Assembly: GCA_902632445.1 (NCBI GenBank) | Contig: CACPCL010000006.1 | Location: forward strand, 1 to 60,852 | DNA length: 60,852 bases | Reading direction: 5' to 3' | Source: an uncultured Pelagibacteraceae bacterium | GTDB lineage: Bacteria; Pseudomonadota; Alphaproteobacteria; Pelagibacterales; Pelagibacteraceae | Part shown: in pieces, positions 1 to 60,852 of the stretch | Layout: every line of letters begins with the position of its first letter | Position numbering within the stretch: the stretch's first letter is position 1 | Position numbers and translations under genes: made by a program | The notes under the pieces: generated by a model | Seen by the model: only the letters and a program-made list of their open reading frames with translations | The model's database searches: none | Told to the model about the DNA's origin: nothing

Positions 1-83
1 AGTATAAAATAAGTGAAAAAATTAAAAGGAGTTTTGACCCTAAAAGAATTTTTAACCCAGGAAAAATGTACACAGGAATTTAA
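1..83 (+). CDS. glcE: Glycolate oxidase FAD-binding subunit GlcE, C-terminal fragment
   Basis: Only the last 26 codons are in the window. The frame beginning at base 3 ends with residues resembling the conserved end of FAD-linked oxidase subunits (FDPKRIFNPGKMYTGI) and then TAA at 81-83. The next gene, glcF, begins at the very next base, as expected for a translationally coupled glcDEF operon. GlcE is known to bind FAD and to work with GlcD and GlcF in oxidising glycolate to glyoxylate at the membrane. The assignment rests on this short tail plus the glcF neighbour. A GlcD tail is possible but less likely from usual gene order. Confidence 0.7.
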   Translation, partial: YKISEKIKRSFDPKRIFNPGKMYTGI

Positions 84-1382
84 ATGCAGACATCATTCAC
101 AGAAAGTCAATTAAAAGATAAAGATAACAAAACTAGTGAAACAATTATAAGAAAATGTGTTCACTGTGGTATGTGCAATGCCACTTGTCCTACTTACGGA
201 ATTAATGGAGAAGAATTAGAGGGTCCAAGAGGTAGAATATATCTAATCAAAGATATGTTAGAGAATAAAAAGCCTGCTACCAAAGAAATCACAAAACATA
301 TTGATAGCTGCTTATCTTGTTATTCTTGTATGACCACTTGTCCATCAGGTGTTAATTACATGCATTTAATTGATCACGGAAGAAATTACGTAGAAGAAAC
401 ATACAAAAGACCTTTCCTCGATAGAATATTTAGAAATATTCTCTCTTTTGTATTGCCAAGACCAAAAGTATTTTTACTAATGGCTTTAACTTCAAAAATT
501 ATAAAACCATTTAGTTTTTTATTTCCAAAATTTTTGAGAAACGCCTTAAGCTTAATGCCAGATAAAATTCCAGGTAAGAAATTAAAAGAAAAAAAAATTT
601 ACGAAGTTACAAAAGGTAAAAAAGTTTCAAGAGTGGCGCTATTGACTGGATGTGTTCAAAGAGTCATCTCTCCCGAAATAAATGAGTCGACTATTAGACT
701 TCTAAATAGACACAATGTCGAAGTTGTTGTGATGCCAGACATATACTGTTGTGGTTCTTTGAATCACCATTTAGGTAAACAAAAATTGGCACACGAGTCA
801 TTTAAAAAAAATATAAATAGTTGGCATGATGAATATTTAAAAAATGGTTTGGATGCGATAATTAGCAATACATCAGGTTGCGGCACTACTTTAAAAGATT
901 ACGGACATATTTTTAAAAATGATAAAGATTTGAAAAAAAAAGCAAAAAAAATTTCCGAATTAACAAAAGACATTACCGAATATCTTGATGAGAATTTAAA
1001 GTTAAATATAAATATAAACACTGAGAAAAAATATAAAATTGCTTATCATTCAGCCTGTTCTATGCAGCATGGGCAAAAAGTTCATCAACAACCTAAAGAT
1101 TTAATTTCAAAAACTGGTAACGAGGTTTTAGAAATTCCAGAAGGACATTTATGTTGCGGATCTGCCGGGACCTACAATATCCTCCATCAAAAAATGGCAA
1201 AATCGTTATTAAAAAATAAAGTCAAAAATATTGAAAAAATTTCTCCTGATTTTATTTCAACTGGCAATATAGGTTGTATGACCCAAATTTCCTCAGGAAC
1301 TAGAATTCCGATTATTCATACAGTTGAATTACTTGATTGGTTTACCGGTGGTCCAAAACCATATAAATTAGAAAATTTCTAA
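84..1382 (+). CDS. glcF: Glycolate oxidase iron-sulfur subunit GlcF
   Basis: This 432-residue protein is the electron-transfer subunit of the glycolate oxidase complex, which passes electrons from glycolate to the quinone pool. Two ferredoxin-type 4Fe-4S motifs are visible at about residues 25-35 (CVHCGMC) and 76-86 (CLSCYSC). Two CCG-type cysteine-rich domains follow, with CCG at about residues 221 and 357, the layout of GlcF and heterodisulfide-reductase-like subunits. Length is normal for the family. The ATG directly follows the glcE stop. The downstream 2-hydroxyacid dehydrogenase, one base after the stop, fits glyoxylate metabolism. The gene holds a run of nine A near 933-941 without losing frame. 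Confidence 0.92.
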   Translation: MQTSFTESQLKDKDNKTSETIIRKCVHCGMCNATCPTYGINGEELEGPRGRIYLIKDMLENKKPATKEITKHIDSCLSCYSCMTTCPSGVNYMHLIDHGRNYVEETYKRPFLDRIFRNILSFVLPRPKVFLLMALTSKIIKPFSFLFPKFLRNALSLMPDKIPGKKLKEKKIYEVTKGKKVSRVALLTGCVQRVISPEINESTIRLLNRHNVEVVVMPDIYCCGSLNHHLGKQKLAHESFKKNINSWHDEYLKNGLDAIISNTSGCGTTLKDYGHIFKNDKDLKKKAKKISELTKDITEYLDENLKLNININTEKKYKIAYHSACSMQHGQKVHQQPKDLISKTGNEVLEIPEGHLCCGSAGTYNILHQKMAKSLLKNKVKNIEKISPDFISTGNIGCMTQISSGTRIPIIHTVELLDWFTGGPKPYKLENF

Positions 1383-1383
1383 A

Positions 1384-2340
1384 ATGAAAAAAAAGATTTT
1401 TGTTACTAGAAGGCTTCTTAGAGAAAACGAGGAGAAACTTAAAACGTTATTTGAAGTAACTTTAAATAAAGATGATAAAATTTATACTCCGCAAGAAATC
1501 ATCGATGGTTCAAAAAATTATGATGGAATCTTAAGTTCAGTCACGGATCCAATTAACGCTGATACTATTTCTAAATTATCTGACACTATTAAAATAATAG
1601 CTAATGGCGCAGTTGGTTTTGGAAACATAGATATTCAAGCTGCAAAAGAAAAAGGAATAACTGTAACAAATACACCTGATGTTTTAACAGATGCAACAGC
1701 TGATATTCAAATATTACTATTATTAGGAGCATCTAGAAAAGCTTATGAGGGAAGAATAGCTGCTGAAACGCAAAACTGGAAGTGGTCTTGGGATTTTTTA
1801 TTAGGAAAACAAATGTCTAATAAAAGACTAGGAATTCTTGGAATGGGTAGAATAGGAAGAGCAGTCGCTAAAAGAGCAAAGGCTTTTAATATGGAGATAC
1901 ATTACCACAATAGGTCTAAACTTTCTCCAGACTTAGAGGATGGAGCGATCTATCATAAAAATTTAAAAAGTTTATTTGAAAAAAGTGAGTTTTTATCGAT
2001 TAATTGTCCTGCTACCCCAGAAACAAAAAATTTAATTAACAAAGAGACCTTGAGTTATTTAGAAGAAAATACAGTAATAGGTAACGCAGCAAGGGGTGAT
2101 GTAGTTGATGATGATGCTATGATTGAGGCTTTAAAAAATGGGAAAGTTTTTGCATATGGTTTAGATGTTTATAATGGCGAACCAAAAATTCATCCTGAAT
2201 ATTTAAAGTTAAAAAATATTTTTTTGCTACCTCATTTAGGAAGTGCTACCAAAAGGACAAGGTGGGATATGGCATTTAGGGCTACAAAGAATTTGGAAGA
2301 TTTTTTTTCTGGTAAAAAACCTAAAGATCAAGTGAATTAG
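1384..2340 (+). CDS. D-2-hydroxyacid dehydrogenase, probably glyoxylate/hydroxypyruvate reductase (glycerate dehydrogenase)
   Basis: This 318-residue NAD(P)-dependent D-2-hydroxyacid dehydrogenase has the Rossmann motif GILGMGRIGR at about residues 150-160. The family catalytic Arg (NAARGDVVDD), Glu (YNGEPK) and His (LPHLGSAT) follow in order. It starts one base after glcF, so the two are probably co-transcribed. Because glycolate oxidase makes glyoxylate, reduction of glyoxylate or hydroxypyruvate to glycolate or glycerate is the likely role. This substrate assignment is inferred from context: the family also contains formate, lactate and phosphoglycerate dehydrogenases. No ACT domain is present, which argues against SerA. 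Confidence 0.85.
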   Translation: MKKKIFVTRRLLRENEEKLKTLFEVTLNKDDKIYTPQEIIDGSKNYDGILSSVTDPINADTISKLSDTIKIIANGAVGFGNIDIQAAKEKGITVTNTPDVLTDATADIQILLLLGASRKAYEGRIAAETQNWKWSWDFLLGKQMSNKRLGILGMGRIGRAVAKRAKAFNMEIHYHNRSKLSPDLEDGAIYHKNLKSLFEKSEFLSINCPATPETKNLINKETLSYLEENTVIGNAARGDVVDDDAMIEALKNGKVFAYGLDVYNGEPKIHPEYLKLKNIFLLPHLGSATKRTRWDMAFRATKNLEDFFSGKKPKDQVN

Positions 2341-2436
2341 CACACCTGTAGATTGAATCTGCAATTTAAAATAATTCTAAATATAGCGAGACTCTGAATT
2401 AAGTTTATGTTTAAATCTCTGAGTTAATTAACTAAC

Positions 2437-2441
2437 GGAGG
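2437..2441 (+). promoter_or_regulatory. Strong Shine-Dalgarno sequence for dctP
   Basis: GGAGG lies four bases before the ATG at 2446. Most genes in this window lack so clear a site, which fits very high expression of the periplasmic binding protein and supports the chosen start. Confidence 0.75.
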
Positions 2442-2445
2442 ACAT

Positions 2446-3594
2446 ATGTCAAAAATAAAAAAAGGAGTAAAAACTCCATCAAGACGTAAGTTCTTTAAAG
2501 CAGCAGCAGCTACGGGTGCTGCAGCGGCAGCAACAGTTGCAATGCCTAACGTTGCATTTGGTGCTCCACAAACTTTAAAGATGCAAGCGGCTTGGCCGTC
2601 AGGCGCTAACATTTTCTTTGAAATGGCTGGCGACTACGCAAAAATGGTAGGCGACATGTCTGGAGGTGAATTGAAAATTGATCTTCAGCCAGTTGGAGCT
2701 GTAGTAAAAACTTCGGAGATTGGACAAGCAGTAAGTTCAGGTGTACTTGATATGGGACACTGGGTAACAGCTTATTGGTATGGAAAAAATCCAGCAGCTT
2801 CTCTTTTCGGTACTGGTCCGTCATACGGAATGTCATCTCAAGAAATAATGGGATGGATAGAGTATGGTGGAGGTAGAAAACTTTATGATGAAACACTCGC
2901 AAAAGTTGGTTTCGATTATATTGGTTTCTTCCATATGCCAATGCCTGCACAGCCTTTTGGATGGTTCAAAAAGAACGTAACAAAAGTATCTGATGTTAAA
3001 GGTATGAAGTACAGAACAGTAGGTTTAGCTACCAACGTATTAACAGCAATGGGAATGGTTGTAAGACAATTACCAGGTGGTGAAATTCAACCTGCAATGA
3101 AGACAGGTTTGATTGAAGCTGCTGAGTTTAACAACCCTACTTCAGACTCTCAGTTTGGTATGCAAGACGTTTCTAAGCATTATCACTTAGGAAGCTTCCA
3201 CCAATCACAAGAGATGTTTGAAATTCCGGTAAATAAGAAGACATTTAATGGATTATCGCCTAAGCATCAGGCTATTCTAAAAAATGCTGCTTATGCTGCA
3301 AACAGTGATAACTACTTTAAAGCATTAGTAAGATACTCTGCTGACTTATCTAAATTGATGAACCAGCACAAAGTAAATGTGTATCAAACATCTGATGCGA
3401 TCTTAGCTCAACAATTAAAAGGTTGGGATAAAGTAATCGGAGATTTCAATAAGAAAGATCCATTCTTTAAAAAGATTGTAGACTCACAGAAGAAATACGC
3501 TAAGAGAGTTATGAAGTACTTACTCATGAACCAACCTAATTACAAGTTGGCTTACGAGAATGAATTCGGCTCTATAGCTAAAGTTAAAATTTAA
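2446..3594 (+). CDS. dctP: TRAP transporter substrate-binding protein (DctP family)
   Basis: This 382-residue periplasmic receptor captures an organic acid for a sodium-driven TRAP transporter. The N-terminus carries a Tat-type signal (SRRKFFKAAAA, twin Arg near residue 13, then an Ala-rich stretch and a predicted cleavage after AFGA near 40). The mature part shows DctP-family features, including a YRTVGLA segment and a later EFNNPTSD segment reminiscent of the mannitol/chloroaromatic or 2-oxoacid (TakP-like) branch. The substrate is not proven. A possible link to glycolate, lactate or 2-oxoacids is inferred from the upstream genes. A strong hairpin separates it from the permease genes. Base usage seems less AT-rich than its neighbours, as expected for a highly expressed gene. 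Confidence 0.93.
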   Translation: MSKIKKGVKTPSRRKFFKAAAATGAAAAATVAMPNVAFGAPQTLKMQAAWPSGANIFFEMAGDYAKMVGDMSGGELKIDLQPVGAVVKTSEIGQAVSSGVLDMGHWVTAYWYGKNPAASLFGTGPSYGMSSQEIMGWIEYGGGRKLYDETLAKVGFDYIGFFHMPMPAQPFGWFKKNVTKVSDVKGMKYRTVGLATNVLTAMGMVVRQLPGGEIQPAMKTGLIEAAEFNNPTSDSQFGMQDVSKHYHLGSFHQSQEMFEIPVNKKTFNGLSPKHQAILKNAAYAANSDNYFKALVRYSADLSKLMNQHKVNVYQTSDAILAQQLKGWDKVIGDFNKKDPFFKKIVDSQKKYAKRVMKYLLMNQPNYKLAYENEFGSIAKVKI

Positions 3595-3610
3595 TTATAT
3601 TTTAAACGTA

Positions 3611-3641
3611 AAAAGGGGGTGATTTTTCATCCCCTTTTTTT
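3611..3641 (+). terminator. Hairpin with T-run between dctP and dctQ (terminator or attenuator)
   Basis: AAAAGGGGG and TGA pair around a TTTT loop with TCA, T and CCCCTTTT, giving a stem of about 12 pairs with one G-T wobble, followed by T residues to 3641. It lies between the binding-protein gene and the small permease gene of one TRAP system. It probably makes most transcripts end after dctP, so that receptor exceeds permease, and may also protect the mRNA 3' end. Confidence 0.85.
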
Positions 3642-3679
3642 ATGGAAATAATAAAAAAATTAGCATAGTTTAAAAATTC

Positions 3680-4264
3680 ATGAGGGGATTTATTCATTTT
3701 GCAGATACTTTAAGCACTTCCGTTGGAAAGGCATTTTCGTGGTGCATCGTAATTTTAATGGGTGGTACTTGTTATGAGGTTGTTATGGCATATGCTTTCA
3801 ACGCTCCTACTTTGTGGAATTTTGATTTTAGTTTACAAATGTATGGTGCAATTTTTATGATGGCAGGTGCGTATACTCTCTCCACAGAAGCTCATGTAAG
3901 AGGAGATGTAATTTACAGGCTTTTTAAACCAAGAACTCAGGGTTACATCGATTTAATTTTATATTTTATATTTTTCTTTCCAGGTGTTCTTGCTTTAGCT
4001 TTTTACGGTTATGAATACGCTTCGCTTGCGTGGAAGATAAAAGAAACTAGTTGGAATAGTCCTGCACAAATTCAAATTTACATGGCTAAATCTTTAATTC
4101 CTGCTGCAGGAATTTTATTAATAGTTCAAGGTATCAGTGAAGTTTGTAGAGCAATCATTTGTATTAAAACGGGACACTGGCCTGCAAGAATGGTTGTAGC
4201 AGAGGAAACAGAAAAAATGCTAATGAGAACTTCACAAGACGAGGATCAAAAAGATGTTATTTAG
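3680..4264 (+). CDS. dctQ: TRAP transporter small permease subunit (DctQ family)
   Basis: This 194-residue inner-membrane protein is the small permease of the TRAP system. Four hydrophobic segments are apparent, and the sequence includes a Trp-rich loop (PTLWNFDFSLQMYG) and SLAWKIKETSWNSP, which are typical of DctQ proteins of the mannitol/chloroaromatic branch. A charged C-terminal tail precedes the stop. It overlaps dctM by 11 bases, showing translational coupling. It follows the hairpin after dctP, so its expression probably depends on read-through. Length and position are normal for the family. Confidence 0.9.
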   Translation: MRGFIHFADTLSTSVGKAFSWCIVILMGGTCYEVVMAYAFNAPTLWNFDFSLQMYGAIFMMAGAYTLSTEAHVRGDVIYRLFKPRTQGYIDLILYFIFFFPGVLALAFYGYEYASLAWKIKETSWNSPAQIQIYMAKSLIPAAGILLIVQGISEVCRAIICIKTGHWPARMVVAEETEKMLMRTSQDEDQKDVI

Positions 4265-5615
4265 TTTAACAAATCCTGAAATTGCAATTTTAATGATGGG
4301 AATATTCTTGTTTGCCGTGCTACTTGGTTTTCCAATTGCATTTACATTAATGGCAATGGGAGTTGGATTTGGTTATTACGCTTACTTCGACCCAACAAGA
4401 ATGGAACATCTTTTTGATAATAGAATCTTTCAATTATTCGTTCAAAATACTTACACCGTGATGGATAATACAGTTTTGACTGCGGTCCCACTCTTTTTAT
4501 TTATGGGGTATTTAGTTGAAAGGGCAGGAATAGTTTCAAGATTATTTTTTGCGATTAGACTAGCCTCTCACAGGTTACCTGCTTCAATGGCAGTAGCTGC
4601 ATTAGTGACATGTGCATTATTTTCTACTGCGACTGGAATTATTGGTGCCGTTGTAACTTTAATGGGGCTTCTTGCTTGGCCGGCGATGATTAGAGCAGGA
4701 TATGATAAAAAATTTGCATCTGGAGTAATTTGCTCTGGGGGTTGCTTGGGTATTTTAATTCCACCAAGCATTATGTTAATCGTTTATTCTGTAATTGCTC
4801 AACTTTCTCCTTTAAGATTATTTGCAGCAGCAATTTTTCCAGGATTATTATTAGCAGGACTTTATATAGGTTATGCGGTAACTTTAGCTTACTTTAATCC
4901 TTCGATCGCTCCTAAACCACCTAAAGAAGATATTCCACCAAGATCAGTAATTTTAAAAGAGGTGATGGTTTCTTTCTTACCTTTATTTTCTTTAATAATT
5001 TTAGTATTAGGAACTATTTTAGGAGGACTTGCAACTCCTGCAGAAGCGGCAGCTGTTGGAGCATTTGGGGCATTAGTACTTTCATATTTTTATAAAACAC
5101 TTAAGTGGAAAAATTTTAAAGAGTCAGTATTTTTAACTGCAAAAACGACAGCCATGATTATGTGGTTGTTTATTGGTTCATGGACTTTTGCATCAGTCTT
5201 TTCGTATTTAGGCGGGCACGAAGTATTTGAGCATTTCTTTAAATCAATGAACCTACAGCCTTGGCAGTTCTTAGTAATTACGCAAATAATAATTTTCTTA
5301 CTCGGTTGGCCATTAGAGTGGACAGAGATATTAATTATTTTTGTACCAATATTTTTGCCTTTAGTGGCATTTTTTGAGGTAAACCCTTACTTTTTTGCAA
5401 TGTTAATTGCATTAAATTTACAAACTTCATTTTTAACTCCACCCATGGCGATGTCCGCATATTATTTAAAAGGTGTGCAAGCTAAAAATGTAGAGTTAAT
5501 GGAAATATTTAAAGGCATTATGCCTTTTTTAGGTATAGTTATATTAGCTATGTTTTTAATGTACCTCTTCCCAGGAATAGCTCTTTGGTTGCCAGATACA
5601 TTATTTGCTAATTAA
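4254..5615 (+). CDS. dctM: TRAP transporter large permease subunit (DctM family)
   Basis: This 453-residue protein has a dozen or so hydrophobic segments and is the transport-catalysing subunit of the TRAP system, believed to use a sodium gradient and an elevator mechanism. Typical DctM signatures are seen: GGCLGILIPPSIMLIVY near residue 170, GLATPAEAAAVGAFGAL near 270, and TPPMAMSAYYL near 400. The start overlaps the end of dctQ. Together with dctP and dctQ this forms a complete tripartite transporter. Confidence 0.93.
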   Translation: MLFSLTNPEIAILMMGIFLFAVLLGFPIAFTLMAMGVGFGYYAYFDPTRMEHLFDNRIFQLFVQNTYTVMDNTVLTAVPLFLFMGYLVERAGIVSRLFFAIRLASHRLPASMAVAALVTCALFSTATGIIGAVVTLMGLLAWPAMIRAGYDKKFASGVICSGGCLGILIPPSIMLIVYSVIAQLSPLRLFAAAIFPGLLLAGLYIGYAVTLAYFNPSIAPKPPKEDIPPRSVILKEVMVSFLPLFSLIILVLGTILGGLATPAEAAAVGAFGALVLSYFYKTLKWKNFKESVFLTAKTTAMIMWLFIGSWTFASVFSYLGGHEVFEHFFKSMNLQPWQFLVITQIIIFLLGWPLEWTEILIIFVPIFLPLVAFFEVNPYFFAMLIALNLQTSFLTPPMAMSAYYLKGVQAKNVELMEIFKGIMPFLGIVILAMFLMYLFPGIALWLPDTLFAN

Positions 5616-5624
5616 CGAATTTAA

Positions 5625-6959
5625 ATGATAGACGTTACATCTTTAAGTGCTTACGAGTTATCTCAAAAACTCCATTCAGGTGAGATATCATCTGTTGATC
5701 TCTGTACAGCCTATTTAGATAGAATAAAAAAATTTGAAAAGGATGTTCAAGCTTGGCAATTTATAGATAAAAAACTTTTAATAGAAAAAGCTGAAGAGGC
5801 TGATACGTACAGAAAATCTGGAAAACCATTAGGTCCATTGCACGGTATGCCAGTTGCAATAAAAGATATTATCGGAACTTATGACATGCCAACTGAATGT
5901 GGAACAGTTTTTAGAAAAAAGATGTCTAACTCACAGGACTCTGAAATTGTAAACTTACTAAAAAATTCGGGTGCAATTATAATGGGTAAGACTGTTACGT
6001 GTGAACTTGCATACATACATCCTTCTAAAACAAAAAATCCCCATGATTATTCAAGAACACCGGGAGGGTCATCGAGTGGATCAGCAGCCGCTGTTGCTGC
6101 ACATATGGCCCCTTTATCAGTAGGTTCTCAAACTGGAGGTTCAGTAATTAGACCAGCATCATATTGTGGAGTTGTTGGCTATAAACCATCTTATGGATTG
6201 ATCTCAAGAAATGGTGTCCTAAAGGTTTCAGACAAATTAGATACAATGGGTGTATTTGGTAAAACAGTAAAAGATGTTGCTTTACTTGCTAAGTCACTAA
6301 TTAGAAAAGATTTACACGATCCCTCAACAGTTTATTTTGCTGCTGAAAAGATGGTGGAGGAATGTGAGAAAGGCCCTGTTTTTGACCCTAAGTTTATTTT
6401 TTATAAAACGAAAAATTGGAAAAATATCAACAAGAAATCTCAACAGGCTTTTGAATTTTTAGTTAAAAATTTTAAAAAGAATATCGAGGTATTTGATACA
6501 CCATCATATTTTGAGGACATTCCAAAGTATCATCAAATAATTCATGAAGTTGATATGGCAAATAATTTTCAGGTTTATTATAAAAAAGATAAAACAAAAC
6601 TATCAAAAGAAATGAGAGAAGCTATTTCAAGAGGATTAAAATATTCAGCAAAAGAATACGGAGATGCTGCAGATTTTATGAAGCAAAGTTATGAGTCCTA
6701 CAAAGAAGTTTTTGAAGATTACCATGGAATTATTACTCCATCATCAAGTGGAGTTGCTGACAAAGGATTAAAATCTACTGGAAGCGCAGACTTTCAAAAA
6801 ATTTGGACATATCTTGGTTTGCCCACAATTTCATTACCTTTACTTACAGGAGAAAATGACTTACCATTAGGTGTTCAGTTAGTTGGTGATAAACTAGATG
6901 ATTTAAGATTTTTAGGAACAGCTAACTGGCTAGAGAAAAATTGTAGAGATGAAGGATAA
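5625..6959 (+). CDS. Amidase signature family protein
   Basis: This 444-residue protein belongs to the amidase signature family, which hydrolyses amides through a Ser-cisSer-Lys triad. The Lys is near residue 80 (MPVAIKDIIG), the cis-Ser near 149-150 (PGGSSSGSAAAV) and the nucleophile Ser near 173 (SQTGGSVIRPA). It starts nine bases after dctM and is probably in the same operon, so the transported compound or a derivative may be an amide. It is unlikely to be GatA, because no GatB or GatC gene is nearby and the second half looks diverged. The substrate is unknown. Confidence 0.85.
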   Translation: MIDVTSLSAYELSQKLHSGEISSVDLCTAYLDRIKKFEKDVQAWQFIDKKLLIEKAEEADTYRKSGKPLGPLHGMPVAIKDIIGTYDMPTECGTVFRKKMSNSQDSEIVNLLKNSGAIIMGKTVTCELAYIHPSKTKNPHDYSRTPGGSSSGSAAAVAAHMAPLSVGSQTGGSVIRPASYCGVVGYKPSYGLISRNGVLKVSDKLDTMGVFGKTVKDVALLAKSLIRKDLHDPSTVYFAAEKMVEECEKGPVFDPKFIFYKTKNWKNINKKSQQAFEFLVKNFKKNIEVFDTPSYFEDIPKYHQIIHEVDMANNFQVYYKKDKTKLSKEMREAISRGLKYSAKEYGDAADFMKQSYESYKEVFEDYHGIITPSSSGVADKGLKSTGSADFQKIWTYLGLPTISLPLLTGENDLPLGVQLVGDKLDDLRFLGTANWLEKNCRDEG

Positions 6960-7128
6960 AGTTACAATAATTATTGGAGTTGCGCTCTGTACCTTTTTTT
7001 TAATTGGTTTAGCCACAACATTGACGAGATCAATGATGATAGGTTTTTTTGATGTGCTTCCTGTATATATTTTAATGGGTATGGTAATTGTAATGATGTT
7101 CTATGAAGCCTTCATTGACAAAAAATAA
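6949..7128 (+). CDS. Small membrane protein of unknown function, 59 residues
   Basis: This short gene encodes 59 residues starting MKDKVTIIIGVALC and ending EAFIDKK. Two hydrophobic segments (about residues 5-23 and 35-53) suggest a membrane hairpin. It overlaps the amidase end by 11 bases and the start of the EamA permease by 26 bases, filling a 143-base gap between two genes of one operon. Such tight packing and its uniform hydrophobicity argue that it is real. No family is recognised. It could be a small partner of the adjacent permease. Confidence 0.6.
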   Translation: MKDKVTIIIGVALCTFFLIGLATTLTRSMMIGFFDVLPVYILMGMVIVMMFYEAFIDKK

Positions 7129-8005
7129 TCCTTACGCCCCTTATTTACTTTTGTTAATCCAGCCAATTTTTATGGCTACAAATACCATTGTTGCTAGAGG
7201 AGGTGTGGAGTCAGTGCCTCCTATTTCTTTAGCATTTTGGAGATGGTTTACCGTTTTCATAATTTTAATTCCTTTTTTTTACAATGATATTTTGAAAAAT
7301 AAAAAAGAATTTAATAAAGAGTTTTTCAAGCTTTTTTTCTTAGGTTCAATGGGCTGTGGTATCTGTGGAGCTTTTCCAAATCTCGCAGGCATGACAACAA
7401 CAATGGCAAATATTGGTATAATCTATACATCTTCACCAGTAATAATAATTTTTTTATCAATTTTATTTTTAAAAGAAAAAATTAATTTTTTAAGAATGTT
7501 AGGTTTATTAATTTGTATTTCAGGTGTTTTTATAATTATATCTAAAGGGAATTTAGATTTTTTAATAAATCTAAATTTTACAATAGGCGATCTATGGGTT
7601 TTAGGAGCAGCTTTAGGTTGGGCTCTTTACTCAATTTATTTATTAAATTGGAAATCGAAATTTAGTTTAATGGCCAGATTTACTTTAATTGCAATGTTTG
7701 GGTTTATATCGCTTTTCCCATTTTTTATTTTAGAAAATATTTACTTTGCTAAGACAAGCTATAATCAAACATTTTTGTTCTGGATCGTATTTGCTGCTAT
7801 TTCTCCTAGCATTATAGCTTTCTCTTTATATACACGTTTACAAAAATATGTTGGTGCGTCTTTTGCCGGATTTACTTTATATTTATTCGCAGTTTATGGA
7901 TCTATCTTTGGAATTATAATTTTTGAAGAACCTCTTCTTAGTTTCCATTATTTAGGTGGTCTAATGGTCTTTACCGGAGTTTATTTTGCTAGGAAAAAAG
8001 TATGA
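7103..8005 (+). CDS. EamA/DMT-superfamily permease
   Basis: This 300-residue protein has about ten hydrophobic segments arranged as two EamA repeats (about residues 12-140 and 160-297). The drug/metabolite transporter superfamily exports or imports small metabolites. Family-like segments include PISLAFWRWFTVFIIL in the first repeat and the GAALGWALYSIYLLNWK start of the second. It lies in the operon after the amidase and overlaps the next gene by four bases (ATGA). The substrate cannot be read from sequence. Confidence 0.87.
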   Translation: MKPSLTKNNPYAPYLLLLIQPIFMATNTIVARGGVESVPPISLAFWRWFTVFIILIPFFYNDILKNKKEFNKEFFKLFFLGSMGCGICGAFPNLAGMTTTMANIGIIYTSSPVIIIFLSILFLKEKINFLRMLGLLICISGVFIIISKGNLDFLINLNFTIGDLWVLGAALGWALYSIYLLNWKSKFSLMARFTLIAMFGFISLFPFFILENIYFAKTSYNQTFLFWIVFAAISPSIIAFSLYTRLQKYVGASFAGFTLYLFAVYGSIFGIIIFEEPLLSFHYLGGLMVFTGVYFARKKV

Positions 8006-8805
8006 AGTATCTTTATTTAGCTTTATCTTCAATTATATTAGCTTACATTATAATTGTACTTTTCACTTATTTATACCAAAGAAAATTACTTTATCACCCA
8101 AGTGAAAATAACTACACAGGAGATGAAATTCAATTTAAATATAAAGAAGTTTTTATTGAGGTCGAAAAAGATATAAAACTTAAATCATGGTTTTTGGAAA
8201 AAGACTTAAAAAAAGATAAAACAATTTTATACTTTCATGGTAATGCAGGTGATCTCACTAATAGAGTTCATAAGCTTAATGAATTAAATAAATTAAAAGT
8301 AAATATTCTTATTATTTCATGGAGAGGTTTCAGCGGCAATCTAGGCAAACCAACAGAGGAAAATTTATATAATGATGCAAGAAAATCAGTCGAGTGGCTG
8401 AATAATTATGGAATTGAAAACAAAAATATAATTTTATATGGAGAGTCATTAGGTACTGGTGTTGCTACAGAATTAGGCCAGAATAATTCTTTTTCAGGTA
8501 TTGTTTTAGAGTCACCTTTTACCTCAATCGCTAATGCAGCAAAAATCTATTACCCATACTTACCAATCGATTTACTTATAAAAGATAGATATGACTCTTT
8601 AAAAAAAATTAGAAACATAAATATACCTATTTTAATCATGCACGGTAAGAAAGACGATGTTGTTCCCTTTGAGATGGGGGCAGAATTATTTGAGAAGGCT
8701 AATCAACCAAAGTTTAGTTACTTTTCCGATAATGACGATCATATGATGGAATTTAATGATCAACTAATGAATGCTTTGAGAAAGTTTTTAGGTTTCAATA
8801 CCTAA
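8002..8805 (+). CDS. Alpha/beta hydrolase, Bem46/ABHD13-like, membrane-anchored
   Basis: This 267-residue protein begins with one hydrophobic segment (about residues 3-24), probably an anchor, followed by an alpha/beta hydrolase domain. Visible features are YFHGNAGDL (oxyanion region), the nucleophile elbow YGESLGTG near residue 148, an acid in HGKKDDVV and a late His in NDDHMM. These match the Bem46/ABHD13 group of serine hydrolases, whose bacterial substrates are mostly unknown. The start overlaps the upstream permease by four bases. The 3' end overlaps the convergent ftsY gene by 18 bases. Confidence 0.85.
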   Translation: MKYLYLALSSIILAYIIIVLFTYLYQRKLLYHPSENNYTGDEIQFKYKEVFIEVEKDIKLKSWFLEKDLKKDKTILYFHGNAGDLTNRVHKLNELNKLKVNILIISWRGFSGNLGKPTEENLYNDARKSVEWLNNYGIENKNIILYGESLGTGVATELGQNNSFSGIVLESPFTSIANAAKIYYPYLPIDLLIKDRYDSLKKIRNINIPILIMHGKKDDVVPFEMGAELFEKANQPKFSYFSDNDDHMMEFNDQLMNALRKFLGFNT

Positions 8806-9708
8806 AAGAGCTTTTGAAAAATATTCAGCATTAAAAGGTTGTAAGTCATCTTCTTTTTCTCCCATTCCGATTGCAACAATAGGTAAATTATATTTCTTAC
8901 AAATAGCAAGGACGACCCCGCCTTTTGCAGTGCTATCAAGTTTTGTAATTATAAGTCCCGTTAGATTATGTATTTTACTAAACTCTTCAACTTGATTTAA
9001 TGCATTTTGACCAGTAGTTGCATCTAGAACTAGAATTACCTCGTTTGGAAAAGACTCATCAATTTTTTTTAAGACATTTATAATTTTTTTATACTCTTCC
9101 ATTAAATTTTTTTTATTTTGTAATCTTCCTGCTGTATCAATCAAAGCAACATCAATTTCATTTTTTTTTGCAAATTCAGCAGTTTTAAAAGCAACTGAAG
9201 CCGGGTCGCTATTAATTTCTGACTTAATTATATCTACTTTTACTTTTGCAGCCCAAACTTGTAGCTGATCTATGGCTGCCGCTCTAAAAGTATCGGCAGC
9301 TCCAAACACAACAGATCTATTATTATCTTTAAAATACTTCCCAAGTTTTCCGATACTAGTAGTTTTTCCAACGCCGTTTACACCAGATACAACAATTACA
9401 GCAGATTTTGCATTTCCCATCAGGCTAAGATCTTTTTCGTACTTTTGAAGACTTATTGCTAATTTATCTGCTAAAAGTTTTAAAATTTCTTTATGATCAT
9501 CTAATTTTTTATCTACTTTAAAGTTTTCAAAATCTTTTCTCAGTTCTTTTGCAACATCTACCCCAGCATCAGATGTAATAATTAATTCTTCAAATTCTGT
9601 AAGGACATTTTCATCAATTTTTTTTTTGGAAAATATATTTTTAAAACCTGTAGTAAGCCCATCTGAACTTTTACCTAATCCTTTTTTAAATTTATCAAAT
9701 AAACCCAT
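8788..9708 (-). CDS. ftsY: Signal recognition particle receptor FtsY
   Basis: This 306-residue protein is the SRP receptor, an SRP-type GTPase that receives ribosome-nascent chain complexes from Ffh and delivers them to the Sec translocon. It shows the NG domain with the P-loop GVNGVGKTTSIGKL near residue 112, the DTAGRL motif and TKLDSTAKGG. The long acidic A domain of E. coli FtsY is absent, as in many alphaproteobacteria. It begins directly at the end of dapF (9709), so the two are co-transcribed. Usual alphaproteobacterial neighbours include mtaB between dapF and ftsY, which is missing here. Confidence 0.96.
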   Translation of the reverse strand: MGLFDKFKKGLGKSSDGLTTGFKNIFSKKKIDENVLTEFEELIITSDAGVDVAKELRKDFENFKVDKKLDDHKEILKLLADKLAISLQKYEKDLSLMGNAKSAVIVVSGVNGVGKTTSIGKLGKYFKDNNRSVVFGAADTFRAAAIDQLQVWAAKVKVDIIKSEINSDPASVAFKTAEFAKKNEIDVALIDTAGRLQNKKNLMEEYKKIINVLKKIDESFPNEVILVLDATTGQNALNQVEEFSKIHNLTGLIITKLDSTAKGGVVLAICKKYNLPIVAIGMGEKEDDLQPFNAEYFSKALLGIET

Positions 9709-10539
9709 TCAGATTTCAAGTTTTGTATGTTTTATTCCTGAAACCGGACCTCTCATAAGTATATTAAGATCTGTATCCATTTTTATATTTAAACTTCCTT
9801 CTTCAAATTTAATATTAATATTATTTTTAGTTAACTTCTTAGTAAATGCTGCAACAGCAGTAGCGCAGGCAGCAGTTCCACATGCTTTTGTTAATCCTGC
9901 ACCTCGTTCCCAAACATTCACTGTAATATTATTTTCATCATCTATTTGAGCGAAAGTAACATTGGCTCTCTCAGGAAATAATTCATGGTTCTCTATTTTT
10001 GGCCCTAATATTTTTAAATCATATTCAAAACAATCTTTAACAAAAAAAATTATATGAGGATTTCCCACGTTAAGGCTAAACCCATCAGTGAATTCTTTAC
10101 CATCAATATCTAAAGTTATATTTTTATGATCTAATTTTTCTTTTAATGGAATTTTTGTCCATTCAAATACTGGTTTACCCATTTCCAGTTGAACATCCGA
10201 CTCTCCAATAATTTTTGCATTAAGCAATCTATTATTTGTTCTTAATTTGATTTCTTTACTATTTAAATCTTTGCTTAATAAGTAAGCAACACACCTACTT
10301 CCGTTTCCGCATGCACTTACCTCACCTCCATCTGAATTAAAAATGGTTATTGGAAAAGTATTATTTATTTCTTTTTCAATAAATATAATTTGATCAAATT
10401 CAATATTACGATGAAAAGACTTTAGATTTCCCAAATGAATTATTTTTTCTTTGGATATATTTATGGATTTTTCTCTTCTATCTATGATAATAAATCTATT
10501 ACCTAAACCATCCATTCTAAAAGCATTAATCAAGGGCAT
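9709..10539 (-). CDS. dapF: Diaminopimelate epimerase
   Basis: This 276-residue enzyme converts LL- to meso-diaminopimelate for lysine and peptidoglycan synthesis. Both active-site Cys motifs are visible: SACGNGSRC near residue 78 and AGLTKACGTAAC near 220. The N-terminus has the family pattern (FRMDGLGNRFIIID). It is the first gene of a minus-strand pair with ftsY and is divergent from ffh, sharing the 10540-10706 intergenic region. Downstream lysine-pathway genes asd (16985) and lysA (52665) are also in this window. Confidence 0.96.
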   Translation of the reverse strand: MPLINAFRMDGLGNRFIIIDRREKSINISKEKIIHLGNLKSFHRNIEFDQIIFIEKEINNTFPITIFNSDGGEVSACGNGSRCVAYLLSKDLNSKEIKLRTNNRLLNAKIIGESDVQLEMGKPVFEWTKIPLKEKLDHKNITLDIDGKEFTDGFSLNVGNPHIIFFVKDCFEYDLKILGPKIENHELFPERANVTFAQIDDENNITVNVWERGAGLTKACGTAACATAVAAFTKKLTKNNINIKFEEGSLNIKMDTDLNILMRGPVSGIKHTKLEI

Positions 10540-10564
10540 ATTAATAGATTAGTATAATTATTCA

Positions 10565-10593
10565 TTGACTTTTAAAACCCCAAATTGTAGTTT
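10565..10593 (+). promoter_or_regulatory. Possible sigma-70 promoter upstream of ffh
   Basis: TTGACT (10565-10570) is followed after 17 bases by TAGTTT (10588-10593). The -35 box is good and the -10 box weak. If used, transcription would begin near 10600, just before the structured segment, and continue into ffh. Confidence 0.4.
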
Positions 10594-10604
10594 CCACAAA
10601 CTTT

Positions 10605-10690
10605 CCGCAAATACACATGTTTTTGCGGTGCTCTTAAAAACAAGAGTGTCGACACTAGTCAGCGAAGGTTCGCCCACTAGTGCGATAGGT
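10605..10690 (+). ncRNA. Candidate structured RNA or structured leader upstream of ffh
   Basis: Three adjacent inverted repeats occur in about 85 bases. First, CCGCAAA and TTTGCGG enclose a 10-base loop (10605-10628). Second, CTCTT and AAGAG enclose a short loop (10631-10646). Third, CACTAGT and ACTAGTG (10653-10682) enclose an inner GCGA-AGGT-TCGC hairpin, and can be extended by TCG/CGA around a bulged A. The segment appears less AT-rich than its surroundings. Position before ffh suggests a leader RNA or an SRP-related RNA, but the conserved 4.5S apical loop (GGAAGGAAGCAG type) is not present, so no family is assigned. The strand is inferred from ffh. Confidence 0.4.
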
Positions 10691-10706
10691 GTTGGACGTT
10701 TTAAAA

Positions 10707-12059
10707 ATGTTTGAAAATTTAACAAATAAATTAGAAAGTATTTTTTCTAAGCTTAAAAGCGCTCCCTCATTGACTGAGGAGCAAGTTGACTCTGGCTTAA
10801 AAGAGATAAGATTAGCTTTATTAGAGGCTGACGTAGCCCTACCTGTCACTAAAGAGTTTATAGCCAACGTAAAACCAAAAGCTGTTGGTAAAGAAATTAT
10901 AAAATCAACATCTGCAGGTCAGATGATAGTTAAAATAGTTTACGATGAACTTGTAAATATTTTAGGTTCCAAAAATGAAGAACTTAACTTTAAAGCTGTT
11001 CCTCCAGTTTCACTTTTATTAGTTGGATTACAAGGTTCAGGTAAAACAACTTCTGCCGCAAAGTTAGCAAAAAATATAGAGAAGAATTATAAAAAAAAAG
11101 TAATGGTAGTGAGTTTAGATGTTTACAGACCAGCAGCTCAAGAACAACTTAAGTTACTTGCTGAAGCAAATGGAATTCAATGTTTGCCTATAGTTGAAAA
11201 GCAACAACCAATTGACATTACTAAAAGAGCATTAAACGCAGCTAACCTTAATGGCTCAGATGTTATTATATTTGATACTGCAGGAAGAACTCAGATTGAT
11301 TTACCTATGATGTCTGAGATTAAGCAAATAAAAGATATTACAAAACCAGCTGAAACAATTTTAGTGGCTGACTCATTAACAGGACAAATAGCTGTAAATG
11401 TAGCAAAAGAATTTGACACTGCTGTTAATCTTTCTGGAATTATTCTTACACGAGTTGACGGTGATGCTCGAGGAGGTGCAGCATTAAGCATGAAACACGT
11501 AACTGGCAAACCAATTAAGTATATTGGTGTTGGAGAAAAAATCACCGATCTTGAACTTTTTCACCCTGACCGATTAGCTAACAGAATATTGGGAATGGGC
11601 GATGTTGTAACTTTAGTAGAAAAAGCTCAACAAGATTTAAGTGAGGAAAAAATTAAAGAAACAGAAGATGAATTAAAAAAAGGAATATTTACAATGGACT
11701 CATATCTTTCGCAGTTAAGGCAAATGAAAAAAATGGGTGGAATGGAAGGGGTTATGTCTATGTTACCAGGAGTGAATAAAATGAAAACAAAAATGGATCA
11801 AGCAAATATAGATGAAAAAATGTTAATGGAGAATGAAGCAATTATTTTATCAATGACTAAAAATGAAAGAGAAAATCCAAAAATTATTAGCGGATCAAGA
11901 CGTAAAAGAATTTCTAAGGGAGCAGGCGTAGATGTTTCAAAAATTAATAAACTATTAAAACAATTTAAAATGATGTCAGACATGATGAAAAAAATGTCTC
12001 AAGGAAAAAAAATTCCATCTGGGATGATTCCAGATGAAATGCTCAATCAACTAAAATGA
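10707..12059 (+). CDS. ffh: Signal recognition particle protein Ffh
   Basis: This 450-residue SRP54 homologue binds signal sequences and SRP RNA and delivers ribosomes to FtsY. It has the N domain with LLEADVALPV, the GTPase P-loop GLQGSGKTTSAAKLA near residue 105, DTAGRTQ and TRVDGDARGG. The methionine-rich M domain contains the RNA-binding SGSRRKRISKGAG stretch near residue 400. The ATG at 10707 is preferred because MFENLTNKLESIF matches the usual N-terminus. An upstream in-frame GTG at 10689 would add six residues. It leads the operon that continues into rpsP, trmD and rplS. Confidence 0.96.
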   Translation: MFENLTNKLESIFSKLKSAPSLTEEQVDSGLKEIRLALLEADVALPVTKEFIANVKPKAVGKEIIKSTSAGQMIVKIVYDELVNILGSKNEELNFKAVPPVSLLLVGLQGSGKTTSAAKLAKNIEKNYKKKVMVVSLDVYRPAAQEQLKLLAEANGIQCLPIVEKQQPIDITKRALNAANLNGSDVIIFDTAGRTQIDLPMMSEIKQIKDITKPAETILVADSLTGQIAVNVAKEFDTAVNLSGIILTRVDGDARGGAALSMKHVTGKPIKYIGVGEKITDLELFHPDRLANRILGMGDVVTLVEKAQQDLSEEKIKETEDELKKGIFTMDSYLSQLRQMKKMGGMEGVMSMLPGVNKMKTKMDQANIDEKMLMENEAIILSMTKNERENPKIISGSRRKRISKGAGVDVSKINKLLKQFKMMSDMMKKMSQGKKIPSGMIPDEMLNQLK

Positions 12060-12069
12060 AAGGTATAAA

Positions 12070-12651
12070 ATGTTAAGAATAAGACTATCAATGGGCGGCG
12101 TAAGAAAAAGACCCATATATAAAATTGTAATTGCTGACAGTAGATACCCAAGAGATGGAAAATTTATTGAAAAAATTGGCTCTTACAATCCTTTGCTTCC
12201 AAAAGATAAAAAGGAGAGAATTAAAGTAGAAGCTGAAAGAGTAAAATATTGGATGAGTAAAGGAGCACAGCCAACGACGAGAGTTTCTAGGTTGCTAGGA
12301 GAGGTGCAGTTAATACCAATGCCAAAACCTGGAAATAATCCTCAAAAGGCAATACCAAAAAAAGATAGAAAAAAAGCTGAAGGAGATAAAAAAGAAGAAA
12401 CTAAAAAAGACGCTCCAGCAGCTGATGGTAAAAAGCCAGATCAAAAAGCTGAAGCAAAAAAAGAGGATCCTAAAAAGGAACAACCTAAAGCGGAAGCTAA
12501 AAAGGAAGAACCAAAGAAGGAAGAGCCTAAAAAGGAACAACCTAAAGCGGAAGCTAAAAAGGAAGAACCAAAGAAGGAAGAGCCTAAAAAGGAACAACCT
12601 AAAGCAGAAGCTAAAAAGGAAGAACCAAAGAAGGAAGAGAATAAGGCTTAA
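12070..12651 (+). CDS. rpsP: Ribosomal protein S16 with long Lys/Glu/Pro repeat tail
   Basis: The first about 80 residues are a normal S16 (MLRIRLSMGGVRKRPIYKIV, then SRYPRDGKFIEKIGSYNPL), a small-subunit protein needed for 30S assembly. The protein is 193 residues, roughly twice the usual length. The extra part is a low-complexity Lys/Glu/Pro/Ala tail ending in three 19-residue repeats encoded by a 57-bp tandem repeat. The tail is probably disordered. Many alphaproteobacteria have short charged S16 tails, so this is an exaggerated form. The gene lies 10 bases after ffh. The usual next gene rimM is absent. Confidence 0.95.
   Translation: MLRIRLSMGGVRKRPIYKIVIADSRYPRDGKFIEKIGSYNPLLPKDKKERIKVEAERVKYWMSKGAQPTTRVSRLLGEVQLIPMPKPGNNPQKAIPKKDRKKAEGDKKEETKKDAPAADGKKPDQKAEAKKEDPKKEQPKAEAKKEEPKKEEPKKEQPKAEAKKEEPKKEEPKKEQPKAEAKKEEPKKEENKA
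12469..12639 (+). repeat. 57-bp tandem repeat, three copies, within rpsP
   Basis: Copies are at 12469-12525, 12526-12582 and 12583-12639. The first two are identical, and the third differs by one silent base (GCG to GCA Ala codon). Each encodes 19 residues starting PKKEQPKAEAKKEE. The unit length is a multiple of three, so changes in copy number keep the reading frame. Confidence 0.95.
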
Positions 12652-12668
12652 ACAAAAGGTAATTGGAG

Positions 12669-13370
12669 ATGTTAAAGGTAAAAATTTTTACTTTATATCC
12701 AGATTTGTTTCCTGGACCTTTAGATATAGGTATATTTAAAAAGGCAAGGGAAAACAAAATTTGGAATTTAGAAGTAATTAATATTAGAGATTATTCAAAA
12801 GATAATCACGGTGCGGTAGATGACACCCCTTTTGGAGGAGGAAGTGGAATGCTTTTACGTCCTGATATATTAGCATCAGCGCTTGATAAGAATATTAAAA
12901 AAGATGAAAAAATTATCTACTTATCTCCAAGAGGTAAAAAATTTGATCAAAATATTGCTAGATCTTTAACCAAAGAAAAAAACGTGAGCCTTATCTGTGG
13001 TCATTTTGAGGGTGTGGATCAAAGACTCTTAGAGACAAGAAATATTGAAGAATATAGTTTGGGTGACTTTGTCCTATCAGGGGGAGAGCCAGCCTCTTTT
13101 GTGTTTGTTGATGCTTTAATTAGACTATTACCTGGAGTTCTAGGAAATAAAGACTCTGTTAAAGAGGAAAGTTTTGAAAATCACCTTTTAGAATATCCTC
13201 AATATACTAAACCTAGGGAATGGGAAGGCAAAAGTCCGCCAGAGGTCTTATTTTCAGGCGATCATGCTAAAATAAAAGGGTGGCGTTTATCTCAATCAGA
13301 GGCTATAACACGTCGCCAGAGACCTGATCTTTGGAAAAAATATTTAGAGAAAAAAAATGAAAAACATTGA
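12669..13370 (+). CDS. trmD: tRNA (guanine-N1-)-methyltransferase TrmD
   Basis: This 233-residue SPOUT-class enzyme methylates G37 of tRNAs with S-adenosylmethionine and prevents frameshifting. The trefoil-knot cofactor region is visible as [15 protein letters not shown] and [15 protein letters not shown] at about residues 110-145. The N-terminus [14 protein letters not shown] is typical. The ATG at 12669 is chosen, with AAAGG about ten bases upstream. A TTG at 12663 would add two residues. The 3' end overlaps rplS by 14 bases. It follows rpsP by 17 bases with no rimM between. Confidence 0.95.
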
Positions 13371-13866
13371 AGACATAAATAAAGCAGCCATAGAAAAAAT
13401 AGTTGCTAACAAAAAAATAACAGACTTTTCTCCAGGAGACACGATAAAAGTTGGTGTAAAAATTGTAGAGGGAAAAAGAGAAAGAATTCAATATTTCGAA
13501 GGTGTTTGTATTGCAAAAAAAAATAGAGACATAAACTCTTCTTTTACTGTCAGAAAAATTTCATTTGGTGAAGGTGTAGAGAGAACTTTTGCACTTTATA
13601 GTCCTAACGTTGACTCAATAAAAGTTATAAGATCTGGAAAAGTTAGAAGGGCAAAACTTTATTATTTAAGAGACAGAAAAGGAAAATCTGCAAGAATAGC
13701 TGAAAAAATTAAAAAGAAGATTGGTGTTGACGTTTCAGTCAAAACTGAAGAACCAAAAGTAAAAACGATCGAGCCAACTAAACAAGAGATTAAAGTCGAA
13801 GAAGTTAAAAAAGTGGCTCCAAAAGTCGAAGCTAAAGCTGAAAAGCCAACTAGCGAAAAAAAATAA
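13357..13866 (+). CDS. rplS: Ribosomal protein L19 with charged C-terminal tail
   Basis: L19 sits at the 30S-50S interface. Residues to about 120 carry the family core ([66 protein letters not shown]). A Lys/Glu/Val/Pro-rich tail of about 45 residues extends the protein to 169, against about 115-130 in most bacteria. The gene overlaps trmD by 14 bases and precedes leuC by six bases, the common alphaproteobacterial order. The tail resembles that of S16 in composition but is not a clean tandem repeat. Confidence 0.95.
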
Positions 13867-13872
13867 AATTAA

Positions 13873-15270
13873 ATGTCTAAAACACTATACGATAAGATAT
13901 GGGAAAACCATCTTGTTCATGAACAAAGTGATGGAACATCATTAATTTATGTTGATAGACATTTGGTCCATGAAGTTACAAGTCCACAAGCTTTTGAAGG
14001 ACTCAGATTACAAAAAAGAAAAGTCAGACGACCAGAATTAACACTTGCAGTGCCCGACCATAATGTTCCTACGACTGATAGGTCTAAAGGCATAAATGAT
14101 GAGGATTCTAGAATACAAGTTGAAACTTTAAGAAAAAATTGCAAAGATTTTGGAGTAGAACTTTTTGATGTTAATGACAAGCGTCAAGGTATAGTTCATA
14201 TCATAGGACCCGAACAAGGTTTCACTCAGCCAGGTACGGTAATAGTTTGTGGCGATAGCCATACTGCAACACATGGAGCATTCGGTGCGTTAGCTTTTGG
14301 AATAGGAACTTCTGAAGTCGAACATGTTCTTGCTACGCAAACTTTAATGCAGAAGAAATCAAAAAATTTAAGAATAAATGTGAATGGCAATTTACCAAAG
14401 GGTGTCACTGCAAAAGATGTAATCTTAAAGATTATTGGTACGATTGGAACTGCGGGTGGAACTGGATATGTAATTGAATTCGCTGGAGATGTGATAAAAA
14501 ACTTGAGTATGGAAGAGAGAATGACAGTTTGTAATATGACCATTGAAGCTGGTGCTAGAGCAGGTTTAATTGCTCCTGATGAAAAGACATTTAGTTATTT
14601 AAAAGGTAAAACGATGTCGCCTAAAGGTGAAAATTGGAATAAAGCTGTAGAATTTTGGAAGACCTTGTATTCAGATAAAGACTGCAAATTTGATAAAGAG
14701 ATAAATATAGATGGAAAAAATATAGAACCATTAGTAACTTGGGGGACATCGCCTCAAGATGTATCACCAGTAACTGGTGTTGTGCCAGATCCTGAAAATG
14801 AAAAGAACGAAGACAGAAAGATGGCTATGAAAAGATCTCTTGATTATATGGGGTTAAAAGCTAACACTAGGATTTCAGATATAAAAATTGACAAGATTTT
14901 TATTGGTAGTTGTACTAATGGAAGAATAGAGGATCTAAGATTGGCCGCTGATCTTTTGAAAGGCAAAAGAATTGCCGATAATGTCAGCGCTATGGTCGTA
15001 CCGGGCTCTGGATTAGTAAAAGAGCAAGCCGAAAAAGAGGGATTAGATAAAATTTTTAAAAACGCAGGTTTTGAGTGGAGAGAACCTGGTTGTTCGATGT
15101 GTTTAGGGATGAACCCAGATCAATTAAAGCCGAAAGAAAGATGCGCATCAACATCAAATAGAAATTTTGAAGGCAGACAAGGTCGAGGTGGAAGAACACA
15201 CCTAGTTAGTCCAGGTATGGCTATTGCAGCAGCAATCAAAGGGCGATTAACAGATGTAAGAGAAATATAG
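13873..15270 (+). CDS. leuC: 3-isopropylmalate dehydratase large subunit
   Basis: LeuC (465 residues) with LeuD isomerises 2- to 3-isopropylmalate in leucine synthesis, using a 4Fe-4S cluster. Aconitase-family features are seen: [28 protein letters not shown] near residue 130, IGSCTNGR near 347 with a cluster Cys, and CSMCLGMN near 410 with the other two Cys. Length is normal. Start is six bases after rplS, and leuD follows after one base. Confidence 0.97.
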
Positions 15271-15271
15271 G

Positions 15272-15880
15272 ATGGAAAAATTTAATAATTTAAAATCAAT
15301 ACCATCATATTTATCATTACAAAATATCGATACAGATATGATTATCCCTAAGCAGTTTTTAAAAACTATTAAAAGAACAGGTTTGGGAAAAAGTCTGTTC
15401 TATGAAATGCGGTATGATGAAAACGGAAACAAAATCGCTGATTTTATTCTTAACAAGGAACCTTATAACAAATCTAAAATTCTTTTAGCTGGCAAAAATT
15501 TTGGATGCGGCTCATCTAGAGAGCACGCTCCATGGGCTCTTTCTGATTTTGGTATAAAAAGTGTAATAAGCTCGAGTTTTGCAGATATTTTTTACAATAA
15601 TTGTTTTAAAAATGGAATTCTTCCAATTAAGATTGATGATAAAATTGTAGTTGAGTTATCTGAATATTGTAAGAGGAAAGAAGAAATTGAAATAAGTTTA
15701 GAAAAGCAAGAAATAAAATATGGTAATAAAGTTGCAAAGTTTGATCTAGATGATTTTAAAAAGAAATGTTTGATGGAAGGATTAGATGATATAGCTCTTT
15801 CAATGGAAAAAATAAATAAGATAGACGATTTTGAGAATAAATTACAAAAAACAAAACCTTGGGTTTTGAATAATGGCTAA
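15272..15880 (+). CDS. leuD: 3-isopropylmalate dehydratase small subunit
   Basis: This 202-residue swivel-domain subunit pairs with LeuC. Key segments are [14 protein letters not shown] near residue 20 and the substrate-binding [17 protein letters not shown] near residue 75. Length is typical of the bacterial LeuD. The end overlaps leuB by eight bases, so leuCDB form one coupled operon. Confidence 0.97.
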
Positions 15881-16973
15881 AACTAGGAAAATTTTGCTTT
15901 TGCCTGGAGATGGTATCGGCCCAGAGGTAATTGCTGAAGTTAAAAAAATTCTTGAGTGGATGAACAAAGCAAAATCTTTAGATTTTGTTTTAAACCAGGA
16001 GTTAATTGGAGGTGCATCTATTGATGCTAATAAAGTTCCAATTACTGACGAAGTTTTCTACAAGTCTTTAGAGTCAGATGCTGTTATATTAGGCGCTTGT
16101 GGAGGACCTAAATGGGATAATCTTGAATTTTCAAAAAAACCTGAAAGAGCTCTTTTAAAACTTAGAAAAGAGTTAAAATTGTTTGCAAACTTAAGACCAG
16201 CTATTTGCTTCAAACAATTAGTTGACTCTTCAACTCTTAAACCAGAAATTGTATCTGGCTTAGATATAATGATAGTTAGAGAATTAACTGGAGGTATTTA
16301 CTTTGGTGAACCAAGAGGAATTGAACCTATTGAAAATAACCAGAGGAAAGGAGTTAATACTCACACTTATACAACTTCTGAAATTCATAGAATAGCTCGT
16401 GTAGCTTTTGATTTAGCAAAAAAAAGAAGAAACAAAGTTACTTCTTGTGAAAAGTCAAATGTAATGGAGGCAGGTGTATTGTGGAGAGAAGAAGTTCAGG
16501 CAATAAAAGATAAAGAGTTTAAAAAAGTTGAACTAAACCACATGTTAGCAGATAACTGCGCCATGCAGCTTTTAAGATATCCAAAACAATTTGATGTAAT
16601 ATTAGCTGATAATCTATTTGGAGATATGTTGTCCGATGAGGCGGCAATGTTAACAGGTTCTCTTGGCCTTTTACCATCAGCTTCATTAGGCTCTAAAGAT
16701 AAAAACGGCAGAATAAGATCGCTTTATGAACCGGTTCATGGGTCGGCTCCAGATATTGAGGGTAAAAATATAGCTAATCCAATTGCTACAATTTTAAGTT
16801 TATCAATGGCTTTAAGATATTCTTTAGATCTAGGAAAAGAAGCTGATCAAATTGATAAAGCGGTTCAAAGTGTTCTTGATGAAGGATTAAGGACAAAAGA
16901 CATAATGTCTAAAAACATGAAAGAGGTTTCTACAACTGACATGGGTGATGCAATTATTGCAAAATTGAAATAA
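15873..16973 (+). CDS. leuB: 3-isopropylmalate dehydrogenase
   Basis: This 366-residue NAD-dependent enzyme oxidatively decarboxylates 3-isopropylmalate. It has the N-terminal [11 protein letters not shown] motif, the [14 protein letters not shown] substrate loop near residue 145, the metal-binding [15 protein letters not shown] near 250, and the cofactor segment [19 protein letters not shown] near 290. The start overlaps leuD. The next gene asd is 11 bases downstream. Confidence 0.97.
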
Positions 16974-16984
16974 AGTAGTTTAAT

Positions 16985-17983
16985 ATGAATTTTGCAATTA
17001 TTGGAGCCTCAGGGAATGTTGGAAGAAAGACTATAGAAATTTTAGAGAAATCTAAAATAAGCTTTGATAATCTTTTCTTGGTAGCTTCATCAAAAACTGC
17101 TGGAAAAAAAATTAAATTTAGAAACCAAGAAATAAAAATTGAGAAATTAGAAGATTATGATTTTTCTAATGCACAAATTACCTTTTTTGCAGCAGGAAGT
17201 GCGATCGCTAAGGAATGGGCTCCAAAAGCAGCAAAAAAAACGATAGTAATTGACAATTCAAGTTATTATAGGATGCAGAAAGACGTACCGCTTGTTGTTT
17301 CAGAAGTTAATCCTGAAGCACTCAATAAACATAATAATATAATTTCGAATCCAAACTGTTCAACAATGCAAATGGTTTTACCATTAAAACCTTTACATGA
17401 TGAATATAAAATTAAAAGAGTAGTAGTTTCAACTTACCAAGCAGTATCTGGTGCAGGCAAAGCATCTATGGACGAGCTTTTTGATCAAACAAAAAATTAT
17501 TTAGAGGGGAAAAAAATTAATTCACAAAACTTTACGAAACAAATAGCATTTAATTTAATTCCTCATATCGATGTTTTTGACAAAGATGGGTATACAAAAG
17601 AAGAATTAAAAATGACCAATGAGACAAAAAAAATTCTGGATAATGAAATTGAAGTAACAGCAACTTGCGTAAGAGTGCCTGTAAAAACAGGTCATTCAGA
17701 ATCAATTAATATTGAATTTGATAACCTTTATGATTTTGAAAATATAGTTAGGATTTTAAAAAAAGCCCCAGGATGTAAAGTAGTTGATGAAAAAAAAGAT
17801 GGTGGTTATATAACTCCTATAGAAGCTGAAGGTGATTATACAACTTACATATCTAGAATCAGAAAAGATAACTCTAATGTCAAAGCCATAAATTTGTGGG
17901 TGGTTTCTGACAATTTATTAAAAGGAGCGGCTTTAAATACCATTCAAATAGCTGAGTGTTTAATGAAAAAAATGAAACTTTAG
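16985..17983 (+). CDS. asd: Aspartate-semialdehyde dehydrogenase
   Basis: This 332-residue NADPH-dependent enzyme makes aspartate semialdehyde for lysine, threonine and methionine synthesis. It shows the nucleotide-binding IIGASGNVGRKTIEIL motif, the active-site SNPNCSTMQMVLPLKPL with Cys near residue 124, and the conserved RVPVKTGHSESINIEF near 230. It lies directly after leuB, a common alphaproteobacterial order, and 14 bases before sdhC. Confidence 0.96.
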   Translation: MNFAIIGASGNVGRKTIEILEKSKISFDNLFLVASSKTAGKKIKFRNQEIKIEKLEDYDFSNAQITFFAAGSAIAKEWAPKAAKKTIVIDNSSYYRMQKDVPLVVSEVNPEALNKHNNIISNPNCSTMQMVLPLKPLHDEYKIKRVVVSTYQAVSGAGKASMDELFDQTKNYLEGKKINSQNFTKQIAFNLIPHIDVFDKDGYTKEELKMTNETKKILDNEIEVTATCVRVPVKTGHSESINIEFDNLYDFENIVRILKKAPGCKVVDEKKDGGYITPIEAEGDYTTYISRIRKDNSNVKAINLWVVSDNLLKGAALNTIQIAECLMKKMKL

Positions 17984-17997
17984 TTTATAAATCAAAT

Positions 17998-18381
17998 ATG
18001 AAAAATAATAATCCATTAAGTCCACATCTACAAATTTATAAATGGCAGATATCTTCTTTATTATCTATTACTCATAGAATAGTCGGAGTCGTTAACTTTT
18101 TTGCAATCACCTTAATTTGTCTATGGGTATTATTAATAATTTTTAATCAAGGTAGTTATTCAACTATTTATATTATTTTAAATTCTATTTTTGGGAAATT
18201 TTTAGCTATTGCATTATGCTGGACTTTCAGTTTTCACATCTTAAATGAAATAAGACATTTATTTTGGGATGCTGGATACGGTTTTGATTTAAAAATAGCA
18301 AAAATTACAGGTATACTCGCTCTTACGGGTTCTTTTGTATTAACTGTTTTCTTTTATATTTTAGGGAGAAATTTCTTTTAA
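17998..18381 (+). CDS. sdhC: Succinate dehydrogenase cytochrome b556 subunit
   Basis: This 127-residue membrane subunit of respiratory complex II helps bind haem b and ubiquinone. It has PLSPHLQIYKWQISSLLSI and THRIVG near the N-terminus, three hydrophobic segments, and the haem-ligand region FHILNEIRHLFWDAG near residue 80. The ATG at 17998 is chosen because the protein then begins just before the conserved PLSPHL. An upstream start at 17956 would overlap asd. sdhD begins immediately at 18382. Confidence 0.93.
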   Translation: MKNNNPLSPHLQIYKWQISSLLSITHRIVGVVNFFAITLICLWVLLIIFNQGSYSTIYIILNSIFGKFLAIALCWTFSFHILNEIRHLFWDAGYGFDLKIAKITGILALTGSFVLTVFFYILGRNFF

Positions 18382-18708
18382 ATGCACACATCTACAAAAA
18401 AATGGCTTTTTACCAAAATTAGTTCTTTAATTTTAATACCTTTGATGATCTGGTTTTTATTAAATTTTGTTTCACTTTATGATCAAGATTATTTTGAAAT
18501 ATTGAATTTTTTCACCCAACAACCAGCAAAAATATTATTTTCAGTGTTTATTGTAATTGCTTTCTTTTTTTCAGCTTTAACAATAAGTGAGATTTTTGAG
18601 GACTATTTACATATTGAAAGAATCAAAAATGTCGCAAATAAAGCTTTATATTTTTTTGCTATAATAATTCCATTTTTAACAATTTTAGGTATATATAATC
18701 TTAATTAA
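18382..18708 (+). CDS. sdhD: Succinate dehydrogenase membrane anchor subunit
   Basis: This 108-residue protein has three hydrophobic segments and lies exactly between sdhC and sdhA with no spacing, as expected for the second membrane anchor of complex II. Sequence conservation in SdhD is low, so position is the main evidence. The ISEIFEDYLHIERIKN segment near residue 70 fits the usual haem/quinone-side region (EDY..H). Confidence 0.9.
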   Translation: MHTSTKKWLFTKISSLILIPLMIWFLLNFVSLYDQDYFEILNFFTQQPAKILFSVFIVIAFFFSALTISEIFEDYLHIERIKNVANKALYFFAIIIPFLTILGIYNLN

Positions 18709-20484
18709 ATGAGCGCATATAAAATTATAGACCACGAGTATGACGTTGTTGTTCTTGGAGCCGGCGGATCAGGTTTAAGAGCTGCTGTTGGTTTATCTGA
18801 ATCGGGTTTAAAAACTGCATGTATATCAAAAGTATTTCCAACTAGAAGCCATACATCAGCTGCTCAAGGAGGTATTTCTGCTGCTTTGGGAAACATGGGC
18901 GAAGACGATTGGAGATGGCATATGTATGATACAGTAAAGGGCTCAGACTGGCTTGGTGATCAAGATGCTATAGAGTACCTTTGTAAAGAAGCGCCACGAG
19001 CTGTTGTTGAGCTGGAGAGATATGGTGTTCCTTTTAGCAGAACCGATGATGGAAAAATTTACCAAAGACCATTTGGTGGAATGACAAAAAATTATCGTAA
19101 TGGTACAGCTCAGAGAACATGTGCAGCTGCTGATAGAACAGGTCATGCTATTTTACATACTCTTTACGGGCAGGCTTTAAAACAAAATACAGAATTTTTT
19201 ATTGAATACTTTGCTCTAGATTTAATCATGAAAAACGGTGAATGCAAAGGGGTTATAGCTTGGAATTTGACAGATGGCACAATTCATAGATTTAGATCTC
19301 ATATAACTATTATTGCAACTGGTGGATATGGAAAAGTTTATTACTCAGCTACATCTGCTCATACTTGCACTGGCGATGGAAATGCCATGGTTTTAAGAGC
19401 CGGCTTACCGTTACAAGACATGGAATTTGTTCAGTTTCACCCAACTGGAATTTATGGGGTAGGCTGTTTAATAACAGAGGGAGTTAGAGGGGAAGGCGGA
19501 TTTTTAGTAAATGGAAAAGGTGAAAGATTTATGGAAAGATACGCTCCTAATGCAAAAGATTTAGCTTCTCGAGACGTAGTTAGCAGATCAATGGAAATGG
19601 AAATTAATGAAGGAAGAGGGGCAGGAAAAAATAAAGATCATATAAATCTTCACCTAGATCACATAGATAAAAAAGTTATAGATGAGAGACTTCCAGGAAT
19701 TTCGGAAGCCGCCAAAACATTTGCCAATGTAGACGTTAGCAAAGAGCCAATACCAGTAGTGCCAACTGTACATTATAATATGGGCGGTATTCCAACAAAT
19801 TACAAAGCAGAAGTTTTAACTCTCAATGGTTCTGAAAAAACTGTCCCTGGTTTAATGGCGATAGGAGAGGCAGCTTGTGTTTCAGTTCATGGAGCAAATA
19901 GGTTGGGCTCTAACTCACTAATAGACTTAGTTGTTTTTGGTAGAGCTGCAGCCAAAAGAGCAGCTGAAATAGTAAAACCAGGAAGTTCCCATGAAGAAGT
20001 TTCTAGCACCGAAACAGATAAATGTTTGCAAAGATTTGATAAGATAAGAAATTCAGATGGATCTACAAAAACTTCAGAGCTTAGATTGCAAATGCAAAAA
20101 ACAATGCAGTCAAAATGTGCCGTCTTCAGAACAGAAAAAACTTTAAAAGAAGGCGTAGAGAAAATTAGGGAGCCCTACGAAGGTATGTCTGATATTTCTG
20201 TTAAAGATAAATCTTTGTTATTTAATACTGATTTAGTAGAAACTTTAGAATTTGATAATCTGATTAGCCAGGCATTAACAACTATGGACTCGGCTTACAA
20301 TAGAAAAGAAAGCAGAGGTGCACATGCTAGAGAGGATTATACAAAAAGAGATGACAAAAATTTTATGAAACATACTTTAGCTTGGCAAAATGGAAAAAAA
20401 GTTGAAATTAAGTATAGAGATGTTCATTCTAGAACTCTTACTAACGATGTTCAATATTTTCCACCAAAGGAGAGAGTTTATTAA
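18709..20484 (+). CDS. sdhA: Succinate dehydrogenase flavoprotein subunit
   Basis: This 591-residue subunit oxidises succinate to fumarate using covalently bound FAD. It shows the Rossmann motif [16 protein letters not shown], the FAD-linking His in [13 protein letters not shown] near residue 44, the [11 protein letters not shown] active-site region, and [15 protein letters not shown] near residue 400. Length is normal for SdhA. It begins right after sdhD, and sdhB follows two bases after its stop. Confidence 0.98.
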
Positions 20485-20486
20485 AA

Positions 20487-21263
20487 ATGGCACAATTTAG
20501 CCTACCGCAAAATTCAAAAATTGAGGTAGGTAATTACTTTAAAGACAAAACAAGCTCAAAAAATCTAAAGAAAATAAACGTATATAGATGGGATCCCTCT
20601 ACAGGGAAAAATCCAAGGGTGGATACATTTGAGGTGGATATGAACAATTGTGGTCCAAAAGTTTTGGATATTTTATTTAAAATTAAAAATGAAATAGATC
20701 CATCCTTAACTTTCAGAAGATCTTGTGCACATGGTGTCTGCGGATCTTGCGCAATGAACATTGATGGCGTAAATGGTCTAGCGTGCATTAAATCTCATTC
20801 AGATATAAATGGCGATCTAAATATTTATCCTTTACCTCATTTAAAAGTAGTGAAAGATCTTATTGGAGATCTTACGACATTGTATAAACAATATGAGTCC
20901 ATTCAACCTTGGTTGAAAGTAGATCAAACTGGTCTAGAGAAAACTGAGCTTAAACAATCACAGAAAGATAGAGAAAAATTAGATGGATATTACGAGTGTA
21001 TTTTATGTGCTTGTTGTTCTACGTCCTGCCCGAGTTATTGGTGGAACGGTGACAAATATTTGGGACCAGCTGTACTCTTGCAAGCATATCGTTGGATTAA
21101 TGATAGTAGAGATGGCGATAAAAAAGAAAGATTAAAGAAAGTTGCTGATGAATTAAAATTATATAGATGTCATACCATTATGAATTGTACAAATTCCTGT
21201 CCCAAAGGCCTTAATCCTGCTAAAGCTATAGGATCTATTAAAAAAATGCTTGCAACAAGCTAA
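20487..21263 (+). CDS. sdhB: Succinate dehydrogenase iron-sulfur subunit
   Basis: This 258-residue subunit carries electrons from FAD to ubiquinone. It has the 2Fe-2S motif ([18 protein letters not shown] with a later Cys near residue 94), the 4Fe-4S motif [12 protein letters not shown] near 171, and the last cluster motif [16 protein letters not shown] near 230. It completes the sdhCDAB operon. Confidence 0.98.
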
Positions 21264-21286
21264 AAGCTTATTTATTCAATTACATC

Positions 21287-22780
21287 ATGAAAATAATTCA
21301 ACATTTCGTTGATGGTAAAAACTTCTCTGGTGAGTCGAAAAGAACTTCTAAAATTTTTAATCCAGCGACAGGAGAACAAGCAGCAAAAGTTATGTTAGCG
21401 TCAACAAATGATGTGAACAAAGCTGTCGAAAATGCAAAAAAAGCCTTTGTGACTTGGTCAAATAAATCTCCACTTCAAAGAGCTAGGGTTATGTTTAAGT
21501 TCAAAGAATTGATAGAAAAAAACTCAGATGAATTAACAAAAATTATAGTTTCAGAACATGGTAAAGTTTATGATGATGCCAAAGGATCACTTACTAGGGG
21601 ATTAGAAGTTGTAGAATACGCTTGTGGTATACCACAAATGCTTAAAGGTGAGTTCACTGAAAACGTAGGATCAAATGTTGACAGTTGGTCACTAAGACAG
21701 CCTTTAGGTGTCTGTGCGGGTGTAACACCATTTAATTTTCCAGCAATGGTTCCAATGTGGATGTTTCCTATGGCAATTGCATGCGGAAATACCTTTGTAT
21801 TAAAACCTTCAGAAAAAGATCCCTCTTGTTCAATAAGATTAGCAGAGTTATTAAAGGAGGCAGGATTACCTGATGGAGTTTTTAATGTTATTAATGGAGA
21901 TAAAGAGTCCGTTGATGCTCTTATAAATAATAAAGATGTTGTTGCAATGAGTTTTGTTGGTTCAACACCAATAGCAAAATATATTTATGAAAATTGTGCT
22001 AAGAATGAAAAAAGAGTTCAAGCACTGGGGGGAGCTAAGAATCACTGTGTAGTGATGCCAGACTGTGATTTAGACCAAGCAATTAATGGATTGATGGGAG
22101 CAGCATATGGATCAGCGGGTGAGAGATGTATGGCCCAATCGGTTGCGGTTGCGGTGGGAAGTATTGGAGACAAATTGGTAGACACACTTGCAAAAAAAGT
22201 TGAGGCTTTAAAAGTTGGCCCAGGTATGGATAAACAGTCGGAAATGGGACCACTTGTCACGAAAGAGCATCTAGCTAAGGTTAAAGGATACGTAGATCTT
22301 GGAGAAAAAGAAGGTGCAAAACTTGTTGTAGACGGTAGAAATTTTAAAATCCAAGGATATGAAAATGGATATTATATTGGAGGATGTTTATTTGACCACG
22401 TAACTAAAGAAATGAGAATTTATAAAGAGGAAATATTTGGACCAGTTTTATCTGTTGTTAGAGTAAAAAATTTCAATGAAGCGTTAGAATTAATAAACGA
22501 TCATGAATTTGGAAACGGAGCAAGCATTTTTACTAGAGATGGTGACACTGGGCGTACATTTTATAACAAAGCTAAAATAGGAATGATAGGAATAAACGTT
22601 CCTATCCCAGTTCCAATGGCTTTCCATAGTTTTGGTGGATGGAAAAGATCTTTATTTGGAGATCAACATATGCACGGACCAGAAGGAGTTAGATTTTATA
22701 CAAAATTAAAAACAGTTACTTCTAGATGGCCGTCCGGGGTAAGATCAGACCCTGAGTTTGTAATGCCAACAATGAAATAA
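21287..22780 (+). CDS. mmsA: Methylmalonate-semialdehyde dehydrogenase (CoA-acylating)
   Basis: This 497-residue aldehyde dehydrogenase resembles the MmsA/IolA family, which converts malonate or methylmalonate semialdehyde to acetyl- or propionyl-CoA in valine, beta-alanine and inositol breakdown. Visible features are the start FVDGKNFSGES.R, the GVTPFNFPAMVPMWMFPMA motif near residue 147, the catalytic Cys in GSAGERCMAQSVAV near 284, and the PVPMAFHSFGGWKRSLFGD end segment. It sits between sdhB and mdh. Substrate choice is by family resemblance. Confidence 0.9.
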   Translation: MKIIQHFVDGKNFSGESKRTSKIFNPATGEQAAKVMLASTNDVNKAVENAKKAFVTWSNKSPLQRARVMFKFKELIEKNSDELTKIIVSEHGKVYDDAKGSLTRGLEVVEYACGIPQMLKGEFTENVGSNVDSWSLRQPLGVCAGVTPFNFPAMVPMWMFPMAIACGNTFVLKPSEKDPSCSIRLAELLKEAGLPDGVFNVINGDKESVDALINNKDVVAMSFVGSTPIAKYIYENCAKNEKRVQALGGAKNHCVVMPDCDLDQAINGLMGAAYGSAGERCMAQSVAVAVGSIGDKLVDTLAKKVEALKVGPGMDKQSEMGPLVTKEHLAKVKGYVDLGEKEGAKLVVDGRNFKIQGYENGYYIGGCLFDHVTKEMRIYKEEIFGPVLSVVRVKNFNEALELINDHEFGNGASIFTRDGDTGRTFYNKAKIGMIGINVPIPVPMAFHSFGGWKRSLFGDQHMHGPEGVRFYTKLKTVTSRWPSGVRSDPEFVMPTMK

Positions 22781-22786
22781 AAATTT

Positions 22787-23746
22787 ATGAGAAAAAAAAT
22801 TACTTTAATAGGCGCAGGACAAATAGGAGGGACCCTCGCACATTTGATAGCTTTGAAAGAACTTGGAGATATAGTTTTATTTGATGTAGCTGAGGGAGTA
22901 GCAAAAGGAAAAGCTTTGGATATAGCTCAATCATCTCCAGTAAACGGTTTTAATGTAAATTTAATTGGTACAAATAATTATGAGAAAACGAAAAATTCTG
23001 ATGTAATAATAATCACAGCTGGAGTTCCAAGAAAACCTGGAATGACAAGAGACGATTTATTAGGTATTAATTTAAAAATTATTAAACAAGTAGCTGATGG
23101 AATTAAAAAAACTTCTCCAAATGCTTTTATAATTTGTATTACAAATCCTTTGGATGTGATTGTGATGGCACTTCAAAAATATTCAGGCTTACCAAAGAAT
23201 AAGATAGTGGGCATGGCAGGAATCTTAGACTCATCTAGATTTATTTATTTTTTATCTCAAGAATTAAAAGTTCCTACAAAAAAGATTAAATCTTTTGTTC
23301 TGGGAGGTCATGGTGATAGTATGGTTGCAATGATAGGATCAACAGAAGTAGATGGAAAAAAAATTAATGACCTAGTTAAGGAGGGAAAAATCAAGCAAGA
23401 AAAATTGGATGAGATTATAGATAGGACTAAAAAGGGTGGAGCAGAGATTGTTAAATATTTAGAAAATGGATCTGCTTTTTATGCTCCAGCAGCTTCTGGG
23501 GTAGAGATGGCTGAAAGTTATATAAAAGATTTAAAAAAACAATTACCTTGTGCTGCTTACTTAAATGGAGAGTATGGTACAAAAGATTTATATGCTGGTG
23601 TGCCTGTAATTATAGGTTCAGGAGGAATTGAGAAAGTTGTGGAGTTAGATTTATCTTCTGAAGAAAAAAAGAATTTTGACAATTCAATCAGAGCTGTGAA
23701 AGAATTATTTGATGCAGCAAAAAAAATTGACCCTGATCTTAAATAA
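22787..23746 (+). CDS. mdh: Malate dehydrogenase
   Basis: This 319-residue NAD-dependent enzyme interconverts malate and oxaloacetate in the TCA cycle. It belongs to the LDH-like MDH group typical of alphaproteobacteria. Features are the Rossmann motif [13 protein letters not shown], the substrate loop [12 protein letters not shown] with Arg residues, ITNPLDV, and the catalytic His in LGGHGDSMV near residue 175. The usual alphaproteobacterial neighbour is sucC, but two glycosyltransferase-like genes intervene here. Confidence 0.96.
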
Positions 23747-25295
23747 AATTAAAATAAGTTTTAGGAAAGATTTTTATATTCTTTTTTTAATTTTTAGCTC
23801 AATTTTTTTTACTTTTTTTTCCGGGTATAAAGGTGTTTTTCCCATAGATAGTTTTTTAATTTACGATGCGGGGTATAAAGTTTTGAATGGTTTTCATCCT
23901 TTCAAAGACTATTGGTCAATTACTGGTCCACTACTAGATTATCTACAATTCTTATTTTTTAAAGTATTCGGCATTAACTGGTTAAGTTATGTACTACACG
24001 CAGCCTTAATAAATCTTTTTATTTCAATAATATTTTATTTTTTTTTCTCTCAATTAAATATAAGTAAATTTTATTGTTTTATTTATGCTCTTAGTGCCTC
24101 AATATTAGCCTATCCCTCAGTAGGTACACCATTTATGGACCATCACGCAGTCATATTTTCACTTATTTCAATACAACTTTTTATATTATCGATTAAAAAA
24201 AATAATAGAATTTATTGGTTGCTTGTTCCAATATTTCTTTCTTTCTCGTTTTTGTCTAAGCAAATTCCATCTGCCTACATTGTATTTTTGATATTTATTT
24301 TTATAATAATTTTATTTTTTTTAGAAAAATCAAATACTTTTAGAAAAATAATATATTTATTTGCTGGCAGTATTCTCTCGATATTATTAATTTGTTTAAT
24401 TTTTCTTGTAAATAGAGTCCCAATTGATAATTTTATTTTACAATACTTGTTATATCCGCTTGAAATAGGTAGAGAAAGAAATTCAGAAATTTTATTTAAT
24501 CTAAATAATACTTTTTTTCAATTTAAATTTATTTATTTTTCATTAATACCCTTAATTTACATTTTCTTTAAGATTTTATTGAAAAATAAAAAAACTTTGG
24601 ATATTAAAAAAGATTTTTTAATACTAATTTTTATACTTTGTTCAACAGGTATTTTTATATATTCACAAATTTTAACAAAAAATCAAATATTAATTTTCTT
24701 TCTCATACCATTTTGTCTTGGTATTGGTCAGTATTTTTTTAATAAATATGAAAATAAAAATTTAATAAAAATCTTCCTTATAGCTCTATTAGTAATTTCA
24801 ACAATAAAATATCATATAAGATTTAATGTTGAAAAAAAATTTATGGAATTAAGCAAGGTAAATTTTTCTTTGGGTAGTGATGCTAAAATTTTAGATGAAA
24901 CCTTAAGTGGACTTTTATGGATAACACCGCAGTATCCAAATAAATCAAAATTTGAGTTGGAGGAATTGCAGGAACTTAAAAATTTTCTTTTATTGGATAA
25001 TAGAAATAAGATTATTTTGACAAATTATCAATTCCTTCCTTCAATTATAGGCAACAAACAAATTGCACCAAACAAATGGTTTGATGTTTTGAGCGTGCCA
25101 GATGTTAAAAGTAAATATTTTAATAAATATAAAGATTTTTTTATTCAAAAACTTAAAGAACAAAAAATTGAAAGAATTTATCTTACAGGAAATAAAAAAC
25201 GCTATTTGAAAAATATTTTAAAAAAAAATTGCTATAAAATCCAAAAAATTAATAGTCTTTCTTCCGTTATTGAGATTGAAGAATGCTTAAAATAA
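23709..25295 (+). CDS. Multispanning membrane protein, probable GT-C-type glycosyltransferase
   Basis: This 528-residue protein has about ten or more hydrophobic segments and a C-terminal soluble part. An early acidic motif ([15 protein letters not shown]) followed by [17 protein letters not shown] resembles the first loop of polyprenyl-phosphate-sugar-dependent GT-C transferases, such as the PMT/ArnT/family-39-like group. The proposed ATG overlaps mdh by 38 bases. A TTG at 23727 is an alternative start. It is very Phe/Ile-rich and more AT-rich than its TCA-cycle neighbours, and may be a later insertion. It ends two bases from the convergent glycosyltransferase gene. The sugar and acceptor are unknown. 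Confidence 0.7.
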
Positions 25296-25297
25296 AT

Positions 25298-26170
25298 TTA
25301 CTTTATTTTTAATTTATTTCTAATATAATTTGAAAAAACTTTTTTTGGTTGAAAAAATTTATAATACAATAATAAAAGAAGATTCAAAAAAGAAAAAATA
25401 ATTATTATCAGCATTTTAAAATTAAGATTTCCTATAATTAATATAAGCACTAAAGCAATTAATAAGGTTCTGAGAAAAACTTTTTTGTAAAAAACTGCGA
25501 TTATTCCTAACGAGTGACTAATTAAAAAATTAAAATTGACTTTTGAGTTTCCGAAATATCTCTTATTTTTATCCACTTTAATATAAAAAATATTTTGACA
25601 ATTTTTTAATACACCGCTTGAGTATGCAATAAACAAGTTATCGTTTGATAAAACTTTTTTTAAATTTTTGATAGAAAAAGAACTGTAATTTCCAAAGTTT
25701 ATAAAATAGCCTGTCAAAATATATGTTAAAGTTAAACGAATGGTATTCAAAATTTTTAAAAATAAGCTCTCAGTTCTTTTTGATCTTGCTGCAAATACAA
25801 TATGGTTTGGATTTTGACCCGCTGTCATTATCAGTTTAATTAACTTTTTTGGATTATCTTCTCCGTCTGAGTCCATGACAGATATTATAGAAGAAGAATG
25901 TTTACTCTTAATTTGATTTTGTAAGTATTTTAAACCGATAAAAATAGCTTTTTGGCTGCCCAAATTTTCTTTTAGATTAATTAAAAAAATTCTTTTTATA
26001 TTTTTTAATTTATTTGTAAATAAAACTGGTTTATCAGTCGATCCATCATTAATAATTAAAATAGTTAATTGAACATTAGTTTTTTTTAAGCTTTTATCTA
26101 TAATAGATAAAAGTTTGTTTAAAGATTTCCAATCATTAAAGGTGGGTAAAATGACATAATTTTTTTTCAT
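25298..26170 (-). CDS. Family 2 glycosyltransferase with C-terminal membrane segments
   Basis: This 290-residue protein begins with a GT2 fold: VILPTFNDWKSLNKLL, LIINDGSTDK near residue 40, and the metal-binding DSDGEDNP near 98. Two or more hydrophobic segments follow after about residue 215. This layout resembles dolichol/undecaprenyl-phosphate sugar transferases of the DPM1/GtrB type, which would supply a lipid-linked sugar to a GT-C enzyme such as the adjacent convergent gene. It is the only minus-strand gene between asd and rppH, and it separates mdh from sucC. Confidence 0.8.
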   Translation of the reverse strand: MKKNYVILPTFNDWKSLNKLLSIIDKSLKKTNVQLTILIINDGSTDKPVLFTNKLKNIKRIFLINLKENLGSQKAIFIGLKYLQNQIKSKHSSSIISVMDSDGEDNPKKLIKLIMTAGQNPNHIVFAARSKRTESLFLKILNTIRLTLTYILTGYFINFGNYSSFSIKNLKKVLSNDNLFIAYSSGVLKNCQNIFYIKVDKNKRYFGNSKVNFNFLISHSLGIIAVFYKKVFLRTLLIALVLILIIGNLNFKMLIIIIFSFLNLLLLLYYKFFQPKKVFSNYIRNKLKIK

Positions 26171-26237
26171 AAAATTTAAAATTTTATTTGCTTATAAACA
26201 CATATTAACTATAAATACTCAAAAATACATTTAATAA

Positions 26238-27401
26238 ATGAATATTCACGAACATCAGGCCAAAGACATTTTAAAAGAATTCAAAGCTCCTGTTTCTAAA
26301 GGCATCGTAATATATTCCGCTAAAGAAATTAAAGAAAAAATTTCCAAACTAAATTATAAAAAATACGTGTTGAAAGCACAAATTCATGCAGGTGGAAGAG
26401 GAAAAGCTGGAGGAGTAAAATTAATTGAAAATTTGGTTGATCTAGAAAAAGAGGCAGAAAAAATGATGGAAAGAACTCTAGTAACCCATCAAACTGGTCC
26501 TGAAGGAAAAAAAGTAAAAAGATTATATATTGAGGAAGCATCAGATATAGAGAAAGAGTTCTATCTATCTTGCTTGATTGATAGAGAATCATCAAAAATT
26601 GCTTTTATTAGTAGTACCGAGGGAGGAATGGATATAGAAAAAGTCGCAAATGAAACGCCTGAGAAAATACATACAAAAAAAATAGATTTTACAAGAGAAG
26701 GACCTTCAGAAAAAGATATTTTAGAAATAATTTCAATTTTTAAATTTAACGCTGTTCTTTTAGAAGAAGGAAAAGAATTAATTAAATCTTTATATAAAAT
26801 ATTAGTTGAGAAAGATGCGAGCCTGATAGAGATAAACCCATTAATTATCACAAAAGATAAGAAGCTGCTTTGTTTAGATGCAAAAATGAATTTTGATGAT
26901 AATGCAATTTTTAGAAGACCAGAAATATTAAAACTTAGAGATCTAAACGAGGAAGAGCCGGCGGAAATTGAAGCAAGCAAATATGATTTAGCTTATATCA
27001 AATTAAATGGTTCAATTGGTTGTATGGTCAATGGGGCAGGACTAGCAATGGCAACAATGGATATTATTAAATTATATGGTCAGGAGCCCGCAAATTTTTT
27101 AGATGTAGGAGGTGGAGCTAGCAAAGAGAAAGTAACAGCAGCATTTAAATTAATTTTAGCCGATAAAAATGTAAAAGGAATTTTGATTAACATATTTGGG
27201 GGGATTATGAGATGTGATGTACTAGCCCAAGGAGTTATAGAAGCTGCAAAACAAATAAATCTCTCAGTTCCACTTGTAGTAAGATTAGCTGGAACAAATT
27301 TTAAAGAGGGAAAAGAAATTTTAGATAAATCTAATTTAAAAATTTCATCAGCATCAGATTTAAATGATGCTGCAAAAAAAATTGTAAAGGCAATAACCTA
27401 A
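26238..27401 (+). CDS. sucC: Succinyl-CoA synthetase beta subunit
   Basis: This 387-residue ATP-grasp subunit, with SucD, makes ATP or GTP from succinyl-CoA. It has the start MNIHEHQAKDILKEFKAPV, the ATP-binding KAQIHAGGRGKAGGVKL near residue 50, metal-binding EINPLI near 198, and the CoA/phosphate region FLDVGGGASKEKV near 290. sucD begins at the next base after its stop. A short divergent gap (26171-26237) separates it from the upstream glycosyltransferase gene and must hold its promoter. Confidence 0.97.
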   Translation: MNIHEHQAKDILKEFKAPVSKGIVIYSAKEIKEKISKLNYKKYVLKAQIHAGGRGKAGGVKLIENLVDLEKEAEKMMERTLVTHQTGPEGKKVKRLYIEEASDIEKEFYLSCLIDRESSKIAFISSTEGGMDIEKVANETPEKIHTKKIDFTREGPSEKDILEIISIFKFNAVLLEEGKELIKSLYKILVEKDASLIEINPLIITKDKKLLCLDAKMNFDDNAIFRRPEILKLRDLNEEEPAEIEASKYDLAYIKLNGSIGCMVNGAGLAMATMDIIKLYGQEPANFLDVGGGASKEKVTAAFKLILADKNVKGILINIFGGIMRCDVLAQGVIEAAKQINLSVPLVVRLAGTNFKEGKEILDKSNLKISSASDLNDAAKKIVKAIT

Positions 27402-28277
27402 ATGTCAGTTTTAATTAATAGAGATACAAAAGTGATTTGCCAAGGATTTACAGGCACACATGGTACTTTTCATTCAGAACAAGCAATAAAATATGGAACC
27501 AAATTAGTTGGAGGAGTTACTCCAAAAAAAGGTGGCCTAACGCATTTAAATCTACCTGTATTTAATTCAGTTCAAGAAGCGAAAGAAAAAACATCAGCAG
27601 ATGCTACTATGATATATGTACCGCCTAAATTTGCAGGCGCCGCAATTATTGAGGCAATCGAAGCTAAAATAGAGTTAATTGTTTGCATCACAGAAGGAAT
27701 ACCAGTCTTAGATATGCTAAGAGTAAAAAAAATATTATCAAAAAGCAATTCAAGATTAATAGGACCCAACTGTCCAGGAATAATCACTCCAGATGAATGT
27801 AAAATCGGAATTATGCCTGGAAACATTCATAAAAAAGGAACAGTTGGCATTGTTTCTAGGTCGGGAACTTTGACCTACGAGGCTGTTGCACAAACCTCAT
27901 CTAATGGAATGGGCCAGTCTACATGTATAGGTATAGGTGGTGATCCGATAAATGGAACAAATTTTATTGATTGTTTAGAACTTTTTTTAAAAGATGAAGA
28001 GACTAAGTCTATAGTGATGATAGGAGAGATAGGTGGATCCGCAGAGGAAGAAGCAGCAGACTTTTTAAGAAAAGAGAAAAGAAAAAAACCGATGGTAGGT
28101 TTTATTGCTGGGCTAACCGCCCCGCCTGGTAGAAGAATGGGCCATGCTGGCGCAATAATATCTGGAGGTAAAGGCGGAGCAGAGGATAAGATCGAAATTA
28201 TGAAATCAGCTGGAATAACTATATCAAAATCCCCCGCAGATATTGGCAAAACACTGTTAGAAAAACTTAATAGTTGA
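27402..28277 (+). CDS. sucD: Succinyl-CoA synthetase alpha subunit
   Basis: This 291-residue subunit carries the phosphohistidine and CoA site. Visible features are the N-terminal [17 protein letters not shown], the [20 protein letters not shown] segment near residue 125, and the phospho-His in [13 protein letters not shown] near 247. It abuts sucC and is followed by sucA after 32 bases. Confidence 0.97.
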
Positions 28278-28309
28278 TTTTTATAAATTTATGTTAAAAT
28301 AAATTATTA

Positions 28310-31190
28310 ATGTCAACTTCAGATAATAATATTATTTATAAAAAAACTTCATTTTTATCAGGAGTTAACTCTGAGTTCATAAATCAGTTTTATTCAGATT
28401 ATCTTTCAGACCCAGAGTCTTTACCAGATGGATGGAGAAAATTTTTCGACGGTTTAAGCGAAGATGAAAAATTAGTTTTAAATGATTTGAATGGACCAAG
28501 CTGGTCACCTGATAAGAAAAAGAATTTTATTTCAAATAAAAAAGAAATAATTGTAGAAGAAACTTCAGATTTAAATTCTGACTCAGTAAAAAAAGCATCA
28601 AAAGACTCAGTAAGAGCTATAATGCTGATAAGAGCATATAGAATAAGAGGACATTTAATTGCAAATTTAGATCCCTTATCAATTCAAGAAAAAAAAGAAC
28701 ACCCAGAGCTTAAACCCGAGACATATGGTTTTACAAAAAAAAGATTACAATAGAAAAATATTCTTAGATGGTGTTTTAGGTCTTCAGTATGGAGATTTAA
28801 ATCAGATTCTCAAAATTTTAGAAAAAACATATTGCTCAACAATAGGTTACGAATTCATGCATATGGGAGATCCAGATGAAAAAGCATGGATTAGAAATAG
28901 AATAGAAGGTCCTGAAAAAGATATTGCTTTTACGGAAAATGGAAAAAAAGCAATCTTAAATAAGATAGTTCAAGCAGAAGGATTTGAAAAATATTTACAT
29001 GTAAAATTTGTCGGAACAAAAAGATTTGGTCTTGATGGAGGAGAATCATTAATACCTGCTTTGGAACAAATTATTAAAAGAGGAGGAGGCCTTGGAGCTA
29101 AAGAAATCAAAATTGGAATGCCTCACAGAGGAAGATTGAATGTCTTAGCGAACGTTATGGGTAAACCCTTTAGAGCAATTTTTAGTGAATTTTTTGGGAA
29201 ATCAACAAGTGCTAGTAAATATTTCGAGGGTGATGTGAAATACCATCTTGGAGCCTCCTCTAATAGAGAATTCGATGGAAACTCAGTACATATAAGTTTG
29301 ACTGATAACCCATCACATCTAGAAGCTGTAAATCCGGTTGTTCTAGGACAAGTAAGAGCCAAACAATTTTTTCATAAAGATAAAGAGAGAAAAAAAGTTA
29401 TTCCGGTTTTGATGCACGGAGATGCAGCATTTGCGGGACAAGGTATAGTAGCGGAGTGTTTTGCGATGTCGGGTCTTCCTGGGCATAATATCGGAGGCAC
29501 TATTCATATAATTGTTAATAATCAAATAGGTTTTACTACTGCGCCTAGGTTTGCCAGATCATCTCCATATCCATCAGATGTTGCTAAAACTGCACAAGCT
29601 CCAATATTTCATGTTAATGGAGACGATCCAGAGGCCGTTGTTCATTGTGCTAAAATTGCTACTGAATACAGACAAAAATTTAATCGAGATGTTGTAATTG
29701 ACATGGTTTGTTACAGAAGATTTGGTCACAACGAAGGAGATGAGCCTTCATTCACACAACCAATAATGTATAAAAAGATAAGATCTCACCCTACTACACT
29801 AACACTTTACGGGAAAAAATTATCAAACGAGGGATTAACATCAGAAGAAAAATTGCAAGGCGAAAAAACTAAATTTAAAAATTATTTAGAAAAAGAATTT
29901 GAGACATCCAAAAACTATAAGTCTGAATTAAAATGGTTTGACGGTGCTTGGTCTAGATTTAAGCCAGGTCTTGGAAAAGATAAAAGAGGAGCTAGTGGCG
30001 TAGATAAAGAAAAATTGAAAAAAGTTGGAAAAAAAATATTTAATATACCATCAAATTTTAATGCTCATAAAACTCTTAAAAGAGTGTTCGAACTAAGAAA
30101 TCAAATGCTTTTATCAGATAAACTTGATTGGTCTTCGGCTGAGAGTTTAGCTATTGGAACTTTATTAACAGAAGGATTTTCTGTGAGGTTATCAGGTCAA
30201 GACTCTGGAAGAGGAACATTTAGCCAAAGACATGCCATTCTTAGAAATCAAGAAAATCACGATAGATACATCCCAGCTAATAATATTCAAAAGGGTCAAA
30301 TGAGGTTCGAGGTAATAGATAGTTTATTATCTGAACTTGCAGTTTTAGGATTTGAGTTTGGTTATTCATTATCTGAACCTGAGACATTAGTTTTGTGGGA
30401 GGCTCAATTTGGAGACTTTGCTAATGGAGGTCAAGTTATAATAGATCAATTTATTACATCATCAGAAGCAAAGTGGGGAAGAGCTAGCGGTCTTGTAATG
30501 CTACTACCTCATGGATATGAAGGTCAAGGTCCAGAACATTCTTCTGCGAGATTAGAGCGATTTCTTCAACTTTGTGCTGGAGAAAATATTCAAGTAGTTA
30601 ATTGTACTACACCTTCAAACTATTTTCATGTTTTAAGAAGACAAATGCATAGAGAATTTAGAAAACCTTTAGTAATTATGACGCCAAAGTCACTGCTTAG
30701 ACATAAAAGATGTATCTCAAATATCAACGAGTTTACATCAAACAGCTCTTTTCATCGTGTTTTAGAAGACGATGCTTATAACAAAGATAATAATTTAATT
30801 TCTCTTAAAAAAAATAAAAAAATTGAAAAAGTCGTTATGTGCTCAGGAAAAATTTATTATGATTTAATCGAAGCAAGAGAAAAACTCAAGAATGACAGAG
30901 TAATATTTGTTCGTCTCGAACAGTTATATCCTTTCCCGGCAAAAACATTAGCAACTATTTTAAAAAGATATAACAAAGCAAAATTTATATGGTGCCAAGA
31001 GGAGCCAAAAAATATGGGAGCTTGGAATACGGTAAGAAATTATATAGATAGAACTCTAGAAATGATAAATTTTAAAGATATCAACGTCAAATATGTAGGT
31101 AGAAAGGCATCTTCCTCTACTGCGACTGGAAATGCGAATAAACATCTTGCACAACAAAAAGAAATATTGGAAAAGATAGTTAAAGATTAA
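28310..31190 (+). CDS. sucA: 2-oxoglutarate dehydrogenase E1 component, apparent frameshift at 28735-28742
   Basis: SucA is the thiamine-diphosphate-dependent E1 subunit of the 2-oxoglutarate dehydrogenase complex. The first frame (28310-28753) encodes the N-terminal E2-binding region (NSEFINQFYSDYL, ARAIMLIRAYRIRGHL-like). The remainder, in another frame to 31190, encodes the catalytic part (KIGMPHRGRLNVLANVMGK, HGDAAFAGQGIV, MVCYRRFGHNEGDEP). Removing one A from an A8 run at 28735-28742 joins them as ETYGFTKKDYNRKIFLDGV, which matches the conserved family sequence and gives 959 residues, a normal length. The gene lies directly before sucB. This is either a sequence or assembly error, a natural lesion, or slippage-rescued expression. 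Confidence 0.93.
28735..28742 (+). other. A8 homopolymer at the sucA frameshift
   Basis: Eight consecutive A follow TTAC. With eight A the first frame stops at 28751-28753. With seven A the two halves of sucA are continuous. Polymerase or ribosome slippage on such runs is known in AT-rich bacteria, but base-calling error at homopolymers is equally common. Confidence 0.9.
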
Positions 31191-32525
31191 ATGTCAGAAA
31201 AAATTACAGTTCCTTCTTTAGGTGAGTCAGTAACGGAAGCTACGGTGTCTAAATGGTTAAAATCACAAGGTGATAAAGTTATAGCTGATGAACCGATTGT
31301 TGAATTAGAAACTGATAAAGTAAATGTTGAGGTTCCAGCCCCATCAAATGGTGTTCTCGGCAATATTGCAGTTAAAGAGGGACAAACTGTAAATGTTGGA
31401 TCTCTTTTGGGAACGATAAATAATAATTTAAAACAAGAAATTTCTAACTCAGAAGAGATTAAAAAGTATAGCCCCCCAAAAAAAGAAGTAAAAAAAATTA
31501 AAGAAATAAATAATAACCCACTATCAAAAAAAATTTCTAAACCTAAAATAGAGGAGTCAGTTTTAAAACTTGATAAAGAAGAAATAAGTGTAAATGAGGA
31601 ACCTTTAATCTTAGATAACGTTCACAATGAAAAGAGAATAGTTAAAAAAAACCCATCAACTAAAAAAGAAAAAAATATATCTCCTGCTGCTAGAAAAATG
31701 GCTAATGAAGCGGACGTAGATATAAACAATATTGAAGGAACTGGAAAAAACGGAGTAATTTTAAAAGAAGATATAATGAGTCTTATGGGTTCAAAACCTT
31801 CTCCTTCAGAGAGAAAAATTAAACACGGACCTGAAGAGAGAGTAAAAATGACAAGATTAAGGTTAACTATTGCCAAGAGACTTAAAGAAGCTCAAGAAAA
31901 TGCTGCGATGCTAACAACTTTCAATGAAGTTGATATGAGCGAAGTAATTGCAATGAGGAACCAATATAAAGATGAATTTCAAAATAATTATGGAGTAAAA
32001 CTTGGTTTTATGTCTTTTTTTGTTAAAGCTTGTGTGATCGGATTAAAAAATTATCCAGCTATAAATTCTGAAATTCAAGGTGAAGAAGTAGTTTATAAGA
32101 ATTATTATAATATAAGTATTGCAGTTGGAACTGACAGAGGATTGGTTGTCCCCGTACTAAGAGAAACAGACGAAATGTCTTTTGCTGATATTGAAAAAAA
32201 TATTGGAGATCTTGGCAAAAAAGCAAGAGATGGAAAAATTACGATCGAAGATTTACAAGGAGGAACATTTACAATTACAAATGGCGGTATATATGGCTCA
32301 ATGCTTTCAACTCCGATACTAAACCCTCCTCAATCGGCTGTTTTAGGAATGCATAATATAATTGAAAGACCGGTTGTAGTGAATGGAAATATTGAAGTAA
32401 GGCCAGTTATGTATTTAGCTTTGTCTTACGATCATAGGATTATTGACGGCAAAGAGGCTGTTTCTTTTTTAAAAATCGTTAAGGAGTCGCTAGAACAGCC
32501 AAAAAGACTTTTTTTGAACATCTAA
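31191..32525 (+). CDS. sucB: 2-oxoglutarate dehydrogenase E2 component (dihydrolipoyl succinyltransferase)
   Basis: This 444-residue protein has one N-terminal lipoyl domain (residues 1-76, lipoyl Lys in [14 protein letters not shown] near 43), a long charged linker, a peripheral subunit-binding domain ([23 protein letters not shown] near 160-185), and the C-terminal catalytic domain with [13 protein letters not shown] near 418. It begins at the base after sucA, and lpd follows after three bases. Confidence 0.97.
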
Positions 32526-32528
32526 AAA

Positions 32529-33929
32529 ATGGATAATTTTGATTTACTTGTTATCGGTGGTGGACCTGGCGGATACGTTTGTGCAATTAGAGCAGCGCAG
32601 CTTGGTTTAAAAACTGCTTGCGTAGAATCTAGGGGAACTCTGGGCGGAACTTGCCTAAACGTTGGTTGTATACCATCTAAAAGCTTGTTAAATCTTTCTG
32701 AAAATTTTCATAAAGCTAAAAAAGATTTTAATAGACAGGGCATAGAAATAGATAACCTAAAACTAAACATAGAGAAGATGATGTCAAATAAAAATAAATC
32801 TGTTCAAGTTTTAACAAAGGGAGTAGAATTTTTATTTAAAAAAAATAAAGTATCATATATAAAAGGAAAAGGTGTTTTATTTTCTAAAAATGATGTTGTA
32901 GTTTACAACAATAATAACAAAACAAACTATAAGGCTAAAAATATAGTTATCGCTACAGGGTCAGAGGTATCATCTTTACCTGGTATACAAATTGATGAAA
33001 AAAATATAATCTCATCAACTGGCGCATTATCTCTTAAAAAAGTTCCAAAAAAATTAGCCGTAATAGGCGGTGGATATATAGGTTTAGAAATGGGATCAGT
33101 ATGGTCTAGGCTAGGAGCAGAGGTCACAGTAATTGAATACCTTGATCACATAACTCCAGGAATGGATAGAGAAATCTCTAATGAATTTAAAAAAATTTTA
33201 ATTAAGCAAGGTATTAAATTTAAAATGGGTTCAAAAGTAAATACAGTAAAAAGCTCAGGTGAATTAGTAGTGGTAAATTTTACAGATATAAAAAATTCAA
33301 AGGAAGAAACTTTAGAATTTGATAAAGTGCTAGTATCAGTTGGTAGAAAACCTTACACTGAGGGTCTTAACTTAACAAAAGTAGGTATAAAAAAGGATGC
33401 CAAAGGAAGGGTACATGTGAATGAAAAATTACAAACATCCGTTAAAAACATTTATGCTATAGGAGATGTTATTAAAGGCCCAATGTTAGCTCATAAAGCT
33501 GAGGAAGAAGGAATTGCAGTGGCAGAAATCTTGGCAGGCCAAGCTGGCCATGTTAATTATGATGTTATCCCTGGGGTAATCTATACCTCACCTGAGGTAG
33601 CAACAGTAGGAAAAACGGAGGAGCAATTAATAGACGAAAATAAGCCCTATAAAGTTGGAAAATTTCCTTTTTTAGCTAATTCACGAGCAAAAGTTAATAA
33701 TGAAACAGAGGGTTTTGTAAAAATTTTAGCAGATAGCAAAACTGATAAAGTTTTAGGTGTACATATTATCGGCCCTCATTGCGGAGATATGATCGCAGAA
33801 ATGGCCTTGGCTATGGAATTTGGAGCAAGTGCAGAAGATATTGCTAGAACATGCCATGCTCATCCAACTCACACTGAGGCGATTAAAGAAGCAGCATTAG
33901 CTGTTGATAAGAGACCAATTCATTTTTAA
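32529..33929 (+). CDS. lpd: Dihydrolipoyl dehydrogenase (E3)
   Basis: This 466-residue flavoprotein reoxidises dihydrolipoamide with NAD. It has the FAD motif LLVIGGGPGGYVCAIRAAQLG, the redox-active disulfide in GGTCLNVGCIPSK near residue 42-47, the NAD motif AVIGGGYIGLEMGSVW near 178, the second FAD segment YAIGDV near 313, and the His-Glu pair in HAHPTHTEAIKEAA near 445. It closes the sucCDAB-lpd operon. Confidence 0.97.
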   Translation: MDNFDLLVIGGGPGGYVCAIRAAQLGLKTACVESRGTLGGTCLNVGCIPSKSLLNLSENFHKAKKDFNRQGIEIDNLKLNIEKMMSNKNKSVQVLTKGVEFLFKKNKVSYIKGKGVLFSKNDVVVYNNNNKTNYKAKNIVIATGSEVSSLPGIQIDEKNIISSTGALSLKKVPKKLAVIGGGYIGLEMGSVWSRLGAEVTVIEYLDHITPGMDREISNEFKKILIKQGIKFKMGSKVNTVKSSGELVVVNFTDIKNSKEETLEFDKVLVSVGRKPYTEGLNLTKVGIKKDAKGRVHVNEKLQTSVKNIYAIGDVIKGPMLAHKAEEEGIAVAEILAGQAGHVNYDVIPGVIYTSPEVATVGKTEEQLIDENKPYKVGKFPFLANSRAKVNNETEGFVKILADSKTDKVLGVHIIGPHCGDMIAEMALAMEFGASAEDIARTCHAHPTHTEAIKEAALAVDKRPIHF

Positions 33930-33957
33930 TTAAAAAAATTTTTAATACTATTATCCC

Positions 33958-35901
33958 ATGAAAGCGCAAGTTTTGTTGCCAAAAATTTTTAATTTTCCAT
34001 TTACGTATAACTCTAAGAGAGAAAGTAAAGTTGGAGATTTAGTAGAAGTTCCTTTTGGCTCAAAAAATGAAATTGGAGTAATTTGGAAGGATAAATACTC
34101 AGAGCCAAAAAATATAAAAATTAAAGAGATTAAAAAAAATACAGGATATTCCATCAATAGTAAGTTAGTAGATTTTATTGAGTGGTTTTCATTATATAAC
34201 ATGGTTCCAATTGGATTAGTTTTGAAAATGGTAATAGGTGGAACAGATAAATTTATAAAAGTAAAAAATGATTTTACTAAAATAAAAAAAACTAAAATTA
34301 AAAAATTCAAATTAAATGAAGAGCAATCTAAAGCTCTTAAGTTTCTCGGAAAAGTTAATGATAAATTTGATGTATCTGTTTTACAAGGTACCACTGGATC
34401 AGGAAAAACTTTGGTCTATTTTGAGAGAATAAAGAGAATAATCAAAAAAAATAATCAAGCACTAGTTTTATTACCAGAAATATTTCTTACTAATGACTTT
34501 AAAGAAAGATTTGAAGATTTTTTTGGTTTCGAACCAGCAATATGGCATTCAAAAATAACCCCCAAACAAAAAAGAGTAATTTGGAAAGGAATAATAAATA
34601 ATAAGATAAAGATTTTAGTAGGTGCAAGGTCAGCTTTGCTGCTACCTTTTAAGAAGCTTGGAATAATTGTAGTAGATGAAGAACATGATACATCTTATAA
34701 ACAAGACGAGGGTGTTATTTACAATGCAAGAGACATGGCAATTTCAAGGGCAAATTTTGAAAAAATTCCTATACATTTAGTTACCTCTGTTCCTTCAATA
34801 GAGACTTATAATAATATTTGTAATAAAAAATATAGGCATACGAAAATATTTAAAAGATTTAATGATTATCCTCTTCCAGATACTAAAATTATTAATTTGA
34901 ATATTGATAAAATCAAAGATAGATTTATTGCTAAAGAGACTGCAGACTTAGTAAAAAAATATCTTCAAAAAGAGGATCAGATTTTATTTTTTTTAAATAG
35001 AAGAGGTTATGCACCATATTTAATTTGTAAGAAATGTGGATATAAACAAGTTTGTCCAAATTGCTCATTATATTTAACATTTCATAAATTGAGAAATAAA
35101 GCTATATGTCATCATTGTTCTTTTGAAAAAGAAATATTTACTAAATGTAAATTTGATGGAAGTTGTGATTTTGTCAAGTACGGCCCAGGTGTGGAAAAAA
35201 TATTTGAAGAGGTTAAAGAAATATTTCCCAACAAAAAGATTAGTATATTTTCAAGTGACTATTTAAAAACAAAAGAAAAAACAAAAATTTTTTTTAAAGA
35301 AATAAATGAACATAAGATAGATATATTAATCGGGACCCAAATGATTTCAAAAGGTTTTAATTTTCCAAAATTAAACTGCATTGTAGTAATCGATGCCGAT
35401 TTCTCTGGAAGGGGATATGATTTAAGAACAACAGAAAAAAATATTCAATTATATCATCAGCTTAGTGGAAGAGCGGGAAGATTTAGCTCAAAATCGCTAA
35501 TTGTATATCAAACATTAACACCTCAAAATTTAACGTTAAATAAACTAATTAAAAATGAGTCTGATAAACTTCTTCAAAATGAGCTATTATTGAGAGAAAA
35601 AAATAAATTACCTCCTTTTATAAGACTGATTTCCATAATTGTGTCTTCAAAAGATAGAAGTCTAAGTTTGCAGGGTGCAAGAGAGATAAAAATAAAATTG
35701 AACCAAGTAAAAGACCTTGAAGTCTTAGGACCAGTTGACTCCCCTTTATTAAAAATTAAAAAAAACTTCAGGTCAAGATTATTACTTAGGTTTAGTAATC
35801 GTTTTCTGATGCAGAGAAAAATCACAAATGTCTTAAATAGGCTTAAAATCTCATCAAAAATAAAACTCACGGTTGATGTAGATCCTATCAATTTTGCTTA
35901 A
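33958..35901 (+). CDS. priA: Primosomal replication restart helicase PriA
   Basis: This 647-residue superfamily-2 helicase reloads the replisome at stalled forks. Visible are Walker A GTTGSGKTLVYFERI near residue 147, the DEEH box VVVDEEHDTSYKQDEG near 240, helicase motif V-like GTQMISKGFNFPKL, and a Cys-rich zinc region near 358-400 (CKKCGYKQVCPNC and CHHC). It is somewhat shorter than E. coli PriA (732). The last zinc-ligand pair is unusual: C-x5-C instead of C-x2-C. Its position directly before atpH matches alphaproteobacterial synteny. Confidence 0.93.
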   Translation: MKAQVLLPKIFNFPFTYNSKRESKVGDLVEVPFGSKNEIGVIWKDKYSEPKNIKIKEIKKNTGYSINSKLVDFIEWFSLYNMVPIGLVLKMVIGGTDKFIKVKNDFTKIKKTKIKKFKLNEEQSKALKFLGKVNDKFDVSVLQGTTGSGKTLVYFERIKRIIKKNNQALVLLPEIFLTNDFKERFEDFFGFEPAIWHSKITPKQKRVIWKGIINNKIKILVGARSALLLPFKKLGIIVVDEEHDTSYKQDEGVIYNARDMAISRANFEKIPIHLVTSVPSIETYNNICNKKYRHTKIFKRFNDYPLPDTKIINLNIDKIKDRFIAKETADLVKKYLQKEDQILFFLNRRGYAPYLICKKCGYKQVCPNCSLYLTFHKLRNKAICHHCSFEKEIFTKCKFDGSCDFVKYGPGVEKIFEEVKEIFPNKKISIFSSDYLKTKEKTKIFFKEINEHKIDILIGTQMISKGFNFPKLNCIVVIDADFSGRGYDLRTTEKNIQLYHQLSGRAGRFSSKSLIVYQTLTPQNLTLNKLIKNESDKLLQNELLLREKNKLPPFIRLISIIVSSKDRSLSLQGAREIKIKLNQVKDLEVLGPVDSPLLKIKKNFRSRLLLRFSNRFLMQRKITNVLNRLKISSKIKLTVDVDPINFA

Positions 35902-35983
35902 GACCAAAATTGGTAACTTGAACAAGATATTCTCTTATGGTACGACCTTCGCATTATTTCACAATAAATTCTGACAACTAAAA

Positions 35984-36541
35984 ATGAGTACAAATAAATC
36001 TTTCTCAACTGAAACATCAGAAAGGTACTCACGCGCTTTATTTGAAGTTTCTAAAGAGTCATCCGAGTTGGATAAAGTTGAAAATGATATAAAAAATTTT
36101 CAATTACTATTAGGATCCAGTTTAGAAATCAAAAATTTTATTAAGGATCCGACACAAAGTATTAGTCAGCAAACTAAAGTGATAAATTTATTAGCTGATA
36201 AACTAATATTTTCTAAAAATCTTAAAAATTTCTTTTTACTTTTAATAGAAAAAAGAAGAATCTTCTTTGTTAATAAAATTTTTAAGAGTTTTTTAAAGTT
36301 GTGCTCAAAAAAAAGGGGGGAAATGGAAGCTTCATTAATTTCTTCAAAAGATCTATCTAAAATAGAACTTGATAAAATTAATAAAGAACTATCAGAAGCA
36401 ATGGGGTCAATTTTAAAGTTTGATTATAAAGTTGATAAAGAATTAATTGGAGGTTTAAAATTACAACTAGGTAGCTTTATGATTGATACATCACTTAAAA
36501 GTAAATTAAAAAAATATGAACAAGCAATGTTAGAAAATTAA
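35984..36541 (+). CDS. atpH: ATP synthase F1 delta subunit
   Basis: This 185-residue subunit forms the top of the peripheral stalk linking F1 to F0. It has the family N-terminus ([14 protein letters not shown]) and the C-terminal [27 protein letters not shown] segment, with normal length. It starts 82 bases after priA, the only real gap in this part, which should hold the atp promoter. atpA follows after one base. Confidence 0.95.
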
Positions 36542-36542
36542 A

Positions 36543-38071
36543 ATGACAATAAACCCTTCAGAAGTAACGAAATTATTAAAAGATCAAATTAAAAACTTTG
36601 GTGAGAAAGCTCAAGTTTCAGAGATTGGAAAAGTTTTATCTGTAGGAGATGGTATCGCACGTGTCTACGGTTTAGATAATGTGCAAGCTGGTGAGATGGT
36701 TGAATTTGAAGATAACTCAAAAGGAATGGCATTGAATTTAGAAAATGATAACGTTGGCGTGGTTATTTTTGGTGATGACAGAAATATTAAAGAAGGAGAT
36801 ACTATAAAGAGAACTAATGCAATTGTAGATGTTCCAGTTGGTAAAGAACTCTTAGGACGAGTAGTTGACGGTCTTGGTAATCCCATTGATGGAAAGGGTC
36901 CCCTCACTGTCAAAAATAGAAAACGTGTTGAAGTAAAAGCTCCAGGAATTATACCAAGACAATCAGTCAACGAACCTATGCAGACAGGTTTAAAATCAAT
37001 TGACTCACTTATACCAATAGGAAGAGGTCAAAGAGAACTTATAATTGGAGACAGGCAGACTGGTAAAACAGCAGTAGCAATTGATGCTATTATTAATCAA
37101 AAAAAAATAAATGAATCATCTGATGAGAAAAAAAAATTATATTGCGTTTATGTAGCTATCGGTCAAAAACGTTCTACTGTTGCACAGATAACAAAAACTT
37201 TAGAAGAAGCTGGTGCATTAAAATATACTACAATAGTAGCGGCTACAGCTTCGGACTCTGCTCCTTTACAATTTTTAGCTCCATATACTGGATGTACTAT
37301 AGGTGAGTTTTTTAGGGACAATGGTATGCATGCTTTAATTGTTTATGATGATTTATCAAAACAAGCGGTTGCATATAGACAGATGTCTTTATTATTAAGA
37401 AGACCTCCTGGAAGAGAAGCCTATCCTGGAGACGTATTTTATTTACACAGTAGATTATTAGAAAGAGCAGCAAAACTAAATGAGAAAAGCGGGGGCGGAT
37501 CTTTAACTGCATTACCTATAATTGAAACTCAGGCGGGTGATGTTTCTGCCTATATACCTACTAATGTAATTTCTATTACAGACGGACAAATTTTTTTAGA
37601 AACTGAACTATTTAATCAAGGAATAAGACCAGCAGTTAACGTTGGTTTATCAGTGTCAAGAGTAGGCTCTGCTGCACAAACAAAAGCAATGAAAAAAGTA
37701 GCAGGATCAATAAAACTGGAGCTAGCACAATACAGAGAAATGGCTGCCTTTGCCCAATTTGGCTCTGACTTAGATGCTTCAACTCAACAACTATTAAACC
37801 GAGGTTCAAAACTAACTGAGCTTTTAAAACAAGATCAGTATTCACCTATGACTGTGGCAGAGCAAGTTATATCAGTGTTTACGGGTGTTAAAGGCTATTT
37901 AGATGATGTTGACTTAAATAAAATTAAACAATTTGAAAAGGATATAATTGAGAAAATTAAATCTGACAAACCTGAAATTATTAATTCAATTCAATCATCT
38001 GGAAAACTTGAAGAGAATTCAGAAAAACTTCTCATTCAAATAATCGAGGATTACAAATCAAGGAATAAATA

Positions 38072-38072
<1 letters not shown>
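36543..38072 (+). CDS. atpA: ATP synthase F1 alpha subunit
   Basis: This 509-residue non-catalytic nucleotide-binding subunit has the P-loop [17 protein letters not shown] near residue 170 and the signature [17 protein letters not shown] near 363. The stop overlaps the atpG start by one base (TAATG). The operon order atpHAGDC, with the F0 genes elsewhere, is usual for alphaproteobacteria. Confidence 0.98.
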
Positions 38073-40370
<2,298 letters not shown>

Positions 40371-40371
<1 letters not shown>

Positions 40372-40769
40372 TGAATGAAAAATATTCAGTCGAAATTATA
40401 TCACCAGATAAAACTATTTTAAAGGAAGATGCCACTGAAGTTGTTATTCCATCTTTTGAGGGTGAAATTGGAATTCTTAAAGATCATATTCCACTTATAA
40501 CTTTTTTAAGACCAGGGTTGATCAAGATAAATAGCGATAGTAAAAAAATTTTTTTTGTAGAGGAAGGAACAGTAGAATTTGTAGAAAATAAACTTCTAAT
40601 TTTAACATCTACTGCAAAATTTTTGACAGATTTAGATAAAAATATTTTAGATGAATTAATAAATGGTGCAGTAAAAGATCTGAGTAATACGAACTTAACA
40701 GACAAAGATAAGTATTTATTGACGCACAAATTAGAAACTTTAAAAAATATTAATTTAAAAACTTTTTAA
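40371..40769 (+). CDS. atpC: ATP synthase F1 epsilon subunit
   Basis: This 132-residue subunit couples rotation and can inhibit ATP hydrolysis. The beta-sandwich features VEIISPDKTILKEDATEVVIPSFEGEIGIL-type start (residues 5-34) and a short C-terminal helical part are seen. The 3' end overlaps the convergent rppH by 20 bases, with no terminator visible. Confidence 0.95.
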
Positions 40770-41220
40770 TTTCTCTTAGAAGTTTTAAATATAAATCTTT
40801 TTTAAAATCTACAATTACCTCTGGAAGCTCTTCAGGAGAAATCCATTTCCATTGAATAAATTCTGGGTGCTTAGTTTTTATATTAATTTCACTTTCTTCT
40901 CCTAAAAACTTTGCAATAAACCATTTCTGTTTTTGACCCCTAAATCTACCTTTCCAAATAATACCGATTAAATTTTTTGGAAGTTCATACTCAAAAAAAC
41001 CCTCTATTTCTTTTAGTATTTTAATACTTTTTATACTAGTCTCTTCTAAAAGCTCTCTTTTTATAGCGGAGTTAAAATCTTCATCTTTGTCAACTCCACC
41101 TTGAGGCATTTGCCACTTGTCTGATGGATTATCTTTCCTTTTACCTACAAAAACTTTGTTTTCGTTATTTAAAATAATAATACCTACTCCAGAACGCATA
41201 GGAAGTTTTTGTAAAATCAT
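40750..41220 (-). CDS. rppH: RNA pyrophosphohydrolase (Nudix)
   Basis: This 156-residue Nudix enzyme removes pyrophosphate from mRNA 5' ends and so triggers decay. The Nudix box is clear near residues 40-62 (GGVDKDEDFNSAIKRELLEE then TSI), preceded by VGKRKDNPSDKWQMPQGG, the typical RppH start. It is the last gene of a long minus-strand operon and begins five bases after ctpA. Its end overlaps atpC. Confidence 0.93.
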   Translation of the reverse strand: MILQKLPMRSGVGIIILNNENKVFVGKRKDNPSDKWQMPQGGVDKDEDFNSAIKRELLEETSIKSIKILKEIEGFFEYELPKNLIGIIWKGRFRGQKQKWFIAKFLGEESEINIKTKHPEFIQWKWISPEELPEVIVDFKKDLYLKLLREIKKFLN

Positions 41221-41225
41221 AAATG

Positions 41226-42362
41226 TTAAGAGCTGAAAAGTTTGATAGCGTAATTTAACTGGTTATCTTTTTCAGAATTTATTAAAAAGTCTTCACCTTT
41301 TTCTTCTACTAGTATATCTGGAGTTACACCTACTTCAGAAATTGATTTACCTGATGGCAAATAATATTTAGAAATTGTTAGTCTTATTCCCCCTCCATTT
41401 TTTAATGGTATAATAGACTGAACCGAACCTTTTCCATATGAGTTTTCACCTAATATAATCGCTCTCTTGTGATCTTTCAAAGCACCTGCAAGTATTTCAG
41501 AGGCAGATGCAGAACCATTATTAATTAAAATTACTATTGGCTTCCCCTTAATCTCATCTCCTTTTCTTGCAAAAAACTTTCTTGTTTCTGAAACCTTTCT
41601 TCCTTTAGTTGATACAATTTCACCATCTTCCAAGAAAAAATCAGTAATATTTATTGCTTGTGTTAATAAACCACCGGGATTATTCCGAAGGTCAATTACA
41701 TAGCCTTTTAGGTTAGGCATTTTTTCATATTTTTTTACAGATTTTAAAAACTGCTTATCGCTATTCTCATTAAAAGATTTTAATCTTATGTAGCCTATGT
41801 TTTTTTCTTCACCAATTATTTCTGAACTAACCGACTGAACCTCAATAACTTTCCTAACAATTGTAAATTCTAATGGTTTTTTAACATTTTTTCTTCTTAC
41901 GGTTAAATCAATTGATGTGCCCACTGGTCCCCTCATTAATTTTACTGCCTCTAATAAAGATTTTCCTTGAACTTGTTCTTTACCAATTTTAACAATGTAA
42001 TCTCCTGATTTAATACCCGCTCTAGCAGCAGGAGTATCATCAATAGGAGAAATTACTTTCACTACTCCTGCTTCCATACCAATTTCAATACCCAACCCAC
42101 CAAACTCGCCTTTTGTATCAGTCTGCATTTCTTTAAAAAGTTCTGGACTCATATAGGCGGAGTATGGATCTAGTGACTGAAGCACTCCATTAATAGCAGA
42201 GTCCATCATTTCTGCTTGATCGACTTCATCAACATAATCTTTTTGAATATTTTCTAACACCTCACCAAAAAGATCTATTTTTTCATAAAGATCGCTTTTT
42301 GAATAAACTATTCCCGAGAAAATGTTAAAAATAAAAATTGATAAAATTAAAATTTTTTTCAT
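41226..42362 (-). CDS. ctpA: Carboxyl-terminal processing protease CtpA (S41)
   Basis: This 378-residue periplasmic serine protease cleaves C-termini of exported proteins. It has a signal peptide (MKKILILSIFIFNIFSGIVYSKS), a PDZ domain (EAGVVKVISPIDDTPAARAG to about residue 165), and the S41 catalytic Ser in NNGSASASEILAGAL near 295 with Lys in NSYGKGSVQ near 322. The ATG at 42362 is chosen because the signal peptide starts there and it overlaps the rsfS stop (ATGA). A longer reading from 42398 would place extra residues before the signal. Confidence 0.94.
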   Translation of the reverse strand: MKKILILSIFIFNIFSGIVYSKSDLYEKIDLFGEVLENIQKDYVDEVDQAEMMDSAINGVLQSLDPYSAYMSPELFKEMQTDTKGEFGGLGIEIGMEAGVVKVISPIDDTPAARAGIKSGDYIVKIGKEQVQGKSLLEAVKLMRGPVGTSIDLTVRRKNVKKPLEFTIVRKVIEVQSVSSEIIGEEKNIGYIRLKSFNENSDKQFLKSVKKYEKMPNLKGYVIDLRNNPGGLLTQAINITDFFLEDGEIVSTKGRKVSETRKFFARKGDEIKGKPIVILINNGSASASEILAGALKDHKRAIILGENSYGKGSVQSIIPLKNGGGIRLTISKYYLPSGKSISEVGVTPDILVEEKGEDFLINSEKDNQLNYAIKLFSS

Positions 42363-42706
42363 ATCATAGCTTTTTCTTTTGGAATTTCTTCTGACCACAT
42401 TTTCTCCAAATCATAAAATTCTCTTTTTTCTGGATGAAAAATATGCACAATTACGTCGTGCGCATCAACTAGTTTCCAGTCGCTACTTTCTTTTCCTTCA
42501 ATACGACAATTGTCTATTCCTAATTTTTTTAATTGGGCTACAAGAATTTCAGATAATGACTGCAAATGTCTTGAAGACGTACCAGAAGCTATAACCATAT
42601 AATCTGCAATGTATGATTTATTTTTTAAGTCAATACATATTATATTATGAGCTTTATTATCATCTAATATTTTTTCAACGTTATTTTTAATATCAATAAT
42701 CCCCAT
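42359..42706 (-). CDS. rsfS: Ribosome silencing factor RsfS
   Basis: This 115-residue protein binds L14 and blocks subunit joining when nutrients are scarce. Conserved segments are IICIDLKNKSYIADYMVIASGTSSRHLQ (residues 22-49) and DWKLVDAHDVIVHIFHPEKREFYDLEKMW near the end. It overlaps ctpA by four bases. The usual neighbour rlmH is not between rsfS and ctpA here. Confidence 0.95.
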   Translation of the reverse strand: MGIIDIKNNVEKILDDNKAHNIICIDLKNKSYIADYMVIASGTSSRHLQSLSEILVAQLKKLGIDNCRIEGKESSDWKLVDAHDVIVHIFHPEKREFYDLEKMWSEEIPKEKAMI

Positions 42707-42709
42707 TAA

Positions 42710-43246
42710 CTATTTAATTCCGTCCATTTTTTTTAATTGTGTCGATGATATTGATATGGGTTTATTTTTGATAAAGATAATTTTATTTTTAAAATTTTTA
42801 ACCACGATTGATTTCATTCCCTTTCTATCATATCCTTTTCTAGAAAAAACTATTAATTTTACTATTTTTACTATTTTTTTCCAGCTTTTCCACTTATGAA
42901 AGCTTATTAAATTATCAGAACCAATTATAAAGAAGATATTTTTATTTTTCTTTTTTTTTATAAAGTGATTTATCACATCAATGATTCTAGAAGATTTAAC
43001 AATATTATCTAGATGAATTATTTCAATTTTTTTTTGAGCTTTAGTTATTTTTTTTGCATATTTTATTCTTTCGTCTAAAGAATAAAAAGCCTTATTTTTA
43101 AATGGATTTTTTTTTGTAATAACCCAGTAAATTTTTTTTAATGTAAATTTTTTTATAGCGATTTTTGATATTCTCAAGTGCCCTTTATGTGCAGGATCAA
43201 AGCTACCACCTAATAAACCAATGCATTTTTTTCGGATATTTGCCAT
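42710..43246 (-). CDS. nadD: Nicotinate-nucleotide adenylyltransferase
   Basis: This 178-residue enzyme makes nicotinate adenine dinucleotide in NAD synthesis. It has the nucleotidyltransferase motif LLGGSFDPAHKGHLRISKIA near residue 11 and a C-terminal ISISSTQL corresponding to the family ISSTxxR. The ATG at 43246 is preferred to a TTG three bases earlier. It sits between proA and rsfS, with three-base spacing on each side. Confidence 0.92.
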   Translation of the reverse strand: MANIRKKCIGLLGGSFDPAHKGHLRISKIAIKKFTLKKIYWVITKKNPFKNKAFYSLDERIKYAKKITKAQKKIEIIHLDNIVKSSRIIDVINHFIKKKKNKNIFFIIGSDNLISFHKWKSWKKIVKIVKLIVFSRKGYDRKGMKSIVVKNFKNKIIFIKNKPISISSTQLKKMDGIK

Positions 43247-43249
43247 CAA

Positions 43250-44491
43250 CTACGGTCTAACAATTCCTTTTCCGGTAACAAGATATTTGTAAGATGTTAA
43301 TTGATTTATTCCCACAGGACCTCTAGGCGGAAGTTTGTTAGTAGAGATACCAATTTCACCACCAAAACCAAATTCTCCTCCGTCAGCAAATTGAGTTGAA
43401 ACATTGTGCATTGCTATTGAGCTATTAACGCTATTTAAAAAAATCTCAGCATTTTTTTTGTTGCCAGTAATAATGCTATCGGTATGCATTGTACCATATT
43501 TTAAAATATGTTTGATAGCACCATTTACATTTTTAACTGCCTTTATTGAAATAATTGCATCTAGATATTCTGTCTTCCAATCTTTTTCGGTAGTCTTTTT
43601 TAATTTTCCTTTAAAAATTTTATTAACTTTTTTATCAGCTCTTATTTCGCAGCCTGAATTTAAAAGAGCATTTATTATTTCTTTAGCATGTGAGTTTAAA
43701 GCTTTTTCTTCGATCAAAAGAGTTTCTACTGCTCCACAAATACTTGTCCTTCTCATTTTTGCGTTAATAATTAGATCTTTCGCCATTTTTATGTTTGCTG
43801 TTTTATCAACATAAATGTGACATAATCCTTCAAGATGACCAATTACGTGTATATTAGAAAATTTTTGTACTTTCGCTACAAGACCTTTCCCTCCTCTTGG
43901 CACAATAACATCAATATATGCGCTCATTTTTGATAAAAGTTGATCTACTATTTTTCTATTTTTATTCTCAATAAACTGAACACAGTTTTGATTTATATTA
44001 TTTTTTCTTAAATTATCTCTGAATAATTTAGCTAACAATCTATTTGAATTGAAAGCTTCAGATCCGCCTCTCAAAATAGAACAATTACCAGATTTTAAAC
44101 ATAATGCTGCAACATCAGCAGTTACATTAGGTCTACTTTCATATATTACACCTATAACACCAATTGGAGTTGTTACTTTTTTAATTGTCAAATTATTTGG
44201 TCTACGCCATGTTTCCAAAACTCTTCCTACTGGATCTCTAAATTTTGCTATTTCATTTATTGAATGTCTAATGCCTTCAATTCTTTTTTTATTCAAAATA
44301 AGTCTATCAACTAAATGCTTTCTTTTAACATTTTTAACATCTTTCAAATTCTCCCTGATTATTTTATTAGTATTTTTTAAAAGTGATCGATTGTAATTAT
44401 CTAAAACTTGTTTTATTTTTTTATGTTTAACACCTTTTAAATCTTCAAAGGCTTTTTTGGCGTTCTTTCCTATCAATTCTAAATAATTCAT
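43250..44491 (-). CDS. proA: Gamma-glutamyl phosphate reductase
   Basis: This 413-residue enzyme reduces glutamyl 5-phosphate to glutamate semialdehyde for proline synthesis. It shows VIGVIYESRPNVTADVAALC near residue 112, the catalytic Cys in MRRTSICGAVETLL near 250, and the C-terminal GPVGINQLTSYKYLVTGKG. It directly follows proB with no gap. Confidence 0.96.
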   Translation of the reverse strand: MNYLELIGKNAKKAFEDLKGVKHKKIKQVLDNYNRSLLKNTNKIIRENLKDVKNVKRKHLVDRLILNKKRIEGIRHSINEIAKFRDPVGRVLETWRRPNNLTIKKVTTPIGVIGVIYESRPNVTADVAALCLKSGNCSILRGGSEAFNSNRLLAKLFRDNLRKNNINQNCVQFIENKNRKIVDQLLSKMSAYIDVIVPRGGKGLVAKVQKFSNIHVIGHLEGLCHIYVDKTANIKMAKDLIINAKMRRTSICGAVETLLIEEKALNSHAKEIINALLNSGCEIRADKKVNKIFKGKLKKTTEKDWKTEYLDAIISIKAVKNVNGAIKHILKYGTMHTDSIITGNKKNAEIFLNSVNSSIAMHNVSTQFADGGEFGFGGEIGISTNKLPPRGPVGINQLTSYKYLVTGKGIVRP

Positions 44492-45583
44492 TTATAATAA
44501 TACCATATCATCTTTGTGAATTACCTCAGTTTTACTAAGATAACCAAGAATTGTTTCGATCTCTTTACTTTGTTTACCTTTAATTTTATCTATTTCAGTT
44601 GAGCTAAATGATGATAATCCTCTAGCTAGCTGAATATTATTTTGATCTAAAATTATTACATTTTCACCCTTTTTAAAATTTCCATTTATCTTAGTTATAC
44701 CAGCCGCTAGCAAGCTTTTCCCATTTAATAAGGCTTTAGCTGCTCCATTATCAATAAATATAGTTCCATTATAATTAAGAGAGCCAATGATCCATTTTTT
44801 TCTTGCATCTAAAGAAGAAATTTTTGGCAAGAAATGAGTATATTTTTTATTTTTAATCATATGTAAAATAGGGTTATTTACTTTACCATTAGCAATAAAC
44901 ATATGACTACCTGAATTCATACAAATCTTAGCAGCGTCTAACTTTGTAGATATTCCTCCTGAACCAAATTTATTTTTCTTATTATCTATGAGTGATGTGA
45001 TTTTCTCATTAATTGTAGTTACCTCCTTTATAATTCTTTTTCCTTTTGATTTGTCATATAATCCATCAACATCAGAAAGCAATATCAGCATATCAGCCCC
45101 AATAATTTGAGCTACTCTTGCGGCCAATCTATCATTGTCCCCGTATTTTATTTCACTTGTTGCCGTTGAGTCATTTTCATTTACTACTGGAATGGCTTTA
45201 AGTTTAAACAAATTGTCAAAAGTTCTTCTTACATTAATTGCTCTCCTTCTTTGTTCAGTGTCATCTGGACTAATTAAAATTTGACCAGTTTTAATTTTAT
45301 GTTTATCAAATAATTTTTGAAATTCTCCTGCAAGATGAATTTGACCAACTGCAGCAATAGCTTGACTCATTTCTAGTTTAATTTTTCTTTTTTTAATTTT
45401 GAGATATTTTTGTCCAAGAGCAATTGCACCTGAAGAAACAATAACGAAGTTTTTTCCTTTCCCATATTTTTTTATATCTTTAATAAGAGAAGTTACCCAC
45501 TTTTTTTTAAAAATACCTTTACTGTTAACTACAGTTGTAGACCCAAGTTTCAAAACTATTTTATTTGCGTTTTTAAAGAGCAT
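44492..45583 (-). CDS. proB: Glutamate 5-kinase
   Basis: This 363-residue enzyme phosphorylates glutamate as the first step to proline. The amino-acid kinase domain (KIVLKLGSTTVVN at the start, VNENDSTATSEIKYGDNDRLAARV near 135, GSGGISTKLDAAKICMNSG near 208) is followed by a C-terminal PUA domain (about residues 275-360). The start overlaps obgE by 11 bases, and proA follows directly. Confidence 0.96.
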   Translation of the reverse strand: MLFKNANKIVLKLGSTTVVNSKGIFKKKWVTSLIKDIKKYGKGKNFVIVSSGAIALGQKYLKIKKRKIKLEMSQAIAAVGQIHLAGEFQKLFDKHKIKTGQILISPDDTEQRRRAINVRRTFDNLFKLKAIPVVNENDSTATSEIKYGDNDRLAARVAQIIGADMLILLSDVDGLYDKSKGKRIIKEVTTINEKITSLIDNKKNKFGSGGISTKLDAAKICMNSGSHMFIANGKVNNPILHMIKNKKYTHFLPKISSLDARKKWIIGSLNYNGTIFIDNGAAKALLNGKSLLAAGITKINGNFKKGENVIILDQNNIQLARGLSSFSSTEIDKIKGKQSKEIETILGYLSKTEVIHKDDMVLL

Positions 45584-46556
45584 ATTTAATTAATAATTTT
45601 TTTATTTTCTGAATATCTTTGTTAGAATAAACAGAGACAATTTCGTATTTAGTTTTAATTTTTTTTTTAAACTCCTTTAATTTTTCATTAATCTCATTAT
45701 CCTTTAACAAATCTGACTTATTAAAAAAAATAATTTCCTTTTTTTTAATTAAGTTTTTATCATAATTAGATAGTTCCAATTTAATTTTTTTATAAGAATT
45801 AAACAAATTATCTTCTGATAGGTCAATCAAGTGAAGTAAAATTTTACATCTCTCTATATGTCTTAAGAATTTATCTCCAAGACCTACACCTTTATGTGCG
45901 CCCTCTACTAAACCTGGAATATCAGCTAAAGTAATTTCTTTACCTCCGTAGTAAGATACTCCTAAGTTTGGATTTATTGTTGTAAAAGGATAATTTGCTA
46001 TTTTAGGCTTAGCTCTAGTTAACGCTGCAAGTAAACTAGATTTACCAGCGTTAGGCTTACCTATGATTCCAATATCGGCGATTACTTTTAATTGAAGCCA
46101 AATCCAAAATTCTTCTCCTAATTTTCCATTTGTCTTTTTTCTTGGCGCTCTATTTGTTGAACTCTTAAACCTTACATTTCCAAGACCACCCTTGCCACCC
46201 GATGCCACTAGGTATTTTTCCTTATTTTTGGTAAAATCGTAAATTAATGTATTGTTATCCTCTTCATACACTTGAGTTCCTAGCGGAACTTTTAAAATCA
46301 AATCTTCCCCGTTAGCTCCAGTCCTATTCCTTTTACTTCCAGATTTTCCATGTTGAGCTTTAAAATGTTGTGCATATCTGAAATCAATTAACGTATTAAG
46401 ATTTCTATCAGATTGAACAATTATAGATCCTCCATCTCCACCGTCTCCACCATCTGGTCCACCAAACTCTACAAACTTTTCTCTTCTGAAGCTTGCAGAA
46501 CCTGACCCGCCATTTCCAGCTTTAATATAAATCTTTGCTTGATCTAAAAATTTCAT
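45573..46556 (-). CDS. obgE: Obg-family GTPase (CgtA)
   Basis: This 327-residue GTPase takes part in 50S assembly and stress control. A Gly-rich Obg domain (residues 1-157, GGPDGGDGGDGGSIIVQ) is followed by the G domain with GIIGKPNAGKSSLLAAL near 165, DIPGLVEGAHKGVGLG near 212 and FNKSDLL near 280. The C-terminal OCT domain of some homologues is absent. It lies downstream of rplU and rpmA as in most bacteria. Confidence 0.96.
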   Translation of the reverse strand: MKFLDQAKIYIKAGNGGSGSASFRREKFVEFGGPDGGDGGDGGSIIVQSDRNLNTLIDFRYAQHFKAQHGKSGSKRNRTGANGEDLILKVPLGTQVYEEDNNTLIYDFTKNKEKYLVASGGKGGLGNVRFKSSTNRAPRKKTNGKLGEEFWIWLQLKVIADIGIIGKPNAGKSSLLAALTRAKPKIANYPFTTINPNLGVSYYGGKEITLADIPGLVEGAHKGVGLGDKFLRHIERCKILLHLIDLSEDNLFNSYKKIKLELSNYDKNLIKKKEIIFFNKSDLLKDNEINEKLKEFKKKIKTKYEIVSVYSNKDIQKIKKLLIKYAL

Positions 46557-46566
46557 ACTTATAATA

Positions 46567-46592
46567 ATATAAATAACTTAAGTTATTTATAT
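46567..46592. repeat. 26-bp perfect AT-rich palindrome between rpmA and obgE
   Basis: The sequence is its own reverse complement, centred on CTTAAG. In the minus-strand transcript it would form an 11-pair AU stem with a UUAA loop in the short gap between rpmA and obgE. It could be a processing or mRNA-stability element. No T-run follows, so it is not a canonical terminator. Confidence 0.8.
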
Positions 46593-46596
46593 AGAT

Positions 46597-46851
46597 TTAA
46601 TTGGGGATTACAGAAACAAAAGTTCTGTTTAATTTAGATTTTTTGAATTTTACTTTTCCTTTGACTAAAGAAAAAATCGAGTGGTCTTTGCCCATACCAA
46701 CGTTATCACCAGGATGAATTCTAGTTCCTCTTTGTCTAACTATAATGTTACCAGGTATCACAATTTGATCACCATATTTTTTGACCCCAAGTCGTCTACC
46801 CTTACTATCTCGGCCGTTCTTCGATGATCCACCTGCTTTTTTTGTTGCCAT
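46597..46851 (-). CDS. rpmA: Ribosomal protein L27
   Basis: This 84-residue 50S protein contacts the peptidyl-transferase centre. It has the conserved start [26 protein letters not shown] and [21 protein letters not shown]. The N-terminus shows no cleavable extension. It follows rplU by eight bases. Confidence 0.97.
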
Positions 46852-46859
46852 TTAATTTC

Positions 46860-47267
46860 CTATTTTTTTGCTTCTTTTTTTATAATCTTTTTTTCCTCTT
46901 TAACAAGTTTCTTTTTTTCCAATATTTTTGCTTCGCCTATGACTTTACCGCCTTTTGCTAAAATTTTTGTAATTTGTATCTTAGAATGACGTTGTCTATG
47001 ACCATTCTTTTTTCTTGAATGTTTTCTTCTCCTTTTATGAAAAACTAAAACAGTTCGATCTTTAACATTGTCCAAAAGTTTAGCTTCTACCGTGGCTCCT
47101 TCAACTTTAGGATTTCCAATCTCTGTACTTTTGTTATCACTTAAAAGTAAAACATTATCAAATTTTACAGTTTCACCAACTTTAGCATTAAGTTTTTCGA
47201 TTTCTAATATCTTACTTGCAGATACCTTGTACTGTTTTCCACCTGTTTCAATTATAGCAAATGACAT
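46860..47267 (-). CDS. rplU: Ribosomal protein L21
   Basis: This 135-residue 50S protein has the family start MSFAIIETGGKQYKVSASKIL and KRRRKHSRKKNGHRQRHSKIQI near residue 80. The Lys/Glu/Ala-rich last 30 residues form a charged tail (KKLVKEEKKIIKKEAKK). The ATG at 47267 is chosen because it begins the conserved domain. An in-frame start at 47291 would add eight residues. It is the first gene of the minus-strand operon and has a good promoter upstream. Confidence 0.96.
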   Translation of the reverse strand: MSFAIIETGGKQYKVSASKILEIEKLNAKVGETVKFDNVLLLSDNKSTEIGNPKVEGATVEAKLLDNVKDRTVLVFHKRRRKHSRKKNGHRQRHSKIQITKILAKGGKVIGEAKILEKKKLVKEEKKIIKKEAKK

Positions 47268-47293
47268 AAAATCTCTTTTTTTTATTTCCACGC

Positions 47294-47321
47294 AATATAT
47301 CCTTCAGTGCTAGCAAGTCAA
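47294..47321 (-). promoter_or_regulatory. Probable sigma-70 promoter for the rplU operon
   Basis: On the minus strand TTGACT (47321-47316) is followed after 16 bases by TATATT (47299-47294). Both boxes are close to consensus, and the predicted start lies about 20 bases before the rplU ATG. Confidence 0.65.
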
Positions 47322-47332
47322 GATTATTGAAG

Positions 47333-48091
47333 TTAAAAAGCATCCTTTAAATCTCGTAATTTTGAAAAAACTTGAACTTCAGAAGAGTCTTTTAGGCCTA
47401 AAGCATGCTTAATTTCAGGAACATTGCACCTTAAGAAAATATTTGTTTTAATTTCTTGATCTAAAGTAGAAGGTATAGTTGGTTGATTAGAATTTAATTT
47501 TTCTTGAATATAAATTTCCTTTTCTTTTAAAAAGGTATTTTTAGAATCATAAGCTAAACAGAAATCTAAATTAGATTTTGTGTATTCGTGTCCACAGTAG
47601 ATTTTTGTATCAGGAGGAAGGTTTTTAATTTTATTTAATGAATTAAACATTTCTTCATGAGTCCCCTCAAAAACTCTACCACATCCTAATGAAAATAATG
47701 TATCTCCAGTAAAAGCAATTTTTTCCTTACTAAAGAAAAAAACTATATGACCTTTTGTGTGACCTGGAACAAAAATTACCTCAAATTCCAAATTCCCAAT
47801 ATTTTGTTTTTGATTTTCTTTAAGATATATATCTATTCCAGGTATACGATCTTTATCTAAGTTTGAACCTAAAATTTTTGAATTATATTTTTTTTTAAGT
47901 TCTAAGTTTGCACCTACATGATCAGCATGATGATGAGTATTCAAAATAAAATCTAACTTTTTGTATTTATTTATTACTTTATCACAAGCCTCAAATTCAG
48001 ACGGATCTACTATTGAGATAGTGTTAACCCCTTCTTCACGAATTACATAACTGTAATTATCATTTAAACATGGAATAATTTCTACAATCAT
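47333..48091 (-). CDS. gloB: Hydroxyacylglutathione hydrolase (glyoxalase II)
   Basis: This 252-residue metallo-beta-lactamase-fold enzyme hydrolyses S-lactoylglutathione in methylglyoxal detoxification. It has the metal-binding THHHADHVG near residue 52, the GHTKGHIVFF His near 110, GDTLFSLGCGRVFEGT near 130, and the C-terminal CNVPEIKHALG segment. It abuts metW and closes the metX-metW-gloB minus-strand set. Confidence 0.93.
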   Translation of the reverse strand: MIVEIIPCLNDNYSYVIREEGVNTISIVDPSEFEACDKVINKYKKLDFILNTHHHADHVGANLELKKKYNSKILGSNLDKDRIPGIDIYLKENQKQNIGNLEFEVIFVPGHTKGHIVFFFSKEKIAFTGDTLFSLGCGRVFEGTHEEMFNSLNKIKNLPPDTKIYCGHEYTKSNLDFCLAYDSKNTFLKEKEIYIQEKLNSNQPTIPSTLDQEIKTNIFLRCNVPEIKHALGLKDSSEVQVFSKLRDLKDAF

Positions 48092-48685
48092 TTAACCTAT
48101 TAAAAAAATCCCTAATTTTGAAAAGAGATTTTTTATTTCTAAATTACCTTTTTTTATTAATGAAGTTGTATCTTCATTAACCCCAATAACTTTCTTTATA
48201 TTAATATTTTTTTCATCACAAAACTTAAATAAATCTTTAATTGTGCACATATGTAAATTAGGAGTATTATACCAAGTATTCGGTAGAGTTTTTGTTACCG
48301 GCATTTCACCAAAAAATAAAAGCTTTATTCTTACTTTCCAATACCCAAAATTTGGGATCGAAACTATTACTGATTTTCCTATTCTTAAAAGATTTTTTAA
48401 AACTTCCTCTGGCTCATAAAAGGCTTGTAACGTTTGGCTTAGGACAACATAGTCAAATGATTTATCAGGAAATTGATGAAGTTCAGTTTCCGCATTCCCT
48501 TGTATTACTGGTAATCCCTTGTGAATACACTGTTGCACATTATCTTGATTAAGTTCTAATCCACGAACTTCTATATTTTTTTCTTGTTTGAGAAAATTCA
48601 TAAGAGACCCATCTCCACAGCCAACATCTAAAACCCTGGTATCATTCGGCAACAATTCAGCAATTACTTTAAATTCTTTTTTCAT
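48092..48685 (-). CDS. metW: Methionine biosynthesis protein MetW
   Basis: This 197-residue protein has a SAM-methyltransferase-like fold, with VLDVGCGDGSLMNFL near residue 18, YVVLSQTLQAF near 80, and SIPNFGYWKVR near 110. MetW proteins accompany MetX in alphaproteobacteria and are thought to support MetX activity. The start overlaps metX by 17 bases, which fits a shared function. Confidence 0.93.
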   Translation of the reverse strand: MKKEFKVIAELLPNDTRVLDVGCGDGSLMNFLKQEKNIEVRGLELNQDNVQQCIHKGLPVIQGNAETELHQFPDKSFDYVVLSQTLQAFYEPEEVLKNLLRIGKSVIVSIPNFGYWKVRIKLLFFGEMPVTKTLPNTWYNTPNLHMCTIKDLFKFCDEKNINIKKVIGVNEDTTSLIKKGNLEIKNLFSKLGIFLIG

Positions 48686-49808
48686 TTTTAAACTTTTCGT
48701 ACATTGAATCTATAAAACTCTTTAATGTTTTTAAAAATTCTGGCTCATTTAATAAGAACGAGTCATGTCCTTTGTCTGTAATGATTTCTGAGTAAGAAAC
48801 ATCAGCACCAGATGCATTTAATGCGATCACAATATCTTTATTTTCTTTCGTCGTATAAAGCCAGTCAGATGAAAATGATATTACTAAAAATTTCGTATTT
48901 TGTTTTTTAAAAGCTTCGACCAAACCACCATTATATTGTTTGGAAAGATCAAAATAATCCATTGCTCTTGTTATATAAAGTATTGAATTTGCATCAAACC
49001 TTTCTACAAAAGCATAACCTTGATGTCTCAGATAACTTTCAACTTGAAAATCTGCATTAAAACTAAATTCATAATCAGCTTTTTCTTGTAATTTTCTTCC
49101 AAATTTTTCCTGCATACCTTTTTCAGATAAATAACTTATATGCCCAACCATTCTTGCTACTGCCAAACCATTTTTTGGCTGTACATTTTTGGATACATAT
49201 TTTCCATTTTCCCATACAGGATCAGCCATTATTGCTTGGCGCGCTAATTCGTTTAATGCAATATTCTGGGCACTATGGCTTGAACTACAAGCGATTGGAA
49301 TAGCAGAGAAGGCTTTATCCGGAAAAGTTGCACAGAATTGTAATAATTGCATTCCTCCCATTGATCCACCGGTCGCACATAAAAGTTTTTTAATTCCAAG
49401 ATGTTCAAGTAAAGACTCTTGAGCTCGCACCATATCTCTTATCGTAATAACTGGGAAATCTAATCCGTAAGGCATCTTTGTATCAGGATTAATATTTTTT
49501 GGTCCTAAAGAACCCATGCAACCACCAATAACATTAGCACAAATCACAAAATATTTGTTTGTATCTATAGCTTTACCTGGGCCAACTGCAGTGACCCACC
49601 ATCCCTCTTTTTTTGTAATCGGATTGGTTCCAGTAACGAATTGATCACCAGTTAATGCGTGAAAAACAAGAACTGCATTGTCTTTATTTCCATTCAATTT
49701 TCCATAAGTTTCGTACGCAAGTGGAAAATTACTTATCGTCTTTCCACAATCAAGCTTAAGTGATTTAGAAACATTTAATTTCTTTATATTTTCAAGTTTT
49801 ACATTCAT
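48669..49808 (-). CDS. metX: Homoserine O-acetyltransferase MetX
   Basis: This 379-residue alpha/beta hydrolase-fold enzyme activates homoserine for methionine synthesis. It has LAYETYGKLNG, VLVFHALTGDQFVTG, the nucleophile elbow GGSMGGMQLLQF near residue 150, and the late catalytic His in DKGHDSFLL near 350. The ATG at 49808 is chosen as it lies just beyond the T-run of the riboswitch terminator. An in-frame ATG at 49838 would read through that terminator. Expression is probably controlled by the SAM-II riboswitch upstream. Acetyl rather than succinyl specificity is assumed from family name only. Confidence 0.93.
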   Translation of the reverse strand: MNVKLENIKKLNVSKSLKLDCGKTISNFPLAYETYGKLNGNKDNAVLVFHALTGDQFVTGTNPITKKEGWWVTAVGPGKAIDTNKYFVICANVIGGCMGSLGPKNINPDTKMPYGLDFPVITIRDMVRAQESLLEHLGIKKLLCATGGSMGGMQLLQFCATFPDKAFSAIPIACSSSHSAQNIALNELARQAIMADPVWENGKYVSKNVQPKNGLAVARMVGHISYLSEKGMQEKFGRKLQEKADYEFSFNADFQVESYLRHQGYAFVERFDANSILYITRAMDYFDLSKQYNGGLVEAFKKQNTKFLVISFSSDWLYTTKENKDIVIALNASGADVSYSEIITDKGHDSFLLNEPEFLKTLKSFIDSMYEKFKNEKRI

Positions 49809-49810
49809 CC

Positions 49811-49836
49811 AAAAAAAAAGCCCAGCTAAACTGGGC
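49811..49836 (-). terminator. Intrinsic terminator of the metX SAM-II riboswitch
   Basis: On the minus strand GCCCAG, loop TTTAG and CTGGGC are followed by nine T, ending two bases before the metX ATG. The segment TTTAGCT (49830-49824) in the loop and 3' stem is fully complementary to AGCTAAA (49852-49846) at the aptamer 3' end, giving a plausible antiterminator. Confidence 0.88.
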
Positions 49837-49838
49837 AT

Positions 49839-49892
49839 CCCCCTTTTTAGCTACATTTGTTATGCGCTTGCAATACGGTTAAATCAGCGCGA
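49839..49892 (-). promoter_or_regulatory. SAM-II riboswitch aptamer upstream of metX
   Basis: The minus strand reads TCGCGCTGATTTAACCGTAT and continues TGCAAGCGCATAACAAATGT, then AGCTAAAAAGGGGG. This closely follows the known SAM-II class as I recall it, including the marine metagenomic aptamer used for the crystal structure: P1 stem GCGCT/AGCGC, the GATTTAACCGTATTGCAA loop, and the AAATGTAGCTAAAAAGG pseudoknot strand. SAM-II riboswitches sense S-adenosylmethionine and repress methionine genes in alphaproteobacteria. The promoter just upstream places the transcript start at about the first aptamer base. Confidence 0.95.
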
Positions 49893-49896
49893 GATA

Positions 49897-49925
49897 TTTT
49901 TACTAAATCATCACAAACTTGTCAA
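49897..49925 (-). promoter_or_regulatory. Promoter for the metX riboswitch transcript
   Basis: On the minus strand TTGACA (49925-49920, perfect -35) is followed after 17 bases by TAAAAA (49902-49897). The expected start point is near 49890, matching the 5' end of the aptamer. Confidence 0.7.
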
Positions 49926-49985
49926 TTTTATATAAGATAAAGAGTTATAGAAAAACTCTAACAATTTAGATAATACTTAAATAAA

Positions 49986-51071
49986 ATGACATTTCCTAAA
50001 CCAAATAAGATAGTTGCTGAAAAGTACGTAGCTGGAATGAGCTTGTTTAAAAGCAAATTAGCTAAAATAAAATTGTCTGCTAATGAGTCAGCTCTAGGGC
50101 CAAGCCCAAAATCAAAAAAAGAATATCTTAAAGTAGCTAAAAGTTTTGCAAGATACCCAGACTCTGACGGAACATTTTTAAGAAAAACTTTATCTGATAA
50201 ATTTAAATTAGATAAAAATAGAATTATTTTAGGATCAGGTTCAGATCAAATTTTTGAATTGGTTTGTAAATCTTTTTTAAAGAAGGGTGACGATGTGATC
50301 GTACCTAAATACAGTTTTATTATTTACAGGATTTACAGCAAAATGAATGGAGCGAAAGTTATTTATTCGAAAGAGGATAATTTTACAGTTTCAGTTAATG
50401 ACATAATAAATAAAGTTACAAAAAAGACGAAAATTGTTTTTTTGGCTAATCCTAACAACCCAACTGGTACTTATATTAAAAAAAAAGATTTACTATTTTT
50501 AAGAAAAAAACTGAGAAGCAATATTCTATTAGTTGTTGATGATGCTTATTTTGAATACGTAAAACAAAAAGATTATCTTTCAGCTTTAAAGATTTTCAAG
50601 AATTACAAAAATGTTGTAATGACAAGAACCTTCTCAAAAATTTATGGGCTAGCAGGATTAAGAGTTGGATGGGGTTATGCATCTAAAGAAATTATAAATG
50701 CACTTAATAAAGTTAAACCTCCGTTCAATGTAAGCAGGCCAGCTTTATTTGCTGCATCTGCAGCAATTAAAGATAGTTTATGGCTCAACAAAGAAATAAA
50801 GCACGTAAATAAATGGAATAAAAAAATGTTTAATGAGTTTAAAAAAATGAAAATTGAAACTAACAAAAGCTATAGTAACTTTTTGTTAGTGAATTTTGAT
50901 AGAGTAAAAATAAATTCATCAAAAGTTTTTAAACTGTTAGCCAAAACTGGAATTCTAGTTCGTAAAATGGATGTTTATGGTATTAAAAATTCACTCAGAA
51001 TAACAATTGGAAAAAGTGATGAAAATAGAAAATTAATTTCAAAAATGAAAAAAATATTAAATGTTCAATAA
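49986..51071 (+). CDS. hisC: Histidinol-phosphate aminotransferase
   Basis: This 361-residue PLP enzyme is a class I/II aminotransferase of the HisC family. It shows KLSANESALGPSPK at the start, SGSDQIFELVCKSFLKKGD near residue 79, NPNNPTGTYIKKKD near 155, and the PLP Lys in TRTFSKIYGLAGLRVGWGY near 217. Because tyrA overlaps it by 11 bases, it may also transaminate aromatic precursors, as reported for some HisC homologues. It is divergent from metX. Confidence 0.93.
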   Translation: MTFPKPNKIVAEKYVAGMSLFKSKLAKIKLSANESALGPSPKSKKEYLKVAKSFARYPDSDGTFLRKTLSDKFKLDKNRIILGSGSDQIFELVCKSFLKKGDDVIVPKYSFIIYRIYSKMNGAKVIYSKEDNFTVSVNDIINKVTKKTKIVFLANPNNPTGTYIKKKDLLFLRKKLRSNILLVVDDAYFEYVKQKDYLSALKIFKNYKNVVMTRTFSKIYGLAGLRVGWGYASKEIINALNKVKPPFNVSRPALFAASAAIKDSLWLNKEIKHVNKWNKKMFNEFKKMKIETNKSYSNFLLVNFDRVKINSSKVFKLLAKTGILVRKMDVYGIKNSLRITIGKSDENRKLISKMKKILNVQ

Positions 51072-51957
51072 GGTAAGTATAATTGGTTGTGGGTTAATTG
51101 GATCTTCTATTTTAAGAGCTGTAGAAGAAAAAAAACTAGCAATTAAAATTAGCGCTTACGATAAGTCCTTAAGCGTAACAAATTATTTGAAAAAAAATTT
51201 TTCAGCAGAAATCTGCATAAATATTTCTGATGTAGTGAAGGATTCTGATTTGGTAATAATCGCTTCTCCTTTAAGTAGTTACAAAGAAATACTTCTTTCT
51301 ACTAAATCTAATTTAAAAAAGAATACAATTTTAACGGATACAGGTTCTGCAAAAAAGGAAGTAAATAAAATTATTAGCAATCTAAATCTAAAAGATATAA
51401 ATTGGATTGCATCACATCCTATAGCTGGAACTGAATATAGTGGTCCCGAGGCAGGTTTTTCAAGTTTATTTCAAAATAGATGGTGTATCATATCTGCTGA
51501 CGAGAAAGCTACTAAAGATAAAATAAAAGCTCTAGAAAACTTTTGGATTAAGCTTGGCTGTAAGACAAAAATCATGTCATTTGAAGATCATGATTATGTT
51601 TTATCTCTTACGAGTCACCTACCACATGCTGTAGCTTATAGTATTGTTAAAACAGCTATCAACAATGAGGATAAATTTAAAGATGACGTCATACAATACA
51701 GTGCAGGTGGTCTAAGAGATTTTACAAGGATAGCAGCATCAGACCCTCTAATGTGGAAAGATATATTTATTGATAACAGTGAAAATATTCTTAAAGTTTT
51801 AGATAATTACTCCAAGAATCTTAATGAAATAAAAGATGCTATTAAAAATAAGGATAGCAAAAAACTTCTAGAAATTTTTTCTTCTACTAAAAAAGTAAGA
51901 AAAGAAATAATTGAAGCTGGTCAGGATACAGACAAACCAGGTTTTGGAAGAAAATAA
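51061..51957 (+). CDS. tyrA: Prephenate/arogenate dehydrogenase
   Basis: This 298-residue NAD(P)-dependent enzyme belongs to tyrosine synthesis. It has the Rossmann motif VSIIGCGLIGSSILRAV, SHPIAGTEYSGPEAGF near residue 120, and the DYVLSLTSHLPHAVAYS segment near 180. The overlap with hisC suggests a two-gene operon for the dehydrogenase and transaminase steps. Its stop directly abuts the convergent plsC. Confidence 0.93.
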   Translation: MFNKVSIIGCGLIGSSILRAVEEKKLAIKISAYDKSLSVTNYLKKNFSAEICINISDVVKDSDLVIIASPLSSYKEILLSTKSNLKKNTILTDTGSAKKEVNKIISNLNLKDINWIASHPIAGTEYSGPEAGFSSLFQNRWCIISADEKATKDKIKALENFWIKLGCKTKIMSFEDHDYVLSLTSHLPHAVAYSIVKTAINNEDKFKDDVIQYSAGGLRDFTRIAASDPLMWKDIFIDNSENILKVLDNYSKNLNEIKDAIKNKDSKKLLEIFSSTKKVRKEIIEAGQDTDKPGFGRK

Positions 51958-52665
51958 TTAGAGGAACTTTTTTATTTCAGTGTAGATTTGATTTTCTATA
52001 TCTTTAGTAAACTCCTGACTTTCTTTACCTGAAGCGATTGGTTCCAAAAATGAAATATGAATATCTCCAGGATATTTCATAAAACTATTTTTTGGCCAAA
52101 CTTTTCCAGTATTTAAAGCTACAGGAATACAAGGTAAATCTAGAGCATTATAAATTCTACCAACCCCTTTCTTAAATGGAGGCTGTTCATCAAGCTTTAC
52201 CCTTGTTCCCTGCGGGAATATAAGAAGCGGTCTTTTACTTTTTTCAATTCTTTCTTTCACTTTATCAAAAAAATTTAAATTTTCTTTTGTTGTTGTTTCC
52301 CTTACAATTGCTATTGCACCTATTTTTCTCAAATACCATCCAAATAATGGAATACTAAGAAGTTCTTTTTTTAAAATAAAAATTGGACCATCTAAAGGTA
52401 TCTGAAGAGCAAAAGTTTCAAACATTGATTGATGAGCTGAAGCAACAAAAAAATTCTTCTCCTTTTTAAGATTTTCAACTCCATGAAATATTACTTTTGT
52501 ATTTAAAATAATTCTTAGAATAAGCACTATATATTTTGCTGATAATCTACCAAAAAAAATTGTGTATTTACTTGGTAAAATTAATGTTGGTATAGCGAAA
52601 ATGAAAATCACTACCAAACCAAAATATAAAAATATATTAAAGATTAATGATCTTATAAATTGCAT
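51958..52665 (-). CDS. plsC: 1-acyl-sn-glycerol-3-phosphate acyltransferase
   Basis: This 235-residue membrane protein acylates lysophosphatidate. It has an N-terminal hydrophobic segment (residues 5-30), the acyltransferase block ASAHQSMFETFAL near residue 75 (H-x4-E form), and FPQGTRVKLDEQPPFKKG near 150. The Q in FPQGTR replaces the more usual E but occurs in alphaproteobacterial relatives. It overlaps lysA by one base. Confidence 0.9.
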   Translation of the reverse strand: MQFIRSLIFNIFLYFGLVVIFIFAIPTLILPSKYTIFFGRLSAKYIVLILRIILNTKVIFHGVENLKKEKNFFVASAHQSMFETFALQIPLDGPIFILKKELLSIPLFGWYLRKIGAIAIVRETTTKENLNFFDKVKERIEKSKRPLLIFPQGTRVKLDEQPPFKKGVGRIYNALDLPCIPVALNTGKVWPKNSFMKYPGDIHISFLEPIASGKESQEFTKDIENQIYTEIKKFL

Positions 52666-53894
52666 TAAGAATTTATCAATTTAAGTAAATTTTGTCTCTT
52701 TCTGATATATCTAAGTTTATTTTTATTAATTAAAATTTCAGCAACTAATGGTCTAGTATTATAATTTGATGACAATGAAGAACCGTATGCTCCAACATTA
52801 GTTATAGCAACAAACTCATTTTCATCTATTTTAGGATAGTTTTTATAAACTCCAAATTTACAAGTAGTTTCACATATTGGTCCTACAAATTCTATTTTAC
52901 CTTTCATTCTCGATGATTTTTTTGAAATTGGAATAATCTTATGAAAAGCTTCGTACAAAGCAGGACGCATAAAATCATTCATACCAGCATCTAATATAAC
53001 AAAGTTTTTATTAGTGCCTTTTTTAATAAATTGTATTTTACTAATTAGCAGTCCAGTGTCACCAATAATAGATCTACCTGGTTCAAAAATTATTCTACAA
53101 TTTAACTTTTTAGAAAAATTATGCACCAATTTAGAATATTTACTTAGATTAATTGGTTTTTCTTTATCAGTATAATTAATACCGAAACCACCGCCCAAAT
53201 CGACATATTTTAAATTCAGTTTTAATTCTTTTATTAATTTACTCATTACATTTAGAGTTTTTCTAAAAGGCGCATCGTTTAAAATTTGACTACCAATATG
53301 CACACTTAAAGCATCTAATTTTACATTTTTAAATGATTTTAATGTTTTAAGAAAAACCTTAAAATTTTTTATTGATAGACCGAATTTGTTTTCTGCTTTA
53401 CCTGTTGATATATTTTTGTGTGTTTTCGCATCAACATTGGGATTTAACCTAAAACCAATTGAAACTTTTTTTTTTAATTTTTTTGCTAAATTATTTACTA
53501 ATTTAGCTTCACTTTCAGACTCACAATTGATTAATAAAATTTTCTTGCTAATTGCAATTTTTAACTCATCTTCTGTTTTTCCAACTCCAGAAAAAACTAT
53601 TTTGTTGGGTTTGATACCTGCTTTTAATGCTTTTAATAGTTCACCGCCTGAAACCACATCAGCTCCAGCTCCTAATTTACCAAGAACTCTTAGTATATTT
53701 AAATTACTATTAGACTTCGCAGCAAAACAAATTAAAGGATCAGTTTTTTTAAAAGTGTTAGCAAACTTTAAAAAATTGGATGCAATTTGATTTTCTGAAT
53801 AAATATAAAAAGGTGTTTTATTACTTTTTAAAATATTCTTGATTGACAGTTTTTCAACAAATAAATTTTTTCCTACATATCTTAAATTTTGCAT
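52665..53894 (-). CDS. lysA: Diaminopimelate decarboxylase
   Basis: This 409-residue fold-III PLP enzyme makes lysine from meso-DAP. The PLP Lys is in CFAAKSNSNLNILRVLG near residue 59, followed by LDALSVHIGSQI near 194, YVDLGGGFGINY near 230, EPGRSIIGDTG near 270, and the active-site Cys in GPICETTCKFG near 340. It follows the small lipoprotein gene by four bases and belongs to the argH-lptM-lysA-plsC transcript. Confidence 0.96.
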   Translation of the reverse strand: MQNLRYVGKNLFVEKLSIKNILKSNKTPFYIYSENQIASNFLKFANTFKKTDPLICFAAKSNSNLNILRVLGKLGAGADVVSGGELLKALKAGIKPNKIVFSGVGKTEDELKIAISKKILLINCESESEAKLVNNLAKKLKKKVSIGFRLNPNVDAKTHKNISTGKAENKFGLSIKNFKVFLKTLKSFKNVKLDALSVHIGSQILNDAPFRKTLNVMSKLIKELKLNLKYVDLGGGFGINYTDKEKPINLSKYSKLVHNFSKKLNCRIIFEPGRSIIGDTGLLISKIQFIKKGTNKNFVILDAGMNDFMRPALYEAFHKIIPISKKSSRMKGKIEFVGPICETTCKFGVYKNYPKIDENEFVAITNVGAYGSSLSSNYNTRPLVAEILINKNKLRYIRKRQNLLKLINS

Positions 53895-53898
53895 AAGA

Positions 53899-54009
53899 TT
53901 ATGAAATTATATTAACCTGATCTATTTGACCTTGATATTTAGGCTCAGATTTTTTTCCGCAACTAGTTAAAATAAAAATTATTAAGAAAAAAGCAGTTAA
54001 AAGTTTCAT
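53899..54009 (-). CDS. lptM: Small lipoprotein, LptM-like, 36 residues
   Basis: This 36-residue gene encodes MKLLTAFFLIIFILTSCGKK, then a short hydrophilic tail. The lipobox LTSC gives a lipidated Cys at residue 17, followed by Gly. Its start overlaps the argH stop (TAATG), and it ends four bases before lysA. A tiny YifL/LptM-type lipoprotein is usual between argH and lysA in proteobacteria, and LptM is reported to assist assembly of the LptDE lipopolysaccharide translocon. Position and lipobox are the evidence, since the mature part is too short for firm homology. Confidence 0.75.
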   Translation of the reverse strand: MKLLTAFFLIIFILTSCGKKSEPKYQGQIDQVNIIS

Positions 54010-55388
54010 TAAATATCCTTTTTATATTTTTTTATCATTGATTTAACATTCATTACAGATGTTCCTCCATGAGATTTTTTTGCATTCATAGAATTTTTCA
54101 CATCAAATACTTTTAAAACACTTTTATCTAAATCTTTATAAAAATTTTTGATTTCTTCCAAATTTAATTCAGATAACATCTTTTTATTTTTTTCTGCGAA
54201 ATTAACAAGTTTTGCTGAAATAGCATAAGACTCTCTAAACGATAAATTTTTATTTTTAACAAGATAATCTGCAAAATCAGTTGCTGTTGTGTAACCTTGG
54301 TTAGCCATAAAAAGCATATTCATTTTATTAGCATTCACAGCGCTGATTAATTCAGCACTCATAGTTAGAGTATCTTTTAAAGCATCAAAGCCATCGAAAA
54401 CTAACTCCTTGTCATCCTGCATATCTTTAAAATATGACATAGGGAGACCTTTCATTATTGTAAGCATTGCATTTAACTTTCCATAATTTATTCCAACTTT
54501 ACCTCTAATCAGTTCAGCAGGATCAGGATTCTTTTTTTGAGGCATAATTGAAGATCCAGTAAGCATGCTGTCTTTAAATGATATTAAATTAAAGGCATCA
54601 GAATTATAAATAATAAAATCTTCAGCTAATCTTGATAAGTGCATTGCACAAATAGCAGCAGCATATAAAAAATCGATTGCAAAATCTCTATCCGATACTG
54701 AGTCTATGGAATTATCTGTAGGTTTTTTAAAACCAAGTTTTTTTGCTGTATAAGTTCTATCTATCTTATAAGATGTTCCTGAGAGCGCCGCAGATCCAAG
54801 CGGACACTCATCTAAAAGATCAAGATTATTTTCAAATCTTTTTTTATCTCTTTTTAACATCTCATAGTATGATAATAAATAATGAGCGAATGAAATAGCT
54901 TGCGCATTTTTTAAATGTGTCAATCCAGGCATAACCGTATCTGTATTTTTTTCAGCTTTTTTGATAAGATTTTTCATGACAACTGAAATGTCTTTTATAA
55001 TTTCGTTTGATGCTTCCTTAATCCATAATTTAAAATCAGTTACCACCTGATCGTTTCTTGATCTTGCAGTGTGCAGAAATCCAGCTGAAGGACCAATGAT
55101 CTCGAATAACGCTTTTTCTATATTTAAATGGATATCTTCATATTTCTCTTTAAACTCAAAATTTCCCTTAGCTATCTTAGCTTTGATCTTTTTAAGTCCA
55201 TTAACAATTTTATTACCATCTTCACTTTTAATGATTTTTTGCTTCACTAGCATTTGCGTGTGTACAATAGATGCAGCTATATCTTGTTCATAAAGTCTTT
55301 TATCAATATGAATTGAAGACCCAATCCTTTGAAAAGATTGAGACGTTTTGTTTTTAAATCTATTAGACCAAATTGTTTTATTTTTCAT
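54009..55388 (-). CDS. argH: Argininosuccinate lyase
   Basis: This 459-residue fumarase-superfamily enzyme completes arginine synthesis. It shows HTARSRNDQVVTDFKLW near residue 108, PGLTHLKNAQAISFAHYLL near 155, and the signature GSSIMPQKKNPDPAELIRGK near 280. Length is normal. It is divergent from tlpA with a 30-base gap. The downstream genes lptM and lysA follow in the same direction. Confidence 0.97.
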   Translation of the reverse strand: MKNKTIWSNRFKNKTSQSFQRIGSSIHIDKRLYEQDIAASIVHTQMLVKQKIIKSEDGNKIVNGLKKIKAKIAKGNFEFKEKYEDIHLNIEKALFEIIGPSAGFLHTARSRNDQVVTDFKLWIKEASNEIIKDISVVMKNLIKKAEKNTDTVMPGLTHLKNAQAISFAHYLLSYYEMLKRDKKRFENNLDLLDECPLGSAALSGTSYKIDRTYTAKKLGFKKPTDNSIDSVSDRDFAIDFLYAAAICAMHLSRLAEDFIIYNSDAFNLISFKDSMLTGSSIMPQKKNPDPAELIRGKVGINYGKLNAMLTIMKGLPMSYFKDMQDDKELVFDGFDALKDTLTMSAELISAVNANKMNMLFMANQGYTTATDFADYLVKNKNLSFRESYAISAKLVNFAEKNKKMLSELNLEEIKNFYKDLDKSVLKVFDVKNSMNAKKSHGGTSVMNVKSMIKKYKKDI

Positions 55389-55418
55389 TTTACTGTGTTA
55401 TTTCTAATCTAAATTAAT

Positions 55419-55946
55419 ATGAAAATTAGTAAATCTTTTAAAATCTATATTCACATAATAGTTTTATCTCTCTTTAGCCAAAATCTAATTGGAGCTGAAG
55501 ATTTTTCAAAAAATGTTGTTATTCACGAAAAACCAATAGCTATTAAAGAAATTAAATTTAAAGATTCTGATCTTCTAACCGTCGATTTAACTAACAAAAA
55601 AGGCAATATCATGATTATTAATTTTTGGGCAACTTGGTGTGCTCCTTGTAAAAGAGAAATGCCTTCACTTGAAAAATTAACTTTCAAATATCCTGAAATA
55701 AAGGTCTTCGCAGTTAATACTGAAAAACCAAATAAAATAAGGACAAGAGATTTTTTTAGAAGTGTCGGAGTAACTACATTAAATACCTACTACGACCCAG
55801 ATCTTAGCTTAGTTAAAACTTTTAAACTTAGAGGCCTTCCTACTAGTATATTAATTGACAAAAATGGAGAAGAATTTGGAAGAGTTATAGGCGAGGTAGA
55901 TTTTGCAAGTGAGGATTTCTTAAATTTAATGAAGAAGTATATTTAG
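55419..55946 (+). CDS. tlpA: TlpA-like thiol:disulfide oxidoreductase
   Basis: This 175-residue exported thioredoxin-fold protein has an N-terminal signal or anchor (about residues 9-28) and the redox motif in INFWATWCAPCKREMPSLEKL near residue 72. A cis-Pro in RGLPTSILIDKNG near 142 completes the fold. TlpA proteins reduce periplasmic thiols, for example in cytochrome oxidase copper-site or cytochrome c maturation. It is divergent from argH as in other alphaproteobacteria. Its end overlaps the next minus-strand gene by four bases. Confidence 0.9.
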   Translation: MKISKSFKIYIHIIVLSLFSQNLIGAEDFSKNVVIHEKPIAIKEIKFKDSDLLTVDLTNKKGNIMIINFWATWCAPCKREMPSLEKLTFKYPEIKVFAVNTEKPNKIRTRDFFRSVGVTTLNTYYDPDLSLVKTFKLRGLPTSILIDKNGEEFGRVIGEVDFASEDFLNLMKKYI

Positions 55947-56143
55947 TCCTTAAAAAAATAAGCCAATAAAACTAAAACAATTATTGCAATAAATTGCAAA
56001 AGAACTCTTAGCTGCATTAGTTTATTGGAATATTTTTTACTAGTACTCCCACCTTTAAATAAAGTATAAATACCCATTATTAAAACAATGGCAACAGCAC
56101 CCAATAAAGTGAAACCAATAAAATTAAATAAAAACTCTGACAT
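55943..56143 (-). CDS. Twin-transmembrane HIG1-like small protein
   Basis: This 66-residue protein has two hydrophobic segments (about residues 5-28 and 45-63) joined by a polar loop with KGGSTSKKYSNKLMQLRVLLQ. That layout, with the NKLMQLRV pattern, matches the alphaproteobacterial twin-TM family related to HIG1 domain proteins, which in mitochondria associate with respiratory supercomplexes. It is divergent from the carboxylesterase gene with only 15 bases between starts. The exact function in bacteria is unknown. Confidence 0.8.
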   Translation of the reverse strand: MSEFLFNFIGFTLLGAVAIVLIMGIYTLFKGGSTSKKYSNKLMQLRVLLQFIAIIVLVLLAYFFKD

Positions 56144-56158
56144 TGATATTTTTTCTAT

Positions 56159-56815
56159 ATGACCTTCTCACTAAATACAATTATTTTAGAGCCTCTTTCA
56201 AAAGAAAAACCTAAAAACGCTGTTATTCTTTGCCACGGATATGGCGGTGATGGTAAAGATATATCAATACTTGCAAGTTATTGGAGAGCTCACTTAACAG
56301 AAACAATTTTTATATGTCCAGATGCACCAGAAAAATGTGCAGCGAGTCCAACAGGTTATCAATGGTTTGATTTAATGGATCAAACACCTGAACAAATTTT
56401 ATCAAAATCATTAGTTGCTGAAAATAAACTAAATAAATTAATAGATGAAATAAAATTGAAATATAAACTTAAAGCTAACCAAATTATAATTGGTGGTTTT
56501 AGTCAAGGATGTATGCTCACGCTTCAGACTGGAATTAAAAGAAAAGATAAAATAAATTCAATTATTGGTTACTCTGGAAGAATTATTAGCACTGAGCATT
56601 TATCAAAAAATATAGTATCTAAACCAAATGTCATCTTAATGCATGGCGATCTAGATCAAGTTGTTACAATTGAATCATTTTTAGAGGCTAAAGAGTTTTT
56701 TGGAAAGCATAATTATGAAATTGAAACAAAAATATTCAAGCATTGTGAACATCGTATACCCACAGAAGGGTCAAGTTTAGGTCTCCAGTTCATAAAAAAA
56801 CATTTTAATACTTAA
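56159..56815 (+). CDS. Phospholipase/carboxylesterase family hydrolase
   Basis: This 218-residue serine hydrolase has an alpha/beta-hydrolase fold with ILCHGYGGDGKDI near residue 24, the nucleophile in GGFSQGCMLTLQTG near 117, acid in MHGDLDQVV near 165, and a His in FKHCEHRIP near 200. These match the YpfH/acyl-protein-thioesterase-like carboxylesterases. The substrate is not evident. It shares an operon direction with the HNH gene after a 61-base gap. Confidence 0.88.
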   Translation: MTFSLNTIILEPLSKEKPKNAVILCHGYGGDGKDISILASYWRAHLTETIFICPDAPEKCAASPTGYQWFDLMDQTPEQILSKSLVAENKLNKLIDEIKLKYKLKANQIIIGGFSQGCMLTLQTGIKRKDKINSIIGYSGRIISTEHLSKNIVSKPNVILMHGDLDQVVTIESFLEAKEFFGKHNYEIETKIFKHCEHRIPTEGSSLGLQFIKKHFNT

Positions 56816-56876
56816 GAAAAATACCTGTAACACAATTATATCTTGATATAATTTTTTGTATCAGTTAGCTTTAAGT

Positions 56877-57446
56877 ATGATTATTTCTTCTGCAGAAAAA
56901 GTACCATTAGAAAAGTGTCCAGCATTAGTTCTTAATGCTGATTTTAGGCCTTTGAGTTATTACCCACTTTCAATATGGTGTTGGCAAGACGCAGTAAAAT
57001 CAGTTTTCTTGGATAGAGTTAGTATAGTTTCAAATTATAAAAGAAAAATAAGAAGTCCGTCTTTTGAAATGAATTTACCTAGTGTAATCGCTTTGAAAAA
57101 TTTTATACAACCTTCAAAGAATCCAAACTTCACAAGATTCAATGTATTTTTAAGAGATAAGTTTACCTGTCAATATTGTGGAGACAAAAAAGATTTAACC
57201 TTTGATCACCTTTTGCCAAAATCTAAGGGTGGATTAACTGATTGGAACAATGTAGTAACTGCTTGTTCTAGCTGCAATGTAAAAAAAGGTGGCAAACTTT
57301 ATAGAGACTGTGATTTAAAATTATCAAACAAACCTTACGCACCAACTTTAGAAGATCTTCATAGAAACGGTAGAAATTTTCCTCCAAATTTCCTTCATGA
57401 GAGTTGGATGGATTATTTATATTGGGATATAGAGTTAGAACCGTAA
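56877..57446 (+). CDS. HNH endonuclease family protein
   Basis: This 189-residue protein has an N-terminal conserved part (CPALVLNADFRPLSYYPLS) and a C-terminal HNH domain: CQYCGDKKDL, then FDHLLPKSKGG, then WNNVVTACSSCNVKKGGK, with two CxxC zinc knuckles at about residues 99-102 and 133-136. It resembles a stand-alone HNH family common in alphaproteobacteria and cyanobacteria, whose role is not settled. The ATG at 56877 is preferred to a TTG at 56856, because the conserved domain starts soon after. A TATAAT hexamer at about 56846 lies upstream. No mobile-element context is seen. Confidence 0.85.
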   Translation: MIISSAEKVPLEKCPALVLNADFRPLSYYPLSIWCWQDAVKSVFLDRVSIVSNYKRKIRSPSFEMNLPSVIALKNFIQPSKNPNFTRFNVFLRDKFTCQYCGDKKDLTFDHLLPKSKGGLTDWNNVVTACSSCNVKKGGKLYRDCDLKLSNKPYAPTLEDLHRNGRNFPPNFLHESWMDYLYWDIELEP

Positions 57447-57980
57447 TTAAATTTTTTCTGAAATCGTGATTGCAATTCTTGAAGAAGTTTTGATCACTTT
57501 ATCTAAAACTCCAAATAGCCCTTCTTTTGTTGCACCGTTATCGTATGCAATATCTTTATGATCTAATTCATCTTGTCTAAACTTCATAATTTTCTTTTTT
57601 AATTCTTCTTCATCTTTACCAAGTTTATAAGTTTGATCCTTGTAATGACCATCAATTACCTCTTCAACTGAGGCGGTGCACAACATTGCTGCTTTTTCAC
57701 CAAGCATGGCGGTTCCAAAACCTAAAGTAACACCCATTAGATCCCATAGTGGTAAAAGTTTGGTAGGTTGTATTTTTCTTTTTTTAATTTCATTATCAAA
57801 GTATTCATAATGCTCTTTTTCGTGTTCTTTCATTTCTTCAATTTTTCTTTTTAAAGAAGCATTCTGTTTAAAAGTTTTTAGAGCAAGCAGTTGACCTTCA
57901 TAGATTTTAATAGCACCGCGTTCTCCAGCATGGTCTACTCTTATGATCTCTTCCAAAGTTTTTTTATTTGTTTTTTCCAT
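57447..57980 (-). CDS. coq7: COQ7-family demethoxyubiquinone hydroxylase
   Basis: This 177-residue di-iron enzyme hydroxylates a demethoxy-ubiquinone intermediate. It carries RVDHAGERGAIKIYEGQL near residue 14, EHEKEHYEYFD near 52, and later EEVIDGHYKDQ and RQDELDHKDIAYDNGA with the remaining Glu/His ligands. The start overlaps dsbB by 17 bases, and the stop abuts the convergent HNH gene. COQ7 rather than UbiF is typical of alphaproteobacteria. Confidence 0.93.
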   Translation of the reverse strand: MEKTNKKTLEEIIRVDHAGERGAIKIYEGQLLALKTFKQNASLKRKIEEMKEHEKEHYEYFDNEIKKRKIQPTKLLPLWDLMGVTLGFGTAMLGEKAAMLCTASVEEVIDGHYKDQTYKLGKDEEELKKKIMKFRQDELDHKDIAYDNGATKEGLFGVLDKVIKTSSRIAITISEKI

Positions 57981-58449
57981 AATTTTTAATTACTTTGATC
58001 ATAATACCACTTAACAGTATCGATATAACTGTATTTATTGTAGCAAGAGAAAGTCCAAAAAACCTGAAAGTAACGTCTTTACAGCTTACTGGAGTTTTAT
58101 TTTGGAGTTGTTTTAGTAAATCTTCTTTAGACATATTTTCTTTAGATGAACCCAAATCGCACACAAAAGACTCGCTAAAAAATCCTTGTTCAATTCCCAC
58201 GTGGTAAAACGAGATTAGTGAACCAAAAACAAAAAATAATAGTACAATTCCAGCAATTACTTTCTCAAATTTGTTAATAATGAATACTAAAGAAATAAGT
58301 ATTAAAGACATTAAATAAGGAATTCTCTCAATTAAACATAAATTACAAGGTTCATGTCCTAATATGTATTGAGTAAAGTAAGCTACAGCTAAAGATAAAA
58401 CGCTGAAAGCTAATATACTTTTTAAAATTAACTTATTGTTACTTAACAT
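57964..58449 (-). CDS. DsbB-family disulfide bond formation protein
   Basis: This 161-residue membrane protein has four hydrophobic segments and two Cys pairs: GHEPCNLCLIERIPY near residue 34, and the more widely spaced SFVCDLG with PVSCKDVTFRFFGLSL near 99 and 125. This is the DsbB/BdbC layout for passing electrons from DsbA to quinone. The ATG at 58449 is chosen because it overlaps the DedA-gene stop (TAATG) and removes 22 residues of atypical N-terminus. It is co-transcribed with the DedA gene and coq7. Confidence 0.88.
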   Translation of the reverse strand: MLSNNKLILKSILAFSVLSLAVAYFTQYILGHEPCNLCLIERIPYLMSLILISLVFIINKFEKVIAGIVLLFFVFGSLISFYHVGIEQGFFSESFVCDLGSSKENMSKEDLLKQLQNKTPVSCKDVTFRFFGLSLATINTVISILLSGIMIKVIKNYGKNK

Positions 58450-59048
58450 TAGGTGAAAATTATATATAGGACGACAGCTAAAACTACAATAAAGATTCCA
58501 GTTAGAGTAAACCATATAGCACCTCTTTTTTCGATGAAGTCACCAAATTTTTTTCCAAAAAGATATGTTAAATATGAAACTAGGAAAAATCTTAGACCTC
58601 TAGTAAATAAACAAATAAAGAAAAAAACTGGAAGATTATATGCAATAACTCCACTGGTAATTGTAAAAACTTTGAAAGGGAGAGGGGTAAATCCAGCTAA
58701 AAACATAATTCCAAGCCATGCTAAAAAACCACCTTTTGTAGACATCTTATCTTGCATCTCAAAAACTTTTTCCTCATAACCATAAAATTCAATAATGACC
58801 ATCGATGCATCTAAAAAGAAAACTCCAAGCATATATCCAAATAGACCACCTAAAACTGATCCAGTCGTAGCTATAAGAAATATTTTAAGATAATCTTCTC
58901 TCTTAGCCACTACCATTGGGACAATCATTAAATCAGGCGGAACAGGAAAAAAAAAACTTTCAATAAATGCTACAAAACCTAATAAAGGCTTTGAAAATTT
59001 ATGTCTAGCAAGCTCAACACATCTATCGTATAATTTTTTTAAAAACAT
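58449..59048 (-). CDS. DedA/VTT-family membrane protein (YqaA-like)
   Basis: This 199-residue protein belongs to the SNARE-associated/VTT (DedA) superfamily, whose members act in lipid translocation and envelope integrity. It has FVAFIESFFFPVPPDLMIVP near residue 30 and the conserved LAGFTPLPFKVFTITSGV near 122, typical of the YqaA branch, with about five hydrophobic segments. The start at 59048 overlaps the start codon of the divergent small gene. An upstream ATG at 59063 would add five residues. The gene order with dsbB and coq7 is alphaproteobacterial. Confidence 0.88.
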   Translation of the reverse strand: MFLKKLYDRCVELARHKFSKPLLGFVAFIESFFFPVPPDLMIVPMVVAKREDYLKIFLIATTGSVLGGLFGYMLGVFFLDASMVIIEFYGYEEKVFEMQDKMSTKGGFLAWLGIMFLAGFTPLPFKVFTITSGVIAYNLPVFFFICLFTRGLRFFLVSYLTYLFGKKFGDFIEKRGAIWFTLTGIFIVVLAVVLYIIFT

Positions 59049-59232
59049 GAATTTAAAATGCACAATCCTCAGGTATCTGGCAAGTTTAATATTATCTACA
59101 GTTGCTATTTATTCAATCGTTATAGTTGCAGGAATATTTGGAGCAGATTATGGTTTTTCTCCAGAGGGAACATTTATAATTTGGATTTTAATGGCTATTT
59201 TAATTAATCAAAGCGTAACATGGAAAAAATAG
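59047..59232 (+). CDS. Small membrane protein of unknown function, 61 residues
   Basis: This 61-residue protein has two hydrophobic segments (about residues 8-30 and 40-56) separated by GADYGFSPEGT. Its ATG overlaps that of the divergent DedA gene in a shared CATG. The stop is directly followed by the ATG of the next gene. The packing and membrane-like composition favour a real gene. No family is recognised. Confidence 0.6.
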   Translation: MNLKCTILRYLASLILSTVAIYSIVIVAGIFGADYGFSPEGTFIIWILMAILINQSVTWKK

Positions 59233-59544
59233 ATGTCTAAACCAATAGATCTTAAAACAGTAAAAATTTTTGAACCTTTAAAGAAAAAACCTGAAGTTTT
59301 AGGTCATAGAGAATATTCCAATTTAAACCCTGAAATGGTTTATGATATTTTGTCTAATCATTCTAATGATACAGTAACTTTGTGGTTTAAATTACAGCAA
59401 GCCTGGTGTAATAACGCTTATAACACCTTTAAAGACTACGATAGCTACTTAGTTTTAGTTTATTTAGTTAATACTGTTTTTCAAAAATACTCTGATCGAT
59501 TTCAATATCTATCATATGAAGAATTTTGCAACATAATAACCTAG
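59233..59544 (+). CDS. Uncharacterised protein, 103 residues
   Basis: This soluble protein of 103 residues starts MSKPIDLKTVKIFEPLKKK and contains many aromatic residues (Tyr, Phe, Trp) in its second half, but no motif I recognise. It begins directly after the small membrane protein. Its last 33 bases overlap the 3' end of the convergent bile-acid-symporter-like gene. It could be a conserved lineage-specific protein. No function is proposed. Confidence 0.65.
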   Translation: MSKPIDLKTVKIFEPLKKKPEVLGHREYSNLNPEMVYDILSNHSNDTVTLWFKLQQAWCNNAYNTFKDYDSYLVLVYLVNTVFQKYSDRFQYLSYEEFCNIIT

Positions 59545-60177
59545 AATAATCATTGTCATATTTAAAATGAAAGCTATTAACCCTGCTCTAGTTATATAAG
59601 AAACAATTCTATCCCATTCCTCTACCCAAATTGCGATAAATACAACTAGAAATAATATTACTGACAATCTTTGAATAATAAGTGTTTTTGAAATAATAAA
59701 ATTAGTCATTAGACTTCTAACAATCATTCCAAAAATAACAGGAATAGTTACTACAAAGAACATTTTCATTGCTATATTAAGCATTGATATATTTTTTGCT
59801 GTCTCAATCCCTAAAAATTCAGCCGAATTAAAGACTATTAATGGAACAATGAAAATACTTAATAAACTGACAATCGCTGTCAAACTGACTGAAAGAGCAA
59901 CATCTCCATCTGCGAACTTTGTAAGAATATTTGAGGTTACACCACCTGGAGCTGCAGCTATTACCATAACTCCTAAAGCTATTTCTGGTGGAAGTGAAAT
60001 AACATTAATTAAAATAAAAGCAATTATTGGAAGCAAAATAACCTGACATAAAAAACCTACTAAAAAATCTCTTGGATTTTTTAAGACCCGTGTAAAATCT
60101 CCAAGAGTCAAGCCAAGACCTAAACCGAACATTATTATGGCAAGACAAACGGGTGCTATTTTAGTTACGATTTCCAT
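59512..60177 (-). CDS. Bile acid:sodium symporter family protein, C-terminally short
   Basis: This 221-residue membrane protein has the start of a BASS-family transporter: IMFGLGLGLTLGDFTRVLKNP near residue 16, then GVMVIAAAPGGVTSNILTKFADGDVALSV near 69-97, a family signature. About seven hydrophobic segments are visible. Most BASS proteins are about 290-330 residues, so the last two or three helices seem missing. The sequence downstream of its stop is coding sequence for the opposite-strand gene. It may be a truncated remnant or a short functional version. The substrate is unknown. Confidence 0.75.
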   Translation of the reverse strand: MEIVTKIAPVCLAIIMFGLGLGLTLGDFTRVLKNPRDFLVGFLCQVILLPIIAFILINVISLPPEIALGVMVIAAAPGGVTSNILTKFADGDVALSVSLTAIVSLLSIFIVPLIVFNSAEFLGIETAKNISMLNIAMKMFFVVTIPVIFGMIVRSLMTNFIISKTLIIQRLSVILFLVVFIAIWVEEWDRIVSYITRAGLIAFILNMTMIILGYYVAKFFI

Positions 60178-60194
60178 TTCTTTTCATAAATTGA

Positions 60195-60852
60195 TTATTC
60201 TACTTTAAATGAAGAGTTTTTCATTAAGTCGAAAATTGTTGTTACAAAACCAGCTTTATGCTTTTGATTATGCATATAATTTTGTTCGAACGATTTGATA
60301 TTTTTAGGGGATGGTAGAAGCATATATTCAAGCTTTTTATTTTTCGTGACTAATTTTTGTTTTAAAAGGTATTTTAGTTTTCTAATCACTGTTGCTCTCG
60401 GGATCCTTGAAATTTCTGAAATAGAAGAGGCGTTTATTCCATTTTTAGGAGTATGCCTTAAAAGGTGCAAATATAGGTCTGCATAAGTTCTAGGATCCTC
60501 AACAACTCTCTCTTTTATTTGTTTTGAATAATCGGTAAATTGTGAAATACCAATCGCGCCCCATACATTCCAAGTTTCTAAATCACCAAAAAAAGTTCTA
60601 TGTCTTACTAAAAAAGGAATTTGCATTCTAAACCAATGTTGCCAGCATATTGTAAAATACTTATCTATGAATTCTTCAATTTCTTCTTTAGAAAATGCTC
60701 TTCCAAACCAAATTTCTTTTGTAAGAATTTGACTAGTTTTTTCTAAAAAATTAGACATCATTTTTTTGGAGTTAGCTGGCCTTTGCATTTTATTAATTGC
60801 ATTGCTGAAAAAAATAGCTTTTCCTTTTCTAAATATAATGTTTTGATCTTGA
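60195..60852 (-). CDS. Probable winged-helix/HTH DNA-binding protein, likely 5'-truncated by the window edge
   Basis: A first ATG is available at 60788 (197 residues), but the same frame stays open without a stop to the window edge, reading plausible protein (KGKAIFFSNAINKMQRPANS), so the true start may lie outside. The second half contains a helix-turn-helix-like stretch, NASSISEISRIPRATVIRKL, followed by KYLLKQKLVTKNKKLEYML, typical of a wing after the recognition helix. The N-terminal part is aromatic-rich and unlike known effector domains I recognise. It ends 17 bases before the BASS-like gene, which it may regulate. Confidence 0.65.
   Translation of the reverse strand, partial: QDQNIIFRKGKAIFFSNAINKMQRPANSKKMMSNFLEKTSQILTKEIWFGRAFSKEEIEEFIDKYFTICWQHWFRMQIPFLVRHRTFFGDLETWNVWGAIGISQFTDYSKQIKERVVEDPRTYADLYLHLLRHTPKNGINASSISEISRIPRATVIRKLKYLLKQKLVTKNKKLEYMLLPSPKNIKSFEQNYMHNQKHKAGFVTTIFDLMKNSSFKVE

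Follow-up and report, generated by a model that had tools for sequence, protein, structure and literature searches.

A SAM-II riboswitch whose SAM-binding strand is complementary to a downstream terminator loop points to transcription attenuation of metX in Pelagibacteraceae

The best-studied SAM-II riboswitch, that of a metX gene from the Sargasso Sea metagenome (structure 2QWY; PMC8525861), is described as hiding, or probably hiding, the ribosome-binding site (PMC10907184, PMC9373788, PMC6061858, PMC5352136). The class as a whole is presented otherwise in the accessible portions of the literature, where most SAM-II switches are called transcriptional (PMC6061858), are most often linked to terminators in alpha- and beta-Proteobacteria (PMC2258182) and, for Agrobacterium metA and other terminator-bearing members that we compare by description only, carry a promoter immediately ahead of P1, with putative terminators lying past P2 and before the open reading frame (PMC1273637). 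The initial annotation of the locus reported here, which held that most SAM-II switches are described as concealing the ribosome-binding site, was therefore off in this respect; terminator-type SAM-II switches have already been described. In Sinorhizobium meliloti, both metZ and metA combine a SAM-II aptamer with a terminator (PMC9373788). In Candidatus Pelagibacter ubique, a SAM-II riboswitch ahead of metX has been published (PMC2704228), and the class before bhmT and metX has been described as affecting transcription (PMC5069961); the accessible text of these two papers describes no terminator or antiterminator for metX. With respect to the tandem SAM-II/SAM-V RNA of bhmT, the predicted role of the SAM-II part is to terminate transcription (PMC9481103); according to the available sections of PMC11508383, the SAM-II half responds to SAM on its own, but not in the full-length RNA, a result there called puzzling, and oligonucleotides directed to the linker restore the response.

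We analysed a 60,852-nucleotide stretch of DNA (the window) from an uncultured Pelagibacteraceae bacterium. Within it, metX (homoserine O-acetyltransferase; 48669-49808, minus strand, start codon 49808-49806) and a divergent hisC (49986 onward) flank a minus-strand leader in which the hexamer TTGACA is followed by a SAM-II aptamer and then by a terminator with its U9 tract. The metX product scores 510.8 bits against NCBIfam NF001209 (cut-off 331; translation of the query began at 49811, which added one leading residue), and that of metW (48092-48685, minus strand), the next same-strand gene, which overlaps the end of metX, scores 234.7 bits against TIGR02081 (cut-off 189.5). The aptamer is thus located ahead of a methionine/SAM gene, i.e. 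metX, followed by metW, and, because hisC diverges, the terminator separates the promoter from metX and has no upstream gene to serve. The -35 hexamer TTGACA (49920-49925, minus strand), identified from the sequence and by a promoter scan, occurs no more than 70 nt 5' of the aptamer in 86 of the 87 distinct metX leaders of the window's genus. The probable -10 hexamer, TAAAAA (49897-49902, minus strand; 17-nt spacer), was assigned by eye and is a weak match; the promoter scanner preferred AAAAAT and a spacer of 18 nt. A transcript start near 49891, at the edge of P1, is plausible, as in the earlier placement of the start at the aptamer edge.

The aptamer (49841-49892, minus strand) is coextensive with the 52-nt model RNA and was assigned by a sub-threshold RF00521 match, by our model R1 and by 49/52 identity to the model RNA. 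P1 is formed by GCGCU (49886-49890) and AGCGC (49868-49864), and AGCUAAA (49846-49852, all minus strand) provides the 3' strand of P2, including SAM-pocket nucleotides, as well as the 5' strand of a candidate antiterminator. In an alignment of 14 aptamers, the SAM-II core (P1 with GAUUUA, UUGC, GCUAAA and AGG) is largely invariant. The window RNA differs from the SAM-II wild-type sequence printed in PMC8494917 at three of the 52 positions (30, 32 and 34), which correspond to the end of P1 and the loop behind it, and retains the 2QWY triple positions G8, U11, U12, U20, U21, C23, G42, A45 and A46. Base triples in 2QWY involve G42, A45 and A46 (PMC3764141), all of which map into the AGCUAAA strand of the window. 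The triples named in the accessible part of that paper fit the numbering of the printed 52-mer; nucleotide 52 is printed as A in PMC5352136, so the crystal construct may differ from the 52-mer at that position. The exact 52-mer is present in two contigs of our genome collection, from the uncultured Pelagibacteraceae AG-914-J05 and AG-918-M15, where it is followed by GATGCCCAGTTTAGCTGGGC, T9, GG and the metX ATG. From the matching numbering, we take the printed 52-mer to be the crystal RNA.

In a search of 501 bases, RF00521 scores the window leader at 28.4 bits (E 1.7e-4), below its gathering score of 36 bits, and the aptamer is thus missed by a scan of the window at the gathering score, which returned no SAM-II match. 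Rfam matches above cut-off elsewhere in the window are Rp_sR47 at 41378-41690 (plus strand; 60.5 versus 60 bits) and ffh RNA at 10638-10690 (plus strand; 42.4 versus 35 bits). Across the genus, RF00521 matches at E up to 0.1 in 94 of 121 genomes, none of the 121 passing the gathering score; two genomes holding the exact model 52-mer (G186 and G303) reach 34.1 of the 36 bits, so the cut-off excludes recognised members and we maintain membership on other grounds. Model R1, built from 14 SAR11-type aptamers and ending 5' of the terminator, gives 65.2 bits at 49843-49892, the window's own sequence being in its training set, and, with E up to 1e-4 as the limit, has a match in 287 of the 297 genomes of the family. 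The only SAM-V match in the window leader (18.3 of 41 bits, E 2.2) falls on the SAM-II aptamer, and the metX ATG lies 2 nt behind the U tract, which excludes the tandem type; viral contigs scanned with a degenerate aptamer pattern yielded nothing. The SAM-II identity proposed in the initial annotation hence stands on the likeness to the model RNA, the intact core and the metX context, and falls short on the RF00521 score. Annotation by the Rfam SAM-II cut-off will overlook these riboswitches in the window's genus.

Behind the aptamer, at 49836-49820, lies the hairpin GCCCAG-TTTAG-CTGGGC (5' arm GCCCAG, 49831-49836; 3' arm CUGGGC, 49820-49825), which is followed by a U9 tract (49811-49819, all minus strand) and is separated from the metX ATG by GG only, as had been described from the first inspection. 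The AGCTAAA of the aptamer (49852-49846) and TTTAGCT (49830-49824, minus strand), which takes in the whole terminator loop plus the first bases of the 3' arm and would also be the antiterminator 3' strand, are exact reverse complements, again in agreement with the earlier reading; the CCC of the 5' arm (49835-49833) is able to extend this helix by pairing with the aptamer GGG. A terminator scan of 49700-50100 returned one site, compared with a mean of 0.3 in shuffles. The 23-nt terminator piece folds at -12.0 kcal/mol, which is equalled by 2/200 shuffles, and the 29-nt antiterminator hairpin at -11.9 kcal/mol, with 6/200 shuffles folding as well; the stability of the whole 81-nt leader is ordinary (36/200 shuffles as stable, z -0.82). 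With respect to folding order, P1 forms first and antiterminator pairing is at 0.95-0.98 from the emergence of TTTAGCT until the 3' arm is complete; once seven of the nine U residues are made the values are 0.72 for the antiterminator and 0.26 for the terminator, and with the full U9 the best fold flips to one containing the terminator (-21.8 to -24.4 kcal/mol). In silico and by comparison, pairing of the aptamer strand with the terminator excludes both that strand's own place in the aptamer and the terminator hairpin. Since the folding programs ignore pseudoknots and SAM, we infer the default state in the cell.

We consider it highly likely that the SAM-II riboswitch controls metX, and probably metW too, by transcription attenuation; high S-adenosylmethionine would very probably stop transcription ahead of metX. 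From the sequence we infer that RNA polymerase would start at the aptamer edge and that the window RNA would bind SAM. Without SAM, the AGCUAAA (plus GGG) of a half-formed pseudoknot would capture the emerging (CCC plus) UUUAGCU before the 3' arm is complete, and this antiterminator pairing would lead to read-through into metX. With SAM, AGCUAAA would be held in the P2/L1 triplex, GCCCAG-UUUAG-CUGGGC-U9 would form and transcription would stop 2 nt before the AUG. The initial annotation had proposed such a mechanism in outline, and the proposal agrees with the sequence, with the order of folding and with the comparison among related leaders.

The comparative data come from leaders fetched from genomes via RNA-model matches, mostly the better-scoring ones, such that counts refer to leaders with a recognisable aptamer; the aptamer search expression itself demanded GCTAAA. 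Five of 306 loci were dropped because they did not match this expression, and 320 occurrences among 325 loci gave 292 distinct contexts; the sequences are related and leader counts are not independent. With that proviso, an intrinsic terminator between the aptamer and the open reading frame was called in all 87 distinct metX leaders of the window's genus and in 60 of 61 from five related lineages, namely the second family (33/33), g6 (15/16), g7 (7/7), g9 (4/4) and g14 (1/1); one of the 16 g6 leaders had no terminator called. In the genus, the hairpin loop TTTAG and the hexamer TTTAGC are both kept in 87/87 leaders and T9 in 85/87, and the linker just 5' of the hairpin occurs in 24 variants. 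The complementary 7-mer, which includes the base before GCTAAA, is present in 77/87, the remaining 10 being without the seventh pair. In the second family the stem differs, being ACCGCC/GGCGGT or ACCACC/GGTGGT in most leaders, and the loop, mostly CTTAGTTG, still pairs with CAGCTAA with one G-U; two second-family leaders (L011 and L182) have UAAG in place of UUAG, which breaks the pairing.

The covariation of the two 7-mers in metX relatives, which had been suggested as a check, proved uninformative, GCTAAA and TTTAGC being invariant in the genus: because bases that bind SAM lie in the unvarying GCTAAA, a lack of covariation is inapplicable as a refutation, and the invariant core pairing neither supports nor opposes the helix. 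Strand swaps, sister leaders and loop permutation were used instead. Cis duplexes are stronger than swapped ones, with means of -10.97 and -8.23 kcal/mol, respectively, across 67 distinct strand/terminator types, and none of 20000 permutations is as strong, figures that overstate independence because relatedness was not kept. The sister set comprises SAM-II leaders that precede genes other than metX (tandem SAM-II/SAM-V leaders among them, the genes being judged by eye), of which 68/78 fit a CCACC/GGTGG frame and give 30 distinct strand pairs; the ten left out are L154, L203, L241, L248-L252, L285 and L286. The terminator loop of the sister leaders lies at a fixed distance from the stem, and in this fixed register 88.6% of positions in the 30 types are paired, compared with 28-54% when slid by 1-3. 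With terminators shuffled among the types, pairing is 83.4 +/- 0.8% and 0/10000 shuffles reach 88.6%, a control that likewise ignores relatedness and overstates independence.

The sister helix changes on both sides. The three bases behind GCTAAA change together with the terminator (GCG/CGC, TAG/CTA and ACG/CGT), TAG/CTA being found in three types, all from g3, and ACG/CGT in three types from g9, g16 and g17. Changes on both sides occur at pairs 3, 10 and 11 in 4, 6 and 3 of the 30 types, respectively; pair 3 is T-A in seven types, A-T in four and non-standard in 18, and the two-sided change at pair 11, which is confined to g3, is possibly a single event. When transcripts were ended 4 nt into the 3' arm, the SAM strand was more than 50% paired to the terminator region in 215 of the 220 terminator-bearing leaders, and permuting the loop letters lowered the median early pairing from 0.99 to 0.25, with 143 of 146 distinct leaders above their own control. 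Medians at the U tract vary with the lineage: for antiterminator and terminator, respectively, the genus has 0.37 and 0.62, the second family 0.00 and 0.95, g7 0.05 and 0.94, and g6 metX 0.82 and 0.00. Taken with the early pairing, these values imply that the antiterminator has a head start, but not a clear final advantage.

That the terminator often wins in full-length in silico folds would accord with a fixed attenuator, lowering metX output without being switched by SAM, and in S. meliloti metA the terminator limits expression strongly in both media, with no SAM-II-driven antiterminator predictable according to the available text of PMC9373788. Unlike S. meliloti metA, the window leader has a predicted antiterminator, and we regard a fixed attenuator as very unlikely here, given that the loop is complementary to the SAM-binding strand in 87/87 leaders, that the equivalent sister helix changes two-sidedly and that permuted loops lose their pairing with the SAM strand.

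A translational switch, in which SAM would bury the ribosome-binding site AAAAAGGGG in P2, translation would begin at AUG1 and the hairpin would be incidental, would accord with the Shine-Dalgarno-hiding role given to the model RNA in the accessible parts of PMC10907184, PMC9373788, PMC6061858 and PMC5352136. AUG1 (49836-49838, minus strand) is an in-frame ATG directly behind the aptamer GGGGG, and among the 55 of 87 genus leaders with an ATG 5' of the terminator loop it is in frame with metX in 54, a shared frame that is accounted for by the constant hairpin and U9. However, the purine run of the window adjoins AUG1 with zero spacing, the position is without ATG in 32/87 genus leaders, the inspected leaders of g7, g9 and g14 have a U-rich stretch behind the aptamer in its place, and the terminator stands between AUG1 and the conserved start. 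AUG1 with P2 as its ribosome-binding site was consequently rejected for want of spacing and conservation; it is not conserved and is probably not the metX start. In the window leader we found no Shine-Dalgarno sequence in P2 at a usable distance from a conserved AUG, and a purely translational switch thus appears most improbable.

Somewhat less doubtful, though still unlikely in our view, is dual control, in which SAM would raise termination and the pseudoknot would also limit ribosome access in the read-through mRNA, the purine run lying in the aptamer and the AUG about 30 nt further on. Such control is reported for S. meliloti metA, whose leader likewise leads from an aptamer with Shine-Dalgarno sequence through AUG1 and a terminator to an in-frame AUG2, and which uses AUG2 with the distant Shine-Dalgarno sequence (PMC9373788, from the portion available). 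By eye, there is no close Shine-Dalgarno sequence ahead of the AUG at 49808; however, many g3 metX leaders are likewise without a clear one (also by eye), so its lack here means little, and in the antiterminated form the GGG is paired with CCC.

Other metX leaders differ in what follows the aptamer. No terminator was called in the g3 (0/57) and g5 (0/5) leaders, and the two called in g2 (2/4) are both weak and without a long T run; a hairpin with a long T run is absent from 57/57 g3, 5/5 g5 and 4/4 g2 metX leaders. In g3, which we take to be the Ca. Pelagibacter ubique group, the 57 leaders examined are without a window-type terminator; the aptamer gives way directly to U5-U9, behind which stands CTCACAATTC or a near variant (exact in 44/57). 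The leaders with this CTCACAATTC platform are L126-L128, L130-L148, L150-L153, L155-L157, L160, L161, L163, L164, L166-L181 and L195-L202. The CTCACAATTC element is nearly complementary to the aptamer's TGAATTGCGAG (57/57), with no GC-rich terminator, and represents a different expression platform; for the best 11-nt stretch, complementarity to the aptamer is 10/11 in 47/57 leaders, compared with 1/57 after one shuffle each. In the g2/g5 leaders (L253-L259, L283 and L284), GAGG or AAGG follows the aptamer, and a short hairpin that has no long U tract leads on to the ATG; this may be a translational platform in which the hairpin bridges Shine-Dalgarno sequence and AUG. The SAM-II platforms of metX thus differ between sister genera. 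In g4 (L154 and L247-L252), the aptamer precedes a MetW-like gene (judged by eye), and an A/T-rich hairpin takes the place of the GC-rich terminator. One RF00521 match (L040; G432:C4:71444-71525) has a longer loop and a short open frame next, and is of neither the metX nor the tandem type.

The bhmT SAM-II/SAM-V RNA of Ca. Pelagibacter ubique resembles the window in having an aptamer followed by a terminator with a loop complementary to the SAM strand; the window differs in its single aptamer, the absence of SAM-V, its GCCCAG/CTGGGC stem rather than CCACC/GGTGG, and the metX gene that follows. We located the published bhmT sequence in one of the 397 genomes searched (L326 in G011), with matches to the three primer sites. 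The SAM-binding bases given in the accessible part of PMC11508383 for this strand, U46, A47 and A49, lie in GCUAAA 44-49 of the bhmT construct. On folding the full-length RNA, the SAM strand is at 0.999 in an antiterminator-type helix, CCUGCUAAAGCG/CGCUUUAGACAGG (12 pairs, one bulge), and such pairing may explain the lost SAM response of the full-length bhmT RNA. The published rescue by oligonucleotides is another matter: blocking the primer 2 or primer 3 site in silico barely lowers the pairing (0.998 and 0.984, respectively), so the antiterminator model does not explain it and was rejected as its cause. In seven other leaders we blocked the poly-U, or the stretch behind it, in silico. Pairing fell from 0.94 to 0.15 and 0.11 in L162 and, only with the poly-U blocked, from 0.45 to 0.18 in L129; L239 started at 0.19, and L124, L125, L165 and L293 changed little.

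The Sargasso metX riboswitch has the same gene and 49/52 of the aptamer in common with the window, and AG-914-J05 and AG-918-M15 share the terminator and TTTAGCT; it differs in that the available literature treats a 52-nt RNA, without terminator, as translational. In the passages of the literature that we searched there is no report of a terminator behind the Sargasso metX aptamer, a weak absence. The terminator-type SAM-II class is not new; the surprise is to find the model 'translational' RNA within it. We think it reasonably likely that the Sargasso metX riboswitch is, in its natural setting, a co-transcriptional attenuator in which the SAM strand acts as antiterminator, and that the same pairing makes the SAM-II of full-length SAM-II/SAM-V RNA blind to SAM, with the decision falling only in a short phase of transcription. 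The metX aptamer has been studied as hiding a ribosome site on a 52-nt RNA that stops just short of a terminator present in both genomes in which the exact sequence occurs. If it is indeed an attenuator, the rates that matter would be those at which the pseudoknot and the antiterminator form during transcription.
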